This document shows positions 1 through 64,000 of a stretch of 64,000 bases of DNA, in pieces; the stretch's first letter is position 1, and the number at the start of each line of letters is the position of its first letter. Made by a program: the position numbers and the translations under genes. The notes below the pieces were generated by a model. That model saw only the letters and a program-made list of their open reading frames with translations, searched no databases and had not been told where the DNA came from. This DNA comes from Pontibacter sp. G13 (GTDB lineage Bacteria > Bacteroidota > Bacteroidia > J057). The stretch lies in the NCBI RefSeq assembly GCF_031851795.1, contig NZ_CP134696.1, positions 1,421,576-1,485,575 of the forward strand, written 5' to 3'.

Positions 1-273
1 TTGCACGGTACGAGTCGGTTTGACGAAGTAGACCTGCCGAGTCATGAGTTCTTCGACGAGTGTTTCTTTGGAGGCTTTGCCCTTGAGGATGACCTTACGG
101 GCGTAGTCGCGTTCGGAGAACATGCCGGCGAGTTTTCCATCTTTGTCGACGACTGGCAGGCATCCGACGTTGTGTTCCGCCATGACCTGTAGGGCTTCAT
201 AGACGGTTTGGGTAGGCAGGACGGTCCAGACTCCCGGACCTTTTTTCGCGAGAATGTGTTTGACAGTAATCAT
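1..273 (-). CDS. CBS-domain protein (3' part cut by window edge)
   Basis: Reading leftward from an ATG at 273, the frame stays open to the window edge, giving 91 residues. The translation has the pattern of a first CBS (Bateman) motif: a start like MITVKHILAKKG, then AEHNVGCLPVVDKDGKLAGMF followed by SERDYARKV, and the beginning of a second motif at ELMTRQVYFVKP. CBS pairs usually bind adenine nucleotides and regulate a partner; stand-alone proteins of about 140 residues are common, so roughly 50 residues are probably missing. The role in this organism is unknown. The domain call is firm; the completeness is not visible. Confidence 0.85.
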   Translation of the reverse strand, partial: MITVKHILAKKGPGVWTVLPTQTVYEALQVMAEHNVGCLPVVDKDGKLAGMFSERDYARKVILKGKASKETLVEELMTRQVYFVKPTRTVQ

Positions 274-387
274 AACTGACCCAATTCCTTGGTTGAACAT
301 GAATGTAGACAGGCGATGGCTTCGTGCTGGAAATTTTCCCAACAGGAATATAGCGAAAAAACCAAGGAAAATCAAGCTCGCGAGACC

Positions 388-813
388 CTATTTGCGTTTG
401 GGATTGCCTTTGGTCAAGTACTCGTCATACCATGGATCTGTCAACTCCACGGCAAGTTCTACGAGGTTCATCAGGTCTTCGGGAGGGCCATCTGATTGAC
501 TACCGAATGAAAAAGCAATACCGGTATCGATATCCTCTCCTTCAAAAGACATCTCCAGATAGCAGGGCTTGCCTTTGGGATCAGGCATTTCATAGCGCCC
601 AGCTAGGTCAAAAAGTTCGGGGGAAATCCCATCCATGAATTGAGCGAAAAGTGGCTCATCGACTCGCCCCATCGCAAACTTGGACACGGATTTGTCACCG
701 CTCCCATCTCCCATTCTATTCACTGCGCCACTGGCAGAAAGCAACAAGCTCAAAACGGATTTGCCATCCATTTCGAGCTTGATGTATACGCGTTCAATCT
801 GTTCAATCTCCAT
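388..813 (-). CDS. hypothetical acidic cytoplasmic protein, 141 aa
   Basis: I do not recognise the family. The start at 813 is supported by its overlap with the upstream gene: that gene's TAA and this gene's ATG share one base (TAATG), a usual sign of translational coupling. A longer frame starting at 891 would overlap the upstream gene further and is less likely. The product has no signal peptide or membrane segment, is acidic, contains a glycine/serine-rich stretch near residue 35-45 (GDGSGDKSVSKF) and ends in a basic KGNPKRK tail. Reading-frame quality and coupling make it a real gene; the function is open. Confidence 0.7.
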   Translation of the reverse strand: MEIEQIERVYIKLEMDGKSVLSLLLSASGAVNRMGDGSGDKSVSKFAMGRVDEPLFAQFMDGISPELFDLAGRYEMPDPKGKPCYLEMSFEGEDIDTGIAFSFGSQSDGPPEDLMNLVELAVELTDPWYDEYLTKGNPKRK

Positions 814-1031
814 TAGGTGCAAATATACACCAAATAGCCCAAGAGGCCAGCCCCAGACGCCAGAAGCGTAGTAGCCAAGACCCAGGTCCATGCCTTGGGC
901 AATTGTATGCCCTCATTTCTTCTTTGGTGATCAGGGGAAAACGTGATTCCTCCCTTGAGCCAACTGTTGAGCCCCAAATACACACTCAAGACAGCGGCCA
1001 GCCCGATCCAGCAAATGGTCATCAAGTCCAT
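813..1031 (-). CDS. small two-helix membrane protein, 72 aa
   Basis: A short protein with two hydrophobic segments, about residues 4-20 and 50-70, joined by a basic, polar loop (SPDHQRRNEGIQLPKAW). This predicts an inner-membrane hairpin protein. It is immediately upstream of, and overlaps by one base, the hypothetical gene ending at 388, so the two are probably one transcript. No family recognised. The coupling and the membrane pattern support that it is expressed. Confidence 0.6.
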   Translation of the reverse strand: MDLMTICWIGLAAVLSVYLGLNSWLKGGITFSPDHQRRNEGIQLPKAWTWVLATTLLASGAGLLGYLVYICT

Positions 1032-1182
1032 ATCGGAATAGATACAGGTTACAGGTTAAGTAAAGGCGAGAATAGTGTTCCGGAACTCACAAAGGACAAC
1101 ATGCGGGAGTCTCTCAATCGGACCCGAGATCTCCCAATTTTATGATTGGATGGCTTTCCATCCTATTCGTTTAATCTCTCTG

Positions 1183-1731
1183 TCAATCTATGTAGGACAA
1201 TTGATCCCGGACCTCCATCAGTGCAAACCCCAACAGGTTTAGTCCTCGCCAATTTTGTGGCTGTCTGGCGTGTCCATGATCCTTGGCCAGCCCGATCCCC
1301 CAAATAGCGTCCAACGGACTTGCCTCCACCAACACTCGATGCCCAGTTCCCAGCAGAAATGCCTTCATGGCAGGGTTTTGTTCGAACTTGTGAAGATTGC
1401 CTGTTTTGACAATGTCAAATCGTCGGGCTTCCCATCTCGATTGGTCGAAATTCTGCACTGCCCGTCCCAGTTTCTTGGCTTCTCCCGGTGTCTTCACTGT
1501 CAAAATCTCGTCAAGACGCTCTTGATCGTTGAACAACCGAGCTTTCTCGGCCATCATCCAATGCTCTGCGGTCGGATATACATCGCCCTCCACCTCAAAC
1601 GGAGACTCGTACCACTGGCTGAAACAAGTTTGCGAAATGCTTCCATCTAGTGGGGGGGTATGTCCCCAAAAGAAGAGAAACCTTTGAGGCGCTCCTGCAC
1701 CGCGAATCAATTGCTCAATAGAATATTTCAA
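1183..1731 (-). CDS. NADAR-family N-glycosidase-like protein (YbiA type)
   Basis: The 182-residue product matches the NADAR/YbiA family over its length: FFWGHTP near residue 20, SQWYESPF near 39, the YPTAEHWMMAEKA helix at 52-64, FLLGTGHRVLVEASP at 125-139 and DAIWGIGL at 141-148. Family members hydrolyse N-glycosidic bonds, either in unstable riboflavin-pathway intermediates (YbiA) or in ADP-ribose adducts on guanine. Which substrate applies here cannot be told. The frame begins with TTG at 1731 just after an in-frame TGA, with no better ATG before the first conserved block, so a TTG start is likely. It is divergent from the HAD hydrolase gene at 1932, and no toxin gene (for example DarT) is next to it. 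Confidence 0.9.
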   Translation of the reverse strand: MKYSIEQLIRGAGAPQRFLFFWGHTPPLDGSISQTCFSQWYESPFEVEGDVYPTAEHWMMAEKARLFNDQERLDEILTVKTPGEAKKLGRAVQNFDQSRWEARRFDIVKTGNLHKFEQNPAMKAFLLGTGHRVLVEASPLDAIWGIGLAKDHGHARQPQNWRGLNLLGFALMEVRDQLSYID

Positions 1732-1931
1732 TGGCTTATATGGTTGCGATAGTCAAATTTGGTTATCGTTTTCCTCACCTCCAAAGAATTGGGTTGAGTA
1801 TATCCGCAATTTACCGTAAAAGCCGTATTTATACCCGTTCATCCCCCGGCAAATCGAATTCAAAACACTTGGATCACATTCCGCTAATACCTGCTTCCGT
1901 GATTTGGCCCCCATATTTCAATGACCTAGAG

Positions 1932-2612
1932 ATGAAGCTTTACGTGTTTGATCTGGCCGGCACGACGGTCAACCAGACCTTTGGGGTCCATGACAGTATG
2001 ATCACTGCCTTCCAATCCCAAGGGATGCAAATCGACCGACAAATCGCCAGCATGGCAATTGCCGTTCCCAAGCCAGTGGGCATCAGCCGCATTTTGGCAC
2101 ATCTAGAGGTCCCCGAGGATGAGATCCCTCCCCTCAAATCCGACATTCACCAGCAATTCCTTCTAGACATCGATCGGTTCTATGCAGAGAGTCCGCTGAT
2201 CGCAGAAACTCCCGGGACAATCGAGCTCTTTCAAAGGCTGCGGTCTATGGGGATCAAGATTGGCATTGACACTGGATTTGATCGCCAGACTGCCGACACG
2301 ATCTTCAAACGTTTGGGCTGGATCGAGCAAGGACTGATCGACGCGAGTGTAACCTCCGATGAAGTTTCACAGGGACGGCCACAACCCGATATGATTTTCG
2401 AATTGATGCGCAAGGTAGGCGTATCATCTGAAGATGATGTAGTCAAAGTCGGAGATACCCCAGCAGACATCAAACAGGGACGAATTGCGGGCTGTGCTTA
2501 CGTATTTGCGGTAAACTCAGGCGCCTTTCCTGTGGAAGCCTTGCAGGCAGAAGGACCAGATTTGATCGTCGATAGCTTAAACGAATTGCCCAAATTTTTC
2601 AACTGGGATTGA
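1932..2612 (+). CDS. HAD-superfamily hydrolase, phosphonatase-like
   Basis: A 226-residue protein with the HAD motifs in order: nucleophile motif VFDLAGTT with Asp7 and Ala at the second following position as in phosphonatases; a cap region with PKPVGISRIL (Lys47 in the place where phosphonatase-like proteins have a conserved Lys); motif II IDTGFDRQ; a basic motif GRPQPDMIFE; and the acidic motif VGDTPADIKQG. This is the pattern of phosphonatase-like hydrolases (PhnX relatives). True phosphonoacetaldehyde hydrolase activity is not shown, and no phosphonate genes are nearby. The frame extends upstream to 1731, but family alignment places the start at ATG 1932. A hairpin terminator follows at 2666-2697. 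Confidence 0.85.
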   Translation: MKLYVFDLAGTTVNQTFGVHDSMITAFQSQGMQIDRQIASMAIAVPKPVGISRILAHLEVPEDEIPPLKSDIHQQFLLDIDRFYAESPLIAETPGTIELFQRLRSMGIKIGIDTGFDRQTADTIFKRLGWIEQGLIDASVTSDEVSQGRPQPDMIFELMRKVGVSSEDDVVKVGDTPADIKQGRIAGCAYVFAVNSGAFPVEALQAEGPDLIVDSLNELPKFFNWD

Positions 2613-2665
2613 TCACGGTCATTTTTTGCCTTCACGATGTTCGTTCATCTTTCTCCCCAACATAC

Positions 2666-2697
2666 TTCCGTCCACAGGAATACTCCTGCGGACGGAA
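2666..2697 (+). terminator. hairpin terminator after the HAD hydrolase gene
   Basis: Inverted repeat with outer arms TTCCGTCC and GGACGGAA and a second inner pairing CAGGA/TCCTG, followed by ATCCTTTTA. It lies 53 bases after the hydrolase stop codon and before the kinase gene. The T-run is short, so efficiency is uncertain. Confidence 0.55.
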
Positions 2698-2893
2698 ATC
2701 CTTTTATGGGCCTCCCCATTTTGGGCGATCTCGTTTGAGGGGCATGGTTCCAGCCATATCTCCCCTGTAACATCCCCCAATACTCTGATTTCACGCTTTG
2801 GAATCATTTCTCCTAATTCATGAGCAGACGACAAGTCTCCCACTCGCCTTTTCCTGCCTGCTAACTTGTCCCCTTTTTCAAGCACGGATTCTC

Positions 2894-5800
2894 ATGAATG
2901 CTTCACTGCTCAATTCGCTTGCGATATTTCCTCATCCGATTGCTCAAATATCTGAATCCGGAGATTTCCTGATGGCCAATCCCGCTTTCTGGGAACTCCA
3001 TCAATGTGAGCCTCATCTGTGTATTTTCTCATTGCTCAACCTTCACGGCCAAGCCCGGGAAGAATGGGAATCTCAGCTCGCCGGGCATGAGGCATTTATC
3101 ATGAATCAATCCTATCAAACTTCTCTCGGGGATGAAAAGTGGCTAAGGTGGAGTTTGAAGCCCGGTCCAGAAGAATCCTGCTGGTGGGCCATGGTCTCGG
3201 ACATCACTCCCATGAAATCGATGAGGGAACGGCACCTGTTGCTGGAATCGGCATTTGAAGCCGTCGATGACGTGGTTGTGATTGCGGATGCAGGCAGTAT
3301 CGACGAAGCACACAATGGGCCCAAAGTCCTGGATGTCAACCCTGCATTCGAAGAAGTGACGGGATATTCCCGAGCCGACATTATCGGAAAGACTCCGCGA
3401 ATCCTACAGGGACCTGATACGGATAGAGCTGAACTAGATAAAATTCGCCAAGCACTGGAAAATGTTGAGGCCGTAGAGGCTGAAGTCATCAATTACAAAA
3501 AGGATGGCACCCCTTTCCGTTCCAACTTGGTCATCAATCCCATCAGGGACGAATCAGGCAGACTTACCCATTGGGTATCCATTCAGCGAAATATTTCTGA
3601 TCGCCTCCATGCCCAAGAGTTACTGAAGAAAAACTCCGAGCTCCTCAATGAAACCCAGAAATTAGCCAAAATCGGAGGCTGGGAATTGGAGGTAGCATCT
3701 GGACAGACATTTTGGACTGAAGAGGTCTATCGAATCCACGGGGTAGATCGCAGCTTTGATCACAACAAACACAATGGACTGGAATTCTACCATCCTGAAG
3801 ACAAACCATTCATCGAGGACGCTTTGGAAAACGCCATTTCCAACGAGATCCCCTTTGATGTGGAATGTAGATTCATCAATGCCCAGGAAAAACAGATTTG
3901 GGTCAGGGTGTTGGGAAGACCGGTGATCGAGCAAGGCAAGGTGGTTCGGGTCATTGGGCTCTTTCAAGACATTTCCGGTCAAAAGGTCATTGAAGAACGT
4001 CTGAAAGTCGAATCTAGACGACTTACCGAGGTGTTGGAAGCTACGCATATCGGCACATGGGAATGGCGGTTTGACGAAGATCGTTGGGAAGTCAGTACCA
4101 ATATTTTGCTGATGCTTGGACTTGATCCCGAGGCAGGCCAATCGCTGTGCTTTGCGGACCGGATTTCCCTCATTCACCCAGACGATCGAGCTCTCGTACA
4201 ACGTGCTCTGAATGAGCATTTCATGAAACTCTGTCAACATTATGAGATGGAGTTCCGGATGAAACACCAATCTGGACATTGGATCTGGGTGAAAGAAAAA
4301 GGGAAAGTCCTCAATTGGCAGAAAGATGGGGTTCCGATCAGTCTCTCCGGGACCATTGAAGATGTTTCCGACCGCATTCATACAGACCTAAAAATCAAGC
4401 AGATGGGCGAACGATTTACGTTGGCGGCCCAATCTGCGGGAATCGGGATCTGGGATTATTATCCCATTGAGAATCGGCTGGAATGGGACGAACAGATGTA
4501 TGCGCTCTATGGATTGAGGGCACAGGATTTCGAAGGTGCCTATGAAGCGTGGGCCAAGCACGTACATCCCGACGATCTCCCAAGGGCTGCCAAAGAGTTC
4601 GAAGATGCCATTGAGGGGACGGGAGAGTTCAACACCGAATTTCGGGTCATTCATCCTAGCGGTTTGATTCGATATATCAGTGGGACAGCCATGATCGTGC
4701 GGAACGCATCGGGTCAGGCCATCCGTGTCACCGGGGTCAATTACGACATCACAGAGAAACGTCAAAATATCGAGCAGCTTCATTTGCTCCAACAGGTGGT
4801 CGAAACAGCCAAAGACTCCATCATCATTACGGAAGCCGACCATGAATCACAGCGCATTCTATATGCCAATCGTGCCCATGAGGAAATGACAGGATATTAT
4901 CTGGAAGATATTATCGGCAAATCTCCCAGAATTTTCCAAGGTCCCAAAACCGATCGACTGGAGCTGGATAGAGTCAGGAGAGAGATCCTGAGCGGCAAGA
5001 CTGTCGAGGCTGAGTTGGTCAATTACCGAAGTAATGGAGAGGAATTCTGGATTCACATGATCGTTTCCTATGTCAAGGATGCCCACGACCGGATCACCCA
5101 TTTTGTGTCTATTCAGCGAGATATCACAGATCGTAAACAAGCGGAGCTAGCGCTCGTCGATGCCAAGGAACAAGCAGAGCGCGCATCTGCCGCCAAGTCG
5201 GAATTCTTGTCCACCATGAGTCACGAAATTCGGACTCCGCTGAATGCGGTGATTGGGATGACGGGACTCTTGGCGGAAACCCAACTCGATCACGAGCAAC
5301 ATGGCTTCCTTCGTACCATTCGGCAAGGCGGGGAGAGCCTCCTTTCCGTCATCAACGATATCCTCGATTATTCCAAAATCGAAGCGGGCAAGGTCGAGCT
5401 GGAGAAGGAACCCTTCAATCTAGTGGACCCCGTGGAAGACACCCTTGAACTCTTGGCGGGCAAGGCATTCGAAAAAGGCATCGAATTGATGTATCAAATC
5501 GAAAAAGACTGCCCCAAAGTCATTGTAGGAGATGTCACTCGCCTGCGGCAAATCCTGGTGAATCTCGTCGGAAATGCCATCAAATTCACCGAAAAGGGGG
5601 AAATCGTCGTCCGCGTTCATCAAGTGTCTTCACTCAGAAATTGGAAGACGCTGCAATTCTCTGTACAGGATACAGGAATCGGCATTCCCCCCCAAAAGCT
5701 CAATCGCCTGTTCCAATCCTTTAGTCAGGTCGATGCCTCCACGACGCGCAAATACGGAGGTACTGGATTGGGATTGGCGATCTCCAAACAATTGGTTCAG

Positions 5801-6733
5801 CTTCAAGGTGGCCGTATTTGGGTGGAAAGCGTGTTGAAACAAGGTTCTACCTTTCACTTCACCATCATAGCCGAAGAAGCTCCGGTCTCGCATACCGCTC
5901 ATTCCCTTGAGCCGATTCTGACGGGAAAGCAAGTATTGGTAGTCGATGACAATCTGACCAACCTGACCATCATCGAACACCAACTGGCCTCGATTGGCGT
6001 AAAGGTTTTCACGTTCTCTGATCCAATACTTGCCCTCAATCATTTGCGATCTCATCCCACACTGGACTGGGATCTAGCCATTTTGGATTTCCACATGCCC
6101 GGTATGGATGGGGTTGAACTTGGGAGAAGGATCCGTTCTGTTGCTCGACACCAAGACCTGCCCCTGATGTTGTTGAGTTCTGGGAATGCCATCAATACCG
6201 ATGAACAAAAGCAGATTTTCACCCAAATTCTTCAAAAGCCCGTTCGCAAGCAGCCTTTCTTGAATCATCTCAAGAAGATGATTACCCGCCAGATGGAGCC
6301 AGTTCCGGGCAAACGAAAGGCGAGTCAGCCGGAGATTGACCTCTCTGCCTACAGCATCCTATTGACCGAGGACAATCAAACCAACCAGAAGGTCGCCAAG
6401 AAGATGTTGGAGAAATTCAAGGTCAAGGTCGAGGTTGCCAACAATGGGCTGGAAGCCTTGGAATTCGTGAAGTTCCGCAGCTTCGATCTCATCCTGATGG
6501 ATATGCAAATGCCGGAAATGGACGGCGTACAAGCGACCCTGGCCATTCGAGCCCTTCCGGATATCCAACAGCCGTTGATCCTAGCGATGACTGCCAACAC
6601 CTCCCAACAGGATCGGCAAATCTGCTTTGATGCGGGCATGGATGATTTCATCAGCAAACCCATCAAGCTCTCTGATCTCCGGACGATTTTGCATCAATGG
6701 CTGGTGGAACGCTCCAAGGAGATGACCTCATAG
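2894..6733 (+). CDS. hybrid sensor histidine kinase with six PAS-like domains and two receiver domains
   Basis: A soluble 1279-residue kinase without membrane segments. Order: a degenerate PAS at about 10-100; a PAS at 110-240 with GKTPRILQGPDTD; three WEW-type PAS domains starting near 256, 382 and 513; a further PAS at 630-755 with GKSPRIFQGPKTD; HisKA with His777 in [10 protein letters not shown]; HATPase with NAIKF near 893, DTGIGI and GGTGLGLAIS; receiver 1 with Asp1065 (DFHMPGMDG); receiver 2 with Asp1203 (DMQMPEMDG). The two LQG-type PAS domains have Pro where photoactive LOV domains carry the flavin-binding Cys, so light sensing by LOV chemistry is unlikely. The ATG at 2894 is used; upstream codons look non-coding. 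Its last two codons overlap the end of the convergent polymerase gene. No response-regulator gene is adjacent. Confidence 0.93.
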   Translation: MNASLLNSLAIFPHPIAQISESGDFLMANPAFWELHQCEPHLCIFSLLNLHGQAREEWESQLAGHEAFIMNQSYQTSLGDEKWLRWSLKPGPEESCWWAMVSDITPMKSMRERHLLLESAFEAVDDVVVIADAGSIDEAHNGPKVLDVNPAFEEVTGYSRADIIGKTPRILQGPDTDRAELDKIRQALENVEAVEAEVINYKKDGTPFRSNLVINPIRDESGRLTHWVSIQRNISDRLHAQELLKKNSELLNETQKLAKIGGWELEVASGQTFWTEEVYRIHGVDRSFDHNKHNGLEFYHPEDKPFIEDALENAISNEIPFDVECRFINAQEKQIWVRVLGRPVIEQGKVVRVIGLFQDISGQKVIEERLKVESRRLTEVLEATHIGTWEWRFDEDRWEVSTNILLMLGLDPEAGQSLCFADRISLIHPDDRALVQRALNEHFMKLCQHYEMEFRMKHQSGHWIWVKEKGKVLNWQKDGVPISLSGTIEDVSDRIHTDLKIKQMGERFTLAAQSAGIGIWDYYPIENRLEWDEQMYALYGLRAQDFEGAYEAWAKHVHPDDLPRAAKEFEDAIEGTGEFNTEFRVIHPSGLIRYISGTAMIVRNASGQAIRVTGVNYDITEKRQNIEQLHLLQQVVETAKDSIIITEADHESQRILYANRAHEEMTGYYLEDIIGKSPRIFQGPKTDRLELDRVRREILSGKTVEAELVNYRSNGEEFWIHMIVSYVKDAHDRITHFVSIQRDITDRKQAELALVDAKEQAERASAAKSEFLSTMSHEIRTPLNAVIGMTGLLAETQLDHEQHGFLRTIRQGGESLLSVINDILDYSKIEAGKVELEKEPFNLVDPVEDTLELLAGKAFEKGIELMYQIEKDCPKVIVGDVTRLRQILVNLVGNAIKFTEKGEIVVRVHQVSSLRNWKTLQFSVQDTGIGIPPQKLNRLFQSFSQVDASTTRKYGGTGLGLAISKQLVQLQGGRIWVESVLKQGSTFHFTIIAEEAPVSHTAHSLEPILTGKQVLVVDDNLTNLTIIEHQLASIGVKVFTFSDPILALNHLRSHPTLDWDLAILDFHMPGMDGVELGRRIRSVARHQDLPLMLLSSGNAINTDEQKQIFTQILQKPVRKQPFLNHLKKMITRQMEPVPGKRKASQPEIDLSAYSILLTEDNQTNQKVAKKMLEKFKVKVEVANNGLEALEFVKFRSFDLILMDMQMPEMDGVQATLAIRALPDIQQPLILAMTANTSQQDRQICFDAGMDDFISKPIKLSDLRTILHQWLVERSKEMTS

Positions 6734-9703
6734 CTTCTTGGACTTGTAATCCGGCAGTGCGGGGGTACCCTCCATCCGGGGATCGGGCTGAAACACGAAT
6801 TTGCGCATTTCCTGCACTTCTAGGGAATAACTGCCGAATTCCTCCACAACGAGTCCTTTGACCCAATAGACTCCACGCCCCGAAAACGGATAGTCTCGCA
6901 CTTGATCCGGAAAGACCGTCACATCGAAAGGGCGGCATTCGGCATCGATGAAGTGCGCGAATTGCATGCGCTCACCGTATTTGGTTTTCACAGGTTTGAT
7001 ATTGATGAGGTACCCTGCGATTTCGACCGAATGCCCCAGATGATTGGGGAGATCTCGTACCAACAAGCTCGCTTCCGGAATCTGCGGTACTAAGGCAAAT
7101 GGCGGACAAATCGAGAATCCCAACAGTTCCATTTCGTCATAGGCATCCTCCAAGGGCGATTGCTCGAAATCCGGCAATTCAAACTCCTGCCCTTCCGGAA
7201 GAAATAGCACATCGGCTTGACTGGCAGATCCGGCGCGCTTGACATGCAGCTGCATTTCCCACAGGAGATGCGCTTTGGTTTTGTCGGTGAACCGAAATGC
7301 CCCGATCCGGATCAAGATCTGCAATTGCTCCCGCGTAATGGGAATCCTTCTGGCGAAATCTGCCATTCCCTGAAAATCGCCCCGCAATTCCCGCTCTGGC
7401 GCGATATTCTGGGCGATCTTCTGCCCTAGTTCCTTCAGATGAACAAATCCCAGATAGATGTCTTCTCCGATAATCCGGGTGTAATATTCACTGTGATTGA
7501 CGCAGGGAGGATGAATCTTGGCCCCCCACATCCGGGCCTCGATCAGGTAGAATTCTGTGTCGTAGAATCCTCCGAAATTATTGACCACGGCCACCATGAA
7601 TTCCCGCGGATAATAGGCCTTGAGATAGAGGCTCTGGAAGCTTTCCACCGCGAATGAGGCCGAATGCGCCTTGGAAAACGAGTACCCGGCAAAACTCTGG
7701 ATCTGGCGCCACACCTCCCTCGACACCTCCTCGGGATGTCCCTGTTCGGCGCAGCTTGCAAAAAACCGTCGTTCCAATTGTTGAAACCCATCCTTGGAGC
7801 GAAACTTCCCCGACATGGCCCGACGGAGCATATCCGCATCCGCTAGATCCAACCCCGCAAATCCATGCACGACCTTGATCACATCCTCCTGATAGACCAT
7901 CACGCCATAGGTGTCGTCCAGCAATTCGCCGAGTCTGGGGTGGAGATATTGGAAAGGTTCCCCATTGTGCCGCTCGATGTAGGCCTTCATCATCCCAGAG
8001 CTCGCCACACCCGGTCGGATAATCGAGCTGGCGGCCACGAGGGTGGGATAGTCGTCGCAATCGAGCTTGCTGAGAAGTTGCCGCATGGCGGGAGACTCGA
8101 TGTAGAAGCAGCCAATCGTCCGTGCATCAGAGAGCATCTGACGCACGCGCTTGTCTTGCTTGAAAGCCTGCACATCGTGGATATCGACATCCTTGCCCTG
8201 ATTGTCGCGGATGATCTTGAGGCTATCCTTGATGTGGCCCAACCCCCGCTGACTGAGCACATCGAATTTGTGAAGATTGATATCCTCGGCTACATACATA
8301 TCAAAATGGGTGATCGGCATGCCCTTGGGCGGAAGATCCGTCGCGGTATAGGCATGCATGGGATCTTCGGAGATCAATACACCGCCCGCATGAATCCCCA
8401 GATGATTGGGAAATCCCTCAATGCACTCGGCGTATTTTACGACCTGCTGCGAAAGCTGATCCAGCTCGACGATGGAGGAATATCCTCCCACAATCTTGTC
8501 GATCTCGCGCTTGGGCAGTCCAAACACCTTGCCCAATTCTCGGATAGCGGCACGCCCCCGGAAGCAGTTGTAAGTCGCCAGAAGTGCGGTGTGGCTGCTC
8601 CGGTAGCGCTTCAGTAGATATTCCAGCACCTCGTCCCGATCCCGCCAAGAGTAGTCGATATCGAAATCCGGCGGGGAAGTCCGCTTGGGATTCAGGAATC
8701 GCTCGAAATACAGGTCCAATTCAATCGGGTCCACATCGGTGATTCCCAGGCAGTAGGCGGCCAGACTATTGGCACCACTCCCCCGCCCTACGTGGTAGAA
8801 TCCCCGACTACGGCCGTACTTCACGAAGTCCCACGTAATGAGGAAATAGGCGTTGAAATCCAATTGGTCGATGATCGTCAGCTCTCGGTCCAAACGCTCG
8901 CGGGCCTCTCGGTTGTGAGGACCATACCGATGGGCAAGTCCTTCTCGTGCCAATTTTTCCAGCAGAACCATGTCGTCGTATTTGCCGCCGGTATAAGTTT
9001 GGCGCGATCTCCGGGCGTTGAAATCGAAATCAAATGAACAATCGCCCAAGAGTCGATCTGTATTCTGAAGAATCTGCGGATAATCGGCATAGGCTTGCCG
9101 AAGCGCATCTGGCGGCACAAATCCCTCACCCGCGCCTGTATCCCGTCCGTTGGCCAATTTGCTGAGCAAAACATTCTGGTCTACCGCCCTGAGCAATCGA
9201 TGAAGATTGAAGCCCCGCTGATCCACGTAGGTGACGGGTTGGAGGACCACCAGCTTGTCTTGACGATGCCGAAACCGCGATCGAAGGAGCTGCGGGACCT
9301 GATGGGGACGCACGCCTAGATACTCATGCTCACCGAGGCTGATGTGCGCCTGCCGCTCCCACGGATAAATCACATACACATCCGACCAGACCGGCGGTAA
9401 TTCGGGAAAGGGCTGCTTGGCGTGGGAAAATCGCGAGTAGAATTGATTGATCTCTGCGAATCCCGAGAGGTTCCGTGCCAAGGCGATATAGAGCAATTCC
9501 TCCCCCCTGCGAAACTCCATCCCCACCACGGGATCTATATTCGCCGCTCGACACGCTTTGACAAAATCGTAGCATGCCGAGGTGCTGTGTACATCCGTCA
9601 GGGCCAATCTGCCGATTCCATGCGCCTGCGCCAATTCGATCCATTCAGGGATCGACAACGTTCCATACCGCAAGCTGTAGTAGCTGTGGCAATTCAGATA
9701 CAT
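6728..9703 (-). CDS. dnaE: DNA polymerase III alpha-type (DnaE family) polymerase, short class
   Basis: The 991-residue product has an N-terminal PHP domain (HSYYSLRYG at 6-14, LALTDVHS at 33-40), C-family polymerase palm with Asp348 and Asp350 in PPDFDIDYS and Asp481 in HKFDVLS, the YQEDV motif, fingers (SFAGYSFSKAHSASFA) and an OB-fold near the C-terminus. Replicative DnaE of Bacteroidota is usually about 1150-1250 residues or more; this is nearer to the accessory, DnaE2-like class linked to translesion synthesis. Assignment to that class is inference, as no imuB, dinB or lexA lies alongside. The PHP metal site looks degenerate (TDV where TDH is common). The start is set at ATG 9703 because homologues begin at the HSxxS motif; the 48 extra codons upstream do not look coding. 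Confidence 0.88.
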   Translation of the reverse strand: MYLNCHSYYSLRYGTLSIPEWIELAQAHGIGRLALTDVHSTSACYDFVKACRAANIDPVVGMEFRRGEELLYIALARNLSGFAEINQFYSRFSHAKQPFPELPPVWSDVYVIYPWERQAHISLGEHEYLGVRPHQVPQLLRSRFRHRQDKLVVLQPVTYVDQRGFNLHRLLRAVDQNVLLSKLANGRDTGAGEGFVPPDALRQAYADYPQILQNTDRLLGDCSFDFDFNARRSRQTYTGGKYDDMVLLEKLAREGLAHRYGPHNREARERLDRELTIIDQLDFNAYFLITWDFVKYGRSRGFYHVGRGSGANSLAAYCLGITDVDPIELDLYFERFLNPKRTSPPDFDIDYSWRDRDEVLEYLLKRYRSSHTALLATYNCFRGRAAIRELGKVFGLPKREIDKIVGGYSSIVELDQLSQQVVKYAECIEGFPNHLGIHAGGVLISEDPMHAYTATDLPPKGMPITHFDMYVAEDINLHKFDVLSQRGLGHIKDSLKIIRDNQGKDVDIHDVQAFKQDKRVRQMLSDARTIGCFYIESPAMRQLLSKLDCDDYPTLVAASSIIRPGVASSGMMKAYIERHNGEPFQYLHPRLGELLDDTYGVMVYQEDVIKVVHGFAGLDLADADMLRRAMSGKFRSKDGFQQLERRFFASCAEQGHPEEVSREVWRQIQSFAGYSFSKAHSASFAVESFQSLYLKAYYPREFMVAVVNNFGGFYDTEFYLIEARMWGAKIHPPCVNHSEYYTRIIGEDIYLGFVHLKELGQKIAQNIAPERELRGDFQGMADFARRIPITREQLQILIRIGAFRFTDKTKAHLLWEMQLHVKRAGSASQADVLFLPEGQEFELPDFEQSPLEDAYDEMELLGFSICPPFALVPQIPEASLLVRDLPNHLGHSVEIAGYLINIKPVKTKYGERMQFAHFIDAECRPFDVTVFPDQVRDYPFSGRGVYWVKGLVVEEFGSYSLEVQEMRKFVFQPDPRMEGTPALPDYKSKKL

Positions 9704-10360
9704 AATTTCTCCAAACTTGAGCGGGAAGCATTGGAGGAAAAGTAAATTCAGGCATGCGTCTCTCAGGGTAGAATGGCTATGGCCATTTGCCCAAACGTCC
9801 AGCCCCACAAGGGTGCTGCGGGTGCAGTCAGCGGCACCGATTCGCATGGTTCAACACGATCTACTTATTCATCCATGTCCCACACGCTGATTCCTAAAAA
9901 GAAGCAGATAAGGTTCAGGCATTCGAAGCGAAAACAAGTACCAGCTTCCAAACAAGTCCGGATAGATGAAGGGGAGGCGAAAACTCCCCTGATGATTGAG
10001 GTTCGTGACAAATGTACGTGACATTTTTGCAAATGCTAATTTTTTTATCAAAAATACCAACAATAGTAGCGTGGGTATTTAGACGAATTTGCCATGAGGA
10101 ATCCCCGCAGGACCTCTAGACTGATGAATTGGAGATTTGGGGCTACCTAAGGGTTGTGGATGGTGGGGATTGGATGGCTATACACCAAGCCGTTCTATCA
10201 CAGGATCGAGCATGAAGTGGTAGAGCATCATTTCAAGTCAGCAAGTACCACTCAAGAGATGATTGATGAGATCGGAGCCCCCCCCAATTGAGGGGTTTGC
10301 CTCCTTATTCGTTTGGCCGAAATTGGATAAAAATCAATTCAACCAACAAGGTCTCACCAT
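9704..10360. other. 657-bp divergent intergenic region
   Basis: Separates the polymerase gene from the two membrane-protein genes. It should contain promoters for both directions, but no clear TAnnTTTG box or LexA-like palindrome was found by eye. Its right half holds a short coding-like stretch (see 10160-10291). The rest shows no recognised gene, RNA or repeat. Confidence 0.5.
10160..10291 (+). CDS. possible 43-aa small protein or remnant of a small membrane protein gene
   Basis: ATG 10160 to TGA 10289-10291 encodes a start like MVGIGWLYTKPFYHRIEHEV followed by VEHHFKSASTTQEMIDEIG, with an amphipathic, charged composition unlike random sequence. In the same frame, an ATG at 10093 opens 18 codons (MRNPRRTSRLMNWRFGAT) that stop at TAA 10148-10150, just before. 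Read through, the two pieces would make a basic N-terminus, a hydrophobic helix and a charged tail: a plausible 64-residue membrane protein with one nonsense codon. It may therefore be a pseudogene or a shorter real gene. No family recognised. Confidence 0.3.
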   Translation: MVGIGWLYTKPFYHRIEHEVVEHHFKSASTTQEMIDEIGAPPN

Positions 10361-11248
10361 ATGGACGATCACTCACCCAACCAAACAACTTCTTCTTATT
10401 TCGATCTTTGGCAGTATTTCAAAACCAGTTACCAGACCTACAGGAAAAACCTCGGAATCTACTTGGGATTCACGGCGCTCAGTTGGTTCATCATTTACTC
10501 GACTTGGGGGTTTTCTTTCCTAATCAATTTGATCTTGCCCATCATCGGATTGATCTCATCGATTGCGGCATCGGCCATTCGGCACTCGCTTGAGGCTGGA
10601 TATTATACAGGAATCCATGCCATCCGTCAAGGCGAAAAACCAACAATAGGATTATTCATGCGCGGTTTTTCGGTTTGGCAAAGCTTGTTCTTCATGATGA
10701 TAATTCGGGGGATTTTCATGTCTCCTTTTATCATCATCGGCATTGTCTCACTCTTCTTGGCAGATTGGGAAGTCGCCACGACGTTTATCTTTCAATTGCT
10801 GGAATTAAACTTCTTTTCACCATTAGAAATGATACTTTCCTTGCCCGAACTGGCCCACAGTATCAGCCTCCTATTCTTCAAAAACATCGGCGCCATGATC
10901 AGTATAATGGGATGCATCTATCTTCAGATATCCTTCTCATTCGCCGTTCCATTGATCGCAATCAAAGGAGAAACTTCCATGAAGGCACTGAAAAAAAGCT
11001 GGCGAATGACCAAACCGCACTGGTTTAAGGTGATGATCATGATGGCTGTATTGGGATTGATTTCCCTATTCAGCTGGCCTGTCCTTTTGGTAGGTCCATT
11101 ACTCGTGGCTGGATACCTCCGGAGCACAATCTATATAGCTTTCGAGGATCTCTTGTTAGATGAAGAACATGAACATCCCTACGCTCAACCCGAACATGCC
11201 GATATTTCCACAAACAGTACTGAAGCTGCAAACGGCATAGTTCCATAG
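10361..11248 (+). CDS. polytopic membrane protein, 295 aa (paralogue of next gene)
   Basis: Predicted integral membrane protein with about five to six hydrophobic segments (residues ~30-50, 55-75, 105-135, 170-195, 215-250) and soluble ends. Near residue 205-215 it has MKALKKSWRMTKPHW, resembling the ALKxSWRL motif of glycerophosphodiester-phosphodiesterase membrane-domain and DUF975/DUF4013-like proteins, whose roles are mostly unknown. The gene 217 bases downstream is a paralogue with the same layout and motif, suggesting a local duplication. The acidic and histidine-rich tail (DEEHEHPYAQPEHAD) is unremarkable apart from its charge. Confidence 0.7.
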   Translation: MDDHSPNQTTSSYFDLWQYFKTSYQTYRKNLGIYLGFTALSWFIIYSTWGFSFLINLILPIIGLISSIAASAIRHSLEAGYYTGIHAIRQGEKPTIGLFMRGFSVWQSLFFMMIIRGIFMSPFIIIGIVSLFLADWEVATTFIFQLLELNFFSPLEMILSLPELAHSISLLFFKNIGAMISIMGCIYLQISFSFAVPLIAIKGETSMKALKKSWRMTKPHWFKVMIMMAVLGLISLFSWPVLLVGPLLVAGYLRSTIYIAFEDLLLDEEHEHPYAQPEHADISTNSTEAANGIVP

Positions 11249-11289
11249 ATACAAGTCGTGCGCTTCGAAGCAAATTCCTCCAACCACCC

Positions 11290-11321
11290 ATTCCCCTGTC
11301 AGGAAATCCTGGTAGGGGAAT
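11290..11321 (+). terminator. hairpin between the paired membrane-protein genes
   Basis: Arms ATTCCCCTGTCAGG and CCTGGTAGGGGAAT can pair over 14 positions with two G-U pairs and a 4-base loop. No T-run follows, so it may be a weak terminator or a processing hairpin between the two paralogous genes. Confidence 0.4.
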
Positions 11322-11464
11322 CGCTATTCAAAATAGGGGGATCATCACAAGAAGAAGGCTGTGGGAGATCATAACAGGAGATTCGATGTTTTCCGATCTT
11401 GACAATTCCCAGAATTCCTGTCATATTTGCCGTCCAATTTTTCAAAATACTGACAGACAATTAC

Positions 11465-12346
11465 ATGAAAACTCATTCTCACCACTCCACAGCACCTATC
11501 CCTCCATCCATAGGAGCATACTTCAACTATGGGTGGCAGATCTTCAGCAAAAAGGCGGGTCTGATGCTTGGCTATTTCTTCGTCACGTGGCTGATGTATA
11601 TCGGAACATTTTTGCTGACAATGCCCATCTCGATAGCATTGGCACAATTGAGCCCCTTGGTGATGGCTTTGGGAGTCATGCTCATGGCGGCCGCAGTGGT
11701 GATCGTTTGGCTGTGCCTGATCAATGGCAACTATCTGATTGCAGCCGGAATTGACCAAGGCGAACCCGTGAGTATCCGTACAGGATTCGGCGCTCTCAAA
11801 AAGTGGGGGCCACTCCTTGGAGGGAACTTCCTCAAGGGCTTGATCGCGTATTCCCCCTACCTAATAGGATTTGGCATTTGGATTATCCAATATGGGGAAA
11901 TTATGCAGCAAGAGATACTCGCCCTAAAATCGGATAGCATTTCCGATCCGGTGGAAGCCATGTCTACAGTGTTCTCTTTTTATGGAACCATCTTGGGCTC
12001 CCTGTTTACCCATGTTCCGTTCCTTATCGGACTGGTAATCACGGGCTATCTGAGCGTAGCCTTTTCACTAACAAATGCCTACATTCTCGTCGGCAATCGA
12101 ACTGCTGTAGACGCGTTGAAATCTAGTTTCCGTCTCGTAAACGCCCATTTCGGATCGGTATTCGGGACTTTTATTCTATTGGGATTCATCGTATTAGCGT
12201 CCTTCTTGGTACCGCTGGGAACGTTTGTGATAATGCCTTTCACAAATTGCCTGCTCTACGGAATCTATGCCGTACACGAGCAGCCCAAAGGGGCCTATGA
12301 GGAAATGCTGGATGAATTTGGAGATCCTTCAGAAACAGACTTCTAA
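11465..12346 (+). CDS. polytopic membrane protein, 293 aa (paralogue of preceding gene)
   Basis: Starts at ATG 11465 (MKTHSHHSTAPIPP); the longer frame from 11399 adds residues absent from the paralogue. About six hydrophobic segments follow a short polar N-terminus. VDALKSSFRLVNAHF near residue 218-232 corresponds to ALKKSWRMTKPHW in the preceding gene. Both open with a short soluble segment followed by an aromatic YF..xYxxxFKK motif. No enzymatic motif is visible. The pair is probably one transcription unit ended by the terminator at 12368. Confidence 0.7.
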   Translation: MKTHSHHSTAPIPPSIGAYFNYGWQIFSKKAGLMLGYFFVTWLMYIGTFLLTMPISIALAQLSPLVMALGVMLMAAAVVIVWLCLINGNYLIAAGIDQGEPVSIRTGFGALKKWGPLLGGNFLKGLIAYSPYLIGFGIWIIQYGEIMQQEILALKSDSISDPVEAMSTVFSFYGTILGSLFTHVPFLIGLVITGYLSVAFSLTNAYILVGNRTAVDALKSSFRLVNAHFGSVFGTFILLGFIVLASFLVPLGTFVIMPFTNCLLYGIYAVHEQPKGAYEEMLDEFGDPSETDF

Positions 12347-12367
12347 TCCCCTTCCCCAATTGATAAG

Positions 12368-12403
12368 CACCCCCGGTCCATGCAGATGGCACGGGGGTGT
12401 TTT
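12368..12403 (+). terminator. rho-independent terminator after the membrane-protein pair
   Basis: Perfect 8-bp stem CACCCCCG/CGGGGGTG with a 16-base loop and a TTTT run directly after, 22 bases past the stop codon at 12346. Confidence 0.8.
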
Positions 12404-12637
12404 GATAGAGGCCGGACATACTTGAGGGAAAGATCGAGTTTTCGGATGGAGGTTTTTGAAGGCACCTCAGAGTAATGGGCATTACACATCCGATTGGCAA
12501 TCTAGTCGTTGGTTTGCTCTGGATGCCCCGCGATTCCCATCCTACCCCCCAAAACCGATAGAGGCCACCCAACTGGCAGCCTCCATGATCTTTGATCTTG
12601 TATTATGTAGGAAAGGAGCGTGTACCTCTGGCCTTGC

Positions 12638-13171
12638 TCATTTCCAGAATTCCCACCATTTCTTGAGATCGTCAGCATCATCAGATTGCGAAGAAGCCGC
12701 TTCGCTAGAGCTCGCACCTTGCTCGCGGCTCCGGACGAGAATCTGTTCAATATCCTCATCTTGGATCAAGTCAAGCGTCACCTCTGCATCCACCAAATTC
12801 TGGACGGTGACCACGCCTCGCTCTCCGATTTTTCCCTCTTCGTAAATCGCCCCATAAACCGGAAGATAAAGCACCTCTCCCTCATCTCCGGAAATCATGG
12901 CCCCAAAATGCTCGGCCAATTCAATCCATGCTTTCAGGGCATCCTCACTCTGCAATACGGCAGCAGCACGTGCAGAAGCTGTTCCATTGGGCTGAACAGA
13001 GATCACGCCCACCCAATCGGACAATTGCGTGGAATAGACCATGAGTAGCCTATCACCTTGGAACTTGAAGCGCTCGTGTTTGGACACCCATTCCTCCCAC
13101 TCCTCGGGAGAAACTGGAAATTGATGGCTGAAATTAGGAGTAGTGCGATGTAGATGAAGTTCGTGTGCCAT
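12638..13171 (-). CDS. hypothetical protein, 177 aa
   Basis: Family not recognised. The start is set at ATG 13171 (MAHELHLHRTTPNF), because the extension to 13231 encodes glycine/proline-rich sequence unlike the rest. The protein is soluble, with no signal peptide; an acidic, serine/alanine-rich linker at about 145-165 (ASSSEAASSQSDDADD) precedes a short aromatic basic tail, KKWWEFWK. Such tails often serve as docking peptides, but that is speculation. Downstream, on the + strand, is the 3' end of the membrane-protein pair (convergent). Confidence 0.65.
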   Translation of the reverse strand: MAHELHLHRTTPNFSHQFPVSPEEWEEWVSKHERFKFQGDRLLMVYSTQLSDWVGVISVQPNGTASARAAAVLQSEDALKAWIELAEHFGAMISGDEGEVLYLPVYGAIYEEGKIGERGVVTVQNLVDAEVTLDLIQDEDIEQILVRSREQGASSSEAASSQSDDADDLKKWWEFWK

Positions 13172-13315
13172 GGAAAAGAATTGGCGATTTGAGCTTGGGG
13201 GACCTCCCCAAGGACCGCCGAATTTACGCATATTCGGCTACCAAATGTTGTCGAGATTTGAAAAATATGTCAGGCTTAGCTTCTAGGAGACAGGAAAGGG
13301 CAACAAGGCAACAAG

Positions 13316-13803
13316 GTCAGGGAATGAAATTCCCTGTCTGTGATATGTCGGGCCTACAGCCCTAGCATCTTGCAAGCCCTATAAGGGCGACATAACACAG
13401 CATTGGGTTTCCAACCCTATGCCATTCCATGCGATATGTCGGGCCTACAGGTCAGGGAATGAAATTCCCTGCCTGTGATATGTCGGGCCGACAGCCCTAG
13501 CATCTTGTAAGCCCTGTAGGGGCGACATAACACAGCATTGGGTTTCCAACCCTATGCTGTCCCAACCCTATGCCATTCCATGTGATATGCCGGGCCTAAA
13601 AGTCAGGGAATGAAATTCCCTGCCTGTGATATGTCGGGCCGACAGCCCTTACATCTTGCAAGCCCTGTAAGGGCGACACATCACAGCATTGGGTTTCCAA
13701 CCCTATGCCATTCCATGCGATATGTCGGGCCGACAGCCCTAGCATTTGGTAAGCCCTGTAGGGGCGACACATCGCAGGATAGGGTTTCCAACCCTATCCT
13801 GTC
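13316..13803 (+). repeat. left array of hairpin repeat units (3 full, 1 partial)
   Basis: Full units start at 13316, 13451 and 13602 with GTCAGGGAATGAAATTCC; a 5'-truncated unit starts near 13719. Each unit carries hairpin a (CAGGGAAT-GAA-ATTCCCTG), hairpin b (TGTCGGGCCTACAG pairing with CTGTAGGGGCGACA, leaving a symmetric GG/GG internal mismatch) and hairpin d around GGGTTTCCAACCC. Spacing is 135 and 151 bases; the difference reflects presence or absence of a short CCTATGCTGTCCCAA insert. Some units read GGGCCGACAG, which breaks one pair of hairpin b but allows an alternative TGTCGG/CCGACA fold. Confidence 0.9.
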
Positions 13804-13841
13804 CCCATTCCCCATTCCCCATTCCCAATTCCCAATTCCCC
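13803..13841 (+). repeat. short heptamer tandem repeat
   Basis: Five to six tandem heptamers, CCCATTC three times then CCAATTC twice, between the left repeat array and the transposase gene. It looks like slippage-prone simple sequence with no visible coding role. Confidence 0.85.
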
Positions 13842-13935
13842 AAAAATATTATTTGCAATTGAAATTCATTTTCAATAAAATGACCATGTCGCACGAAAAT
13901 CAAATTATACGCCAAATCATTTATGAAAAGTAATT

Positions 13936-14388
13936 GTGTCTCAATCATTGACTAGTCTTTACGTGCACATTGTGTTCAGTACAAAATACCGAAACCCTGT
14001 GCTTGTCGATCCCTTTGAAGAGTTGATTCATAAATACCTCTATGGAATAGCAAAAAATCTTGGATGTTCGGCGGTTGCAATAGGCGGACACCTTGATCAT
14101 GTGCATATTCTCTGTAGGGCCTCCAAGAAGATTCCTATGATGGATTTAGTCAAAACTCTTAAAGGCAATTCATCCAGATGGATTTCCTTGGAATTCCCTG
14201 AATTACGCCAATTCCAATGGCAAAAAGGGTATGCAGCATTTTCGGTCAGTCCACAAAATGTCTCCGATGTGGCTCACTATATTCGAAGACAAAAAGAACA
14301 TCATCAGTCCACAGACTTCAAGAACGAACTCAGAACCCTGTTATCCAATCATGGGGTTGAATACAATGAGGCCTATGTATGGGGGTGA
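13936..14388 (+). CDS. tnpA: IS200/IS605-like Y1 (HUH) transposase, REP-associated type
   Basis: A 150-residue Y1 transposase: beta-strand LYVHIVFSTKYR at 8-19, the HUH motif H55-V-H57 within GGHLDHVHIL, and the catalytic Tyr115 in VAHYIRRQKEHH with Gln119 and His122/123 following. These enzymes cut and join single-stranded DNA at hairpins through a 5'-phosphotyrosine link. The start is GTG at 13936; family members begin a few residues before the LYxHIVF strand. The catalytic residues are intact and the frame undamaged, so the enzyme may be active. Its position inside matching hairpin arrays on both sides suggests that these hairpins are its substrate, as known for RAYT proteins. Confidence 0.93.
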   Translation: MSQSLTSLYVHIVFSTKYRNPVLVDPFEELIHKYLYGIAKNLGCSAVAIGGHLDHVHILCRASKKIPMMDLVKTLKGNSSRWISLEFPELRQFQWQKGYAAFSVSPQNVSDVAHYIRRQKEHHQSTDFKNELRTLLSNHGVEYNEAYVWG

Positions 14389-14390
14389 TT

Positions 14391-14415
14391 CTGAAATTCT
14401 GGCTCCAGAATTCAG
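14391..14415 (+). repeat. inverted repeat immediately after the transposase stop
   Basis: CTGAAATTCTGG and CCAGAATT-CAG face each other across CT, starting a few bases after the transposase stop codon and running into the first right-hand repeat unit. It could be a subterminal recognition hairpin of the element or a weak terminator; no T-run follows. Confidence 0.55.
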
Positions 14416-14813
14416 GGAATGAAATTCCCTGCCTGTGATATGTCGGGCCTACAGCCCTTACATTTTGCAAGCCCTGTAGGGGCGACATAACACAGCATAG
14501 GGTTTCCAACTGTCCCAACCCTATGCCATTCCATGCGATATGCCAGGCCTACAGGTCAGGGAATGAAATTCCCTGCCTGTGATATGTCGGGCCTACAGCC
14601 CGAACATCTTGCAAGCCCTGTAAGGGCGACACAACACAACATAGGGTTTCCAACCCTATGCTGTCCCAACCCTATGCTATTCCATGTGATATGCCGAGCC
14701 TACAGGTCAGGGAATGAAATTCCCTGTCTGTGATATGTCGGGCCTACAGCCCTTACATCTTATTAGCCCTGTAGGGGCGACACAACACAACATAGGGTTT
14801 CCAACCCTATGTA
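14413..14813 (+). repeat. right array of hairpin repeat units (3 units)
   Basis: Units begin at 14413, 14555 and 14706 with the CAGGGAATGAAATTCCCTG hairpin, in the same orientation as the left array. Spacing is 142 and 151 bases. The first unit lacks CCTATG after its GGGTTTCCAAC, so its last hairpin is incomplete; the second and third keep a perfect CATAGGGTT/AACCCTATG stem. Confidence 0.9.
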
Positions 14814-14823
14814 CCTGCATGAA

Positions 14824-16605
14824 TCACCTATCCTCATCCACGCGCCGCACATAGGTGTAGTACACCCCATACGCCTCACCATTCTCCACGAAGTCCGTAA
14901 CCAACAACGTCTTGCCAGGCTGGAGCTTGACACGGAAAATGACGGATTCATCCTCAGAGCCGATCTCCTTTTCAAGGATTTGATTGGCGATCTGCATACG
15001 CGCCACTTGGGGAGCGATAGCCTTGTACGCGAATTCACCGGGGGGAACTACAGCTGGTATTCCCAAAATCGGTCCGGGACATTCTTTAGGCCAACGTCGG
15101 AAGGAAATCTCGTACTCACCCGCGCGTTCAATCTCAAGGGCATGGGTATTGTTGCGATTCTTCATGCCGGCGGCTACTTGTTCGGGTTTCCAGATGCCTC
15201 CATCTTCCCCGATGGCATGCTGGATGGTGAGTTTGAGCTCAGGCTGCGTTTCGTTTCCGGCAATGAAAACCGGCAATTCCGCAAAAGCGGGCTGCTCAGA
15301 AGCAAGCTCGTAGAAATCCGAATTACCCGCCAAAAGTTGTTCCACCACTTCGGGATATTGAGCGGCGACATTCTGGGTCTGCTTGGGGTCTTGCGAGATG
15401 TCAAAGAGTTTCTTCCCGTTGATCAAGCGCCATTTCCCACGAATGATACAAGTCCTATTCGTAGCCTCAGGTTGCCGCCAGTCCTGCCTATGATGCACGT
15501 AGATATTCCGCTCGGGCAAATCCTTGCCTTTTTGCAAAGCCGGAGATAGATCGATTCCATCCCATGCCACGCTGTCCGTCAGTTCAAACCCACACAGACT
15601 TGCCAAGGTAGGCAGCACATCCACATGCGCAGCAAGTGTCCCGATGTCTTTTCCCCCCGAGATCTTGCCATTGGGCCATCGGATAAAAAACGGCACCCGA
15701 TGCCCCCCTTCTAGCTTGTCCCCTTTGACTCCGCGAAAGCCCATGTTGTAGCCTAGCTTTCCATCTCGAGTATAGCCAAAATTCGTCCCATTATCCGTCA
15801 TGAAAATGAAGATCGTATTATCCGCCAGTCCTTGCTCGGCCAAGAAGCGATTGAGCCTACCGAAGTTCTCGTCAATGTTGGCGATCATGCCGTAGAGATT
15901 GGCACTGACGATCTGGTTTCCTTCCAGCGACTGGTAGGGAGCAGCGTATTCCTCTGCCACAATCAGCGGGGAATGCGGTGCATTGGTAGCCAAATAGGCA
16001 AAAAACGGGCGATCGCGATTCTCCTCGATGAATTTCATGGTCTGCTCAAACCACACATCTGTACAATACCCTTCGAATGGCTGAGACTCGTTGTTGACGT
16101 AGTAGGTATCGTCGAAATAGTCATTGCCCCAGTGATCGGACAGTTCCCCGACTCCACCCGCGTGGTGATGCACGGCTACATCGAATCCTTGATCGGTCGG
16201 TCTGAGCGGATAATTATCCCCCAAGTGCCATTTGCCAAAAATACCGGTGCGATAGCCCTGAGCTTGAAACACCTCTGCCATGGTCGTAGAACTGGGCTGG
16301 AGCGCATCCCGGCCTTTGTAGGTGGCCCATGCTCCGTTGTGAATGGGGTATTGCCCGGTCATGAGTGCCGCCCTGGTTGGGGTACAGAAGGGACTCACGT
16401 GAAAATCCGTCAACCGAACTGACTCCTGATAGAAAGCATCCAATTCAGGCGTTTTGAGCCAAGGGTTGCCATGGCAGGAGAGATCTCCGATTCCTTGATC
16501 GTCCGTAAGGACCAGTATGACGTTGGGGGGTGCTTTTTGGGCGAATGATGGATTCGCTGCGAACAATAGACCGAGTACGATGAGTGGTAGGATCGTCCGA
16601 TTCAT
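14824..16605 (-). CDS. secreted sulfatase (type I, formylglycine-dependent)
   Basis: A 593-residue protein with an N-terminal signal peptide (hydrophobic 5-20, cleavage near SFAQ). Metal-binding Asp35-Asp36 lie in VLTDDQG. The sulfatase signature CTPTRAALMTGQ holds Cys74, the residue converted to formylglycine by a separate maturase. GKWHLGD and MTDNGTNFGYTRDGKLGYN carry further active-site residues. The catalytic domain ends near residue 440; the remaining 150 residues look like a beta-rich accessory domain. It probably acts in the periplasm or at the surface on sulfated polysaccharides or other sulfate esters; the substrate class is not deducible. No maturase gene is in the window. The stop codon abuts the transposase-linked repeat array. 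Confidence 0.92.
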   Translation of the reverse strand: MNRTILPLIVLGLLFAANPSFAQKAPPNVILVLTDDQGIGDLSCHGNPWLKTPELDAFYQESVRLTDFHVSPFCTPTRAALMTGQYPIHNGAWATYKGRDALQPSSTTMAEVFQAQGYRTGIFGKWHLGDNYPLRPTDQGFDVAVHHHAGGVGELSDHWGNDYFDDTYYVNNESQPFEGYCTDVWFEQTMKFIEENRDRPFFAYLATNAPHSPLIVAEEYAAPYQSLEGNQIVSANLYGMIANIDENFGRLNRFLAEQGLADNTIFIFMTDNGTNFGYTRDGKLGYNMGFRGVKGDKLEGGHRVPFFIRWPNGKISGGKDIGTLAAHVDVLPTLASLCGFELTDSVAWDGIDLSPALQKGKDLPERNIYVHHRQDWRQPEATNRTCIIRGKWRLINGKKLFDISQDPKQTQNVAAQYPEVVEQLLAGNSDFYELASEQPAFAELPVFIAGNETQPELKLTIQHAIGEDGGIWKPEQVAAGMKNRNNTHALEIERAGEYEISFRRWPKECPGPILGIPAVVPPGEFAYKAIAPQVARMQIANQILEKEIGSEDESVIFRVKLQPGKTLLVTDFVENGEAYGVYYTYVRRVDEDR

Positions 16606-16808
16606 GGAAAATAATGTTTGAATGGAGATCCAAAATCGAGGAAAAGCAGAGATCAGTCAATGGGGGAGAAATGTCCGGAGGTGGGCAAAATTTTTGAAAA
16701 CCCAAGCAGAAAGCGTTGAGCCGTGATTGTTCTTCACGAATGATGCATTCAGCCATGTAGAAAGAACCATTTGTCGCGCTGGATAATTTCTAAACAGGCA
16801 TCTACTCC

Positions 16809-17585
16809 CTACCAACGCACCCGCAACGCTGGCCCGAACCCCATCGCTCCCGCAGATACGGGCTCCAAGGGAGATACCTGCAAGGACAGATCCTCGGACA
16901 CATCAAACGACTTGAGATGTGCATCGACATAGGCATCTACCACCTGCAAGATGTGCCATCCGGCGAGTAGGATAATCCCGAAGTTGCGGTCCCGCTTGAA
17001 TTGGTCGCGCCGCGTCCGGAGGCCCTGCGCATCGAATTGATCCAAATCGGCATCGATGGTACATCCATCTGCCCCAGAACCGACGGCGCACAGGAAGTTT
17101 TGCTTGTACCGGAGATACTCTTGCTGATTGTATCCGATGTAGTAGCCAAAGCCGACATATCCGGCATAGACAATCGGGAGCTTCCAATAGCTTTTGTTAT
17201 AGGCCTGCCCCCATCCGGGAATGACGAGGGAACGTTGCCAGGCGACACTGGGATTGAAGGGTGGACGTCGCCCCGCCTTGAGGAATCCCACAGGCCAACG
17301 CATCTGCACATCGTCGCGCCACGGAATATGGATGACCAACTTGGCGGAGTCGCCTTGGCGCACCACCTCTGGCAATTCGGATTGGATATTCTGGGAGACA
17401 CGTTTGAGCCATCCAGCACTATCGGAAGTCTGGATGACCATGCCGAGCGTGGTCACACTGTCCAATACCACGGCCTCCACAGAGTCGGGCGTGGTGGTCA
17501 ACGTGGTATCCACTTGCGCCTGCAGGGGCAACATGGCACACATCGCCAAGACCCACAGGCCGATCCATCGGTAGAAGATTCTCAT
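16809..17585 (-). CDS. DUF5683 domain protein with signal peptide
   Basis: A 258-residue exported protein: signal sequence MRIFYRWIGLWVLAMCAM to about LQAQ, then a Thr-rich region and the DUF5683 core with AWQRSLVIPGWGQAYNKSYW, YAGYVGFGYYIGYNQ and NFGIILLAGWHILQVVDAYVDAHL. DUF5683 proteins are typical of Bacteroidota and probably sit in the membrane or periplasm; their function is unknown. ATG 17585 gives the correct signal peptide; the longer frame to 17642 would overlap parB. It follows parB by 37 bases on the same strand, matching the usual parB-DUF5683 order, but dapB and lepB, which commonly come next, are absent here. Confidence 0.85.
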   Translation of the reverse strand: MRIFYRWIGLWVLAMCAMLPLQAQVDTTLTTTPDSVEAVVLDSVTTLGMVIQTSDSAGWLKRVSQNIQSELPEVVRQGDSAKLVIHIPWRDDVQMRWPVGFLKAGRRPPFNPSVAWQRSLVIPGWGQAYNKSYWKLPIVYAGYVGFGYYIGYNQQEYLRYKQNFLCAVGSGADGCTIDADLDQFDAQGLRTRRDQFKRDRNFGIILLAGWHILQVVDAYVDAHLKSFDVSEDLSLQVSPLEPVSAGAMGFGPALRVRW

Positions 17586-17622
17586 GCTAGGGAATGTGCC
17601 CGGATAGACGGGCAAGGTTGTA

Positions 17623-18495
17623 TCAGAGGTCGAGGATATCAAGGATTCGGTTCAGATCGTCGGTATTGTTGAAGGGAATACTGATCTCTCCCTTGCCATC
17701 CTTTTTCTGATTGAGTTTCACCTTGTTGCCAAAGCGGTCAGTCAATGTATCTGCTACCTTACGGAGGTGAATATCATGAACAGAAGGTTTTTCCAATTCC
17801 TTGGGATCCCCTTTGCCTGAGGTCCGTTGCTTGAGCTTGCGGGCAAGTTCTTCGGCTTGACGTACCGATAATCCGCGATCCAGAATATCTTGGAAGAGAC
17901 CCATCTGAAGGATGTGATCCTCGATATTTTTCAGCGTCTTGGCATGTCCCATTGAAATCCCACCATCCCGAAGTGCAGCCTTTACAGCATCCGGGAGCTT
18001 CAGGAGGGATACATAATTGGTCACGGTGGAACGCTTCTTCCCGACCTTTTCACCGAGATCTTCCTGCTTGAGTCCTAACTCGTCGATCATGAGCTGGTAG
18101 GAATTGGCGATTTCAATCGGATTGAGATCCTCCCGCTGGATATTCTCGATCAGGGCCATTTCGAGCATTTGCTCGTCATCCGCAGTGCGAATGTACACAG
18201 GCACTTGCTTGAGACCAGCAAGCTTGGAAGCACGAAGACGACGCTCACCCGAGATCAACTGAAACTGGGCGTCGGCGAGCTTTCGGACGGTGATGGGCTG
18301 AATCACGCCATGAATCTCGATGGACTTGGCGAGTTCCTCCAACATCTCCTCATCGAAATGCTTCCGCGGCTGATACGGATTCAGCTCGATCTGATGGATC
18401 GGAATCTCAGAACTCAGCGGATTTTCGTCGGGAGTCTCGGGGAGGATGGAACCTAGGCCCCGTCCCAAAGCTTGTCTTTTGCGTTTTGCAGCCAT
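17623..18495 (-). CDS. parB: chromosome-partitioning protein ParB
   Basis: A 290-residue ParB: N-terminal ParB/Srx domain with NPYQPRKHFDEE near 38-49 and the CTP-contacting GERRLRASKLAG, then ENIQREDLNPIE, then a helix-turn-helix at about 135-165 (LKQEDLGEKVGKKRSTVTNY) that recognises parS, and a C-terminal dimerisation region ending in NRILDILDL. It spreads as a CTP-dependent clamp around parS and loads chromosome-segregation factors. The usual partner parA is not upstream: the neighbouring gene is the divergent acs. No parS-like palindrome was noticed in the window. Confidence 0.95.
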   Translation of the reverse strand: MAAKRKRQALGRGLGSILPETPDENPLSSEIPIHQIELNPYQPRKHFDEEMLEELAKSIEIHGVIQPITVRKLADAQFQLISGERRLRASKLAGLKQVPVYIRTADDEQMLEMALIENIQREDLNPIEIANSYQLMIDELGLKQEDLGEKVGKKRSTVTNYVSLLKLPDAVKAALRDGGISMGHAKTLKNIEDHILQMGLFQDILDRGLSVRQAEELARKLKQRTSGKGDPKELEKPSVHDIHLRKVADTLTDRFGNKVKLNQKKDGKGEISIPFNNTDDLNRILDILDL

Positions 18496-18592
18496 GGATC
18501 GAAGGATGAGATATCAGAAACGGAATCGGTTTCTCTGAGAAGCAGTTCAAGGTGGTATGCTTGGAAGCGGAAACATGAAACAGCTTCAATCC

Positions 18593-18600
18593 CAAAGGTA
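18593..18600 (-). promoter_or_regulatory. candidate -7 box for parB
   Basis: TACCTTTG on the minus strand matches the Bacteroidota -7 consensus TAnnTTTG, 98 bases upstream of the parB start. The -33 position shows only TTTC. The rest of the 344-bp divergent region (18496-18839) to acs shows no gene or repeat, and no equally good box was found for acs. Confidence 0.35.
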
Positions 18601-18839
18601 CGAAGGAACCGCGAAATTTGGCAGTCCGAATTCACCTCCGGAAACCTTTCGATCCTCGAACTCGAATACCCCCGATATGTTTGGAGAAAATTCCCGCCAT
18701 CATATTCCTACCGGATTGGGGGGTGAATCGTCTGAAAAAAGCCCTCCCCTTGGTTTTATGACGGGTTTTCTCTAGCTTCCACTTATCTCTCCCAAGGCTC
18801 AACATTCATCCATTTTTCATTTCCTACTACTGAACTATC

Positions 18840-20738
18840 ATGACCCACAGAATCAAGAGCTTTGAAGACTACCAAACCTTGTACGACCGCAGTGTAGCTG
18901 ACCCAGAAGGCTTCTGGGCTGAGCAGGCTTCCACTTTCCAATGGCGCAAAACGTGGGACCGCGTGCTGGACTGGAACTTCGAAGGACCCGATGTCAAATG
19001 GTTTGTCGGTGGAAAGCTCAACATCACCGAAAACTGCCTCGACCGCCATCTCGAAACCCGAGGGGACCAAGTGGCGATCCTCTGGGAACCCAATGACCCG
19101 ACCGAATCTCCCATCTCATATACCTATCGTGAATTGTATCATGCGGTCTGCCGAATGGCCAATGTCCTCAAGTCCCGAGGCATCCAGAAAGGCGACCGAG
19201 TATGCCTGTACATGCCGATGGTCCCTGAGCTGGCGATTGCCGTACTGGCCTGTGCTCGGGTAGGCGCGATTCATTCGGTGGTGTTTGCGGGATTCTCCTC
19301 CAAGGCGCTCGCCGACCGGATCAATGATGCGACCTGCAAAATGGTCATCTGCTCCGATGGCAACTTCCGTGGCTCCAAGGTCATCCCCGTGAAGGATATC
19401 GTGGATGAAGCCCTCAAGACTTGCCCGACCATCGAGACCAATCTCGTCCTCAAGCGCACCGGACAGGAAGTGGCTTGGCATGCAGACCAGGATGTTTGGC
19501 TGCATGAAGCCTATCAGGGAGTGAGTGATGAATGTCCCGCCGAAGAAATGGATGCTGAAGACATGCTCTTCATCCTGTACACTTCCGGATCGACCGGCAA
19601 ACCCAAGGGCGTCGTCCATACCTGCGGAGGATACATGGTCTACACCGAGTTCTCCTTCAAGAATGTGTTCCAATACGACGAGGGCGATGTCTACTGGTGT
19701 ACGGCGGACATCGGATGGATCACGGGTCATTCCTACATCGTATATGGGCCGCTGCTCGCAGGCGCGACCACCATGATGTTTGAAGGAGTCCCCACCTATC
19801 CGGATGCAGGGAGATTCTGGCAAATCTGCGAAAAACACAAAGTCAATCAATTCTATACGGCTCCGACCGCCATTCGCGCGCTCGAAGCCAAAGGACTCGA
19901 ATACGTCAAACCCTATGACCTCGGCAGCCTCAAAGTGCTGGGATCTGTTGGCGAACCCATCAACGAGGAAGCATGGCATTGGTACGATGACAACATCGGC
20001 GCCAAAGGGCTTCCGATTGTCGATACATGGTGGCAAACAGAGACCGGGGGCATCATGATCTCCCCGCTGGCAGGTATTACACCGCTCAAGCCATGCCACG
20101 CGACTCTGCCACTTCCGGGGATTCAACCCGTCATCGTCGATGCCGAAGGCAACGAGGTTGAAGGCAATGACGTCGAAGGCTTGCTCTGCGTAAAATTCCC
20201 TTGGCCGTCGATGCTACGCACCACATACGGCGATCACGAGCGCTGCAAGAATGTCTATTTCTCGGCATTCCCCGGCAAGTACTTTACAGGCGATGGCGTC
20301 CGCCGCGATGAGGTCGGCAACTATCGGATCATCGGCCGTGTGGATGATGTCATCAATGTCTCTGGCCACCGAATCGGTACCGCCGAGGTCGAGAATGCCA
20401 TCGACGAGCACCCCAATGTCGTGGAATCCGCCGTCGTGGGATATCCACATGACATCAAAGGTCAGGGCATCTACGCCTACATCATCTGCCAGCAGCATCC
20501 TTCCGACATGGAGACGCTGCGAGCGGAGATCCTGTCCATCGTCACCAAGGTGATCGGACCGATCGCCAAACCCGACAAGATCCAACTGGTCAATGGCTTG
20601 CCCAAGACCCGATCCGGCAAGATCATGCGACGGATTCTCCGGAAGATCGCAGACGGTACCTCCGACAAATTGGGCGATACCTCTACCCTACTCGACCCAT
20701 CTGTCGTGGACGAGATCCGGGACGGAGTGCTGATCTAG
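18840..20738 (+). CDS. acs: acetate-CoA ligase (acetyl-CoA synthetase)
   Basis: A 632-residue AMP-forming ligase of the Acs family. It contains FAGFSSKALADRI, the nucleotide loop YTSGSTGKPKGVVHT, the adenylate motif DTWWQTETGG, the hinge region around YFTGDGVRRDE and GRVDDVINVSGHRIGTAEVE, and the C-terminal KTRSGKIMRRILRKIA, whose Lys is the site acetylated to switch the enzyme off in other bacteria. It converts acetate, ATP and CoA to acetyl-CoA in the cytoplasm. The length is typical. Stand-alone gene, divergent from parB and followed by a terminator at 20768. Confidence 0.97.
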   Translation: MTHRIKSFEDYQTLYDRSVADPEGFWAEQASTFQWRKTWDRVLDWNFEGPDVKWFVGGKLNITENCLDRHLETRGDQVAILWEPNDPTESPISYTYRELYHAVCRMANVLKSRGIQKGDRVCLYMPMVPELAIAVLACARVGAIHSVVFAGFSSKALADRINDATCKMVICSDGNFRGSKVIPVKDIVDEALKTCPTIETNLVLKRTGQEVAWHADQDVWLHEAYQGVSDECPAEEMDAEDMLFILYTSGSTGKPKGVVHTCGGYMVYTEFSFKNVFQYDEGDVYWCTADIGWITGHSYIVYGPLLAGATTMMFEGVPTYPDAGRFWQICEKHKVNQFYTAPTAIRALEAKGLEYVKPYDLGSLKVLGSVGEPINEEAWHWYDDNIGAKGLPIVDTWWQTETGGIMISPLAGITPLKPCHATLPLPGIQPVIVDAEGNEVEGNDVEGLLCVKFPWPSMLRTTYGDHERCKNVYFSAFPGKYFTGDGVRRDEVGNYRIIGRVDDVINVSGHRIGTAEVENAIDEHPNVVESAVVGYPHDIKGQGIYAYIICQQHPSDMETLRAEILSIVTKVIGPIAKPDKIQLVNGLPKTRSGKIMRRILRKIADGTSDKLGDTSTLLDPSVVDEIRDGVLI

Positions 20739-20767
20739 CACATGGGTTTCCACATAAAACTTGAATG

Positions 20768-20797
20768 AAGGGCTGCCGATGGGTGGCCCTTTTACTT
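20768..20797 (+). terminator. rho-independent terminator of acs
   Basis: Arms AAGGGC and GCCCTT enclose a 12-base loop that can pair further, followed by a T-rich tail (TTTTACTTTTGG), 30 bases after the acs stop codon. Confidence 0.7.
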
Positions 20798-20875
20798 TTG
20801 GCGGATGGAGTTGGAGGGGGAATTTCCCATCCCGAGCCAATGGGGAAGCGTCTTTGGGGGAAGGATGTTGCACTT

Positions 20876-21068
20876 GTGCGGATGGCATGCAGCGGCGCGA
20901 AGTGCCTGAAGTGGCCGACCCTTGGGAGGAGTCCCGGATCTGGGAGCGGCGATCTATCGCTCCCAGATCCGGGACCGAGCGATCAGCGAGCACGGAAGGG
21001 ACTGACCTGCCGACTCGTATACCCCGCGAGGATCGAATGCCCAATCGGCAGGTCGCGCCCAAATCATC
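20876..21068 (-). repeat. GTGCGG repeat, copy A
   Basis: Runs from GTGCGGATGGCATGCAGCGG to GCGCCCAAATCATC, the two end motifs of the dispersed family, in the order called R here. It holds a 43-bp palindrome at 20932-20974 with 17-base arms TCCCGGATCTGGGAGCG / CGCTCCCAGATCCGGGA, the same hairpin type as copy D. It fills most of the 414-bp gap between acs and the hydrolase gene. Spurious frames through it should not be called as genes. Confidence 0.85.
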
Positions 21069-21152
21069 GTCAGACAAGTCAGCATCTCCCAAAATCTACA
21101 CAAAGTAGTATCTTACCATCTTACTTTCATCGTCCCTCTCTACCACACCCAC

Positions 21153-22136
21153 ATGAACAAATCCACCAGAATTCTCCTCGGATGTATCGTCGTCATCGCA
21201 TTGTTGGTCGTCGGATATCGATACCTCGACAACCTGCTGTTTGACGGAATTAGGCCCACACCGATCCACGAACAGGAATTTCAGGCAAGCTTCTTCGCCA
21301 AGTCAGATATCGAGCATCGCCCGGCGGTGGTGGTGATCGGCGGAGGTGCCTGGGGAGACTATTGGGCGCAAGAACTCGCCAAAGCCAACTATGTTGGACT
21401 CTCATTGCCGTACTGCTGCCAAGATGAGCTGCCCTCCCTGCCTGAAGAAATTCCCTTGGAATACTTCCAAGATGCCGTCCATTGGCTGAAACAGCAACCT
21501 GAAGTCAACCCCGATCAGATCGTAGTCATGGGCGCATCCCGCAATGCCGAGTTGGCCTTGGTCATCGCCTCCTATCTGCCGGAGTCGATTCATGGCGCGA
21601 TTGCATTCTGCCCATCTTCGGTAAGCTGGTCCAATACTGTCCTTCCCTACAATTCGGATGCAGTCAAACCCAGCTGGACCCTTGACAATGAACCTATTCC
21701 ATTCATCCCGATGGACAAGTATCAAGGCGGTGAATCCGATACCTTGGAGACGCTTTCCTACTGGACCGAGGCTTTGCAGGATAGCCAGGCTGTAAACTTT
21801 GCCGCCATCCCGGTGGAAAATATCCAAGGTCCTATCCTGCTCTTTTCGGGGCTGGATGATCAAGTTTGGCCCTCATTTATGATGAGCGAAATGATCGAAG
21901 AAAGACTGAATGCCCACAACTTCGGCTTCTCGATCGACAACATTCAATATCTGCAAGCCGGGCACTTGATTTCTGGCAATCCCAACCATCTCATGCATAC
22001 TCGGTACGGCAGCATGCAGATCGGCGGCAAGACGTATGCCCATCCTTTCGGCGGTACCGCTGAGGGAGATCAAGGTGCCCAGCAAGATGCCCACCATCGC
22101 GTCATGGGTTATTTTGCCAAGCTGAGCAATGAATAG
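21153..22136 (+). CDS. membrane-anchored alpha/beta hydrolase, BAAT/acyl-CoA thioesterase C-terminal type
   Basis: A 327-residue protein with an N-terminal hydrophobic segment (residues 6-22; no clear cleavage site), so probably anchored to the membrane with the enzyme outside. The hydrolase core has the VVVIGGGAWGDYWAQELAKANY opening split over residues 59-80, the nucleophile elbow VMGASRNAEL with Ser129, Asp235/236 in SGLDDQVWPS and His271 in LQAGHLIS: a complete triad in the order of the BAAT C-terminal family. Those enzymes cleave or transfer acyl groups from CoA thioesters or related esters. The elbow has Asn where the family usually has Gly. The substrate is unknown. Confidence 0.8.
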   Translation: MNKSTRILLGCIVVIALLVVGYRYLDNLLFDGIRPTPIHEQEFQASFFAKSDIEHRPAVVVIGGGAWGDYWAQELAKANYVGLSLPYCCQDELPSLPEEIPLEYFQDAVHWLKQQPEVNPDQIVVMGASRNAELALVIASYLPESIHGAIAFCPSSVSWSNTVLPYNSDAVKPSWTLDNEPIPFIPMDKYQGGESDTLETLSYWTEALQDSQAVNFAAIPVENIQGPILLFSGLDDQVWPSFMMSEMIEERLNAHNFGFSIDNIQYLQAGHLISGNPNHLMHTRYGSMQIGGKTYAHPFGGTAEGDQGAQQDAHHRVMGYFAKLSNE

Positions 22137-22144
22137 ATGGTTTA

Positions 22145-22314
22145 TGAGCATTTGGGCGTGCCCCAGCGATCTTGGCTAGCGGTTTCTTCCGGGCATCGGG
22201 ATCGCTGGGTCAGTGTCTTTCAGGCTCGCTCATCGCTCGGTCCCTTCGCAAGCTCCGGGACTTCGGCTACGCCTCACCTTCCAGCCACTTCACGCCTCCG
22301 CAGGCCATCCGCAC
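22145..22314 (+). repeat. GTGCGG repeat, copy B
   Basis: Begins with GCATTTGGGCGTGCCCC and ends with GCAGGCCATCCGCAC (F orientation), starting 8 bases after the stop codon of the hydrolase gene. It contains an inner inverted repeat, CCCAGCGATC versus GATCGCTGGG. The following 22315-22453 shows no recognised feature. Confidence 0.8.
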
Positions 22315-22453
22315 CTTTTAGGATGGAGGGGAACAATTTCCTCGGGACTTGGCCTTTGTCTTCCCCTGCGCATCTGAATGTCCCCTGTTCAGGAGGGCCA
22401 TTTTTCGTGAATTCCAGAGATGGAAATGCCCAACCTCCCTATGAAAACAAGAA

Positions 22454-22503
22454 CCCCCGGAAAATCTCGTCCAGTCTTTGCCAGCGCATGGATTTTCCGG
22501 GGG
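22454..22503 (-). terminator. long inverted repeat downstream of the GH42-like gene
   Basis: Perfect 13-bp arms CCCCCGGAAAATC and GATTTTCCGGGGG around a 24-base loop. On the minus strand it is followed by TTCTTGTTTTC and lies 32 bases past the stop codon of the glycosidase, so it probably ends that transcript. Confidence 0.5.
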
Positions 22504-22534
22504 AGTATGATCAGGGAGATTGCCTAGATGCTCA

Positions 22535-24922
22535 TCATTCAATTTCCAGCAGCAAGACCCCTTGAGATTTCAGCTCAAATGTCGAGCCGAGCAATACGCC
22601 TGTGAGCATGTCTGTGGCTTGGGCTTGGCCGCCAGCTCGCTTGCTCAGTTCCAATTGGGCGGTGTGTTTGCCGACATTGACAACGGTCATCCAATGCCCA
22701 CCGGATGGATTTGGGACGATACGCCAAGTGCAGCCTTTCTGGTCCGTTCCATTGGTTTCCTCCAGAATCACAGGCGGCAGACTTCCTGCCATCTCCGTCA
22801 GGATCTGGCCCCTCAGAACCGATGCATCTGGCCCACCGGGTAGACGAATCAGATTTCCGGCTCCCGGCTTGAGTTTTTGCTTGCGTTTGTGGCCGTATTC
22901 ATCTTGCCTCAAACTCTCGTCATCCGCCAGAATCACCGTGCCGCCTTGGTTCAAATAATCTTGAAGGGCTGCAAATTCAGCATCCGTGACATACGGCGTC
23001 TTGTACACCACGACCCCATCCCACAAGTTGTGATCCTGCTTCTGAAGGATATTCTTCGTAACATACCCCAACGGAAATCCTTCGAAAAACAAGGACTCGT
23101 ACAGCTCAAACAACTCGGTCATGTGATGCCCCTTGTTGATGGCAGAAGTCTCCGAGTAGAAAATTCGGAGCGGGCGTCGCTGATTTCTGAGGGCCATGAT
23201 CTCCTCCGAAAAGCTGTTGAGGTCCATCATCACCTGCGCGACTTCATTGGCCGTTTGGGGCTGCATATTCGCGGAGCCTGCATAAGAACCCGCCAACGCC
23301 GGATCGAAGAAATCCAATTCCCCTTCCAAGCGATCCTCTGGAGAGCCATCGGCATCCCGCGCCCAAAACCAAGAGAATCCCGCATCCATCCCCTGCACGG
23401 TCGCCAGCCAAAAACAGCTCCTCACATAATCTGGGGAGGTATTCAGGTCGCGCCACTGGGAGGTAGACAAGAAGTGTGTCTCGGAATTGATATGAACTTT
23501 TTCGGGTGCTACGGATTCGAGGAAATCATAGGACACGCTCAATTCATCCCACTCGAAGGCGTAATCCGCCTCCCAATGTTCAGGCTGCTTGCGGCTCAAT
23601 CTCCGCCCTCCAATGGTTTTGGCGTCATCTCCGATCATGGTGGTCAACTCCGTCAACGCCTCGAAGTCGATGCCGTGAGAGCGGTAATCCTGAGTAAATA
23701 GCTTGGGCATGATCTTGATGTGGGTCTGGGCATTGGGATTGCCAGCCTTGAGCTCTGTCTGGAGGAAGGTGAACCAATCCGTCCCGCGGTCCATGTTGAA
23801 TCGGCACCAATCGTACCATTTGGGCGTACCGCGCAATTTTTTGTCGATGGGGATCTGAATCTCAATCTGGCTGAAATCTTGGTAAGAAGTGTCCCAATTG
23901 CGATTGAGGGCTTTGAGATCTCCATCGTATTTGGCCCAGAGCCAGTCGCGGAAATTCTGGAGCGTGTAGGAAGAGATTCCATTCATTTCCAGATACTTGT
24001 AGGTCCAGTGGTCGGATTCGGAAAACCAGTGCGGCTCATTGGAGAGGATGTATCCCAGTTGGTTCACTTGCTTGTCGCGGGTCATGGCGCCGGTCTTGCG
24101 GACGATCTTGGACCAGACCTCACGCATGAGTGGATTGTCCACATCAAATCCCGTGAACAAGGACCGCCCCTTGGCTACCTCGGGTTCTTGCTGATGGATC
24201 CACTCGGGCATCCCGGAATTCCAGAACAGCAGGAAGCCTGTGTTGGAATTGGGCAATGCTTCCACCAGTGCCAGACGATCTGGATCAAACGAGCCATCTT
24301 CCCGAATCAGAAACGGATTGATCGGGCGGTCTTCATCGACCTCATACAAGGGGCTCCCTCCATGGAACACCGCTCCCAGATGATCATTGTAGATATTGGT
24401 ATCACTCAAAGAGGCACCGACCGTCTTGGAGAAATAGTCGTGCAGGAATACCGGTTTGCCCGCATTCATGAGCATACCGTCTTGAATCTCGATATTCGCC
24501 CAATCAATCTTGGGAGCGGCTCGACGGGTGATTTGGCCAGCGATGACCAACTCCAGATGTGCAATGCCTCGGTCCAGCATCTCGATCACCTTTTGGCGCT
24601 CGAAATCGGGCAATTCCCGTGCGTATTGGGCTTTTTGGTCTTGGTAGGGCCGATAGTAGCCGAAGAGCTTTTCCACCTCGGGCTGGTGGGCTTCGTCCCA
24701 ATCGGCGAACTTGAGGAATTCCCGAGAAAACCAAAGGAGGCTTTCTTCGCGAGTGACGTCGATGGACTGGGTACGGGCCTGATCCATCAAAGATTGAAGC
24801 GTGGAGATTTTTTGGCGGGCCTGCTCATCGAGGCTGACTTGCCCCATGCATGTAGTGAGGAGACCGACACCGAGTAGCATGGTGAGTCCTCTGAAGAATC
24901 TAAGAAGCGATTTGTGATGCAT
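22535..24922 (-). CDS. exported glycoside hydrolase, GH42-like (clan GH-A)
   Basis: A 795-residue protein starting at ATG 24922; the longer frame adds 32 non-coding-like residues. An N-terminal hydrophobic segment (residues 5-24) ends in LLTTCMGQ: either a signal peptide or an imperfect lipobox around Cys25. After an N-terminal helical region, a TIM-barrel begins near 215. Acid/base Glu296 lies in LGYILSNEPHW and nucleophile Glu481 in KVHINSETHF, at the expected spacing for clan GH-A. The layout with C-terminal trimerisation-like and beta domains (VVYKTPYVTDAEFAALQDYL region) resembles GH42 beta-galactosidases and related agarase-type enzymes. The exact substrate is undetermined. It may act in polysaccharide breakdown. 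Confidence 0.82.
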   Translation of the reverse strand: MHHKSLLRFFRGLTMLLGVGLLTTCMGQVSLDEQARQKISTLQSLMDQARTQSIDVTREESLLWFSREFLKFADWDEAHQPEVEKLFGYYRPYQDQKAQYARELPDFERQKVIEMLDRGIAHLELVIAGQITRRAAPKIDWANIEIQDGMLMNAGKPVFLHDYFSKTVGASLSDTNIYNDHLGAVFHGGSPLYEVDEDRPINPFLIREDGSFDPDRLALVEALPNSNTGFLLFWNSGMPEWIHQQEPEVAKGRSLFTGFDVDNPLMREVWSKIVRKTGAMTRDKQVNQLGYILSNEPHWFSESDHWTYKYLEMNGISSYTLQNFRDWLWAKYDGDLKALNRNWDTSYQDFSQIEIQIPIDKKLRGTPKWYDWCRFNMDRGTDWFTFLQTELKAGNPNAQTHIKIMPKLFTQDYRSHGIDFEALTELTTMIGDDAKTIGGRRLSRKQPEHWEADYAFEWDELSVSYDFLESVAPEKVHINSETHFLSTSQWRDLNTSPDYVRSCFWLATVQGMDAGFSWFWARDADGSPEDRLEGELDFFDPALAGSYAGSANMQPQTANEVAQVMMDLNSFSEEIMALRNQRRPLRIFYSETSAINKGHHMTELFELYESLFFEGFPLGYVTKNILQKQDHNLWDGVVVYKTPYVTDAEFAALQDYLNQGGTVILADDESLRQDEYGHKRKQKLKPGAGNLIRLPGGPDASVLRGQILTEMAGSLPPVILEETNGTDQKGCTWRIVPNPSGGHWMTVVNVGKHTAQLELSKRAGGQAQATDMLTGVLLGSTFELKSQGVLLLEIE

Positions 24923-25066
24923 TTCTACAATGACAAGGAGGAATGCAGTTGCCGTGCAACGATTCCTTTTTGAAACATAAAATGCAATCCCGTTGAAAAT
25001 TCTCCCGAAGGTACACACGAATTTTCAATGTCTCCCTAGATTCCGACGAATCGCCCCATCTGAAGG

Positions 25067-25238
25067 GTGCGGCTGGATTGAGGTGGCGTGAGCGGGCGTA
25101 ATGGCGCTCCCAGAGGAGCGGTCCGGAGCCTTCAGCGGAGGACGGAGCGCAGCGAACCCATGCAGCACGCGACCCCGCGACGCGCATACCAAGGGAATTC
25201 CATTCATCCCAAGCACGCGGGGGCACGCCCAAATCATC
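25067..25238 (-). repeat. GTGCGG repeat, copy C
   Basis: R orientation: GTGCGGCTGGATTGAGGTGG at the left, GGGGGCACGCCCAAATCATC at the right. Its core, from GGGCGTAATGGCGCTCCCAG to about GAACCCATGCAGCAC (some 75 bases), is identical to the reverse complement of copy F at 37 kb, so C and F are recent relatives. Confidence 0.85.
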
Positions 25239-25249
25239 ATGCCTGATTG

Positions 25250-25290
25250 CCCAAAAAGCCAAGGGCCGGCCTCGTTGCGGAGACCAGCCC
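25250..25290 (-). terminator. terminator of bshB1
   Basis: On the minus strand GGGCTGGTCTC pairs with GAGGCCGGCCC (11 pairs including two G-U) and is followed by TTGGCTTTTTGGG. It lies 24 bases after the bshB1 stop codon. Confidence 0.65.
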
Positions 25291-25313
25291 TAGGGGTTCA
25301 ATGTGTCGAACGC

Positions 25314-26030
25314 CTAGATCAAATCTAGGGGATCATGAATCTGAAGCGGCGTTTCGGAGATGAAGCCTTCGCCGAAGGTCGCTCCGACGCGGTGTCCCAT
25401 CGTCCGTGCGCGAGCTTCCAGAAAATGCCAGAAGTCCTGAGAGGAAATGTAGGTCTGAGGCCCGGTGGCATTGGGATCAAAAAACTGGCTCTTGAACGCG
25501 CGAATCGCCTCCATCTTGCGCTCCCAGTGCGGGGTGACATCCACCACAAAACTCGGCTCCAGATAGTGATCCTGAATGTAGTGAAACAGGCGCTTGGGTC
25601 GCCAATGCTCCTGCACCTGGCCATCGCGGGAAGTGGAAATCATCCGGAGGCCCGACTTGAAGGCAGCATCGCGAACGAGCTTGGAGCCACGGCCATGATC
25701 CGGGTGACGGTCAGACGGGGCATTGGCGAGAACGATCTCTGGTCGATAGTGGCGAATCGCCTGAATCACGGCCAGTTCGTGAGACTCGTCATGCACAAAG
25801 AATCCATCGCGAAAACGGAGATTCTCGCGGATGGAAAGCCCCAAAATCTGGGCGGAATCGGCAGCCTCCTGATCGCGAAGATCTGCTGTCCCTCTTGAGC
25901 CCAGTTCGCCCCGAGTCAGGTCCACAATACCCACTTTCTTGCCGGCTGCTGTCCATTTGAGGATGGTGCCTCCACACCCCAACTCCGCGTCGTCAGGATG
26001 CGCGGCAAATATCAGTACATCTAGTTTCAT
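25314..26030 (-). CDS. bshB1: bacillithiol biosynthesis deacetylase BshB1
   Basis: A 238-residue PIG-L/LmbE-family zinc deacetylase. The N-terminal motif FAAHPDDAELGCGGT holds the metal ligands His11 and Asp14, with a third His in PSDRHPDHGRG near residue 110. DLTRGELGSRGT and RDQEAADSAQILG are characteristic of the BshB1 subgroup, which removes acetate from GlcNAc-malate on the way to bacillithiol, the low-molecular-weight thiol of many Bacteroidota. The length is as expected. The gene follows a T9SS protein gene by 35 bases on the same strand, so co-transcription is possible though functionally unexplained. Confidence 0.93.
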   Translation of the reverse strand: MKLDVLIFAAHPDDAELGCGGTILKWTAAGKKVGIVDLTRGELGSRGTADLRDQEAADSAQILGLSIRENLRFRDGFFVHDESHELAVIQAIRHYRPEIVLANAPSDRHPDHGRGSKLVRDAAFKSGLRMISTSRDGQVQEHWRPKRLFHYIQDHYLEPSFVVDVTPHWERKMEAIRAFKSQFFDPNATGPQTYISSQDFWHFLEARARTMGHRVGATFGEGFISETPLQIHDPLDLI

Positions 26031-26065
26031 AGGATGAGTTCGCTAGCGATCGTCCTGCGCCCAGC

Positions 26066-27973
26066 CTATCGTAGCTGGATGCGGACTTTCTCTCGATACA
26101 CTCGGCGCTCGGTACCCGATTGCCAAATGTGTTCCCAAAGATATAAACCATCCGTGAAATAATGTGGCAACATCAATTGGTATTCCGATGAATTTCCTGC
26201 AGCATTCCAATGCCATACCTCCCTGCCTTGGAGGTCGATGAGACGCACGGCGTATTGGGTGTGGGGAAGATCTTGGCATGAAATGCGCACCAGTCCCTCG
26301 CTGATCGGATTGGGGAACAGTTTGGGGGCGGTCCATTCGGTTTTGGCGGAACTGATCGAAACTGGATCAGGGCGACCATTGTAGAATTCTGGGCGAATCA
26401 TCAGCGTACCGCCGAGATTGGAATTGGTCCAGACACCCGCAGAGTCCCAATAGGTGTAGCGATCACCATCGGTGTTGAGATCAAAACCCACTCCTACGGG
26501 GATGGCATTGTTTTGACGAATACCGACCCAGAAGGAATCTGGGACCGCAACCGGTGTCGGGAATTCATATCGCTCAAAATGATTGGGAAGCTCTCCATAG
26601 GCAATCTGCATATTTCCCACCTGCTGGGCGAGGATCGAGTCTGGATGGGGATCATCCCAGACAGTCAGCCAGAAAGTCGCACCATCTTGGTAGAAGGTCT
26701 GGTTGAGGACTTCATTGAAGGTCACCACAGGCGTAAAACTGATCCAGACAGCCACGAGGGAGTCTGGCTCGGACAATCCAAACAGCGTCCCGAAACCAAG
26801 CGGCTTATTCAGGCCAAATCGAGCATCAGCCTCGCCATCATCGTACGCCATGACCGAATCGATGGGATAGGAAACCCGGATGGTGTCATTGGATGGATTG
26901 ATGTCGCCCAGCATATTGATACGAGCCTCCAATTGGAGATTGGCCGGAGCAGTGAGGCTCTGTTCTGCGAATTGGGTGAAATTGGCAGAGGTAACAGCCC
27001 GCGGCAACAAACTCACGCTCTGGGAAGCCGAAAAGGGCGAACTCAAACTCTGTCCACTGAGTGTCTCAGTCAATTCCACCTCCAACGTGGCATTCTGGGC
27101 CGTCGTAGCGCCACTTGCTGTCTGCACGACAAACGATTGCTGGAGCTGCGGAATCGCATCAAACTGCATGCTCGGGATGGCCGTGAATGGTCTCATCGGA
27201 GAGTTTGCCACCAGAATCGGAGAAGCATCAAATCGCACCGAATCTCCGGTACTGCGGTTCAAGCCCAATTCCACCTGATCGAGATGCCATAGGTCAATCT
27301 CGCCATTGAGGGATCCTTCACTTTCAAAGAGGAACTGGAAGCCCTGATGGAAAAATGCCGAAGCCAAAATGGGAATCTCATAGAATTCGAAATCCGTGGA
27401 AGTGCTGGTCCCTCCAACCGAAAACACCTGCACAAACTCGTTGGGCGTGGGGTTTTGCGTCCGGAAATACACGCGGAATGAATCGGAAGGATTGGGAGTA
27501 TTGCCGAGTCCACCTGCTTGAAGATAAAAGGTCAAATAGATAGAATCAGCGGGGGAAAACCCAGAGAAATCGAAATACTGGCTAAACAGGCGGTCGGCAG
27601 TACCAGCGATGACGATGTTGGTCGCGTAGGGCGTCCCGAAACGACTGGCTCCATCAAATGTCATGACGCCGAGATTGGGAGGTGAAATTGCCGTCCCCAC
27701 CTTGCGGAGTGGAAAATCGAACAAGTTGGCCAGCGTCACCCACCGAAAGCTGTCAGGCTCCAATTGATCGTAGGAAAAATCGTCCACAAAAGGGTTTGCG
27801 GCATCAATGGTCAGGGTGTCCAACCAATTGCTGGTCCGGTTGAATGTGGGGAGCGGACGTATCTGCCGGGTCCGAACTTGGGGTTCCTGTTCGGAAATGA
27901 GTGGAGACTGAGCGAGGGAAATCCAAGGAAAGAGGAGCAATCCCAAGATCCAATAGCGGGTGATCATGTTCAT
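26066..27973 (-). CDS. secreted protein with C-terminal T9SS sorting domain
   Basis: A 635-residue protein with a signal peptide (hydrophobic residues 5-20, cleavage near SLAQ) and a C-terminal type IX secretion domain of about 80 residues that starts at KLFPNPISEGLVRI and includes RLIDLQGREVWHWN. The long middle part is beta-rich with repeated adhesion-like segments (FDFPLRKVGTAISPP, YLTFYLQAGGLGN). No catalytic motif was found. It is probably exported across the outer membrane and attached to the cell surface or released. A second in-frame ATG at 27967 would shorten the signal peptide by two residues. Confidence 0.85.
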   Translation of the reverse strand: MNMITRYWILGLLLFPWISLAQSPLISEQEPQVRTRQIRPLPTFNRTSNWLDTLTIDAANPFVDDFSYDQLEPDSFRWVTLANLFDFPLRKVGTAISPPNLGVMTFDGASRFGTPYATNIVIAGTADRLFSQYFDFSGFSPADSIYLTFYLQAGGLGNTPNPSDSFRVYFRTQNPTPNEFVQVFSVGGTSTSTDFEFYEIPILASAFFHQGFQFLFESEGSLNGEIDLWHLDQVELGLNRSTGDSVRFDASPILVANSPMRPFTAIPSMQFDAIPQLQQSFVVQTASGATTAQNATLEVELTETLSGQSLSSPFSASQSVSLLPRAVTSANFTQFAEQSLTAPANLQLEARINMLGDINPSNDTIRVSYPIDSVMAYDDGEADARFGLNKPLGFGTLFGLSEPDSLVAVWISFTPVVTFNEVLNQTFYQDGATFWLTVWDDPHPDSILAQQVGNMQIAYGELPNHFERYEFPTPVAVPDSFWVGIRQNNAIPVGVGFDLNTDGDRYTYWDSAGVWTNSNLGGTLMIRPEFYNGRPDPVSISSAKTEWTAPKLFPNPISEGLVRISCQDLPHTQYAVRLIDLQGREVWHWNAAGNSSEYQLMLPHYFTDGLYLWEHIWQSGTERRVYREKVRIQLR

Positions 27974-28050
27974 GTTGAAGAGTGGACGTAATGGTTGGAG
28001 CCTCCATTGAGAGGTTCAGAAGTTGAGGCAATTTATCTATCGGATATTCC

Positions 28051-28088
28051 AAAAAAAAGCCGGAAACGCGTGCATGTGCGTTTCCGGC
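28051..28088 (-). terminator. rho-independent terminator of rseP
   Basis: Perfect 11-bp stem GCCGGAAACGC/GCGTTTCCGGC with an 8-base loop; on the minus strand the hairpin is followed by eight T, 24 bases after the rseP stop codon. Confidence 0.9.
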
Positions 28089-28111
28089 GGTTTATTTCGT
28101 AAGGCGATCTA

Positions 28112-29575
28112 CTAGTTGAAGATGGACTGGATCACATCATTGAAGAGCACCAATACCATGAGTCCCAAGATGAAGACCATTCCGATCTGCTGAGCGATAA
28201 TCCGCACTTTGGGAGATGGCTCCTTGCGGGTGATACCCTCAATAAGGAGGAAGAGCAAATGTCCGCCATCCAATGCAGGGATCGGAAGGATATTGACAAA
28301 TGCGAGCACCATACTCAGCACAGCCGTCAGGTTCAAGAAAGCCTTCACCCCGCCACGCTCGAAAGCGATGAGGAAGTACTTGGCAATCTGGATCGGGCCT
28401 TTGACAGACTTGGAGACATCTGCATCGCCTTGCGCCATGTTCCGAAAGCCAGCGACATTGGCCGTGACGATTCCAAAGGCGTTTTTGGTTCCAATGCCAA
28501 AGGACTGGAAAAATCCATAGTCCAGTGTATCCAAACCTCTCGGGACTACCCCCATTGTGGTGGAGTCCAACGCGATGTCAATTTTCATCGTGTCCTGCCC
28601 GCGGAGGAAGGTAACGGGGATCGTCTGGTTGGGATAATTGGCCAATACAGCAGGAATCTCCCGATAGCGTGCCACTTGGTTGGTGTCGATCTGCAAGATG
28701 ATATCTCCTGAGCGCAGTCCAGCTTCGTAGGCACGAGATTGGCCATTGTCGGTTTTGACAGGTACATCTACCTGAGCTGAGTGGTTCGCGGCAAACAGAG
28801 GCACTACCACCATGCTATCCTTGTCAAAGTAGCGCTGGATATCGGCAGGGATCTCAATTCGGACCATCTGGCCTTTGCGATCTACTTCGAAGTAAGCATT
28901 ATCTTCTAGCCACTCTTGCTGAGAATTGCTGTAATCCTCAAGATAGTCGTACTTTTTACCATTGACAGACAGGATCTTGTCTCCGGTCTCAAAGCCCAAA
29001 ACGGCCCCTAGGTATTGCTCGCCTTGAACGCCTGGGCTTGCTGGAACATAGATTCCCTGATCCAAGCTAGCCATCGGAGTTTTGACATCTCCATAGATGA
29101 ATTTGATCATGGAGAAGATCAAAATCCCAAGGATGACATTCATGGTTACCCCTCCGACCATCACGATCATACGCTGCCATACTGGCTTGGCGCGGAATTC
29201 GTAAGGCTCTGGTTCTTTATTGAGGTGCTCGGTATCGAGGGATTCGTCAATGATCCCGGTGATTTTGACATATCCTCCCAGGGGAGTAGCACCTACTTGA
29301 TATTCTGTATCCCCTTTCTTGAATCCAAATAGCTTGGGCGGGAAACCGATAGAAAAGGCTTCCACACGCATACCAAACCACTTGGCGGGGAGAAAGTGTC
29401 CCAATTCGTGAATCGTCACCAGGATGGTAATCCCCAGCAACAACAACCCCGTCGCTTTGAGGATCATGACTATCAGCTCCATTTCACCAAAAATCTGGCC
29501 TCCCAGCAGCATCAATAGTATAATCCCGGCAATAATGCCAAGCGTCTTAAAAACTTGATTCCTTGATTGACTCAT
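28112..29575 (-). CDS. rseP: site-2 intramembrane zinc protease RseP
   Basis: A 487-residue polytopic protease. The catalytic HELGH (His56, Glu57, His60) lies within a membrane segment, two PDZ-like regions follow in the periplasmic part (around residues 200-260 and 280-350, the second with GLRSGDIILQID), and the conserved third ligand motif NILPIPALDGGHL lies near the C-terminus. RseP cuts membrane-bound anti-sigma factors and remnant signal peptides. In many Bacteroidota it follows dxr directly; here dxr is about 17 kb away. It has its own terminator. Confidence 0.95.
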   Translation of the reverse strand: MSQSRNQVFKTLGIIAGIILLMLLGGQIFGEMELIVMILKATGLLLLGITILVTIHELGHFLPAKWFGMRVEAFSIGFPPKLFGFKKGDTEYQVGATPLGGYVKITGIIDESLDTEHLNKEPEPYEFRAKPVWQRMIVMVGGVTMNVILGILIFSMIKFIYGDVKTPMASLDQGIYVPASPGVQGEQYLGAVLGFETGDKILSVNGKKYDYLEDYSNSQQEWLEDNAYFEVDRKGQMVRIEIPADIQRYFDKDSMVVVPLFAANHSAQVDVPVKTDNGQSRAYEAGLRSGDIILQIDTNQVARYREIPAVLANYPNQTIPVTFLRGQDTMKIDIALDSTTMGVVPRGLDTLDYGFFQSFGIGTKNAFGIVTANVAGFRNMAQGDADVSKSVKGPIQIAKYFLIAFERGGVKAFLNLTAVLSMVLAFVNILPIPALDGGHLLFLLIEGITRKEPSPKVRIIAQQIGMVFILGLMVLVLFNDVIQSIFN

Positions 29576-29603
29576 ACAGGATGATCGATTCGAATTAATT
29601 TCT

Positions 29604-29611
29604 CAAAAATA
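29604..29611 (-). promoter_or_regulatory. candidate -7 box for rseP
   Basis: TATTTTTG on the minus strand fits TAnnTTTG, 29 bases upstream of the rseP start. A TTTG lies further upstream but with only 14 bases between, shorter than the usual spacing. The region is AT-rich, so chance is possible. Confidence 0.3.
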
Positions 29612-29684
29612 ACATGCAAACCCCACAAATAAAATGTCAGCGGGGACCGATGTTGGCACAATGGGCACTTGGTAGGCCCATCGG

Positions 29685-30764
29685 TCAAAATAGTTGTCTG
29701 GCCTGATGGAGCATCCACATGTCCAACAACACCATCGCAGCCATCCCCTCGACAATGGGGACAGCTCTGGGTACTACGCAGGGATCATGCCTCCCCTTTC
29801 CATCCACCGTGACCGGATTGCCTTGTGCATCTACACTTTGCTGGGCCTGCATGATGGTAGCGGTAGGCTTGAATGCCACGCGGAACTGGACGGCCTCGCC
29901 ATTGCTGATACCTCCTTGGACCCCACCGGAATGGTTGGTATGGGTCCTCACACGCGCTCCGTCGTGATAGAACTGGTCGTTGTGCTCACTTCCATACATC
30001 TTGGTTCCCTCAAATCCAGACCCGATGTCGAAGCCTTTGACGGCATTGATGGAGAGCATTGCAGAAGCCAATGCAGCCGGCAATTTGTGATAGATCGGCT
30101 CGCCCCAGCCCGCTGGCACACCCGTCGCTCGGCAATGGATGACTCCTCCCACAGAATTGCCCGCCTTGCGGGTCTCGTCGATTCGGTGATACATCTGCTG
30201 AGCCGTTTCCTCATCTGGACAACCCACAGCACGCTGTGTGTCTGTATCGAAAGAAATGACCTCAGGGGTATGATCCAGCTCGATTTCGTGGATTTGGTGC
30301 ACCCATCCCTCGATTTTGACGCCTACCTTGGCCAAAACCAGCTTGGCCACAGCCCCTCCGATAACCCGTGCGATGGTTTCTCTGGCAGAAGACCGGCCGC
30401 CGCCTCGAACGTCTCGGATGCCGTATTTGGTCTGATAGGTAAAATCAGCGTGAGAAGGCCGAAAAGTATCCTTGAGATGGGAATAATCCTTGGAGCGGGC
30501 ATTGGTATTGGGCACGAAAAACCCCAAAGGTGTACCCGTGGTGACAAGATCTACATGTCCCGAAAGGAGCTTGAATTCGTCGTCTTCCTTTCGCTGGGTC
30601 GTAATGCGGCTTTGGCCGGGTTTGCGGCGATCTAGTTCTGATTGGATAAATGCCCGATCCAGTTCGATCCCGGGTGGGCAACCGTCGATCACCACGCCGA
30701 TTCCCTCTCCGTGGGATTCCCCAAAGCTGGTGATTCGAAAAAGTGAGCCAAAAGTATTGGACAT
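29685..30764 (-). CDS. aroC: chorismate synthase
   Basis: A 359-residue protein starting MSNTFGSLFRITSFGESHG, the universal chorismate synthase N-terminus (family signature 1). Further motifs are LDRRKPGQSRITTQRKEDD, DVRGGGRSSARETIARV and the C-terminal MQAQQSVDAQGNPVTV. It converts EPSP to chorismate with reduced FMN, the last shikimate step. The start at 30764 fits the signature; the frame's upstream nine codons are excess. It lies about 100 bases downstream of the TRAP permease gene on the same strand. No other aro genes are present. Confidence 0.97.
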   Translation of the reverse strand: MSNTFGSLFRITSFGESHGEGIGVVIDGCPPGIELDRAFIQSELDRRKPGQSRITTQRKEDDEFKLLSGHVDLVTTGTPLGFFVPNTNARSKDYSHLKDTFRPSHADFTYQTKYGIRDVRGGGRSSARETIARVIGGAVAKLVLAKVGVKIEGWVHQIHEIELDHTPEVISFDTDTQRAVGCPDEETAQQMYHRIDETRKAGNSVGGVIHCRATGVPAGWGEPIYHKLPAALASAMLSINAVKGFDIGSGFEGTKMYGSEHNDQFYHDGARVRTHTNHSGGVQGGISNGEAVQFRVAFKPTATIMQAQQSVDAQGNPVTVDGKGRHDPCVVPRAVPIVEGMAAMVLLDMWMLHQARQLF

Positions 30765-30865
30765 AACAGTGTTTGAGTTCTGGTCATGCACGAGGCATGC
30801 AGTAGTACAGGCAGGGGCGGGTGAAGAAGTAAGGAATGTGATCAGTCGCTTACTTGCTCTGCGAA

Positions 30866-32191
30866 TTACGGCATTCCTGTGAAGAATTCCGGAAATACAA
30901 CCACTGAAATCAACAGCAATAGCTGAATCGCGATAAATGGGATGATTCCTCGGTACAGATGGCCCGTCTTGACCTCCGGGGGAGCGACGCCTTTCAGGTA
31001 AAACAGCGAAAATCCAAATGGCGGTGACAAGAACGAAGTCTGCAAATTCATCGCCATGAGAATTCCAATCCAGATCAGATCGATACCCATACTCTGGAAA
31101 ATGGGCGCCACCACCGGCACGATGATGAAGATGATCTCGATGAAGTCAATGAAAAACCCCAGCACAAACACAATCACCATCACCAATGCCAAGAAGGCCA
31201 TCGGGCTGAGATTGGCTTGCTCGATCAGGTCCACCATCACGCGATCTCCGCCCATCCAACGGAATACCAGCGAAAAGATCGTAGCGCCCATCAAGATCAT
31301 GAACACCATGCTCGTGATCTGGGTAGTCCGGCGCATCACATCCTGAAACAGGTCGATCTTGAGTGTTCCTTGACGCTTGTGTACGTAGATGGTGAGCAAC
31401 GTAGCCCCCAATGCACCCACGGCAGCGGCTTCTGTCGGAGAGGCTATCCCCGCGAAAATCGATCCCAGCACAGACACGATCAAGCCCAATGGCAGCACAA
31501 AAGCCACCAGTAACTTCTCCGCCAGCACCTTTCGATCCTGCGCGAAGAATGCCTGCACTTCCTGACGGGGCATGGCAGGTGCAGACTCGGGCTTCACGAT
31601 GGCCACAATGACGATATACAGGATGTATGCGCCCACCAGAATCAAGCCCGGCATCAAGGAAGCACGGAAAAGATCGCCCACAGAGACCGTCAATACGCTC
31701 CCCAGCAGGATCAGCACAACAGATGGCGGGATGATCTGGCCGAGGGTCCCAGAGGAGGCAATGGTTCCGGTAGCGAGTTCCTTGCTGTATCCGCGTGCAA
31801 GCATGGTGGGCAGGGAGATCAGGCCCATCGTGATGACGGTCGCTCCCACAATTCCAGTCGAAGCCGCCAGCAAAGCACCTACGACCACAACGGATATCGC
31901 CAGCCCTCCCCGCATTCGACCAAAGAGCATGGCCATCGTTTCGAGCATGCTATTGGCGAGTCCGGACTTTTCCAGCATGATCCCCATGTACACAAACAGC
32001 GGCACCGCAATGAGAATGATGCTGCTCATTGTGCCTATGATTTTCAGCGGAACGAGATTGAAGACATCCGGCCCAAAAAAGATCAAGCCAAACAAGGTGG
32101 AGACACCTCCCAAAGTCAGCGCAACTGGATAGCCCGCCAAGATGAGCAAGAAGACCGTACCGAACAGCAGAAGGGGAAGAAATTCAGGCAT
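30866..32191 (-). CDS. dctM: TRAP transporter large permease (DctM)
   Basis: A 441-residue permease with about 12 hydrophobic segments and the DctM signature around residues 110-150 (GATVITMGLISLPTMLARGY, then SGTLGQIIPPSVVLIL). It forms the sodium-coupled import channel for carboxylates or other organic acids together with DctQ. The dctQ gene ends six bases upstream, so the two are coupled. The substrate-binding DctP gene is missing from the neighbourhood, so the substrate cannot be guessed. Confidence 0.94.
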   Translation of the reverse strand: MPEFLPLLLFGTVFLLILAGYPVALTLGGVSTLFGLIFFGPDVFNLVPLKIIGTMSSIILIAVPLFVYMGIMLEKSGLANSMLETMAMLFGRMRGGLAISVVVVGALLAASTGIVGATVITMGLISLPTMLARGYSKELATGTIASSGTLGQIIPPSVVLILLGSVLTVSVGDLFRASLMPGLILVGAYILYIVIVAIVKPESAPAMPRQEVQAFFAQDRKVLAEKLLVAFVLPLGLIVSVLGSIFAGIASPTEAAAVGALGATLLTIYVHKRQGTLKIDLFQDVMRRTTQITSMVFMILMGATIFSLVFRWMGGDRVMVDLIEQANLSPMAFLALVMVIVFVLGFFIDFIEIIFIIVPVVAPIFQSMGIDLIWIGILMAMNLQTSFLSPPFGFSLFYLKGVAPPEVKTGHLYRGIIPFIAIQLLLLISVVVFPEFFTGMP

Positions 32192-32197
32192 GATGGA

Positions 32198-32737
32198 TTA
32201 TTGGTGGGTGGCGGGAGCCTCGGGCATGGGATAGCCCAGAAGGATGAAAAGATTGCGGATGGTTTCGGCGATGGCTTGCAAGAGTAGCAGGACATAGCCG
32301 AATGGGATGGCGGATTTGATGAGGAATCGGTAGGGCAAGCCACCGGGCTGAGGCGAACCTTCCATCGTGGTGTAGCTGATATCGATATACCAGCCCGATC
32401 CCCGTATGACCACCACACACATCGGAATCAACAGCAACCAAGTCCCCAGCAGATTTACCCAAGCCTTCTGCGTAGGCGTGTAGCGATCATAGAAGACATC
32501 CACTCGGACGTGCTTGTCTTGCTTGAGGGTGTAAGCAGCCCCAATCAGGAAGATCAGGGAAAACATGTGCCATTCCAGCTCGAAGATCCAGGCAGAAGTT
32601 TGACTCAGGAGATATCGCAAGGTGACATCCACGCACACCACCAGCACCAGGGCAGTCGTGAGCCAAGAGATCATTCGGCCCGCATATTCATTGAGGAGGT
32701 CGATCCCGGCAAGGATCTTGGTCGCCAATCGGGTCAT
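32198..32737 (-). CDS. dctQ: TRAP transporter small permease (DctQ)
   Basis: A 179-residue, four-helix membrane protein with the DctQ pattern: WLTTALVLVVCVDVTLRYLL, then SAWIFELEWHMFSLIFLIGAA, LKQDKHVRVDVFYDRYTPTQKA and a final helix. It is the partner subunit of DctM. The open frame continues upstream to 33103, but that part is read through copy D of the GTGCGG repeat; the family alignment supports ATG 32737 (MTRLATKIL). Confidence 0.92.
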   Translation of the reverse strand: MTRLATKILAGIDLLNEYAGRMISWLTTALVLVVCVDVTLRYLLSQTSAWIFELEWHMFSLIFLIGAAYTLKQDKHVRVDVFYDRYTPTQKAWVNLLGTWLLLIPMCVVVIRGSGWYIDISYTTMEGSPQPGGLPYRFLIKSAIPFGYVLLLLQAIAETIRNLFILLGYPMPEAPATHQ

Positions 32738-32810
32738 AGGATCAAGTAGTAGAAAGTTGGTGACCAAGTTAGAAAAGGATTCCAGAAGATGCCAACATCC
32801 CGAATATTCA

Positions 32811-33000
32811 TCATTTGGGCGCGACCTGCCGACCGGGTATTCGTTTCGCCCCTGACATACATGTCGGCAGGTCAGTCCCTTTCGTGCTCGCCGGAGGCTC
32901 GGTCCCGGATCTGGGGGCGATAGATCGCCGCCCCCAGATCCGGGACTCCTCCTGACGTCGGCCACTCCAGGCACTTCGCGCCGCGGCAAGCCAACCGCAC
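32811..33000 (+). repeat. GTGCGG repeat, copy D
   Basis: Starts TCATTTGGGCGCGACCTGCC and ends GGCAAGCCAACCGCAC. It contains the 43-bp palindrome at 32903-32945 with arms TCCCGGATCTGGGGGCG / CGCCCCCAGATCCGGGA, homologous to that in copy A but with one base pair exchanged on both arms. Confidence 0.85.
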
Positions 33001-33059
33001 AGTTCATGAATATCCAGCCAGCATTCGGAATGTCTGTCCCCCCAGAAATCCCCGCGGCG

Positions 33060-33179
33060 GATAGCGCACGGCAGGATGTATCAGGGATCCCACGTCCCTG
33101 CAAAGGGAGCCTCAGTTCAGCAAAAGACTAGACCCGGCATACACGAGGTGTGAGATCCCGCATCAATTTCTCCAACCCA
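33060..33179 (-). repeat. second repeat family, copy 1
   Basis: On the minus strand this reads GATGCGGGATCTCACACCTC, then GTGTATGCCGGGTCTAGTCT and TTTGC, and later GCAGGGACGTGGGATCCC. The same order of motifs occurs at 55454-55606 on the plus strand with about 80 percent identity over the first 58 bases (my estimate by eye). Confidence 0.7.
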
Positions 33180-33428
33180 CAGATCCCATCGCCGAGCGTG
33201 AAGGGATGGGCTGGGAAATTGCACCCGCATTCCAAGCCTACCATCATCCAAGCGGTGTAGGCGCGTAGTCGCGCATTCGCCTAGCAAGGGGTAAAACCCC
33301 TTGGCACCCAATAGATCCAAGATTTCTAGCGCAGAGATTTTGGTGGGAGACAAGGAAGGAAAGGTGAGTTTGGTACACCCAAATGAGCATTTTCTGACGA
33401 AGTATCCGGCCAAAAGATCAAGCAAAAC

Positions 33429-33660
33429 GTGCGGATGGCCTGCGGCGGCGTGAGGGATAGAAATGGCGAGCGCCAGCGAGGTCCGACAGGTGAAAATCGT
33501 TGCCAAGGCGCCACCTGATGAACGAGTGGGGAATCCGCCTTAGGCATTGCTCGAATCCGAGGACGGGAGCGCCAGCGGACCCATGAATCAGCCCGACCCG
33601 GCGTCCAACCGATCTAGGAGGCACACGATTGTCAAGCTCGCCGGGGCACGCCCTAATCAT
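33429..33660 (-). repeat. GTGCGG repeat, copy E
   Basis: R orientation, from GTGCGGATGGCCTGCGGCGG to GGGGCACGCCCTAATCAT. Longer than other copies (about 230 bases) because of extra sequence in the middle; shares GGAGCGCCAGCGGACCC with the same region of copy H. Confidence 0.8.
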
Positions 33661-33732
33661 TCCCCACCTCTCAAAAAATCGGGGCAAACTCCTCAAGAGC
33701 TTGCCCCGATGGGTGAAGATATGTGGTGGACC

Positions 33733-35682
33733 CTATCTCAGTGAAAGCTGTATTTCCACGGCCTCGCGAATATTGGCTGCCGCTGCGCGGTCGATGTACG
33801 GACGGGCATTGATGGAATCCATACGATTGCTGCGCTCTAGCAACAAGAATCCATACAAGTACTCTCCATGTGGCCATTTTTTGCGGGCAGCGACTTGGGC
33901 ATATTTCAGGGCCAGCGCCTTGTCTCTCGGCACGCCCAGACCTGAGTGATGAATATAGGCCAACAGATAGTAGCCCTTACCATCCAGCACCGGAATGGCC
34001 GTCTGGAGGTTTTCGGCCGCGCTGGCGTAGAGATAATCCGACTTTTTCTGCTGAGCTTCCACATATTGGCGCTTGCCAGTGTCCATGCGCTTGCGTTTTT
34101 CTTCCCGCTCCTGATTCGTCAGGCTCTGCTCGGAGATGCGGGAATTAGGCCCTGCCACGCGAGAGGACTCGGGCGTAAATCGCTTTTGCTGGGTATTGTT
34201 GGCGGGTTCGACGGAACGGCTGGAAGCGACCTGCGGAATGGGCGCCGCACCGAAGTTCACGCGACTTCGATTGAGGCGGGCTTTCACCGTATCGACCCGT
34301 TCGGCTTGGTAATTCAAGGAATCAAACAGCGTCAAACTTTGCTGGTAGTACGCAGCAGCCTCTTTGTAATTCGGGACAGGCAATTGGAAGAATCCATCTG
34401 CCAACTGGGCATAATCCTCCGCCAACTTGATCCCGGGAATGCCTCCATCGGGAAGATCCTGCTCGCCTGCGAGGGATTGAGCGTATTGGTAGAACTCGAT
34501 CGCTTTCTTGGGTTGGTTGCCATCGTGAAGCATATTGGCTACTGCAAGGCATTTTTCCGCCAGACTCAACGAATCCAAAGCAGTTTGCGTGCTATCTCCC
34601 ATCAGGGTATTCACTTCCGAATTCAGGCGGTCGATGAGTTGATTTTGTGCATCCTCTGCTTGACGGGTCTTGGCAGAATCGGTTCCTGCAATCGTCAATG
34701 CCAAATCGTAGCTATACCAAGCTGAGTCCAGCCGATTGCGACCTTCAAATTGCTGTCCGGCCGTCATGTAGCGATCGAACTCACTCTGGCTTGAGATTAC
34801 ATATTTGTAGATCATGTATCCAATCCCCCCGAAAACGACCAGTGCCAACAGACCCATGACGATCTTGGTGGTCAGATTGTCAATCGGAGGCCCTCCCGCC
34901 GGAACAGTTTCTGCTTCTTTTTCAGCTACTGGTCCAACCGCTTGGGTATCAATCACGGTAGCGCCCGAAGTACGTACTTCCTTGAGCTGGATGAGATAGC
35001 AGGAATAGTTATCGGTAGCCTTGAGTTTGGATTGTTTGGAGATCTGCTCCAGCATCTCCTCCGGATTCCCGGGCTGATCATCTTTGTGGGTGAAGATATT
35101 GGCGAGATCACCGAGCTTCACCGCCTGACCAATACCTGCCGTCGGCATGAAGAACATATCATGCGCATGAAGCTTATCGATCTGGATGTGGGTGAGCTGA
35201 ATTTCCTGAGGTGCATCCTTGCCGATGATTTGGGCTGAGGAGGGTTCAGATCCTGTCCGAGTCAAATTCAGAACTGTCTGTGCTTTGGCATCGAAATGAT
35301 AAACCGGCGCATCCCCTACCCAGGCAACCGTAATGGACTCATCGCCAATGTACATCAAGGACATGGTGGTTCCCATGTGGAGCCCCTCCGGATGATCTTC
35401 CTTGTATTTGGAAAGGAACTCCTCGGAACTTCTCAGTGCCTTGGTCAGGTATTCGGCGTCCAGTTGTGCTGGCGGCCGGTTGCGGACGAAATAGCGCGCC
35501 ATCTGGAGCGCGATATTTCGTGCGGCAGAGTCTCCCAAAGTCGTGCTTCCCTTGCCGTCACAGACGATGAAGAGGCGCTCGTGAGGATTGGCCTGAGTAT
35601 GAAGGGGAAAGAGAAAATCTTCGTTGACGGGTTGGTTACCAGCTTCCAATAGGGATACCGGCTGGTTGATCTGGATCTTCAT
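33733..35682 (-). CDS. PP2C-like phosphatase domain fused through one membrane helix to TPR/Sel1-like repeats
   Basis: A 649-residue protein. Residues 1-250 resemble a PP2C (PPM) serine/threonine phosphatase: NEDFLFPL, FIVCDGKGSTTLGDSAA (the DGxG metal motif, here DGKGS), GTTMSLMYIGDESITVAWVGDAPVYHF and a late TDNYSCYLIQL. A membrane helix follows near 273-293 (MGLLALVVFGGIGYMIYKYV). The C-terminal 330 residues contain tetratricopeptide-type helices (AIEFYQYAQSL, YKEAAAYYQQSL) and end with a Sel1-like unit (YLLAYIHHSGLGVPRDKALALKYAQVAA). Probably an inner-membrane signalling protein with cytoplasmic phosphatase and periplasmic repeats. No kinase gene adjoins. Catalytic competence is uncertain. 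Confidence 0.8.
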   Translation of the reverse strand: MKIQINQPVSLLEAGNQPVNEDFLFPLHTQANPHERLFIVCDGKGSTTLGDSAARNIALQMARYFVRNRPPAQLDAEYLTKALRSSEEFLSKYKEDHPEGLHMGTTMSLMYIGDESITVAWVGDAPVYHFDAKAQTVLNLTRTGSEPSSAQIIGKDAPQEIQLTHIQIDKLHAHDMFFMPTAGIGQAVKLGDLANIFTHKDDQPGNPEEMLEQISKQSKLKATDNYSCYLIQLKEVRTSGATVIDTQAVGPVAEKEAETVPAGGPPIDNLTTKIVMGLLALVVFGGIGYMIYKYVISSQSEFDRYMTAGQQFEGRNRLDSAWYSYDLALTIAGTDSAKTRQAEDAQNQLIDRLNSEVNTLMGDSTQTALDSLSLAEKCLAVANMLHDGNQPKKAIEFYQYAQSLAGEQDLPDGGIPGIKLAEDYAQLADGFFQLPVPNYKEAAAYYQQSLTLFDSLNYQAERVDTVKARLNRSRVNFGAAPIPQVASSRSVEPANNTQQKRFTPESSRVAGPNSRISEQSLTNQEREEKRKRMDTGKRQYVEAQQKKSDYLYASAAENLQTAIPVLDGKGYYLLAYIHHSGLGVPRDKALALKYAQVAARKKWPHGEYLYGFLLLERSNRMDSINARPYIDRAAAANIREAVEIQLSLR

Positions 35683-35846
35683 GGGGAATGTACGGTTCTG
35701 GCGATTCTATCAGCTGCCAATATAGTTGATTATGGGGAATAGTGCGGTTTTCAAGTCTATTTTTCGATGAATCACCGTTTGGAAAGGCCAAATGTCCGAA
35801 GGATTGCCCCGAAACCTTGACCTTTCACGAACACTTCCCCACATCG

Positions 35847-36836
35847 TTACAATTTGAAAGCTGTACCCGCAAAGGTCAATCCACTTCCAGAACCGATGAA
35901 GAACACATAAGAATTGGGGGTCAGCTTGCCTTTTTCCCACGCATCATTGAAGGCAATTGGGATGCAGGCCGATCCTGTGTAGGCATAATTCCGCATGGCG
36001 GTATGCGCTTTTTCATGGGGAAGCTTGAGGTTGTCAAGCGTCTTGCGGATAGAGTTGATGTTGATTTGGGTGAGGAAATACTGGTCGATATCCGCGGGCT
36101 TCAACTCCAGACGCTTGAGCATATTCCGCGAAATGGTCGTCCACATCTGCGGATTCAACGTCGGCGGGAAGCGGTAGTTGGTCTTGAGTACATGCTCCTT
36201 GTTGGCGACGGCTTCGGGGGTGAGCGGGTTTTTGGTCCCGACCCCATAGATCCCCATTCCATCGAAGTATTGGCCCAGCGTGATCAATTCACTGTCGAGA
36301 TACCCGCGATCCTCCGTCTCCTCGGCAGACAGGATGATCGCCCCTGCCCCATCGGCAAACAAGGTGGCGGTCTTCTTGTGCAAGGGATCGAGGAATTTCG
36401 AAATCGCATATACCCCGACTACGAGCACGTGCTTGTACCGCTGATCGGTCCGAATATATTTGGCGCCCACGTCCAATCCCATGACAAATCCCGCACAGGC
36501 TGCATTGAGATCAAAAGAGCCAGCATGTCCAGCTTGCAATCTGTATTGAAGCACAGCCGCCGTGGCGGGTGTGAGGTATTCTGGCGTATCGGTCGCGACA
36601 ATGATCAGATCGAGATCCTTGGCTTCCAGCCCTGCACGTTCCAATGCCTGAAGCGAAGCGTGTTCTGCCAGATCCACCGCAGATTCCTCTGGGGCACACC
36701 AGCGACGTTCGTAAATCTCGAGATTGGTTTCTAGCCACTCGCTCACATTTTCCCCGAGTGTTTCGTCGAAGTATGCATTGGTCAATCGGCGTTTCGGCAG
36801 GTAGGCGCCGGAGGAACGGATGACGGCATTGCGCAT
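35847..36836 (-). CDS. 3-oxoacyl-ACP synthase III (FabH) homologue with altered active site
   Basis: A 329-residue thiolase-fold protein with the KASIII layout: AERAGLEAKDLDLIIVATDTPEYL-type N-terminal region, nucleophile Cys114 in NAACAGFVMGLD, GDGAGA-type loop as FADGAGAIILS, and the C-terminal strand SGSGLTFAGTAFKL. Where FabH has the catalytic His (HQAN motif) this protein reads TQIN (Thr256), and where FabH has the catalytic Asn (GNTSAAS) it reads AYTGSAC (Tyr286). It therefore keeps only the Cys of the Cys-His-Asn triad. It may be an acyltransferase or ester-forming KASIII relative rather than the housekeeping FabH. No fatty-acid genes adjoin it. Confidence 0.85.
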   Translation of the reverse strand: MRNAVIRSSGAYLPKRRLTNAYFDETLGENVSEWLETNLEIYERRWCAPEESAVDLAEHASLQALERAGLEAKDLDLIIVATDTPEYLTPATAAVLQYRLQAGHAGSFDLNAACAGFVMGLDVGAKYIRTDQRYKHVLVVGVYAISKFLDPLHKKTATLFADGAGAIILSAEETEDRGYLDSELITLGQYFDGMGIYGVGTKNPLTPEAVANKEHVLKTNYRFPPTLNPQMWTTISRNMLKRLELKPADIDQYFLTQININSIRKTLDNLKLPHEKAHTAMRNYAYTGSACIPIAFNDAWEKGKLTPNSYVFFIGSGSGLTFAGTAFKL

Positions 36837-37038
36837 ATATTGGATATTATGAAAGTCGTAATAGAAGGTCTTATCCGAATTTATGCAATTCCCGCATGTC
36901 TTCCAATGCCTGTTAGATGAATAGCGGTGGATTTTTCGCAGAAATGGTAGGCAAAAAGGCGTAGTACTCTCTTTTGACGAGTACTAGCGATCCTGTCCGG
37001 AAAAGCGGGAAAGCCATCTAAGCATGGGATATTGAGGA

Positions 37039-37206
37039 GGATTTGGGCGTGCCCCTGCGTACTTGGAAGGGATGATGGCGCTTGGGAAGGTGGTCGCAGG
37101 GTCGTGTGCTGCATGGGTTCGCTGCGCTCCGTCCTCCGCTGAAGGCTCCGGACCGCTCCTCTGGGAGCGCCATTACGCCCACTCACGCCACACCAACCAA
37201 CCGCAC
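37039..37206 (+). repeat. GTGCGG repeat, copy F
   Basis: F orientation, starting GGATTTGGGCGTGCCCC and ending CCAACCAACCGCAC. Its core is identical over about 75 bases to the reverse complement of copy C. It fills most of the 384-bp gap between the FabH homologue and the next small gene; 36837-37038 shows nothing else. Confidence 0.85.
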
Positions 37207-37220
37207 GTAAAATGGATTGG

Positions 37221-37445
37221 CTAGTTTTCGACTTGGGTCGGTTCTTTGGAAGCTTCCTCTGCTTTTTTGGCTTTGGCATTTTGTATCACTACATACATGG
37301 ATCCCCCAAAAATCAGGGCAAGTCCGAGTCCTTGCAAGATATATCCGGGAATTTTGAGGTCAGACATCCAAAGCGTGGCTCCTACCACAGATAGGCACAT
37401 ACCCCCGACCACTGGAAGGAGCGAAAGAGAAGAAGATTTTTTCAT
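37221..37445 (-). CDS. small membrane protein, 74 aa
   Basis: Start at ATG 37445 gives MKKSSSLSLLPVVGGM, with two hydrophobic helices (about 8-26 and 35-55) and a charged Lys/Glu tail (AKAKKAEEASKEPTQVEN). Predicted inner-membrane hairpin protein with a cytoplasmic tail. Family not recognised. The frame's codons upstream to 37490 do not look coding. Moderate confidence because of its small size. Confidence 0.5.
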   Translation of the reverse strand: MKKSSSLSLLPVVGGMCLSVVGATLWMSDLKIPGYILQGLGLALIFGGSMYVVIQNAKAKKAEEASKEPTQVEN

Positions 37446-37689
37446 AGCGAAGGAATTGTATCTCTGATCACAGAGGGAGCAAGTAGGCATTGACCGTCAG
37501 CGCAAAGACTAGACTTCAATATAATTTCCATTGACAGATTATCCAAAAAGAGCCAACGAATGGATGGCCACGGGACGGAATAGATGGTTGTTCTGCAAAA
37601 CGCCCCCCATTCGTCATAGCCTCACAAAAACGACCAACGTCGTTTCTTCATGAAGAAGAAATGACATGCCAGAAACCAGTGCCTGAAAA

Positions 37690-37722
37690 AGGAAAAGCCA
37701 CCCCCTATCGGGAGCGGCTTCT
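37690..37722 (-). terminator. terminator of the T9SS beta-helix gene
   Basis: On the minus strand AGCCGCTCCC pairs with GGGGGTGGCT around GATA, followed by TTTTTCC, about 80 bases after the stop codon at 37800. The remainder of the gap 37446-37799 holds no recognised feature. Confidence 0.75.
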
Positions 37723-37799
37723 TATCGGGTCAATTACCTTAACCTTACCAAATTCGGTGGATGCTTGAAGGAATATGCTCCTTCATCAGCCCTTCCAAC

Positions 37800-39488
37800 C
37801 TACTGCTTGATCACGCGCTTAGCAGCAACTTTAGCACCTTGCTGTACACGTACAGTGTAGATACCTGCAGGAGCGTCAACCATGTTCACAGCTACGTCGA
37901 TAGAACCAGCAGCAGGAGTAACTTCCTCGATGGATACCATACGACCAGCGTTGTCGAATACAGCGATTGTAACAGTTTCCATTTCCAATCCTTCAGCAAC
38001 GATGTTGAAGACAGAAGTAGTTGGGTTAGGGAACATGTTCAATTCAGCGGTGAACTCGTTGTCGATAGAAACGATGTTCGGACGCAAGAAACCGTAGTGA
38101 GAAAGAGCAGTCCAGCCAGCAGCCCAGAAGTTTTCTCCGCTGTTGTCGAAAGCACCTTTGTAATCTACAGTGGTGAAGAAAGCGTCAGAGTATACGTCGG
38201 AATCCAAAGAAGAAGCGTCCAATGCAGGAGAACCAACAGCTGGACGAGGGTCCAACATCAAGTTCTGGTCGCGAGAGATGCTTACCAATTGTGGATCAAC
38301 GTAGGAGTTGTTTCCGTCGTTGTATGCGTTGATAGCGTAGAACTGGGAGTCAGCAATTACTTGAGCTTCCAAAGTGTCAGCGTAGTTAGCAGGAACCATC
38401 AAGAAGATGGAATCTTGGTCACCGTTCTCCAAGTTGTAGAAGATGTTGTTTTTCAACGCCAAATCTCCTTCTTTCAAACGCTGGAGAGTGTTCTCAGGAG
38501 AACCACCACGAACTTCGATGAAGATACCGCGTCCCCAGTCAGTGAAGATAGAGTTGTGGTAGAAACCACCCGCGTTGTCGCGGAAGTATACAGCAGCACG
38601 GCCAGTGTTAGGACCTTGTCCGATGTAAGTAGCGTTTACGATAGTTGGAGTTGCGAAAGGCTCGCCAGACTCAGGAGAAGTACCACCGTCGTGCTCACCA
38701 CCGTGTCCACCTGTAGTAGGCTGGTGGATAGCGAACCAGAATTGGTTCTTTCCTCTCCATCCTTGGTCGTAGTCAAAGCAGTCATCCCCTACAAATGCAG
38801 AGATCAAGTACTTAGTGGAAGCAGTACCACCGAACCACTCGAAACCGTCGTCTTTGTTCGCGTAAACCTCGATGTAGGAAAGCTTGGTACCAGTACCAAC
38901 ACCACCCATAGTCAAACCGTTGATCTCGTTGTTTGCACCGATGTCAGAACCACCGTGGCGGATAGAGATGTAGGAAAGCTCACCAGCGTTCCAAGTGTCG
39001 TCACATGCAACAGTAGAGTCAAGCTGACCGTAACGGCCACGATCTTCAGTTTCTGGAATACCTTCGATACGCTGTACAGTAGGAACAGTGTTCAAGCAGG
39101 CTTTACCCAACATGATTACACCACCCCACTGGCCGTTTGCAAATTTGTCGAGGTCGGAAGGAGTCGTTACGTCATCATTCTCAGAAGTGAAGATGATTGG
39201 CTCAGTTGCAGTACCTTTAGCGGAGAGGTAACCACCAGCAGCAACGATCAACGCAGAAGCGTCTTCGCCAGTACCAGCCATACCTTTGATTACAGCACCT
39301 GGCTCGATAGTCAAAGTATCGCCATCGTTTACAAATACGAATCCGTCGAGGATGTAAACAGTGTCCTTAGACCAAGTAACAGTACCAGTACCAGCACCTG
39401 TATCGGTGATGGTTTTAGTAGGCAGGTTTTGAGCAGATACGGAACCTGCCATCAAAGCCGCTGCCAAAAAAGTGTACAATTTTTTCAT
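37800..39488 (-). CDS. secreted beta-helix protein with T9SS sorting domain
   Basis: A 562-residue protein with a clear signal peptide (MKKLYTFLAAALMAGSVSAQ), a long right-handed beta-helix-like middle (repeated G-x-I/V patterns: VIKGMAGTGEDASALIVAAG, SYISIRHGGSDIGANNEING, LSYIEVYANKDDGFEWFGG) and a C-terminal T9SS domain from LNMFPNPTTSVFNI to the end, including IAVFDNAGRMVSIEEV and AGIYTVRVQQG. No catalytic residues are recognised; this type is often found beside a TonB-dependent receptor, as here. Its third-position codon usage is strongly biased, and the opposite strand stays open for about 580 codons, both hints of a highly expressed gene. Confidence 0.88.
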   Translation of the reverse strand: MKKLYTFLAAALMAGSVSAQNLPTKTITDTGAGTGTVTWSKDTVYILDGFVFVNDGDTLTIEPGAVIKGMAGTGEDASALIVAAGGYLSAKGTATEPIIFTSENDDVTTPSDLDKFANGQWGGVIMLGKACLNTVPTVQRIEGIPETEDRGRYGQLDSTVACDDTWNAGELSYISIRHGGSDIGANNEINGLTMGGVGTGTKLSYIEVYANKDDGFEWFGGTASTKYLISAFVGDDCFDYDQGWRGKNQFWFAIHQPTTGGHGGEHDGGTSPESGEPFATPTIVNATYIGQGPNTGRAAVYFRDNAGGFYHNSIFTDWGRGIFIEVRGGSPENTLQRLKEGDLALKNNIFYNLENGDQDSIFLMVPANYADTLEAQVIADSQFYAINAYNDGNNSYVDPQLVSISRDQNLMLDPRPAVGSPALDASSLDSDVYSDAFFTTVDYKGAFDNSGENFWAAGWTALSHYGFLRPNIVSIDNEFTAELNMFPNPTTSVFNIVAEGLEMETVTIAVFDNAGRMVSIEEVTPAAGSIDVAVNMVDAPAGIYTVRVQQGAKVAAKRVIKQ

Positions 39489-39532
39489 TGTATCGTGGAT
39501 TAATTGAGGTGGATTGGTAATGTGATTCGCGA

Positions 39533-39540
39533 CAAAAGTA
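39533..39540 (-). promoter_or_regulatory. candidate -7 promoter box of the T9SS beta-helix gene
   Basis: TACTTTTG on the minus strand fits the TAnnTTTG consensus and lies 45 bases upstream of the start codon. The -33 position has no TTTG. Confidence 0.4.
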
Positions 39541-40218
39541 TGCGGAGACGATTAAGGGTATGTTAAGGCCGGTTAAAGGTTACGTTCTGAAAAATGACGA
39601 AATATTAAATAATGATTATCAACTACAAGCACTTCGTTTAATCCAAGCTTTAAACTATTATTAATAATTGAATTAAATATTCCCGATCCATTTGGATATT
39701 TCCTCGGAAATAATTGGCCCTATTGGCAACAGAAGCCTCATTTTGCCATAATGCATTAGATATCAGAAAATTAAACCGACCATACGAACAAATCCCTAGA
39801 GCCTCCTGCACATACACATTTCAACGACTCTCATTAACCAGCTTTGGATTATCCCAAAACCAAAACTTACAATCCTCCATTAAATTCCCCCGCAAAGAGC
39901 TCTATTCTCCTGAATATCCAGAAGCTATTTCCATACGATTCTAATTTTCGACGATAGACTGCCTACTTTATGTGTCCCCCTACCACCAGATGCCTTACCC
40001 ATTAGCATGCCCTAAGCCATTCGCGATCATTCGAAGTCGAGCAAGGAAGGCATAGTTCCCCCAGTCGGTTAGTCTGAGATGATGTTGAAGAGCATCCAGA
40101 AGAACCGGTAGGATCTAGGGACTCCCAAGGTGGCCCACCGGTGAGGGAATTGCGGGAGCTAGGGGAAAGGCCCGAGAGGGAAGTCCTGACCGTAGGGCGC
40201 ATATCATACACCCCGCAA
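39541..40218. other. 678-bp intergenic region between the TonB receptor and the T9SS beta-helix gene
   Basis: 39541-39960 is strongly AT-rich with no believable gene. 39990-40215 is abruptly GC-rich, without a known RNA or repeat recognised by eye; a minus-strand frame of 85 codons crosses it but begins inside the receptor's terminator and has no family resemblance. Confidence 0.5.
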
Positions 40219-40256
40219 AACAAAAAACCCGTGATAGCCGAAGCTATCACGGGTTT
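40219..40256 (-). terminator. rho-independent terminator of the TonB-dependent receptor gene
   Basis: On the minus strand AAACCCGTGATAGC and GCTATCACGGGTTT form a 14-bp perfect stem with a stable TTCG loop, followed by TTTTGTTTTG. It is 24 bases past the stop codon at 40280. Confidence 0.92.
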
Positions 40257-40279
40257 CATGTGGAATAAGGCTTGCTGTC

Positions 40280-43213
40280 TTAGAAGCTGGCGGAAAGTCC
40301 CAAAGAGAAGGACTGACCAGACACTCCGCGGCTAGAGAAGATGTACTCTTGACCGAGGTAAGACTGCGTATACTTGGTCTCAGGATTCAACAAGTTGTTG
40401 GCACGGAAACGGACCTTGAAGATCTCGCCAATGGTCTTGCTGACAGAGAAGTTCATCACGTTACGAGGCTGCTCATACACGTCAGGAGAGTTGGCAGATC
40501 CAACGAACACGATACGCTCTCCAAAGGTGTTCCAGCTCAAGGAAGCTTGCAATCCCAACTCGTCATTGTCGTACAAGAACTCGGCGTTGGCAGCATATGG
40601 AGACTGACCAAACATCGGACGAGTTTCAGGAAGATCTGGGAAGTTCGCACGCTTGGCTTCCAACTCTTGAGGATCCAATCGTACTTCAGACTGAATGATG
40701 GATACGTTACCGGAGATCATGAATGGGTAGAAAGCATCTCCCAAGAAGTTCAAACGCTTGCGGAATTCAAGTTCGATACCGTAAGAATTCGCTTCAGCGA
40801 CATTACGGAACTGGAATTCTGGGTTTTGAGCTTCAGTCAAGATCACTCGTTCGATCGGGTTGGTGAATCCTTTGTAGAATACAGAGGCAGACAAGATCTC
40901 ACCTGGCTGATACATCCACTCCCAACGAAGATCGAGGTTGTCGATCAAGGTACGCGTCAAGTCTGGGTTACCAGTCTCTACGTAGTCTCCAACGAAGTTG
41001 AAGGAGGAGAAAGGCGCAAACTCACGGAAGGTCGGACGTGCCAAGGTACGAGAGTATCCTGCACGGATATTCATGGAGGAAACAGGCTTGAAGATGAAGT
41101 GAGCCGCAGGCAACACATCATTCAGATCCAGTTTGGAGGTATCATCATTCGGGTTCATGGACATAACTTCGGAAAGGGTCTTTTCGAAGCGCGCACCCCC
41201 TACAAACTTCAAGCGGCTTGTCAATGGAAGCTCGGTCATCAAGTAAGTAGCCCATACAGTCTGCTCACCATTGTAGATGTTGCTCAACTGCGTGCGGTCT
41301 GTCAAGTACATGCCGTACTGGAAGTTTTCTACGTACTTGATCGTTCCGTCAGGATTGATTCCGTCAAATACCAAGGTGGTATCGATCACCCCATAATTGT
41401 CTTGGATAAAGAACTGCTCTGGATCACCCTTGAACTGATCGGCAGGATCAAGACGTCCCTGCAAGCTCTGCATGTTCTCGTAGTTGTAACGAGTCTCAGA
41501 GAACTCACGGGTACGGTGGTCATATACACCTCCAGCCTTGATCAGACCATCGCGACCATTCAACTTGAAGTCGTAAGTCAAATCGACCTTGCCATTGTAG
41601 CTCTGGTCAGACATGTTCCGGTAGAAGCGCGCAGCAGGAACGTAGTTGGACTCATTGAATTCGTAGGTTACGCTGTCCTCGATGTTCGGCACATCGAAAC
41701 GTTCCCATGCCAAGAAGCGGAGATCTGGCTCATATTGGCTACCGATGGAGTAAGATCCCAACCAGTCTACTTTCAGGCGAGAAATCTTGTGCTCACCACG
41801 TACTTGGAAGACGTCCAATTTACGCTCGGTGTATCCTGCAACAGTCGTGAAGTAGGTGTTTCCTACGTTCAGGTTCTGAGCCGGGCCTTCCAGAGATTGT
41901 GCATAGTTGCTACCGCTCTGGTTGTGCATGTACATTGCGCTTACTTTGTGGTTGGTGGATTTCCAACCCAAGTTCACGATTCCTCCCCACAATACATCTT
42001 GAGAAGCAGACTCGGACTTCAATTCGCTATCAGGACCCAATGTTTCGTCAGTCGGTCCAGACACGGTGTAGCGGTTCTCTGCTCCATTGAAGTAAGCGTT
42101 GTATTCGTTGCGGTAGGAGATACCAGCGGAGTAGGAGAATGACTGAGTCTCCTTGAAGCGGTGTTGGTTACCGATGTAGAACTGGTAGCTCTGATCCATG
42201 AATGAGTTGATGGTACCCAAACCTGGCTGACGAGTGAAGCTCTCCTTGATACCACGATTGACACGGTCAGCAATATCCGGATCGGTCGGGCTGGTTGTAA
42301 TCGGCAATTCGAAGTTTGGATCAGCCAACAAATCTGGCAATGCGCGAGTACCATCGTCGGAACCCAACCAGTCAGCGCCACCACGGCCGCCGCTGATCAA
42401 TCCATCTTGCAGGGAAGAAACAGTATTGTACCCCATGGAAGCAGAAGCCTTCACGGTGAATTTATCGGGGTGATCTTTGGTGATGATATTCACCAACCCA
42501 CCGGTAAAGTCGCCTGGAAGGTCAGGGGTGAAAGTTTTGATGACCGTTACATTGTCTACCATGTTGGAAGGAATGATGTCCAACTGGATGGTGTTACGGT
42601 TGGGGTCGAGACCTGGCAAGCTCGCTCCATTCAGGATAGATTTGGAGTAGCGGTCACCAAGACCACGAACATATACATATTTACCACCTTCCACGGTCAC
42701 ACCGGGAACGGCCTTCATCAAGTTCCCTACGTTGTTGGCACCTACACGCGCAGCCAAGTCAGCGGAAACCGCATCGACAGACTGTACAGAGTTCAGACGC
42801 TTGGTGTAAGTCGCTACGTCAGAAGAACGGCTTTGGGTAGCTGTGATATTGACCGCCAAATCTTGGTTGGCAGACATTTCTTCTTGAAGTACACGCTGAT
42901 CTACGACTTTTACTTTGCCGGGCTCAACGATGACATTTTTAACAGAGTCGTCTAGGTAGGAGATATATTTGATCACCAAGGTGTAAGTTCCAGCAGGTAC
43001 CTTGATGTTGAATTTTCCTTCGAGGTCAGTATTGGCACCACCTTTTGGGGTACCATCGACAGCCAAAACAGTGGCGCCGACCATAGGCTCACCTGATCCT
43101 CCATCGATGACAGATCCGGTGATAGTTCCAGTGGATCCTCCTTGAGCAAAGCCCATCTGAACGAAGGCAGACAGCAACAGCAAGGAAAAGAGTCCGGTAA
43201 ATAATCGGTTCAT
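40280..43213 (-). CDS. TonB-dependent outer-membrane receptor with CarboxypepD-reg-like N-terminal domain
   Basis: A 977-residue receptor. A signal peptide (cleavage near MGFAQ) is followed by a carboxypeptidase-regulatory-like beta-sandwich at about 28-115 (GTITGSVIDGGSGEPMVGAT), a plug at 135-260 (SVQSVDAVSADLAARVGANN, then YVRGLGDRYSKSILNGASLPG and FTPDLPGDFTGG), and a 22-strand-type barrel ending in the aromatic SFSLGLSASF. No SusD-like partner follows; instead a T9SS beta-helix protein lies downstream after its own terminator. The ligand is unknown. As in that neighbour, codon usage is strongly biased (antisense open for about 600 codons), suggesting high expression. Confidence 0.93.
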   Translation of the reverse strand: MNRLFTGLFSLLLLSAFVQMGFAQGGSTGTITGSVIDGGSGEPMVGATVLAVDGTPKGGANTDLEGKFNIKVPAGTYTLVIKYISYLDDSVKNVIVEPGKVKVVDQRVLQEEMSANQDLAVNITATQSRSSDVATYTKRLNSVQSVDAVSADLAARVGANNVGNLMKAVPGVTVEGGKYVYVRGLGDRYSKSILNGASLPGLDPNRNTIQLDIIPSNMVDNVTVIKTFTPDLPGDFTGGLVNIITKDHPDKFTVKASASMGYNTVSSLQDGLISGGRGGADWLGSDDGTRALPDLLADPNFELPITTSPTDPDIADRVNRGIKESFTRQPGLGTINSFMDQSYQFYIGNQHRFKETQSFSYSAGISYRNEYNAYFNGAENRYTVSGPTDETLGPDSELKSESASQDVLWGGIVNLGWKSTNHKVSAMYMHNQSGSNYAQSLEGPAQNLNVGNTYFTTVAGYTERKLDVFQVRGEHKISRLKVDWLGSYSIGSQYEPDLRFLAWERFDVPNIEDSVTYEFNESNYVPAARFYRNMSDQSYNGKVDLTYDFKLNGRDGLIKAGGVYDHRTREFSETRYNYENMQSLQGRLDPADQFKGDPEQFFIQDNYGVIDTTLVFDGINPDGTIKYVENFQYGMYLTDRTQLSNIYNGEQTVWATYLMTELPLTSRLKFVGGARFEKTLSEVMSMNPNDDTSKLDLNDVLPAAHFIFKPVSSMNIRAGYSRTLARPTFREFAPFSSFNFVGDYVETGNPDLTRTLIDNLDLRWEWMYQPGEILSASVFYKGFTNPIERVILTEAQNPEFQFRNVAEANSYGIELEFRKRLNFLGDAFYPFMISGNVSIIQSEVRLDPQELEAKRANFPDLPETRPMFGQSPYAANAEFLYDNDELGLQASLSWNTFGERIVFVGSANSPDVYEQPRNVMNFSVSKTIGEIFKVRFRANNLLNPETKYTQSYLGQEYIFSSRGVSGQSFSLGLSASF

Positions 43214-43252
43214 ATACTTATAGTGCCTTTACCAAATTCCTAACATGAAGTG

Positions 43253-43276
43253 GAGCTGATATAGTTTCTTCAGCTC
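43253..43276 (-). promoter_or_regulatory. hairpin in the leader of the TonB receptor gene
   Basis: GAGCTGA and TCAGCTC face each other 40 bases upstream of the receptor start. It may be a leader hairpin affecting mRNA stability or translation; no known riboswitch pattern is recognised. The rest of the 397-bp gap 43214-43610 is AT-rich and gene-free. Confidence 0.3.
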
Positions 43277-43558
43277 GCCGCAAAAAAAGGCCAAGCCTAT
43301 AAAGGAAACCGTTCCGAATCATTAAGTAATTATTAACCCACCCCTAGGAATGTTATGCGAATATTACCCAATGAACATTATCCAAAATTGCAAATATCTG
43401 AAAATCATTTACCTAACACTTTTCAATGGCACAGGGGGACCGTCACGTTTCTTAACATTTGGTTCTCATTTGGCCAAAGCGGGTAAGCTTTTCGTCACAT
43501 GCCCTCCCCATTTCGGGGGAATAAATTCCGGTTTAAACCTTACAACAGGACTTCAGGA

Positions 43559-43591
43559 TTTGGCAACTGATTCCCCAAACCGTATCTTTTG
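43559..43591 (+). promoter_or_regulatory. candidate promoter of the coiled-coil periplasmic protein gene
   Basis: TTTG at 43559-43562, a 20-base spacer and TATCTTTTG at 43583-43591 approximate the Bacteroidota -33/-7 promoter (TTTG and TAnnTTTG) with one extra base in the -7 box. It lies 20 bases before the start codon at 43611. Confidence 0.4.
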
Positions 43592-43610
43592 AGTCCCTAA
43601 TCCTTGCTTC

Positions 43611-44051
43611 ATGAAGTCATTCATTCTGCTTTTCCTGATACTATCACTTTCGAATTTTCCCAACGCTTCCGCCCAAGAAACTCGTGATCGAGGCATCCCT
43701 CCCGCCCATTCTCACTCCGCCTCACAACGACCCTCATCGTCCCAAAATCTGGAAATCGAGCTCCAAAAGCTCCTCAGCCTCTATTCTCAAGCCTCCATTC
43801 CACAAAAAGAAGCCATTCGTAAGCAGATCACAGAAAACCTCTCTAAGCAGTTTGATCAATCCCTCAGAGAAAAAGAACAAAAGGCCCGACAGCTCAGAGA
43901 CACCCTCGCTATCGTCGAAACCACCAACAATCTTTCCGAAATCGAAGACCTCAAAAAAGCCATTCAATACATCGAAGATGTCTGCGCATACCGTCGTGAA
44001 AATCGCGACCAAATCATCGCCAATCGCCTCAAGGAAATGCTAGAAAATTAA
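43611..44051 (+). CDS. small exported coiled-coil protein, 146 aa
   Basis: Starts MKSFILLFLILSLSNFPNAS with cleavage near SAQ, so it is exported to the periplasm. A Pro/Ser/His-rich linker at 28-45 precedes a long charged helix at about 46-145 with heptad-like spacing (LEIELQKLLSLYSQ, KQITENLSKQFDQSLREKEQ), predicting a coiled coil. Family not recognised; a periplasmic chaperone-like or cell-wall-associated role would be guesswork. A single gene on the + strand between two minus-strand genes. Confidence 0.7.
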   Translation: MKSFILLFLILSLSNFPNASAQETRDRGIPPAHSHSASQRPSSSQNLEIELQKLLSLYSQASIPQKEAIRKQITENLSKQFDQSLREKEQKARQLRDTLAIVETTNNLSEIEDLKKAIQYIEDVCAYRRENRDQIIANRLKEMLEN

Positions 44052-44132
44052 CCTAACCCAGTTAGGCCCAAATACTTGCTTTTGTACCCTTGATACGCCC
44101 ATATTTTCCCGAGGTCACTTTTCATGGATCAT

Positions 44133-44170
44133 AAAAAAATCCCCTTCCTGCTTTTGGACAGAAAGGGGAA
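44133..44170 (-). terminator. terminator of the GH15 gene
   Basis: On the minus strand TTCCCCTTTCTG pairs with CAGGAAGGGGAT around a short loop and is followed by TTTTTTT. It lies 30 bases past the stop codon at 44200. Confidence 0.85.
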
Positions 44171-44199
44171 TGTGTACAAGTCGTACATCTACTCGCACA

Positions 44200-45990
44200 T
44201 CATGATAGGAAATCGGGCATATCCAGCTTTTTGGAGATGGCAAATGCCGCGTTGACTTGACCTACATGGCTATATGCCTGCGGGAAGTTGCCCCATTGGC
44301 TGCCATTTTTGGCGTCGACATCTTCGCTCAACAATCCCAGTTCATTGCCATATCCTGACAATTGCTCGAAAATTTCGATGGCTTCCTCCAAGCGTCCTAC
44401 CATCGCCAATGCCTCTACATACCAAAAGGCACAAATCAGGAAGGTCGTCTCAGGCTCTCCAAAATCATCCGCATGACGGTATCGGAAAAACAGCCCTTCC
44501 TTGGTGCGGAGTTCCTTCTCCAATTCCACCACGTGGCGACGGGCCTTCTCCGAATTGGGATCGAGGTATCCCATCGTGATCAACTGGAGCAAACTCGCAT
44601 CGAGATTCTTGGTTCCGACGGCCTGGGTGTAGACCCCACGCTCCTCATCGTAGCAAGCTTCGATTTGGCGCTCTGCTTCCTTGGCGAGACGTTCGGCGAG
44701 CGACATCATCTCGTAATCCTTGAAGTAATCGCCGATCTTGATGGCAGCCTTGGCCCCTGCCCAGTGGAATAGGAAGGTGTAGGCATGCAATTGGGATTTG
44801 TTGCGGAACTCCCAAAGACCCGCATCCGGCTCATGCATGGTGGCCTCGATCATCCGTAGAATTCGAGTCACCAGCGGAAGTAGATTCTTCTTGTCCTCTG
44901 TCACCAATCGTTGATCCACAAACAATGGCAACAGGGATACCAACACCTGACCATACACATCATTCTGGATGTGCTCATAGGCTTGGTTTCCAATCCGCAC
45001 AGGTTCATTGCTGTCGAGATATCCCTTCAGCGGCAAGATCTTCTCGATGAGCTTGGACTCGCCAGTGATGGAGTACAGCGGCTGGAAACGTCCAGATTCC
45101 TCCAAGGTCAAAGCGATATTCTCGATGTAATGGGCATATTCTTCCAACTCGGTAAAGTGCCCCAAGTTGGTCAATGCCTTCAAGGTATAGTGGGAATCCC
45201 GAATCCAGCAATAGCGATAATCCCAGTTTCGGGTGCTCCCCGGAGATTCAGGCAAAGAGGTCGTCGTGGCCGCAATGATCGCCCCAGTATCTTGAAATTG
45301 GTGCAATTTGAGGGTCAAGGCAGATCGAATGACGGATTCTTGATGGAATCGGCCGATGCTGGTCCTTTTCACCCATCTGCCCCAGTACGCCTTGGTCTTG
45401 TGGTAAAAGGTATCGACGGTGGTTTCCAGTTCTGCCTCCAAAGGAATCCCCCAAGTCAGGGCGAGATATTTGTTTTCATTGAGGACAAATGCCTTCTCGG
45501 ATTCCACGTAGCTCAAGGCAATGTTGGAGGTCAGACGCACATTGCGCTCCAATCCCTGATATTCGAGGTGATTGGAACCAAACAATACGTCAGGCGTGGT
45601 TTGACCATACGAACCTTTGGGACGGCAGACGACCTTGACCCGTGGAGTGCCTGCCACCGGGATGATCCGACGCGCAAACATCAGGGGCTTGTAGTATCGT
45701 TCGTACAGATAAAATCGCGGGGCAAAATCGACCACCTTATAAATGCCATCCACGCAGGTAAATTCCGTGACGAGGATCGCCGTGTTGTCGAGATAATATT
45801 GCTTGGAGGTATATCCCTCAGTCGCGGGTTTGATGGAGAACTCTCCTCCTTCCTCCGAATCCAACAAAGAGCCAAACAGGAAGCTGCTGTCAAATCTGGG
45901 CCAGCAAAGCCAGCTTACATTCGTGTCTTTGCCGATCAGTGCAAGGTAGGCGCAGTTGCCAATAAGTCCGAAGTCGTAACGGTGTTTCAC
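44200..45990 (-). CDS. glycoside hydrolase family 15 protein (glucoamylase/trehalase-like)
   Basis: A 596-residue cytoplasmic protein with the GH15 layout: an N-terminal beta-sandwich beginning YDFGLIGNCAYLALIGKDTN and containing SWLCWPRFDSSFLFG, then an (alpha/alpha)6 barrel with STRNWDYRYCWIRDSHYTLK, GLWEFRNKSQLHAYT and QWGNFPQAYSHVGQVNAA, the last including a catalytic Glu/Gln region conserved in the family. It has no signal peptide, so it probably acts on intracellular alpha-glucans or trehalose. The start is GTG 45990; no ATG precedes the conserved N-terminus. The gap to dxr (45991-46258) shows nothing. Confidence 0.92.
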   Translation of the reverse strand: MKHRYDFGLIGNCAYLALIGKDTNVSWLCWPRFDSSFLFGSLLDSEEGGEFSIKPATEGYTSKQYYLDNTAILVTEFTCVDGIYKVVDFAPRFYLYERYYKPLMFARRIIPVAGTPRVKVVCRPKGSYGQTTPDVLFGSNHLEYQGLERNVRLTSNIALSYVESEKAFVLNENKYLALTWGIPLEAELETTVDTFYHKTKAYWGRWVKRTSIGRFHQESVIRSALTLKLHQFQDTGAIIAATTTSLPESPGSTRNWDYRYCWIRDSHYTLKALTNLGHFTELEEYAHYIENIALTLEESGRFQPLYSITGESKLIEKILPLKGYLDSNEPVRIGNQAYEHIQNDVYGQVLVSLLPLFVDQRLVTEDKKNLLPLVTRILRMIEATMHEPDAGLWEFRNKSQLHAYTFLFHWAGAKAAIKIGDYFKDYEMMSLAERLAKEAERQIEACYDEERGVYTQAVGTKNLDASLLQLITMGYLDPNSEKARRHVVELEKELRTKEGLFFRYRHADDFGEPETTFLICAFWYVEALAMVGRLEEAIEIFEQLSGYGNELGLLSEDVDAKNGSQWGNFPQAYSHVGQVNAAFAISKKLDMPDFLS

Positions 45991-46258
45991 AAAAATGAGA
46001 TTGGTCCGGGTAAATGGATAGGAGTATTCACTAATCCAGCGATACGACCCCTAATCAGGTCGAAGTAGTAGTGTCAGGATAGTGATCGTCAGAACAATGG
46101 CTTCGGGGGTACGGGCTTTGGTAGCTTACAAGTTAGGGGTAATGGCTGAAAGATTCCAAGTGCAAAAGCTTTCGTTTCTACCCAAGGGCTACAAAATTGC
46201 ACAACCACCAATCAATAGACTGGTAGTCAGAACATTGAAATATCGTGATCTGAAAGAA

Positions 46259-47443
46259 TTAGGGTTTAACCTGTTCCACGGCTGCTCGGACCCACGCTCG
46301 GGTCGCAGAATCTGTCTCAAATAGATCCTCCAGAGAAGGATTGGGGATGAACTCCACCTGCTCCATGGCTGCCTCATTGAAATCCGCAATATCCGTGAAT
46401 CTGATGCGCTCATCCAAGAACATTCGATTGGTGATTTCATTGGCGGCATTGAGGATACAGGCCATATTTCCTCCACGATCCAATGCCCGGAATGCCAAGT
46501 CCAAATTCTTGAATACGGAGGTATCCACCTGCTCGAAGGTCAGCGAGGGGTAGTCCAAGAAGTTGAATCGCGGAAAATCGTTCTCGACTCGCTGCGGATA
46601 AGCCATCGCATACTGAATCGGTAGGCGCATATCCGGCAGTCCCATCTGCGCTTTCATGCTCCCGTCTTCAAATTGGACAATGGAGTGAATGATGGATTGC
46701 GGATGGACAATGACGTCAATTTGGGAATTGTCGAGATCAAACAGCCATTTGGCCTCGATCACCTCCAATCCCTTGTTCATCATGCTGGCTGAATCGATGG
46801 TGATCTTTGCCCCCATCTCCCAGTTGGGATGTTTCAATGCCTGAGCCTTGGTCACCATTCGCAGTTGCTCCAATGAAAATCCCCGAAATGGGCCTCCAGA
46901 AGCGGTGAGGTAAATCTTCTCGACGGGGTTTTGTTCCTCCCCAACCATGCACTGAAACAGCGCAGAGTGCTCGCTATCCACCGGGATGATTGGCACGTTT
47001 CGCGCAGCCGCAGCCGCCATGACAATCTCGCCCGCTACCACCAACGTCTCCTTATTGGCAAGGGCAATGGGCTTGCCGTGCTCAATTGCCGCCATGGTGG
47101 GCCTGAGACCAGAAAATCCGACTAGCGCTGTCAATACCATATCCACCTGCTCCAAACACACGACCGAGACCAACGCATCAGCTCCCGTATGGACTTCGAT
47201 CGGGAGACCAGACAAGGCTTCCTTAACTTCGGAATACTTGGACTCGTTGACAATCACTACATGGTCCGGCAGAAATTGGCGGGCTTGCTCGATGAGGAGC
47301 TCTGCGCGAGAGTGGGCCGTGAGGACAGTCGCTTTAAACAGTTCGGGTTTTCGGGAGATGACGTCGAGCGCCTGTGTTCCGATAGATCCTGTAGAGCCGA
47401 GAATGGCCAACTTTTGAGGGGCTTTGGGTGCGTTTGGGTTCAT
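46259..47443 (-). CDS. dxr: 1-deoxy-D-xylulose 5-phosphate reductoisomerase
   Basis: A 394-residue enzyme starting at ATG 47443. The NADPH loop is LAILGSTGSIGTQALDVI (residues 12-29); the metal and substrate motifs are VDSEHSALFQ, LTASGGPFRG and PNWEMGAKITIDSASMMNKGLE; the C-terminal helical domain contains ILNAANEITNRMF. It catalyses the first committed step of the non-mevalonate isoprenoid pathway. Homologues begin with the residues just before the nucleotide loop, so the longer frame to 47530 is not used. In related genomes rseP is often downstream; here a glycosidase gene is. Confidence 0.96.
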   Translation of the reverse strand: MNPNAPKAPQKLAILGSTGSIGTQALDVISRKPELFKATVLTAHSRAELLIEQARQFLPDHVVIVNESKYSEVKEALSGLPIEVHTGADALVSVVCLEQVDMVLTALVGFSGLRPTMAAIEHGKPIALANKETLVVAGEIVMAAAAARNVPIIPVDSEHSALFQCMVGEEQNPVEKIYLTASGGPFRGFSLEQLRMVTKAQALKHPNWEMGAKITIDSASMMNKGLEVIEAKWLFDLDNSQIDVIVHPQSIIHSIVQFEDGSMKAQMGLPDMRLPIQYAMAYPQRVENDFPRFNFLDYPSLTFEQVDTSVFKNLDLAFRALDRGGNMACILNAANEITNRMFLDERIRFTDIADFNEAAMEQVEFIPNPSLEDLFETDSATRAWVRAAVEQVKP

Positions 47444-47812
47444 AAGGGCAAGCCAGATTTGTCCTTGCAAGCTAAGAAATATCACCCTGAATCCGATGTC
47501 GGACCTCCAAGATTCTATTGAGAAAATCATCCCAGAGAAGAATATAACAATTATTTTACATTACATTTTTTGTCTTATTCGAAAAATTAAAACAATTTTA
47601 CCCACTCGGAGCTTAAACATCATGCCACTGGGTTTTAAGGTTACCGTCCCATGAAACCCAGAAGATGGAACATTTTTCCCTAAGCCTGCCTAGTCCTTGC
47701 ATCACAACCATGCACATCGACCGCCACTCGGCGGTCTTTTTTTTGTTTGATTTTGGGATTTTTCGAACATGAAAGCGCTTCTCGGGTTTGATTGATTCAC
47801 AATTGATTCACT
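47444..47812 (+). other. 369-bp gap with possible leader RNA or small RNA
   Basis: No protein gene is recognised. An AT-rich segment at 47545-47600 could hold a + strand promoter. A strong + strand terminator ends at 47744, although no + strand gene lies upstream of it in the window. The transcript between would be a short non-coding RNA or the attenuated leader of the gene at 47813. Confidence 0.35.
47719..47744 (+). terminator. strong rho-independent terminator without an upstream gene
   Basis: GACCGCC-ACTC-GGCGGTC followed by eight T. The T-run lies only on the + side, so it works in the + direction. It is 69 bases before the start of the secreted protein gene at 47813. Confidence 0.9.
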
Positions 47813-48442
47813 ATGAAGCGTTTTTCACTATTGATGGTGTTTGCCCTGCTGATCATGGTAGGCCAAGCGCAGACTACCAACGACACCACGATAACCGACT
47901 GGAGATTGTTGGGGACCGTGACCATTGACAACAGCGTGAACGGTCAAGAAATCATGCTTGACTCCGTTCCTGGAGATATCAGCGAAATCAAACTGGTTTC
48001 CACTACAGGGAATGTATCTGTCGCCAAGATGAGGATTGGGTTCTTCAACGGGAAAACCCAAGAAATCAACGCCAGGTACCGGCTGACCGAAAACCAAGAG
48101 AGTCGCCCGATTCGAGTGAAAGTTCCTCAATGGGGCGTACAGACCATGACGGTTTGGACTGAACCTTTCCAATTCTCCAACGCTGAATACGCAGCTCGGG
48201 GAATGGATCCGTCCAAAAGCAGCAAGTCCTTGAACCAAGTGATTCAACAGAATACGCAAGGAACTACGGCCCCCGTAACTACTGCACCTCCAACGGATGC
48301 AGATGACATCGAAGGACAATCGGAAAAAGAAGAAATGAGTATGGACGATCCAGATGCCAATGTTTCGTCTTCCACCACCAATCCTTTTGACACTTCTACC
48401 AGTACCGAGGAACTCCAAACCGTTCAGATTTGGGGCAAATAG
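47813..48442 (+). CDS. secreted hypothetical protein, 209 aa
   Basis: Signal peptide MKRFSLLMVFALLIMVGQAQ. The first 115 residues form a compact beta-rich domain (DWRLLGTVTIDNSVNGQEI, then EIKLVSTTGNVSVAKMRIGF, and a later RPIRVKVPQWGVQTMTVW) of the general type seen in small periplasmic proteins of unknown function. The tail from about residue 140 is low-complexity, Thr/Ser/Asp-rich. Family not recognised. Its 5' region contains the orphan terminator at 47719, which could attenuate it. Confidence 0.72.
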   Translation: MKRFSLLMVFALLIMVGQAQTTNDTTITDWRLLGTVTIDNSVNGQEIMLDSVPGDISEIKLVSTTGNVSVAKMRIGFFNGKTQEINARYRLTENQESRPIRVKVPQWGVQTMTVWTEPFQFSNAEYAARGMDPSKSSKSLNQVIQQNTQGTTAPVTTAPPTDADDIEGQSEKEEMSMDDPDANVSSSTTNPFDTSTSTEELQTVQIWGK

Positions 48443-48531
48443 TCAGCCTCCCATTAGGTAGGTGCATCCAAACCCGTTCGATTCCGGGCACCTACTGACG
48501 AATCCGAAACCTCAATAACACATGTTTGCCC

Positions 48532-48568
48532 GCAGCCATACTTTTCTCAAAGTATGGCTGCGGCTTTT
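48532..48568 (+). terminator. terminator after the secreted protein gene
   Basis: Perfect 13-bp arms GCAGCCATACTTT and AAAGTATGGCTGC around TCTC, followed by GGCTTTTG, ahead of the exporter operon. Confidence 0.75.
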
Positions 48569-48625
48569 GATATATTCTTGCTTTGCGTTTAGAACGCCTC
48601 TGATTCTTTCACAACCCGCTATTGC

Positions 48626-49918
48626 ATGAAATTCACCTCGCTGGTATTTGCCTGCTGCCAAATCCTGACCATTTGGCTGTGTCCGAGACTTTGGGCCCAG
48701 CAGGTATTGGACCTTCCTACCGCACTTTCCCGAGCATCCTCCACCCACCCTTACGCTCAGCAGGGGGCGCTTCACCGCGAACTTTCGGAGTCAGAAGCCA
48801 CGGCTATCCGCAAAGCACGATTGCCTCAAGCCATGATTCAGGGCCAGATCGCCTATTTTTCAGACGTCATTTCCCCGGCCGACGAAAACTCACCTGCAGC
48901 CCTCGTATTTCCAGACATTCCATTCCTCCAAGGCCAAGCCTACCTTCAGGTCAATTACGACCTCTACAACGGCAATATTCGCAACAAAAAACTCATCCAG
49001 AATGACGCTTCCCTCGATGTTTCCCTCGCCGATACAGAGGTGAAGCTATTCGAAATCAAGCAGCAGGTACTAGACCTCTATGTGGCCGCAGCCATTCTGG
49101 AAGCCCAGATGGGCATCTATCAGCAGGATCTCATCCCTCAGATCGATTCGCAGCTTCAAGAGATGATCGCCCAAGAAGCAGAAGGAGCGGCCCTACCCGG
49201 CCAGACGGACGCCATCCGATTGGAGTTTCAGCGCACCCAACAACAAATCGTGCAGCTAGCCTCCACGCGAGATGGATTGCTCCAGACATTGGCCGTATGG
49301 CTGGATGCTCCGGAAGAATGGGCCAATTGGTCCTTGCAACCTCCCGCTCAACTCGTAGATACTCGATCAGAGATCGATCGGCCCGAGTTGTCCCTGTTTC
49401 GGGCTCAGGGAACCCAATTGGCCACCTCCGATGGATTGCTCGAGTCGAGGCGTATGCCCATCGTTTCCGTCTATGGAATCGGCGGTTTTGGCGTACCCAA
49501 TCCCTACAACTTTCTGGAAGTCAATGGGGATTTCTTCGGGCAAATCGGGTTGAGGGTCCAATGGAAGCCTTGGGATTATGGAGAGGTTCGCGCCAAACGG
49601 CAATCCTTGGAGGTCCAGCAATCGATCCTCCAACAACAGGAAGAAGCCTTCAAACGAGGATTGGATGCACAAATCGCCCGAACAGCCTCAGCCATTGAAC
49701 AGGCCCAAAAATTGGTCGAACAAGACGATCAAATCATTCAAATCCTCGAACGAAACGCCAAGCGATCCAAAGCTCAACTCGAAATCGGGGTGGTGACCAC
49801 GAGTCAACATATCGACGCACTGAAAGCACTTACCCAAGCCAAATTCACTCGCATAACGCACCAATGGGACATCATCAAACAACAATATTACCTCGCCATC
49901 GCCAAAGGCCATCTCTGA
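48626..49918 (+). CDS. TolC-family outer-membrane efflux protein
   Basis: A 430-residue protein with a signal peptide (cleavage near LWAQ) and the two repeated helical-barrel halves of the OEP family: DLPTALSRASSTHPYAQQG at the first helix, QAYLQVNYDLYNGNIRNKK at the first beta pair, VSVYGIGGFGVPNPYNF and the second-repeat IGLRVQWKPWDYGEVRAKRQ. The C-terminal helix carries LKALTQAKFTRITHQWDIIKQQ. It forms the trimeric outer-membrane duct of the exporter encoded by the next five genes. The first gene of a tight operon; the HlyD start lies 30 bases downstream. Confidence 0.92.
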   Translation: MKFTSLVFACCQILTIWLCPRLWAQQVLDLPTALSRASSTHPYAQQGALHRELSESEATAIRKARLPQAMIQGQIAYFSDVISPADENSPAALVFPDIPFLQGQAYLQVNYDLYNGNIRNKKLIQNDASLDVSLADTEVKLFEIKQQVLDLYVAAAILEAQMGIYQQDLIPQIDSQLQEMIAQEAEGAALPGQTDAIRLEFQRTQQQIVQLASTRDGLLQTLAVWLDAPEEWANWSLQPPAQLVDTRSEIDRPELSLFRAQGTQLATSDGLLESRRMPIVSVYGIGGFGVPNPYNFLEVNGDFFGQIGLRVQWKPWDYGEVRAKRQSLEVQQSILQQQEEAFKRGLDAQIARTASAIEQAQKLVEQDDQIIQILERNAKRSKAQLEIGVVTTSQHIDALKALTQAKFTRITHQWDIIKQQYYLAIAKGHL

Positions 49919-49947
49919 GTCGAAACCTGATCCTCGGGATTCGAAAG

Positions 49948-50853
49948 ATGCGGATTGATGTCTTTTCCTTGGGCATCATGCTGCTATCGATCCACGGGTG
50001 CCAAACCGAAACCGCCAAGTCTGATGCCTATGGCAATTTCGAAGCAGTGGAAATCACGGTTTCAGCGGAAGGCAATGGCCAATTGATCGATTTCCCGGTT
50101 GAATCCGGACAGATCCTCGAATCCGATGAATATCTTGGACAAATCGACACCATCCTGCTACAACTCCAGATGGCGCAAGTAGAAGCCAACATTGCCTCAC
50201 TCGGGGATCGCGTAGTCAGTATTCACGAGCAAATTGCCGTGTACGAGGCCAAACAACGGAAACTGGAACAAGATCAAGCTCGACTGAAAAAGCTATTCGC
50301 AGCGGAAGCAGCCACACAGCAGCAGTTGGATCAGGTGGAAAACGAACTGGCCATCAATGCCAGCCAACTCGCAGCCACCCGGTCCTCCATCCAATCCTCC
50401 AACAAAGCCACGATGAGTCAATATCAACCGCTTCAAAAGCAGGTTGACCTTATCAAGGAGCAAATCAGAAGGTGTCGGGTGATTGCACCGGGCAAGGGCA
50501 CCGTATTGCAGAAATTCGTGGAGCAGGGAGAAATGGTCAGCACCGGCAAGCCCCTCTTCAAGATGGCGGACCTCTCGGTCATGAAAATCAAGGCATTTGC
50601 CAGCGCCAATCAACTCGCCAACCTCCAAGTAGACCAAACCGTCACCGTCAAAACCGACGATGGCCAGGGAGGATTTCGGGATTGGTCGGGGGTCATCGAG
50701 TGGATCTCCGATGAAGCCGAGTTTACCCCCAAGACCATTCAGACCCGAGAAGAGCGGGTATCGCTGGTATATGCATTCAAGGTTCGGGTGAATAATGAGG
50801 ATGGGCTGCTCCGCATAGGCATGCCCGGTGAAGTGATATTCCAAACCCCTTGA
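49948..50853 (+). CDS. HlyD/YbhG-type membrane-fusion protein
   Basis: A 301-residue adaptor starting at ATG 49948. A hydrophobic N-terminus ends in LLSIHGCQTE, a possible though non-standard lipobox. A first lipoyl-like half (GNGQLIDFPVESGQILESDE), a long coiled coil at about 75-170 (ANIASLGDRVVSIHEQIAVYE, LEQDQARLKKLFAAEAATQQQ), the second half IAPGKGTVLQKFVEQGEMVS and a beta-barrel domain follow. It links the inner-membrane ABC pump to TolC. It ends where the first ATPase gene begins. Confidence 0.88.
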   Translation: MRIDVFSLGIMLLSIHGCQTETAKSDAYGNFEAVEITVSAEGNGQLIDFPVESGQILESDEYLGQIDTILLQLQMAQVEANIASLGDRVVSIHEQIAVYEAKQRKLEQDQARLKKLFAAEAATQQQLDQVENELAINASQLAATRSSIQSSNKATMSQYQPLQKQVDLIKEQIRRCRVIAPGKGTVLQKFVEQGEMVSTGKPLFKMADLSVMKIKAFASANQLANLQVDQTVTVKTDDGQGGFRDWSGVIEWISDEAEFTPKTIQTREERVSLVYAFKVRVNNEDGLLRIGMPGEVIFQTP

Positions 50854-50855
50854 TC

Positions 50856-51800
50856 ATGGAAATGGCCATCTCCATACACGACCTGAGAAAGGAATATGAC
50901 ACTGGGGTGCTCGCACTCGCGGGGGTATCCCTGCGTGTCCATCAAGGCGAGATTTTCGGGCTGATCGGTCCCGATGGAGCAGGCAAAACCACATTGATCC
51001 GAATCTTGGCCACCCTCCTCCTACCCTCCTGGGGAAAGGTGGAAGTGCTGGGGGTAGATCCCGTCAAGCAATACCGAGAGATCCGCCGCAGAATCGGTTA
51101 CATGCCGGGGAGATTTTCCCTCTACCAAGATCTCTCCATCGAGGAGAATATGAAGTTCTTCGCTACGACCTACGGCACGACCCTCCGCAAGGGCTATGAT
51201 ACCATCAAGGAAGTCTATCAACAGATCGAGCCATTCAAGGATCGCCGCGCGGGAGACCTCTCCGGGGGGATGAAACAGAAACTCGCCCTCTGTGCAGCAC
51301 TCATCCAATCTCCGGAACTGTTGATTCTCGATGAACCCACTACAGGGGTAGATCCAGTCTCCAGACGGGAGTTTTGGGACATCATCCAACACTTGAACCA
51401 GCAGGGCATGACCATCTTTGTATCAACGCCTTACATGGATGAAGCGGCTAGATGCCACCGGATCGCCATGCTCGATCAGGGCAACATGCTGGGCGTAGAT
51501 ACCCCTGATGGAATCGAGGGCGCTTTTGGCCGAAATCTCTATGCAATTTCAGGTGGGAGCAATTATCCCGTTTTGAAGGCCCTTCAGGCATATCCGCATA
51601 CGCTCTCGGTATTTCCCTTTGGCACATCCCTGCACTACACAGACCAGCGCCCAGACGACCAATCTATCCCCGTTTCGGCATATTTGCAGGAAGCAGGATT
51701 TCCTGACATACAGGTATCGCTCATCGAAGCGGGAATCGAAGATGTATTCATGGCACGCATGCAGCCCCAAACCTCCATTACAGATGAAAACGACTCCTGA
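50856..51800 (+). CDS. ABC transporter ATP-binding protein 1 (YbhF N-half-like)
   Basis: A 314-residue ATPase with Walker A GPDGAGKTT, Q-loop region YMPGRFSLYQDLSIEEN, the canonical signature LSGGMKQKLALC, Walker B LLILDEPTTGVDP and the H-loop region as VSTPYMDEA (Thr-Pro where the switch His is usual). The C-terminal 75 residues are an ABC-2-type accessory domain. ATG 50856 is used, six bases after a TTG in the same frame. It overlaps the next ATPase gene by 17 bases, so translation is coupled. Confidence 0.9.
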   Translation: MEMAISIHDLRKEYDTGVLALAGVSLRVHQGEIFGLIGPDGAGKTTLIRILATLLLPSWGKVEVLGVDPVKQYREIRRRIGYMPGRFSLYQDLSIEENMKFFATTYGTTLRKGYDTIKEVYQQIEPFKDRRAGDLSGGMKQKLALCAALIQSPELLILDEPTTGVDPVSRREFWDIIQHLNQQGMTIFVSTPYMDEAARCHRIAMLDQGNMLGVDTPDGIEGAFGRNLYAISGGSNYPVLKALQAYPHTLSVFPFGTSLHYTDQRPDDQSIPVSAYLQEAGFPDIQVSLIEAGIEDVFMARMQPQTSITDENDS

Positions 51801-52542
51801 ATCCGTCATCCATACTGAGGGTCTCACCAAGCGATTCGGGGCTTTCACTGCGGTGGATCATATCGACCTGACGGTGAATACAGGTGAAATTTTCGGGTTT
51901 TTGGGGGCCAATGGTGCAGGCAAAACCACCGCCATGCGCATGCTCACGGGACTACTCAAACCTACTGAAGGCTCTGCTCAGGTCAATGGATTCGACGTCT
52001 ATCGCCAACCCGAAAATATCAAGCAGACCATCGGGTACATGAGCCAGCGGTTTTCGCTCTACGAAGACCTCACGCTCAAGGAAAACATCCGCTTTTTCGG
52101 AGGGATCTACGGACTCACGGTGGAGCAAATCGAGGAGCGCGGCAATGCCCTGATCGAGCGACTGCACCTACAATCCGTGCAGGACAAGCTGCTGGCGGAG
52201 CTCCCCCTGGGCTGGAAGCAGAAGATCGCGTTCTCGGTAGCGACGATTCACCAACCCAAAATGGTGTTTTTGGACGAACCTACGGGTGGGGTCGATCCCA
52301 TCACGCGGCGGCAGTTTTGGGAATTAATTTACGAAGCGAGTCATCAGGGCATCACCATTTTGGTGACGACCCACTACATGGATGAGGCGGAATATTGCGA
52401 CCGGATTTCCATCATGGTGGCTGGCAAAATCGCCGGAATCGGAGCGCCTTCGGAACTCAAGGCCCAATTTTCTGCGGAGACTATGGATGATGTATTTGTG
52501 AAAGTTGCACGAGGAGATTCCTCCCAAACCCTATCGGCATGA
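51784..52542 (+). CDS. ABC transporter ATP-binding protein 2 (YbhF C-half-like)
   Basis: A 252-residue ATPase starting at ATG 51784. Walker A is GANGAGKTT, the Q-loop region YMSQRFSLYEDLTLKEN, Walker B MVFLDEPTGGVDP and the H-loop VTTHYMDEA with the switch His. Its signature is degenerate, LPLGWKQK in place of LSGGQ, as in the second half of YbhF-type fused ATPases. With the other ATPase, which has a good signature but lacks the switch His, it would give one canonical and one altered ATP site. ATGA overlap with the first permease gene. Confidence 0.9.
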   Translation: MKTTPESVIHTEGLTKRFGAFTAVDHIDLTVNTGEIFGFLGANGAGKTTAMRMLTGLLKPTEGSAQVNGFDVYRQPENIKQTIGYMSQRFSLYEDLTLKENIRFFGGIYGLTVEQIEERGNALIERLHLQSVQDKLLAELPLGWKQKIAFSVATIHQPKMVFLDEPTGGVDPITRRQFWELIYEASHQGITILVTTHYMDEAEYCDRISIMVAGKIAGIGAPSELKAQFSAETMDDVFVKVARGDSSQTLSA

Positions 52543-53648
52543 AGAGACTCATCGGCATCATCCAGAAGGAGTTTTACCATATTTTCCGGGATCAGCGAAC
52601 CCTCCTCATCTTGTTTGGCATTCCAATCGTCCAGATTACCCTGTTTGGATTTGCCATCTCCAACGAGATCAAGGAAGTCCACATCGGGGTAGTTGATCCC
52701 TCCATCGATGAGCAGACACAGGCCATCACCCAGAAGATCGCTTCCACCTCCTATTTCCAGATCGCCCATTGGTCCGTCAGCAACACGGAAGTAGACCGAT
52801 GGTTTCAAGATGGCACTGTCAAGGCTGTGGTCATTTTCCCCCCGAGATTCGCAGAGAAAATCGAGGGAGAAGGAAAGGCTCCGGTCCAGATCATCGCAGA
52901 CGCCACCGACCCCAATTCCGGCATCCAGATCGCCAACTACCTCCAATCGCAAATCAACGCCTACCTCATGGGACTGCTGCCCCCCGGAGCCATGCCCCCT
53001 GCCGCCATCGACATGCAGGTGGAAATGCGGTACAATCCCGAGCTCAAAAGCGTGTACATGTTTGTTCCCGGCCTGATCACCGTCATCATGATGCTCATTT
53101 CCACGATGTTGACAGCCATCGCCATTACCCGCGAAAAGGAAACCGGAACGATGGAGGTCCTTCTCGCCTCTCCCATTCCTCCGGCGATCCTGATTTTGGG
53201 CAAAGTCATCCCCTATCTGCTCTTGGCATTCGCCAATGCACTCATCATCCTCATGATGGGAAGGTGGATTTTCGACGTGCCCATTCTCGGTAGCTTCGGA
53301 CTCTTGCTGGCCGAAACAGGGCTGTATGTACTGGTCTGTCTGGCACTGGGCATCTTGATCTCCACGGTGGCCCAGACCCAACAGGTGGCCTTGCTGATGT
53401 CGCTATTCGCCCTATTCATGCCGACCATGCTACTTTCAGGCTTCATTTTTCCAGTAGAAAATATGCCTTGGCCGCTTCAATGGGTGTCCAAGATCATTCC
53501 AGCGACCTATTTCAACATCATCATCAAGGGGATCATGCTCAAAGGCGGTGGACTGGGCTTGGTGTGGCGGGAAACCGTGACGCTGGGGGGAATCGGCCTA
53601 TTTCTGCTGGCAGTGGGCATCAAGCGTTTCAATATCCGACTCGAATAA
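52539..53648 (+). CDS. ABC-2 type permease 1 (YbhS/YbhR-like)
   Basis: A 369-residue inner-membrane protein: one N-terminal helix (residues 20-42), a large periplasmic domain (about 45-175, including VGVVDPSIDEQTQAITQKIA), and five C-terminal helices with the ABC-2 motif TREKETGTMEVLLASPI near 200-216 and a late FPVENMPWPLQW. It forms the translocation pore with the second permease and the two ATPases. Starts in an ATGA overlap with the second ATPase gene. Confidence 0.92.
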   Translation: MKRLIGIIQKEFYHIFRDQRTLLILFGIPIVQITLFGFAISNEIKEVHIGVVDPSIDEQTQAITQKIASTSYFQIAHWSVSNTEVDRWFQDGTVKAVVIFPPRFAEKIEGEGKAPVQIIADATDPNSGIQIANYLQSQINAYLMGLLPPGAMPPAAIDMQVEMRYNPELKSVYMFVPGLITVIMMLISTMLTAIAITREKETGTMEVLLASPIPPAILILGKVIPYLLLAFANALIILMMGRWIFDVPILGSFGLLLAETGLYVLVCLALGILISTVAQTQQVALLMSLFALFMPTMLLSGFIFPVENMPWPLQWVSKIIPATYFNIIIKGIMLKGGGLGLVWRETVTLGGIGLFLLAVGIKRFNIRLE

Positions 53649-53656
53649 CCAGCATC

Positions 53657-54778
53657 ATGCGCACCTTCAGATTCATCCTCGAAAAGGAGTTCAAGCAGAT
53701 TTTCCGCGATCGGGCATTGCTTCCGTTGTTGCTGGTGATGCCCATTGCGCAGTTGCTCGTGCTATCATTCGCCGCGACATTCGAAGTGGAACATATCAAG
53801 CTTGCCGTGGTGGACAGAGATGGCGGCTCGCTGGCCCGCAATCTTGTAGGTCGCCTGGAAGCCTCCTCCTATTTCGAATTGACCTATTTCGGCCATGCGA
53901 CTGACGTCCACGGGGAAGTGCTCCAAGCAGATATCGCCTCCGTGATGCTGGAGATTCCCGACCATTTTTCCCGGGATCTCCTACTGGGCAGACCATCGAG
54001 CTTGGGGGTGACTGTCAATGCCATCGACGGAATGACCGCAGGGGTCTCCGTCCAATACCTCCAAGGAGTCATCGCGCAGTTTCAGCAGGAACAAGCACTC
54101 GATATCCGCATGAACGCCCCCCAAGCACCTGCCGGGATCGAGATTCAGATGTCCAGCCGTAATTGGTACAACTCCACCCTCAACTACAAATTCTTCATGG
54201 TCCCCGGCTTGCTGGTGTTGCTGGTGAGCATGATCGGGATGTTTTTCACCTCCATGAACATCGTCAAGGAAAAGGAGATCGGCACCATCGAGCAGCTCAA
54301 TGTCACCCCCATCACCAAGGCCCAATTTATCCTCGGCAAGCTCATACCCTTCTGGTGCATCGGCATGGGGATTTTGGCATTTGGCTTGCTGCTGGCACGC
54401 CTGATCTTCGCGGTGCCCATGCGCGGCCCCTTGTATCTGATTTTCGGGTTTGCGATGATCTACCTGCTGGTGGTCCTCGGCATCGGGTTGTTCATCTCCA
54501 CCGTCTCGGATACCCAACAGCAATCCATGTTCATCGCATGGTTTTTCATGATCATCTTCGTGCTGCTGAGCGGCCTGTTCACTCCCATCGAAAACATGCC
54601 CGGCTGGGCGCAAGAGTTGACCCGCCTCAATCCGGTCCGGTATTTCATCGAAGTTACCCGCAGCGTCCTCCTCAAAGGGGCAGGCTGGCAATCCGTTCAG
54701 CATCAATTCCTCATCATTTCGCTCTATGCCATTGTCGTGAATATCGGGGCAGTGCTCTCCTACAGCAAGCGTTCCTAG
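53657..54778 (+). CDS. ABC-2 type permease 2 (YbhS/YbhR-like)
   Basis: A 373-residue permease homologous to the preceding one: MRTFRFILEKEFKQIFRDRAL, an N-terminal helix, a periplasmic domain with LAVVDRDGGSLARNLVGRLE, VKEKEIGTIEQLNVTPITKA near 205 and a closing FTPIENMPGWAQELTRLNP. ATG 53657 is eight bases after the first permease's stop. The two together match the YbhG-YbhF-YbhS-YbhR exporter type known to move drugs and cations in Escherichia coli; the cargo here is unknown. The operon ends here; the following 1.4 kb is repeat-rich. Confidence 0.92.
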   Translation: MRTFRFILEKEFKQIFRDRALLPLLLVMPIAQLLVLSFAATFEVEHIKLAVVDRDGGSLARNLVGRLEASSYFELTYFGHATDVHGEVLQADIASVMLEIPDHFSRDLLLGRPSSLGVTVNAIDGMTAGVSVQYLQGVIAQFQQEQALDIRMNAPQAPAGIEIQMSSRNWYNSTLNYKFFMVPGLLVLLVSMIGMFFTSMNIVKEKEIGTIEQLNVTPITKAQFILGKLIPFWCIGMGILAFGLLLARLIFAVPMRGPLYLIFGFAMIYLLVVLGIGLFISTVSDTQQQSMFIAWFFMIIFVLLSGLFTPIENMPGWAQELTRLNPVRYFIEVTRSVLLKGAGWQSVQHQFLIISLYAIVVNIGAVLSYSKRS

Positions 54779-54793
54779 CTGGAGAGGAGGTGA

Positions 54794-55010
54794 ATTTGGG
54801 CGTGCCCCGGCATGCTTGGCATGGTGAACTGCGCCCAGATCAACAATCGCCGGGTCGGGCTCTTCCGTACTCGCTGGGCGCTCGGTCGGTGGGCATCCAA
54901 GCGGAACCAAGCATGGGATCAGGAAGGAACATCGAGTTATCGCGAAATGAGGGTTGACCTCCACCGACTGAATACTTCAGAGCCCTCACGCCGCCGCAGG
55001 CCATCCGCAC
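54794..55010 (+). repeat. GTGCGG repeat, copy G
   Basis: Starts AATTTGGGCGTGCCCCGGCA and ends CCGCAGGCCATCCGCAC (F orientation). Contains CAACAATCGCCGGGTCGGGC and a Ser/Arg-type spurious coding pattern seen in other copies. Confidence 0.85.
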
Positions 55011-55043
55011 GATTTGGTCTACAGGGCAATATGTCCTTTTTTC

Positions 55044-55190
55044 CTCTTCTCACGCCATTCCCGAAGGGCATCGGCCGAGGCCCGAGCGACAGGGCCCTAT
55101 CGGGAATCTCCCTGAGCGCGTAGCCTTTTGCCAAGTGACAAACCGCTGCCTCATCCCGCAAAATTTCGAAGGGATAGTGCCTGTGGGCCT
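55044..55190 (+). repeat. direct repeat unit 1
   Basis: Begins CTTCTCACGCCATTCCCGAA and ends GGGATAGTGCCTGTGGGCC. Contains an inverted repeat with ATTCCCGA and TCGGGAAT as ends. Nearly identical to unit 2 at 55314-55457, same orientation, start-to-start distance 270 bases. Confidence 0.88.
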
Positions 55191-55313
55191 TGGGGAATGG
55201 ACAGTATCCTTTTGGGACTTGGGAAGCGGGTTCTCGCTTGGGAGATTCCACCTCTGCCCCCCACGCACCAGCCAAGGCCTATGGCAGGCTGGAATGACGA
55301 TTCCGTTTTTGCA

Positions 55314-55457
55314 CCTTCTCACGTGATTCCCGAAGGGCATTGGTTGAGGCCCGAGCGATAGGGGCCCTATCGGGAATCTCCTGAGCGCAGAGCCTTTTGC
55401 CAAGTGAAAAACCGCTGCCTCATCCCGCAAAATTTCGAAGGGATAGTGCCTGTGGGC
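55314..55457 (+). repeat. direct repeat unit 2
   Basis: Same sequence plan as unit 1, including GATTCCCGAAGGGCATTGG, GCCTTTTGCCAAGTGAAAAA and TCCCGCAAAATTTCGAAGGG. It runs straight into the second-family repeat at 55454. Confidence 0.88.
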
Positions 55458-55511
55458 TGGGAAATTTATGCGGGATCTCAAGCTTCGTGCATGCCCGGGC
55501 TTGTCTTTTGC
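55454..55511 (+). repeat. second repeat family, copy 2
   Basis: Reads GGGCTGGGAAATTTATGCGG, then GATCTCAAGCTTCGTGCATG and CCCGGGCTTGTCTTTTGC, homologous to the minus strand at 33120-33179. A later motif, GCAGGGACGTGAGATCCC at about 55587-55604, is also shared with that copy. Confidence 0.75.
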
Positions 55512-55596
55512 CGAGCGCCGAATGATGCCGATGCTCCGATCTTAGCACCCGTCCTGCCCTGCGGGCGCCCTATCGCACGCCCCGCTGCAGGGACGT

Positions 55597-55654
55597 GAGA
55601 TCCCGGATAGGGCCCCAACGCACAGGCCTCGGCGTAAGCCCTTCCGGGATGGCG
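55597..55654 (-). repeat. inverted partial copy of the direct repeat unit
   Basis: GAGATCCCGGATAGGGCCCC to AAGCCCTTCCGGGATGGCG is the reverse complement, with scattered changes, of the ATTCCCGAAGGGC...GGGCCCTATCGGGAATCTC part of units 1 and 2. Confidence 0.7.
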
Positions 55655-55862
55655 CGAAAGGGGGTGGGCTTGGATATGCTGAGCAGGAGCCGGATTACAC
55701 ACAGTCCAGAGCACTTGCCGAAATCCGGCTCAGCGCAAGAGGTCACGGACCAAAACACTCGCAGAATCTCGGTAGAAATGAATGCCTGGCCTGCCCTCTA
55801 GATCCTGAATCGCCCGCCATCGCGCTGGCCACGGCTATGGGCGTTCAGGATGACAGAGAGAA

Positions 55863-56030
55863 GTGCGGATGGCCAGCGGCGGCGATAGGGATGGGAAGGG
55901 CGAGCGCAGCGAGGTCCGGAGCCTTCAGCGGAGGACGGGAGCGACAGCGGACCCCTGGAACAGCCCGGCCCGGCGTCCCTCATGCTCAGGTAGAACGCAT
56001 AGTCCAGCACGCCGGGATCGCCCAGATGCT
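55863..56030 (-). repeat. GTGCGG repeat, copy H
   Basis: R orientation, from GTGCGGATGGCCAGCGGCGG to GGGATCGCCCAGATGCT. Shares GTCCGGAGCCTTCAGCGGAG with copies C and F and GACAGCGGACCCCTGGAAC-type sequence with E. Confidence 0.8.
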
Positions 56031-56221
56031 CAAGATTAAGCAGAAAAGACTGATCCTTTCATCACCGCTCGTTTGGAATATCTCGAACTTCCCTCCCTAT
56101 CAGGTGAACTTCCCCGCCCTACGACATTCCTGAAAGCCAGACTCATCCCGAGGGGGAATTGATGTTATTATCGTGATTTTCCGAAATTCTCGATATTTTG
56201 CAGCAAAACTCCTAGCTTCCA

Positions 56222-57193
56222 ATGAAACGTACTGTATATCTCTCCCTGCTATTTTTGGGTGTATTGATCTACCTGCTCAATGAGCGGGGATTGTTGACCC
56301 AACTCCCCCAAGATCCGGTAGGCACCCTCGAACAATTGCTTGAGCCGCCAGCGAACACCGAGACGCCCGCCACCCCCGAAACGCCTTCCACCCCACGCTC
56401 CACCCCTGCACCCACTACCAAACTGGGGCCTGACGAATTTTCGGTGATCACCTGGAACATTCAGGATTTGGGAAGCAGCAAGACTGACCTCGAGATCGCA
56501 TACATGGCCGAGGTGGTACGCGAAGCAGACATTGTAGCCATCCAAGAGGTGGTCGCTGGCAATGGCGGTGCCCAAGCAGTCGCCAAGCTCGCAGACGAAC
56601 TCAACCGCATGGGCGCCCAGTGGGATTATCGGATCAGTGATCCGACGACCGATGACAATCGCCACATGGTGGAGCGCTATGCATATCTATGGAAACCGAG
56701 CAGATTCAGCGTTCAGGGCAGGCCCAAGCTCGCCGTCAAGTTTGAGCGAGAAATCTCCCGTGAGCCATACCTAGGGATATTTGTAGACAAGGCTGGGCGC
56801 AAGGTGACCTTAGCGAGTTTCCATGCCATTCCGACCAGCAAGGACCCTGAGACCGAGGTGGTGCATCTCAAGGAGTTCCCGAGTTCATATCGTACAGGTG
56901 AATTGTTGATGATGGGGGATTTCAATCTAGCGCATGATCATGAGGTATTTGATCACTTGGAGGACCGCGGATACGAGCCAGCGGTAGTCGAAGGCAAAAC
57001 CAGCCTCAGAATGAAACCCAAGGCCGATGGAGATTATTTCTCCAAGCAGTACGACAACCTCTTCTACCAGCCGAAAGATTTCAGGCTAAAATCTATGCAG
57101 ATCATCGATATTGTCCCTGATTTCGACAACCTCAAAGCTGCACGTGGTATTTCAGACCACCTTCCTGTGCAGGTAGTGCTGAAGTGGCGCTAA
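56222..57193 (+). CDS. endonuclease/exonuclease/phosphatase (EEP) family protein
   Basis: A 323-residue protein with an N-terminal hydrophobic segment (residues 4-19) that may act as anchor or signal, a Pro/Thr-rich linker at about 38-67 (ETPATPETPSTPRSTP), and an EEP fold: VITWNIQDLG, IVAIQEVVAG (metal Glu), SFHAIPTSKD (His), LLMMGDFNLAHD (Asp, Asn) and ARGISDHLPVQV (Asp-His). All expected catalytic residues are present. Substrates in this family range from DNA to phosphoinositides and sphingomyelin; an exported DNase I-like nuclease is the simplest reading. A single gene followed by its own terminator. Confidence 0.88.
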   Translation: MKRTVYLSLLFLGVLIYLLNERGLLTQLPQDPVGTLEQLLEPPANTETPATPETPSTPRSTPAPTTKLGPDEFSVITWNIQDLGSSKTDLEIAYMAEVVREADIVAIQEVVAGNGGAQAVAKLADELNRMGAQWDYRISDPTTDDNRHMVERYAYLWKPSRFSVQGRPKLAVKFEREISREPYLGIFVDKAGRKVTLASFHAIPTSKDPETEVVHLKEFPSSYRTGELLMMGDFNLAHDHEVFDHLEDRGYEPAVVEGKTSLRMKPKADGDYFSKQYDNLFYQPKDFRLKSMQIIDIVPDFDNLKAARGISDHLPVQVVLKWR

Positions 57194-57213
57194 GCGCTCA
57201 GAAGCACATACAT

Positions 57214-57259
57214 CATCGGCCTGTTTGATCTTCATAGATTAAACAGGCCGATTGTTTTG
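57214..57259 (+). terminator. rho-independent terminator after the EEP gene
   Basis: Arms ATCGGCCTGTTT and AAACAGGCCGAT (12 bp perfect) followed by TGTTTTGTGG, 21 bases past the stop codon. The rest of 57194-57524 shows no other recognised feature. Confidence 0.85.
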
Positions 57260-57524
57260 TGGAATGATTCAAAAATACGACTGTCCAAAAGCGGAATGAT
57301 CCAGTTTTCTATCTATAGGTATGTCAAAAAAATGGCGTTTCTGTCAAGTATTGCGGTCCCGAATCGAGAATACAGCCATAAAAATCCAAAAATCAGGCAA
57401 TTATTGACCATCGCAGCGATCTGAAAGTCCGACAAATTGCATCTTTTGAGATGTTAAGCTACCACTGATAAGCATTTCCTGCTGGAGAAGGGAATCCTTT
57501 TTTTTGAGGATAAATACAGGAATT

Positions 57525-59810
57525 ATGTCGGAGGTCGCTTCGATGCCATTCACAAAGGCTCTACGTACACGCTATCTACTTGCATTTGGAATTGCAGCAG
57601 CCGTATTGATCGTCAGTCAATCGGTCTTGTACTATTCCCTTTCAGGTCAATCCTTTGATGCCAATGTGATCAATCGGGCGGGAAGGCAACGAATGCGTAG
57701 CCAGTCAATCACCAAATCCATCCTCGCGTATCAGCTGGCAGAATCCTCCGAAGATTCCCTGATGGAATTGGCTCGACTTGAGGCCACCATGGGCGCATGG
57801 ACGCAGACCCACCGATGGCTCACCCAAAACACCTCCCATAAGCATCCCAACAGCCCATTTATCACCAGACAGTTTGAGGAGTTAGAACCCATATTTCTGG
57901 CGATGCATGCCTTGGTGGAAAACATGAAAGGGCAGATCAAACCCGGAGACGTCGCTCAATTGCGATCTCTAGAATCTGAGTTCCTGAACCGAATGGATGC
58001 CATCGTTTCCCAGTACGAGCAGGAATCCAACGAGACGCTAATCATCATCTATCGGCTGGAGATGATCATTTTCCTCTTCGCGATTGGATTGCCCTTGATC
58101 ATTGGTGCATGGCTATTCAGGCCCCTCCTCCAGAGCCTTGAAGCATCCATCAAAAAACGAGATGAGTTTGAAGAACACCTACGCGCCAAGAATCAATCAT
58201 TGGAACAGGCCAAAGCCCAAGCCGACAAAGCCAACGAAGCCAAATCGGCATTCCTCGCCCACATGAGTCATGAGATCCGCACACCGATGAACGGCATCAT
58301 CGGCATGACAGAATTGCTCAAAGATTCCCAATTGACGGAGGAACAGCAGTCCTTCGCCACCGCCATCGCCCAAAGCTCCGATCGGCTCCTCTTGCTGGTA
58401 AACGACATCCTAGACATTTCCAAAATCGAGGCGGGTAAGCTCGAACTTGAAATTCAACCCTTCGATCTGCTAGAAGCATTTGAAGAATCCATTGCGCTGA
58501 TAGCAGCGGATGCCCGCAAAAAACGCGTAGAACTCTTATTCGATTTCGACCCCAAAATCAATGCGCAGGTGGCGGGAGATGGGCTGAGGATTCGGCAGAT
58601 CCTCTTGAACTTGTTGAGCAATGCACTCAAGTTCACCCAATCGGGTCATATCTTTCTACAGACCAGACACATTGAATCTGACGAGCAATCGGTGACTTTT
58701 TCTTGTCACGTAATCGATACCGGAATTGGGATTCCCGCACATCTTCAGGCTCGGTTATTTCAGGCATTCACACAAGCTGATGCCTCGATTTCGCGCAAGC
58801 ATGGAGGATCGGGTTTGGGGCTTACGATCTGCCGGGATCTAACCCAAATGATGGGCGGCACCATCGGCTTTTCTTCAAACGAAGGAATCGGTTCAGATTT
58901 CCACTTTACCCTGAAACTTCCCATTTCCCAAAAGCTCCCATCCTCCTTGCCAGCCAGCAAGACACCGCTCGCCTCCAAGCACTGCTGGTTGATAGATGAC
59001 CATGAACTCAACCTCATGATATTGGAGCGCCTGGTAACACAATGGGGAGGCACCTTCACCTCCTTTTCGCATCCAAGGGAAGTATTGGACCTCGTGTATG
59101 CGGGTAAAACCCATGATGCTCAACGTCCAGATCTCATGATGGTCGACTTCAACATGCCCGGTATGGATGGAGCTGAATTGGCCCAGCGCATGCGGAAAAC
59201 CACCGGATTTGGGGATGTTCCCATGATCTTGATGAGTTCCTTGCAGGCTTTGACGGATTCACAGCGAAGCGGCTTTGAATCCTGCCTATTCAAGCCCATT
59301 CGCCAAACTCAATTGACAGATGCAATTCGGCACATATTTGATCCTACGCCAGAAACTTCCCCCTCCCTCCCAAATCAAGCCCCAAAAAAGAAACGGAAAT
59401 TCCCCATCCTATTGGCGGAAGACAATCCCATCAGTCAGCAGTTGATGATCAATGTGTTTGATCGATTAGGCTATGAGGTCGATGTGGCAGAAAATGGAGA
59501 AGTAGCCGTGGAATTGTGGAGACGGGGAAAGCATCCGTTGATCTTCATGGATATGTCCATGCCAGTCATGGACGGGATCGATGCTACACGGAATATATTG
59601 AAACTCGATACGGAGAATCCTCCCATCATTGTGGCACTGACGGCAAATGTGCACTTGTCGGATCGGGCGGCATGTTTGGAAGCGGGCATGAGAGGCTTCC
59701 TGTCCAAACCCGTCAAAATCAATCAACTCAGGGAGGTACTCAGCAAATGGAGTGAAGAGATCGGCGGGGATCCCAGTCCCTCCTCCAAGCCCCAACAGGA
59801 AGTTGGATGA
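57525..59810 (+). CDS. hybrid histidine kinase with PilJ-type N-terminal sensor and two receiver domains
   Basis: A 761-residue protein. Helix 1 (about 18-38) is followed by a periplasmic helical domain opening with [18 protein letters not shown], the signature of the type IV pili methyl-accepting chemotaxis N-terminal (PilJ-N/NIT-related) domain, and helix 2 (about 178-198). A coiled coil then leads to HisKA with His249 in [10 protein letters not shown], HATPase ([20 protein letters not shown]), receiver 1 with Asp541 (DFNMPGMDG) and receiver 2 with Asp676 (DMSMPVMDG). ATG 57525 is chosen over a TTG at 57504; ATG 57543 is also possible. A paralogue follows 342 bases downstream. No output regulator is adjacent. 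Confidence 0.93.
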
Positions 59811-60152
59811 TGGCCTCGACCCGTGATTTTTCACGAGCTCAAACCCTTCCCCGAATCCAGTCCAACATCTTCGTGATTCATTTAGGACTAAAAGCGATTG
59901 GCAAAATAGACCAATTCTGACAGCCGATTATTCCCTTCCCAAAGATCCGCATAAGCGCTTCATCCCTCCTACTGGAAGCGAATCCATCTATTCCCCTGCA
60001 CGAAAGGTCCGATTCCTACACCCATCATCTGGCGCCCATTTAGGCAATTCTGACAGGCGTAACGCAACTCACTGAAGATCCGAAGTTTATTCGAAGCGAC
60101 GAATTAACTTATCCAGCAAATTGGAATGCTCATGTTGTTGCTTGCTCCAGAA
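59811..60152. other. 342-bp gap between the two paralogous kinase genes
   Basis: No gene, hairpin with T-run or repeat was recognised. It separates the two kinases enough that the second probably has its own promoter, but no convincing TAnnTTTG box was found. Confidence 0.5.
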
Positions 60153-62402
60153 ATGAAGATGTTCAAAAAAAGGTATTTACTCGCACTTGGGATTATTGGC
60201 TCGCTCCTCTTCGTGAGTCAAGGGATCGTACAGGTCCAAATCAGATCCCAAGAAAACGATGCAGAGGAAATCAATATCGCTGGCCGTCAACGGATGTTGA
60301 GTCAGCGGATTCCCAAAGCATTGATGGCCTACCAACTCAGCCCAATCCCGGACGTTCAGTCTGAGCGAATGCATCAGGCGATGGAGGCCTATTCACTTTG
60401 GCGAGAATCCCACCAATGGCTCAAGGACGGCCAAAGCCGATCAGCCAATCATTCTCAGGCCATTCTGCTTCTATTCGAAGAATTGGAGCCCCATTATTTG
60501 GCGATGGAGCAAGCGGTGAGTATGTACCTCCAACAGCCCTCCGACGCTCAGCTCAATCGAATCCTATTGGCTTCAGAGGAGTTTCTTCCACGAATGAATC
60601 GAATCGTCAAACAGTACGAGGAGGAGGCCCAGACAGAGGTTCACATGCTGGGATGGATTGAGGGGTTCATCTTTGTCATTGCCCTGGCGGTGCTATACAT
60701 GGAGGCCAAATGGATCTTCCAACCCCTCATGAGGACCCTCAACGAGTCGTTGAAGACCCGTGATGAACAAGCCGCTGCCCTTCTAGAAAAGAACAACCTC
60801 CTCGAATCTGCCAAATCAGATGCCCTCAACGCCAACTCCGCGAAATCCCAGTTCCTCGCCAATATGAGTCACGAGATCCGAACTCCGATGAATGGTATCA
60901 TCGGAATGACGGAATTGCTCTCTCAGACTTTGCTTGATCCGGAACAACGAGAATTTGTCGAAGCCGTGGGCACCAGCGCAGACAGGCTCCTGATGATCAT
61001 CAACGACATCCTGGATGTCTCCAAAATCGAGGCCGGAAAGCTCGAACTGGAAGAAGCGCCCTGCGATCTTCAGGAAATCCTCGAAGAAACCATGGCCATC
61101 GTGGCGCCTACCGCTCGGAAAAAGGAACTGGAACTTTTCTATGATTGGGATGACCAAATTCCTGCACGAATTTATGGCGACAGCCTGAGGATCAGACAAG
61201 TACTCATCAACCTACTTGGAAACGCACTGAAATTCACCCAGTCAGGCCATGTATTTACCCAAGCCAAACTCCGTGAAAAGGTCGGGGAGGAAGTTATCAT
61301 AGATCTACATGTGGTGGACACGGGAATCGGCATTGAGCAAGAACAGCAGGAAAAGCTATTCGAACCCTTTACGCAAGCCGATACCTCTACCTCTCGCAAT
61401 TTCGGAGGAACGGGATTGGGGCTGACCATTTCCAAAAAACTAGTCGAGCTGATGAATGGAGGCATTTCTGTGACTTCCAGTCCCGGAGAAGGCTCTGATT
61501 TTCATTTTCATATCAAGGTCAGAACTTTTCCCCATCACCTAGAGAATCAGGACAATTACCGAGAAGTCCTGAAAGGAAAACACGCATGGCTCATCGATGA
61601 CCATCCATTGAATTTGGCGCTGCTGCAGAAACTCTGTGATCGCTGGAAGATGAAGCACACCTCATTTTCTTGTCCCGAGGATGCGTTGAAAGCGGCCCAG
61701 ATTGCCCAAGAATTTCCGGATTGCGTGCTGACGGATTTCTTCATGCCCAAAATGGATGGCGAGGCACTCGGACGAGCGCTCAAGGCTACCCAAGGATTTG
61801 AGGATATTCCGTTGATCTTGCTGACCTCGGCACAATCCATTACGGATGATCACAAGGAAATCTTCACCTTCTGCATGTTCAAGCCCATTCGCCACGAACG
61901 ACTCAGCAGATCATTGGCGGATTCGCTCAATACCCAAAAACAGATTCAAGCACCCAGTCCAACCGAATCCGCCGAAATCGGTACGACACAATTGGCACAA
62001 AGCTTTAGGATTCTGTTGGCAGAGGACAACATCGTGAATCAGAAATTCATGACCAAGTTGCTCCAAAAAATGGGAATCCATGCAGATATCGCCAATCACG
62101 GAGGCGAAGCGCTGGAAATGCATATTCGCAAACCTTATGATCTGATCTTGATGGATATGCGGATGCCTACCATGGACGGTCTCCAAGCCACAGAAGCCAT
62201 CCGAAATTTGGCTCATGTCATGCAGCCGGTCATTCTCGCGTTGACAGCCAATGCCATGGAAGCCGACAAGGAGGCCTGCCTGGACGCAGGAATGGATGAT
62301 TTCCTCACCAAACCGATCAAGCAAGAAGTTCTTCAACGAGCCTTAGACCACTGGCTGGCGAAACTGGAGATCATTCAACTCAAAAATGGAATGGATCCTT
62401 AG
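60153..62402 (+). CDS. hybrid histidine kinase with PilJ-type N-terminal sensor and two receiver domains (paralogue)
   Basis: A 749-residue paralogue of the preceding kinase with the same order: helix 1 (6-22), [20 protein letters not shown] in the periplasmic domain, helix 2 near 170-190, HisKA with His240 in [10 protein letters not shown], HATPase ([20 protein letters not shown]), receiver 1 with Asp528 (DFFMPKMDG) and receiver 2 with Asp668 (DMRMPTMDG). The first receiver of both starts WLIDDH, slightly degenerate. The periplasmic parts have diverged more than the kinase parts, so the two may sense different signals. ATG 60153 is used; a longer frame from ATG 60126 cannot be excluded. Confidence 0.93.
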
Positions 62403-62492
62403 ACTTTTGGCAAAGGTTTGAAAACGGTATTTTTTTACATTTGGACAGACTGATGCGTTAGAAGGCGTAAGTTCCCAACAATCAGGGTATTT

Positions 62493-63518
62493 ATGCACCG
62501 AACGAACCTTGGACGCTATGGACTGGCAATCATGATCTGCTGGTCCATGTTCGCCTGTCATTCCAATCCGCCCCCAGTCAAATCGGTTCCACTTGAAGTG
62601 GAGATCCATCGTATTTCCGAAACCGACGTTCAATCCGAGTTGAAATTGGAGGGCGAAATTCATGCTACCTCACGGCACGATGTCGCGTTTCTGGTGGCGG
62701 GAAGAATCTTGGAATTGAAAGTCAAATCGGGGGAATCCGTGAAGAAAGGGCAACTGCTTGCCGTCATGGACAATACGGATTATCGCCAAGGGGTGCAGAT
62801 CGCCAAATCGCAGCTTGCCGAAGCCGAAGATCAGTACCAGCGGCTGTCCAATATGTATGCCGCCGGAAGTCTTGCCGAGGCTGAATTCAAGAAAGTAGAA
62901 CTCCTCAAGGAACAGGCAGAGGCCAATTACAAGATCTACCAAAACAAGCTCGCCTATACCCAACTCAGAGCGCCTATTTCGGGGAAGGTCTCCCATATCT
63001 TTGCGAGGTCAGGAACCGCTGTCAGTGAAGGACAACCCGTTCTGACGCTGATCAGTGGCGCTTCCGTCTACGCATCCGCGGGGATTCCCGAAATTCAAAT
63101 TTCTCAGGTAGAATCTTCCGATACCGCCGTAGTCATCATCCCCGCCACTCAGGATACCCTACGAGGTCCGATTGACCAAATCAGTCCTACCGCCTCGGCG
63201 ATCACCAGATCCTTCCAAGTGGACATCCTGTTGGACAATGCTTCCCAAGCGCTTCGGGAGGGCATGCTCTGTACCGTATCGCTTCCTCTCGAACATCGCA
63301 GCGACCAAATCCTGATTCCCATCGACTGGGTTCAAGCGGATGCTGACGATCTGAAATATGTGTTCGTAGTGGAAGACTCCATTGCCAAAAAACGACGCAT
63401 TCTACTCGGGAATATTCACGGCAACCGCATCGAGGTCGAACAAGGACTCCAAGCAGGAGATGCCATCATTCAATCCCCTCCTACAACCCTGACCGACGGA
63501 GCACGCATTCGATACTAA
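62493..63518 (+). CDS. RND efflux periplasmic adaptor lipoprotein (AcrA/MFP family)
   Basis: A 341-residue protein with a lipobox SMFAC (Cys at about residue 22), so anchored to the inner membrane. Lipoyl half 1 is RILELKVKSGESVKKGQLL, a coiled-coil hairpin runs from about 95 to 150 (IAKSQLAEAEDQYQRLSNMY), half 2 is LRAPISGKVSHIFARSGTAV, and beta-barrel and membrane-proximal domains follow. It joins the RND pump encoded next to an outer-membrane channel. Its stop is four bases before the start of the pump gene. Confidence 0.93.
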   Translation: MHRTNLGRYGLAIMICWSMFACHSNPPPVKSVPLEVEIHRISETDVQSELKLEGEIHATSRHDVAFLVAGRILELKVKSGESVKKGQLLAVMDNTDYRQGVQIAKSQLAEAEDQYQRLSNMYAAGSLAEAEFKKVELLKEQAEANYKIYQNKLAYTQLRAPISGKVSHIFARSGTAVSEGQPVLTLISGASVYASAGIPEIQISQVESSDTAVVIIPATQDTLRGPIDQISPTASAITRSFQVDILLDNASQALREGMLCTVSLPLEHRSDQILIPIDWVQADADDLKYVFVVEDSIAKKRRILLGNIHGNRIEVEQGLQAGDAIIQSPPTTLTDGARIRY

Positions 63519-63522
63519 CCCC

Positions 63523-64000
63523 ATGTCCATCGTAAAATCTGCCCTGGATCATCGCCAGATCGTTTTGTTGTTTGCGGCCTTGTTGTTGGCGTATGGCACT
63601 TTTGCCTTGCTGACCATGCCGCGACGTGAAGATCCCAAATTCAATATCCGGGAGGGCCTGATCGTGGCTGCCTATCCCGGAGCCTCCAATGTGGAAATCG
63701 AACAGCAGGTAACCACCCAGATTGAGGAGTTGCTATTCAGTTTTGAAGAGGTCCGAAAAGACAAAACCTACTCCAATTCCCGTCAAGGCGTGCTGTACAT
63801 CGTGGTGGAACTACAATCCTACGTGACCAATCCCGATCCATTTTGGGCCAAACTCCAGCACGCACTCAATACCCTCAAACTGACCCAGCTTCCACCTGGC
63901 GTCATAGGTCCCGTGGTACAATCGGACTTTGGGGATACCATTGCCTTGTTGATGGCCTTTCAAAGCAAGGAACGGGACAGTCGTGAATTGCGCCAATATG
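63523..64000 (+). CDS. RND family efflux pump permease (5' part, cut by window edge)
   Basis: From ATG 63523 the frame is open to the window end (159 complete codons). The sequence starts MSIVKSALDHRQIVLLFAAL, has the first transmembrane helix, MPRREDPKFNIREGLIVAAYPGA at the start of the first periplasmic domain, and EIEQQVTTQIEELLF, matching the N-terminus of AcrB/HAE1-type pumps (usually about 1000-1050 residues). It probably exports drugs or lipophilic compounds using proton motive force. The downstream operon content is not visible. Confidence 0.93.
   Translation, partial: MSIVKSALDHRQIVLLFAALLLAYGTFALLTMPRREDPKFNIREGLIVAAYPGASNVEIEQQVTTQIEELLFSFEEVRKDKTYSNSRQGVLYIVVELQSYVTNPDPFWAKLQHALNTLKLTQLPPGVIGPVVQSDFGDTIALLMAFQSKERDSRELRQY

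Follow-up and report, generated by a model that had tools for sequence, protein, structure and literature searches.

The stretch of DNA analysed here, referred to as the window, spans 64,000 nucleotides of the chromosome of Pontibacter sp. G13 (positions 1421576-1485575), whose genome comprises 7.67 Mb in 3 contigs. At 13936..14388 on the plus strand, the window carries an intact tnpA gene with a GTG start, which encodes a 150-aa Y1 HUH endonuclease/transposase of the subclass-1.2 type (DHVH ... WQ ... YIRRQKEHH). The product scores 102 bits against Pfam Y1_Tnp and 81 bits against the NCBIfam IS200/IS605 model, and sequence matches in the PDB identify IS200-family TnpAs as the nearest solved structures. 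Residues H55, H57, W95, Y115, Q119, H122 and H123 are invariant in our family alignment (A1), with the HUH motif formed by H55-V-H57, and the gene is the only one of its type in the genome.

The protein carries the signature given for subclass 1.2 by Quentin et al. 2018 (PMC6006769), namely an HUH motif of the form DH[IV]H, a W followed by Q, and Y---Q--HH, which here read DHVH, WQ and YIRRQKEHH. Its length, its single copy and its host also agree with that subclass, which is described as about 148 aa in size, low in copy number and found in Bacteroidetes. In a quick tree of 117 rows, subclass 1.2 is placed apart from class 2 (SH-aLRT 94), while class 1.1 is represented by just three rows, with one of them placed among the subclass-1.2 sequences.

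The repeat array around tnpA

Repeat units lie on either side of the gene, at 13313-13825 and 14406-14815. The initial annotation described six full units and one partial unit around an intact HUH transposase (H55-V-H57, Tyr115), each unit being a module of three distinct hairpins. We find the array, its hairpins and the open reading frame as it stated, with six units and a solo copy, but each unit contains four hairpins, since it is built from a single bipartite element present twice in opposite orientations. Covariance model R2 resolves 13 such elements, six inverted pairs and one solo, in the order + - + - + - - upstream of tnpA and + - + - + - downstream.

Upstream, pair I consists of element 1 (13318..13362, plus strand), which reads B'-linker-A with B = CAGGGAATGAAATTCCCTG, and element 2 (13376..13421, minus strand; B = CATTGGGTTTCCAACCCTATG). 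Pair II is made up of elements 3 (13453..13497, plus) and 4 (13511..13556, minus), and pair III of elements 5 (13604..13648, plus) and 6 (13662..13707, minus). The solo copy, element 7 (13753..13797, minus), is innermost on this side and has hairpin B toward the gene. On the downstream side, the innermost copy is element 8 (14413..14457, plus), which is inverted relative to element 7 and forms pair IV with element 9 (14471..14525, minus). Elements 10 (14557..14601, plus) and 11 (14615..14660, minus) make up pair V, and elements 12 (14708..14752, plus) and 13 (14766..14811, minus) pair VI. Between the two halves of the array, 297 nt on the left (13411-13707) are 92% identical to a stretch on the right (14515-14811). 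Separately, a run of near-identical CCCCATT/CCCAATT repeats occupies 13805-13842, between the last upstream element and tnpA.

Anatomy of the bipartite element

Each element is ~50 bp long and consists of two hairpins joined by a linker of 12-13 nt, which ends in AG beside hairpin B (CT on the other strand). Hairpin A has a stem of 4-5 bp and a loop of 3-5 nt, and hairpin B is about 8 bp. A full unit has the layout B1-linker-A : A'-linker'-B2. In one example of the form dispersed across the chromosome, hairpin B is CAAGGGTT-GGA-AACCCTTG, the linker is N-CTGTGATATGTC and hairpin A is GCGC-CTACA-GCGC. The bases of the A stem differ on both sides among copies (GCGC/GCGC, GTCC/GGAC, GTGC/GCAC, GGGC/GCCC, GCCC/GGGC), and in 24 copies picked by sequence, hairpin A is paired in 100% of cells, with both variable pairs compensated. 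The element is also sharply bounded: across 35 copies with differing flanks, conservation breaks off abruptly on either side, at points ~50 bp apart, and the CT at the edge next to hairpin A is invariant.

The covariation seen among dispersed copies follows the short A hairpins, and the long middle hairpin with a GG/GG mismatch that had been proposed for each unit is thereby ruled out. What appeared as one mismatched hairpin is instead two separate A hairpins, GGGC-CTACA-GCCC and GCCC-TGTAG-GGGC, which belong to two elements facing each other. At the foot of the focal hairpin B we observe ACAG rather than the GT[AG]G of classical REPs. The AG at this position is conserved across the family, and the exact GTAG occurs in only a few loci (e.g., L094, L096, L098 and L115).

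Copies across the chromosome

With model R2, we find at least 150 copies of the element in 38 clusters of the chromosome, so it is not confined to one locus. The copies are mostly intergenic, with open reading frames of at least 150 aa containing 12 of 85 sampled copies versus an expected 71%. Away from the tnpA locus, a single inverted pair was found, the remaining copies being single and mostly in direct arrays. When 21 other genomes of the order were searched with the same model, one gave a single borderline match and the rest none. The initial annotation had named two patterns as contrary to its proposal, units at this locus only and units abundant in relatives that lack a related transposase gene, and neither is seen. 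Most dispersed copies carry GCGC-type A hairpins, unlike the copies next to tnpA, which have the GGGC/GCCC type. This difference gives no sign of recent export from the focal locus and counts against the explanation that we favor below.

Some of the copies sit in larger structures. At 6104209-6106703 (L021), we observe large tandem arrays with a period of ~431 bp, each period holding one bipartite element together with other conserved palindromic modules (e.g., around TTCAGAATGACA), and similar segmental arrays are present at 2.16, 5.26 and 7.25 Mb.

The only other Y1 gene of the genome, at 5488321-5488866 on the minus strand (L030), is of the RAYT group 5/subclass 2.6 type, with the motifs NHIH, FWQ and YIHQNP (class-2 Y-x3-NP). 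The presence of this gene, with a few element copies near it, raises the alternative that it mobilizes the dispersed repeats (5488564, RAYT group 5 type) and that these lie beside the focal tnpA by chance. It has, however, a flanking repeat of its own, CGCGGACTxCGCGGCAGGCC...CGGTCCGGAAGTCCGCG (CGCGGACT...AGTCCGCG), which forms a family distinct from the focal element and by which attribution of the element to this gene was ruled out. The A-12-B element, moreover, follows subclass 1.2 across phyla, being found by a relaxed scan at 72/79 near homologues versus 4/33 class-2 genes, the background for scans of this kind being 34% of windows. We therefore regard mobilization by the second Y1 gene as highly improbable.

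The element matches Acido-Lenti-1

The A-12-B architecture was derived here ahead of any comparison with Rfam, and it is the same as that of Acido-Lenti-1 (RF01687), whose 46-nt consensus opens with a hairpin of 8 bp, followed by a linker of 12 nt with CU at its start, a 5-bp/3-nt hairpin and a further CU. Each of the 13 elements in the array aligns with RF01687 over the full model. Element 9 is the best match and the only one above the gathering score of 37 (41.2 bits, E 3e-7), with the other 12 at 22-34 bits: elements 1 to 8 score 27.8, 30.0, 22.4, 32.4, 22.4, 29.0, 27.3 and 26.2 bits, and elements 10 to 13 score 22.5, 33.8, 27.8 and 33.2 bits. Further dispersed copies in the same genome reach up to 50.7 bits.

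The Acido-Lenti-1 motif, from Acidobacteria and Lentisphaerae, was listed among probable RNAs by Weinberg et al. 2010 (PMC2864571). It is filed in Rfam as an sRNA gene of unknown function, its function was still called little known in a 2026 paper, and genome papers continue to list RF01687 as a possible regulatory ncRNA (PMC13298647). In our literature search, we found no paper tying Acido-Lenti-1 to a transposase, and a text search with a typical A-hairpin sequence likewise returned none.

Such a tie is apparent at several levels. In 28 homologous loci (274 kb), all 18 gathering-level RF01687 hits fall within about 0.9 kb of tnpA, and all 14 carrier genomes contain 6-150 copies at E <=0.001, including some above the gathering score in each. 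Among 196 Planctomycetota genomes, RF01687 is present in 43/48 with tnpA versus 7/148 without it (OR 173, p=3e-30; uncorrected for phylogeny), and in 42/44 of those with the gene when four genomes whose protein match is weak or partial are excluded. Among 247 Bacteroidota genomes, the corresponding figures are 36/111 versus 13/136 (OR 4.5, p=1e-5; again uncorrected for phylogeny). The generic model R1 gives a moderate association in the latter phylum, where three or more matches occur in 29/111 genomes with the gene versus 11/136 without. Many Bacteroidota genomes with tnpA have no detectable RF01687 or R1 matches, and 8 of the 13 that carry RF01687 without the gene belong to one family (f25). 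The link between RF01687 and tnpA is thus strong in Planctomycetota and weaker in Bacteroidota.

Among the genomes with elements and no detected subclass-1.2 TnpA, two cases stand out. Several f25 genomes contain RF01687/R1 elements along with several long (about 320-340 aa) class-2 Y1 genes. One planctomycete genome (G291) contains 16 RF01687 copies, many in inverted pairs about 150 nt apart, and is a candidate for gene loss, for the use of another transposase or for an assembly gap.

The filing of Acido-Lenti-1 as an sRNA gene in Rfam, the probable-RNA score of Weinberg et al. 2010 (PMC2864571) and the intergenic position of most copies would fit a genuine small RNA that is spread by, or near, IS200-like genes and whose hairpins act as RNA. 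The covariation of the hairpins cannot separate the DNA and RNA readings. Against a small RNA stand the copy number (at least 150 in this genome and 6-150 in others) and arrangement in direct and inverted arrays, the fact that in Planctomycetota it is almost always accompanied by a transposase of single-stranded DNA, and the presence of inverted copies on both sides of the gene, close to it. On this evidence, we judge a small RNA to be quite unlikely. The element is Acido-Lenti-1, and despite its entry in Rfam as an RNA gene, this family most likely represents the DNA target of the transposase.

Homologous loci in other phyla

The family set consists of 80 loci from a scan of relatives in Bacteroidota, Planctomycetota, Verrucomicrobiota, Acidobacteriota, Armatimonadota, Thermodesulfobacteriota, Chlamydiota and others. 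The two flanks of these genes tend to resemble each other, sharing five or more 12-mers in 50/70 loci versus 11/1222 control windows. A strict scan, requiring a perfect hairpin A and a perfect 7-bp hairpin B, finds the A-linker-B motif within 500 bp of 60/80 homologues, and the AG-ended motif is 40 times denser in the flanks than in control DNA (1.56 versus 0.039 per kb). Linker length peaks at 12-13 nt in homologue flanks and is flat in controls. Relaxed A-B scans have a high background in control windows (53% with any 6-16-nt linker and 34% with a mismatched B), and our argument therefore rests on the strict scan and the model-based results.

Of 26 loci in which orientation could be scored, 18 have elements on both sides of the gene in inverted orientation, with hairpin B pointing inward, mostly at a distance of 45-75 nt. 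Compensated changes are seen at all 13 pairs of a cross-phylum alignment, although nearly all members were chosen for near-perfect stems, so this covariation is descriptive and not independent evidence. Overall, the A-12-B architecture lies beside homologues in at least seven phyla, including Planctomycetota, Verrucomicrobiota, Acidobacteriota and Armatimonadota, and the repeat is not the Bacteroidota-specific variant that had initially been suggested.

In the tree of 117 proteins, the bipartite trait is spread through subclass 1.2 and is mostly missing from a nested Bacteroidota clade. Among the Pfam-best and same-order Bacteroidota homologues, it is present in 9/29 (focal gene included), and because most of these lack it, we make our claim for only a portion of subclass 1.2. 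The nested clade has other repeats, often of a single hairpin, and distant subclass-1.2 homologues from the same order (L032-L038) have different flanking palindromes, which are again mostly single-hairpin (e.g., CAGGGGCGTAGCCCTG), with a multi-hairpin module in L036. Subclass 1.2 may thus have several repeat types.

When compared to the description of subclass 1.2 by Quentin et al. 2018 (PMC6006769), our set differs in the presence of these repeats. Table 1 of that study lists REP as "no" for the subclass, and terminal structures are said in the study to be "generally" absent, whereas most of the near homologues in our set have the bipartite element (60/80, as above). The range that we observe also extends well beyond the Cyanobacteria and Bacteroidetes given there. 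The flanking repeats therefore revise a listed property of subclass 1.2 and leave its defining protein signature unbroken.

Comparison with REPtrons and insertion sequences

The system shares many features with REPtrons, in which a RAYT (TnpA_REP) is associated with GTAG-tagged REPs and REPINs. In both, a low-copy HUH gene lies among palindromic elements that also occur in many copies dispersed outside genes, inverted pairs are formed, an AG is found at the 5' foot of a hairpin, and the element families are genome-specific. The initial proposal of a REP/RAYT system is upheld in this arrangement, with its at least 150 dispersed copies, but not in the protein, which has the class-1 Y---Q--HH (Y115-I-R-R-Q119) instead of the Y---NP of classical RAYTs. 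The system further differs in that only AG of the GTAG is conserved at the foot, that each element has two hairpins, and that nearly all copies away from the gene are single and in direct arrays. Judged by these sequence features, it appears to be REPtron-like in its working but not a RAYT, as we looked for both a Y---NP motif and a GTAG foot and found neither.

A second comparison is to the IS200/IS605 insertion sequences (IS608, ISDra2), with which the system has subterminal hairpins in common and whose IS200-family TnpAs are the solved structures closest to the focal protein. The class-1 protein, the inverted bracketing at tens of nucleotides and the possibility of several gene copies in other genomes of the family would all suit an ordinary IS200-type insertion sequence composed of tnpA and its flanking elements, of which the dispersed elements would be solo ends or MITE-like remnants. 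Instead of multiple near-identical tnpA units, however, this genome has one tnpA of the type versus at least 150 elements, and each short element, far outnumbering the gene, bears a tandem pair of hairpins. For subclass 1.2 as a whole, Quentin et al. (PMC6006769) report low copy number and divergent copies. We consider an ordinary insertion sequence unlikely, while noting that this reading and a REPtron-like one differ in degree.

The explanation that we favor, and hold to be probable, is that a TnpA of class 1 (IS200-like, subclass 1.2) forms the core of a REPtron-like system, with Acido-Lenti-1 as its two-hairpin element. It brings together the finding of the element beside tnpA in several phyla, their co-occurrence across genomes, the genome-specific copies, their mainly intergenic placement and the covarying hairpins. 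Against it count the many Bacteroidota genomes in which tnpA occurs without RF01687 or R1 matches and those, mostly of family f25, in which the element occurs without the gene.

By analogy with known TnpA_REP proteins, which bind single-stranded REPs and cleave at CT (PMC8266576), the element would fold into two hairpins when its DNA is exposed as a single strand, and TnpA would bind the folded A-linker-B strand and cleave it via Tyr115, probably at a CT next to a hairpin foot. For classical REPs, it has been proposed that CT is selected through cross-complementarity with A3G4 of the GTAG guide (PMC8266576); the AG beside hairpin B may pick CT in the same way as these last two bases. Strand transfer to another single-stranded site would then scatter copies. 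Under such a scheme, the inverted pairs around tnpA may correspond to REPINs or to a terminal form, and the single elements elsewhere would be non-autonomous copies.

A more far-reaching version, which we offer tentatively as a possibility, is that the class-1 (IS200) branch of HUH enzymes evolved REP-type dispersal on its own, with the hairpins of A-N12-B each held by one subunit of a TnpA dimer, and that such systems are widespread in Bacteroidota, Planctomycetota, Verrucomicrobiota, Acidobacteriota and others, where their elements have been filed as the orphan non-coding RNA Acido-Lenti-1.

Significance

These results define a two-hairpin REP architecture that is conserved across several phyla and link REP-like elements to a TnpA subclass that had been described as lacking them. 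They also predict a specific TnpA substrate, which is open to direct biochemical testing. For RF01687, an Rfam family without a function since 2010, they provide a candidate function, and its annotations in Bacteroidota, Planctomycetota and others may mark mobile DNA rather than RNA genes.
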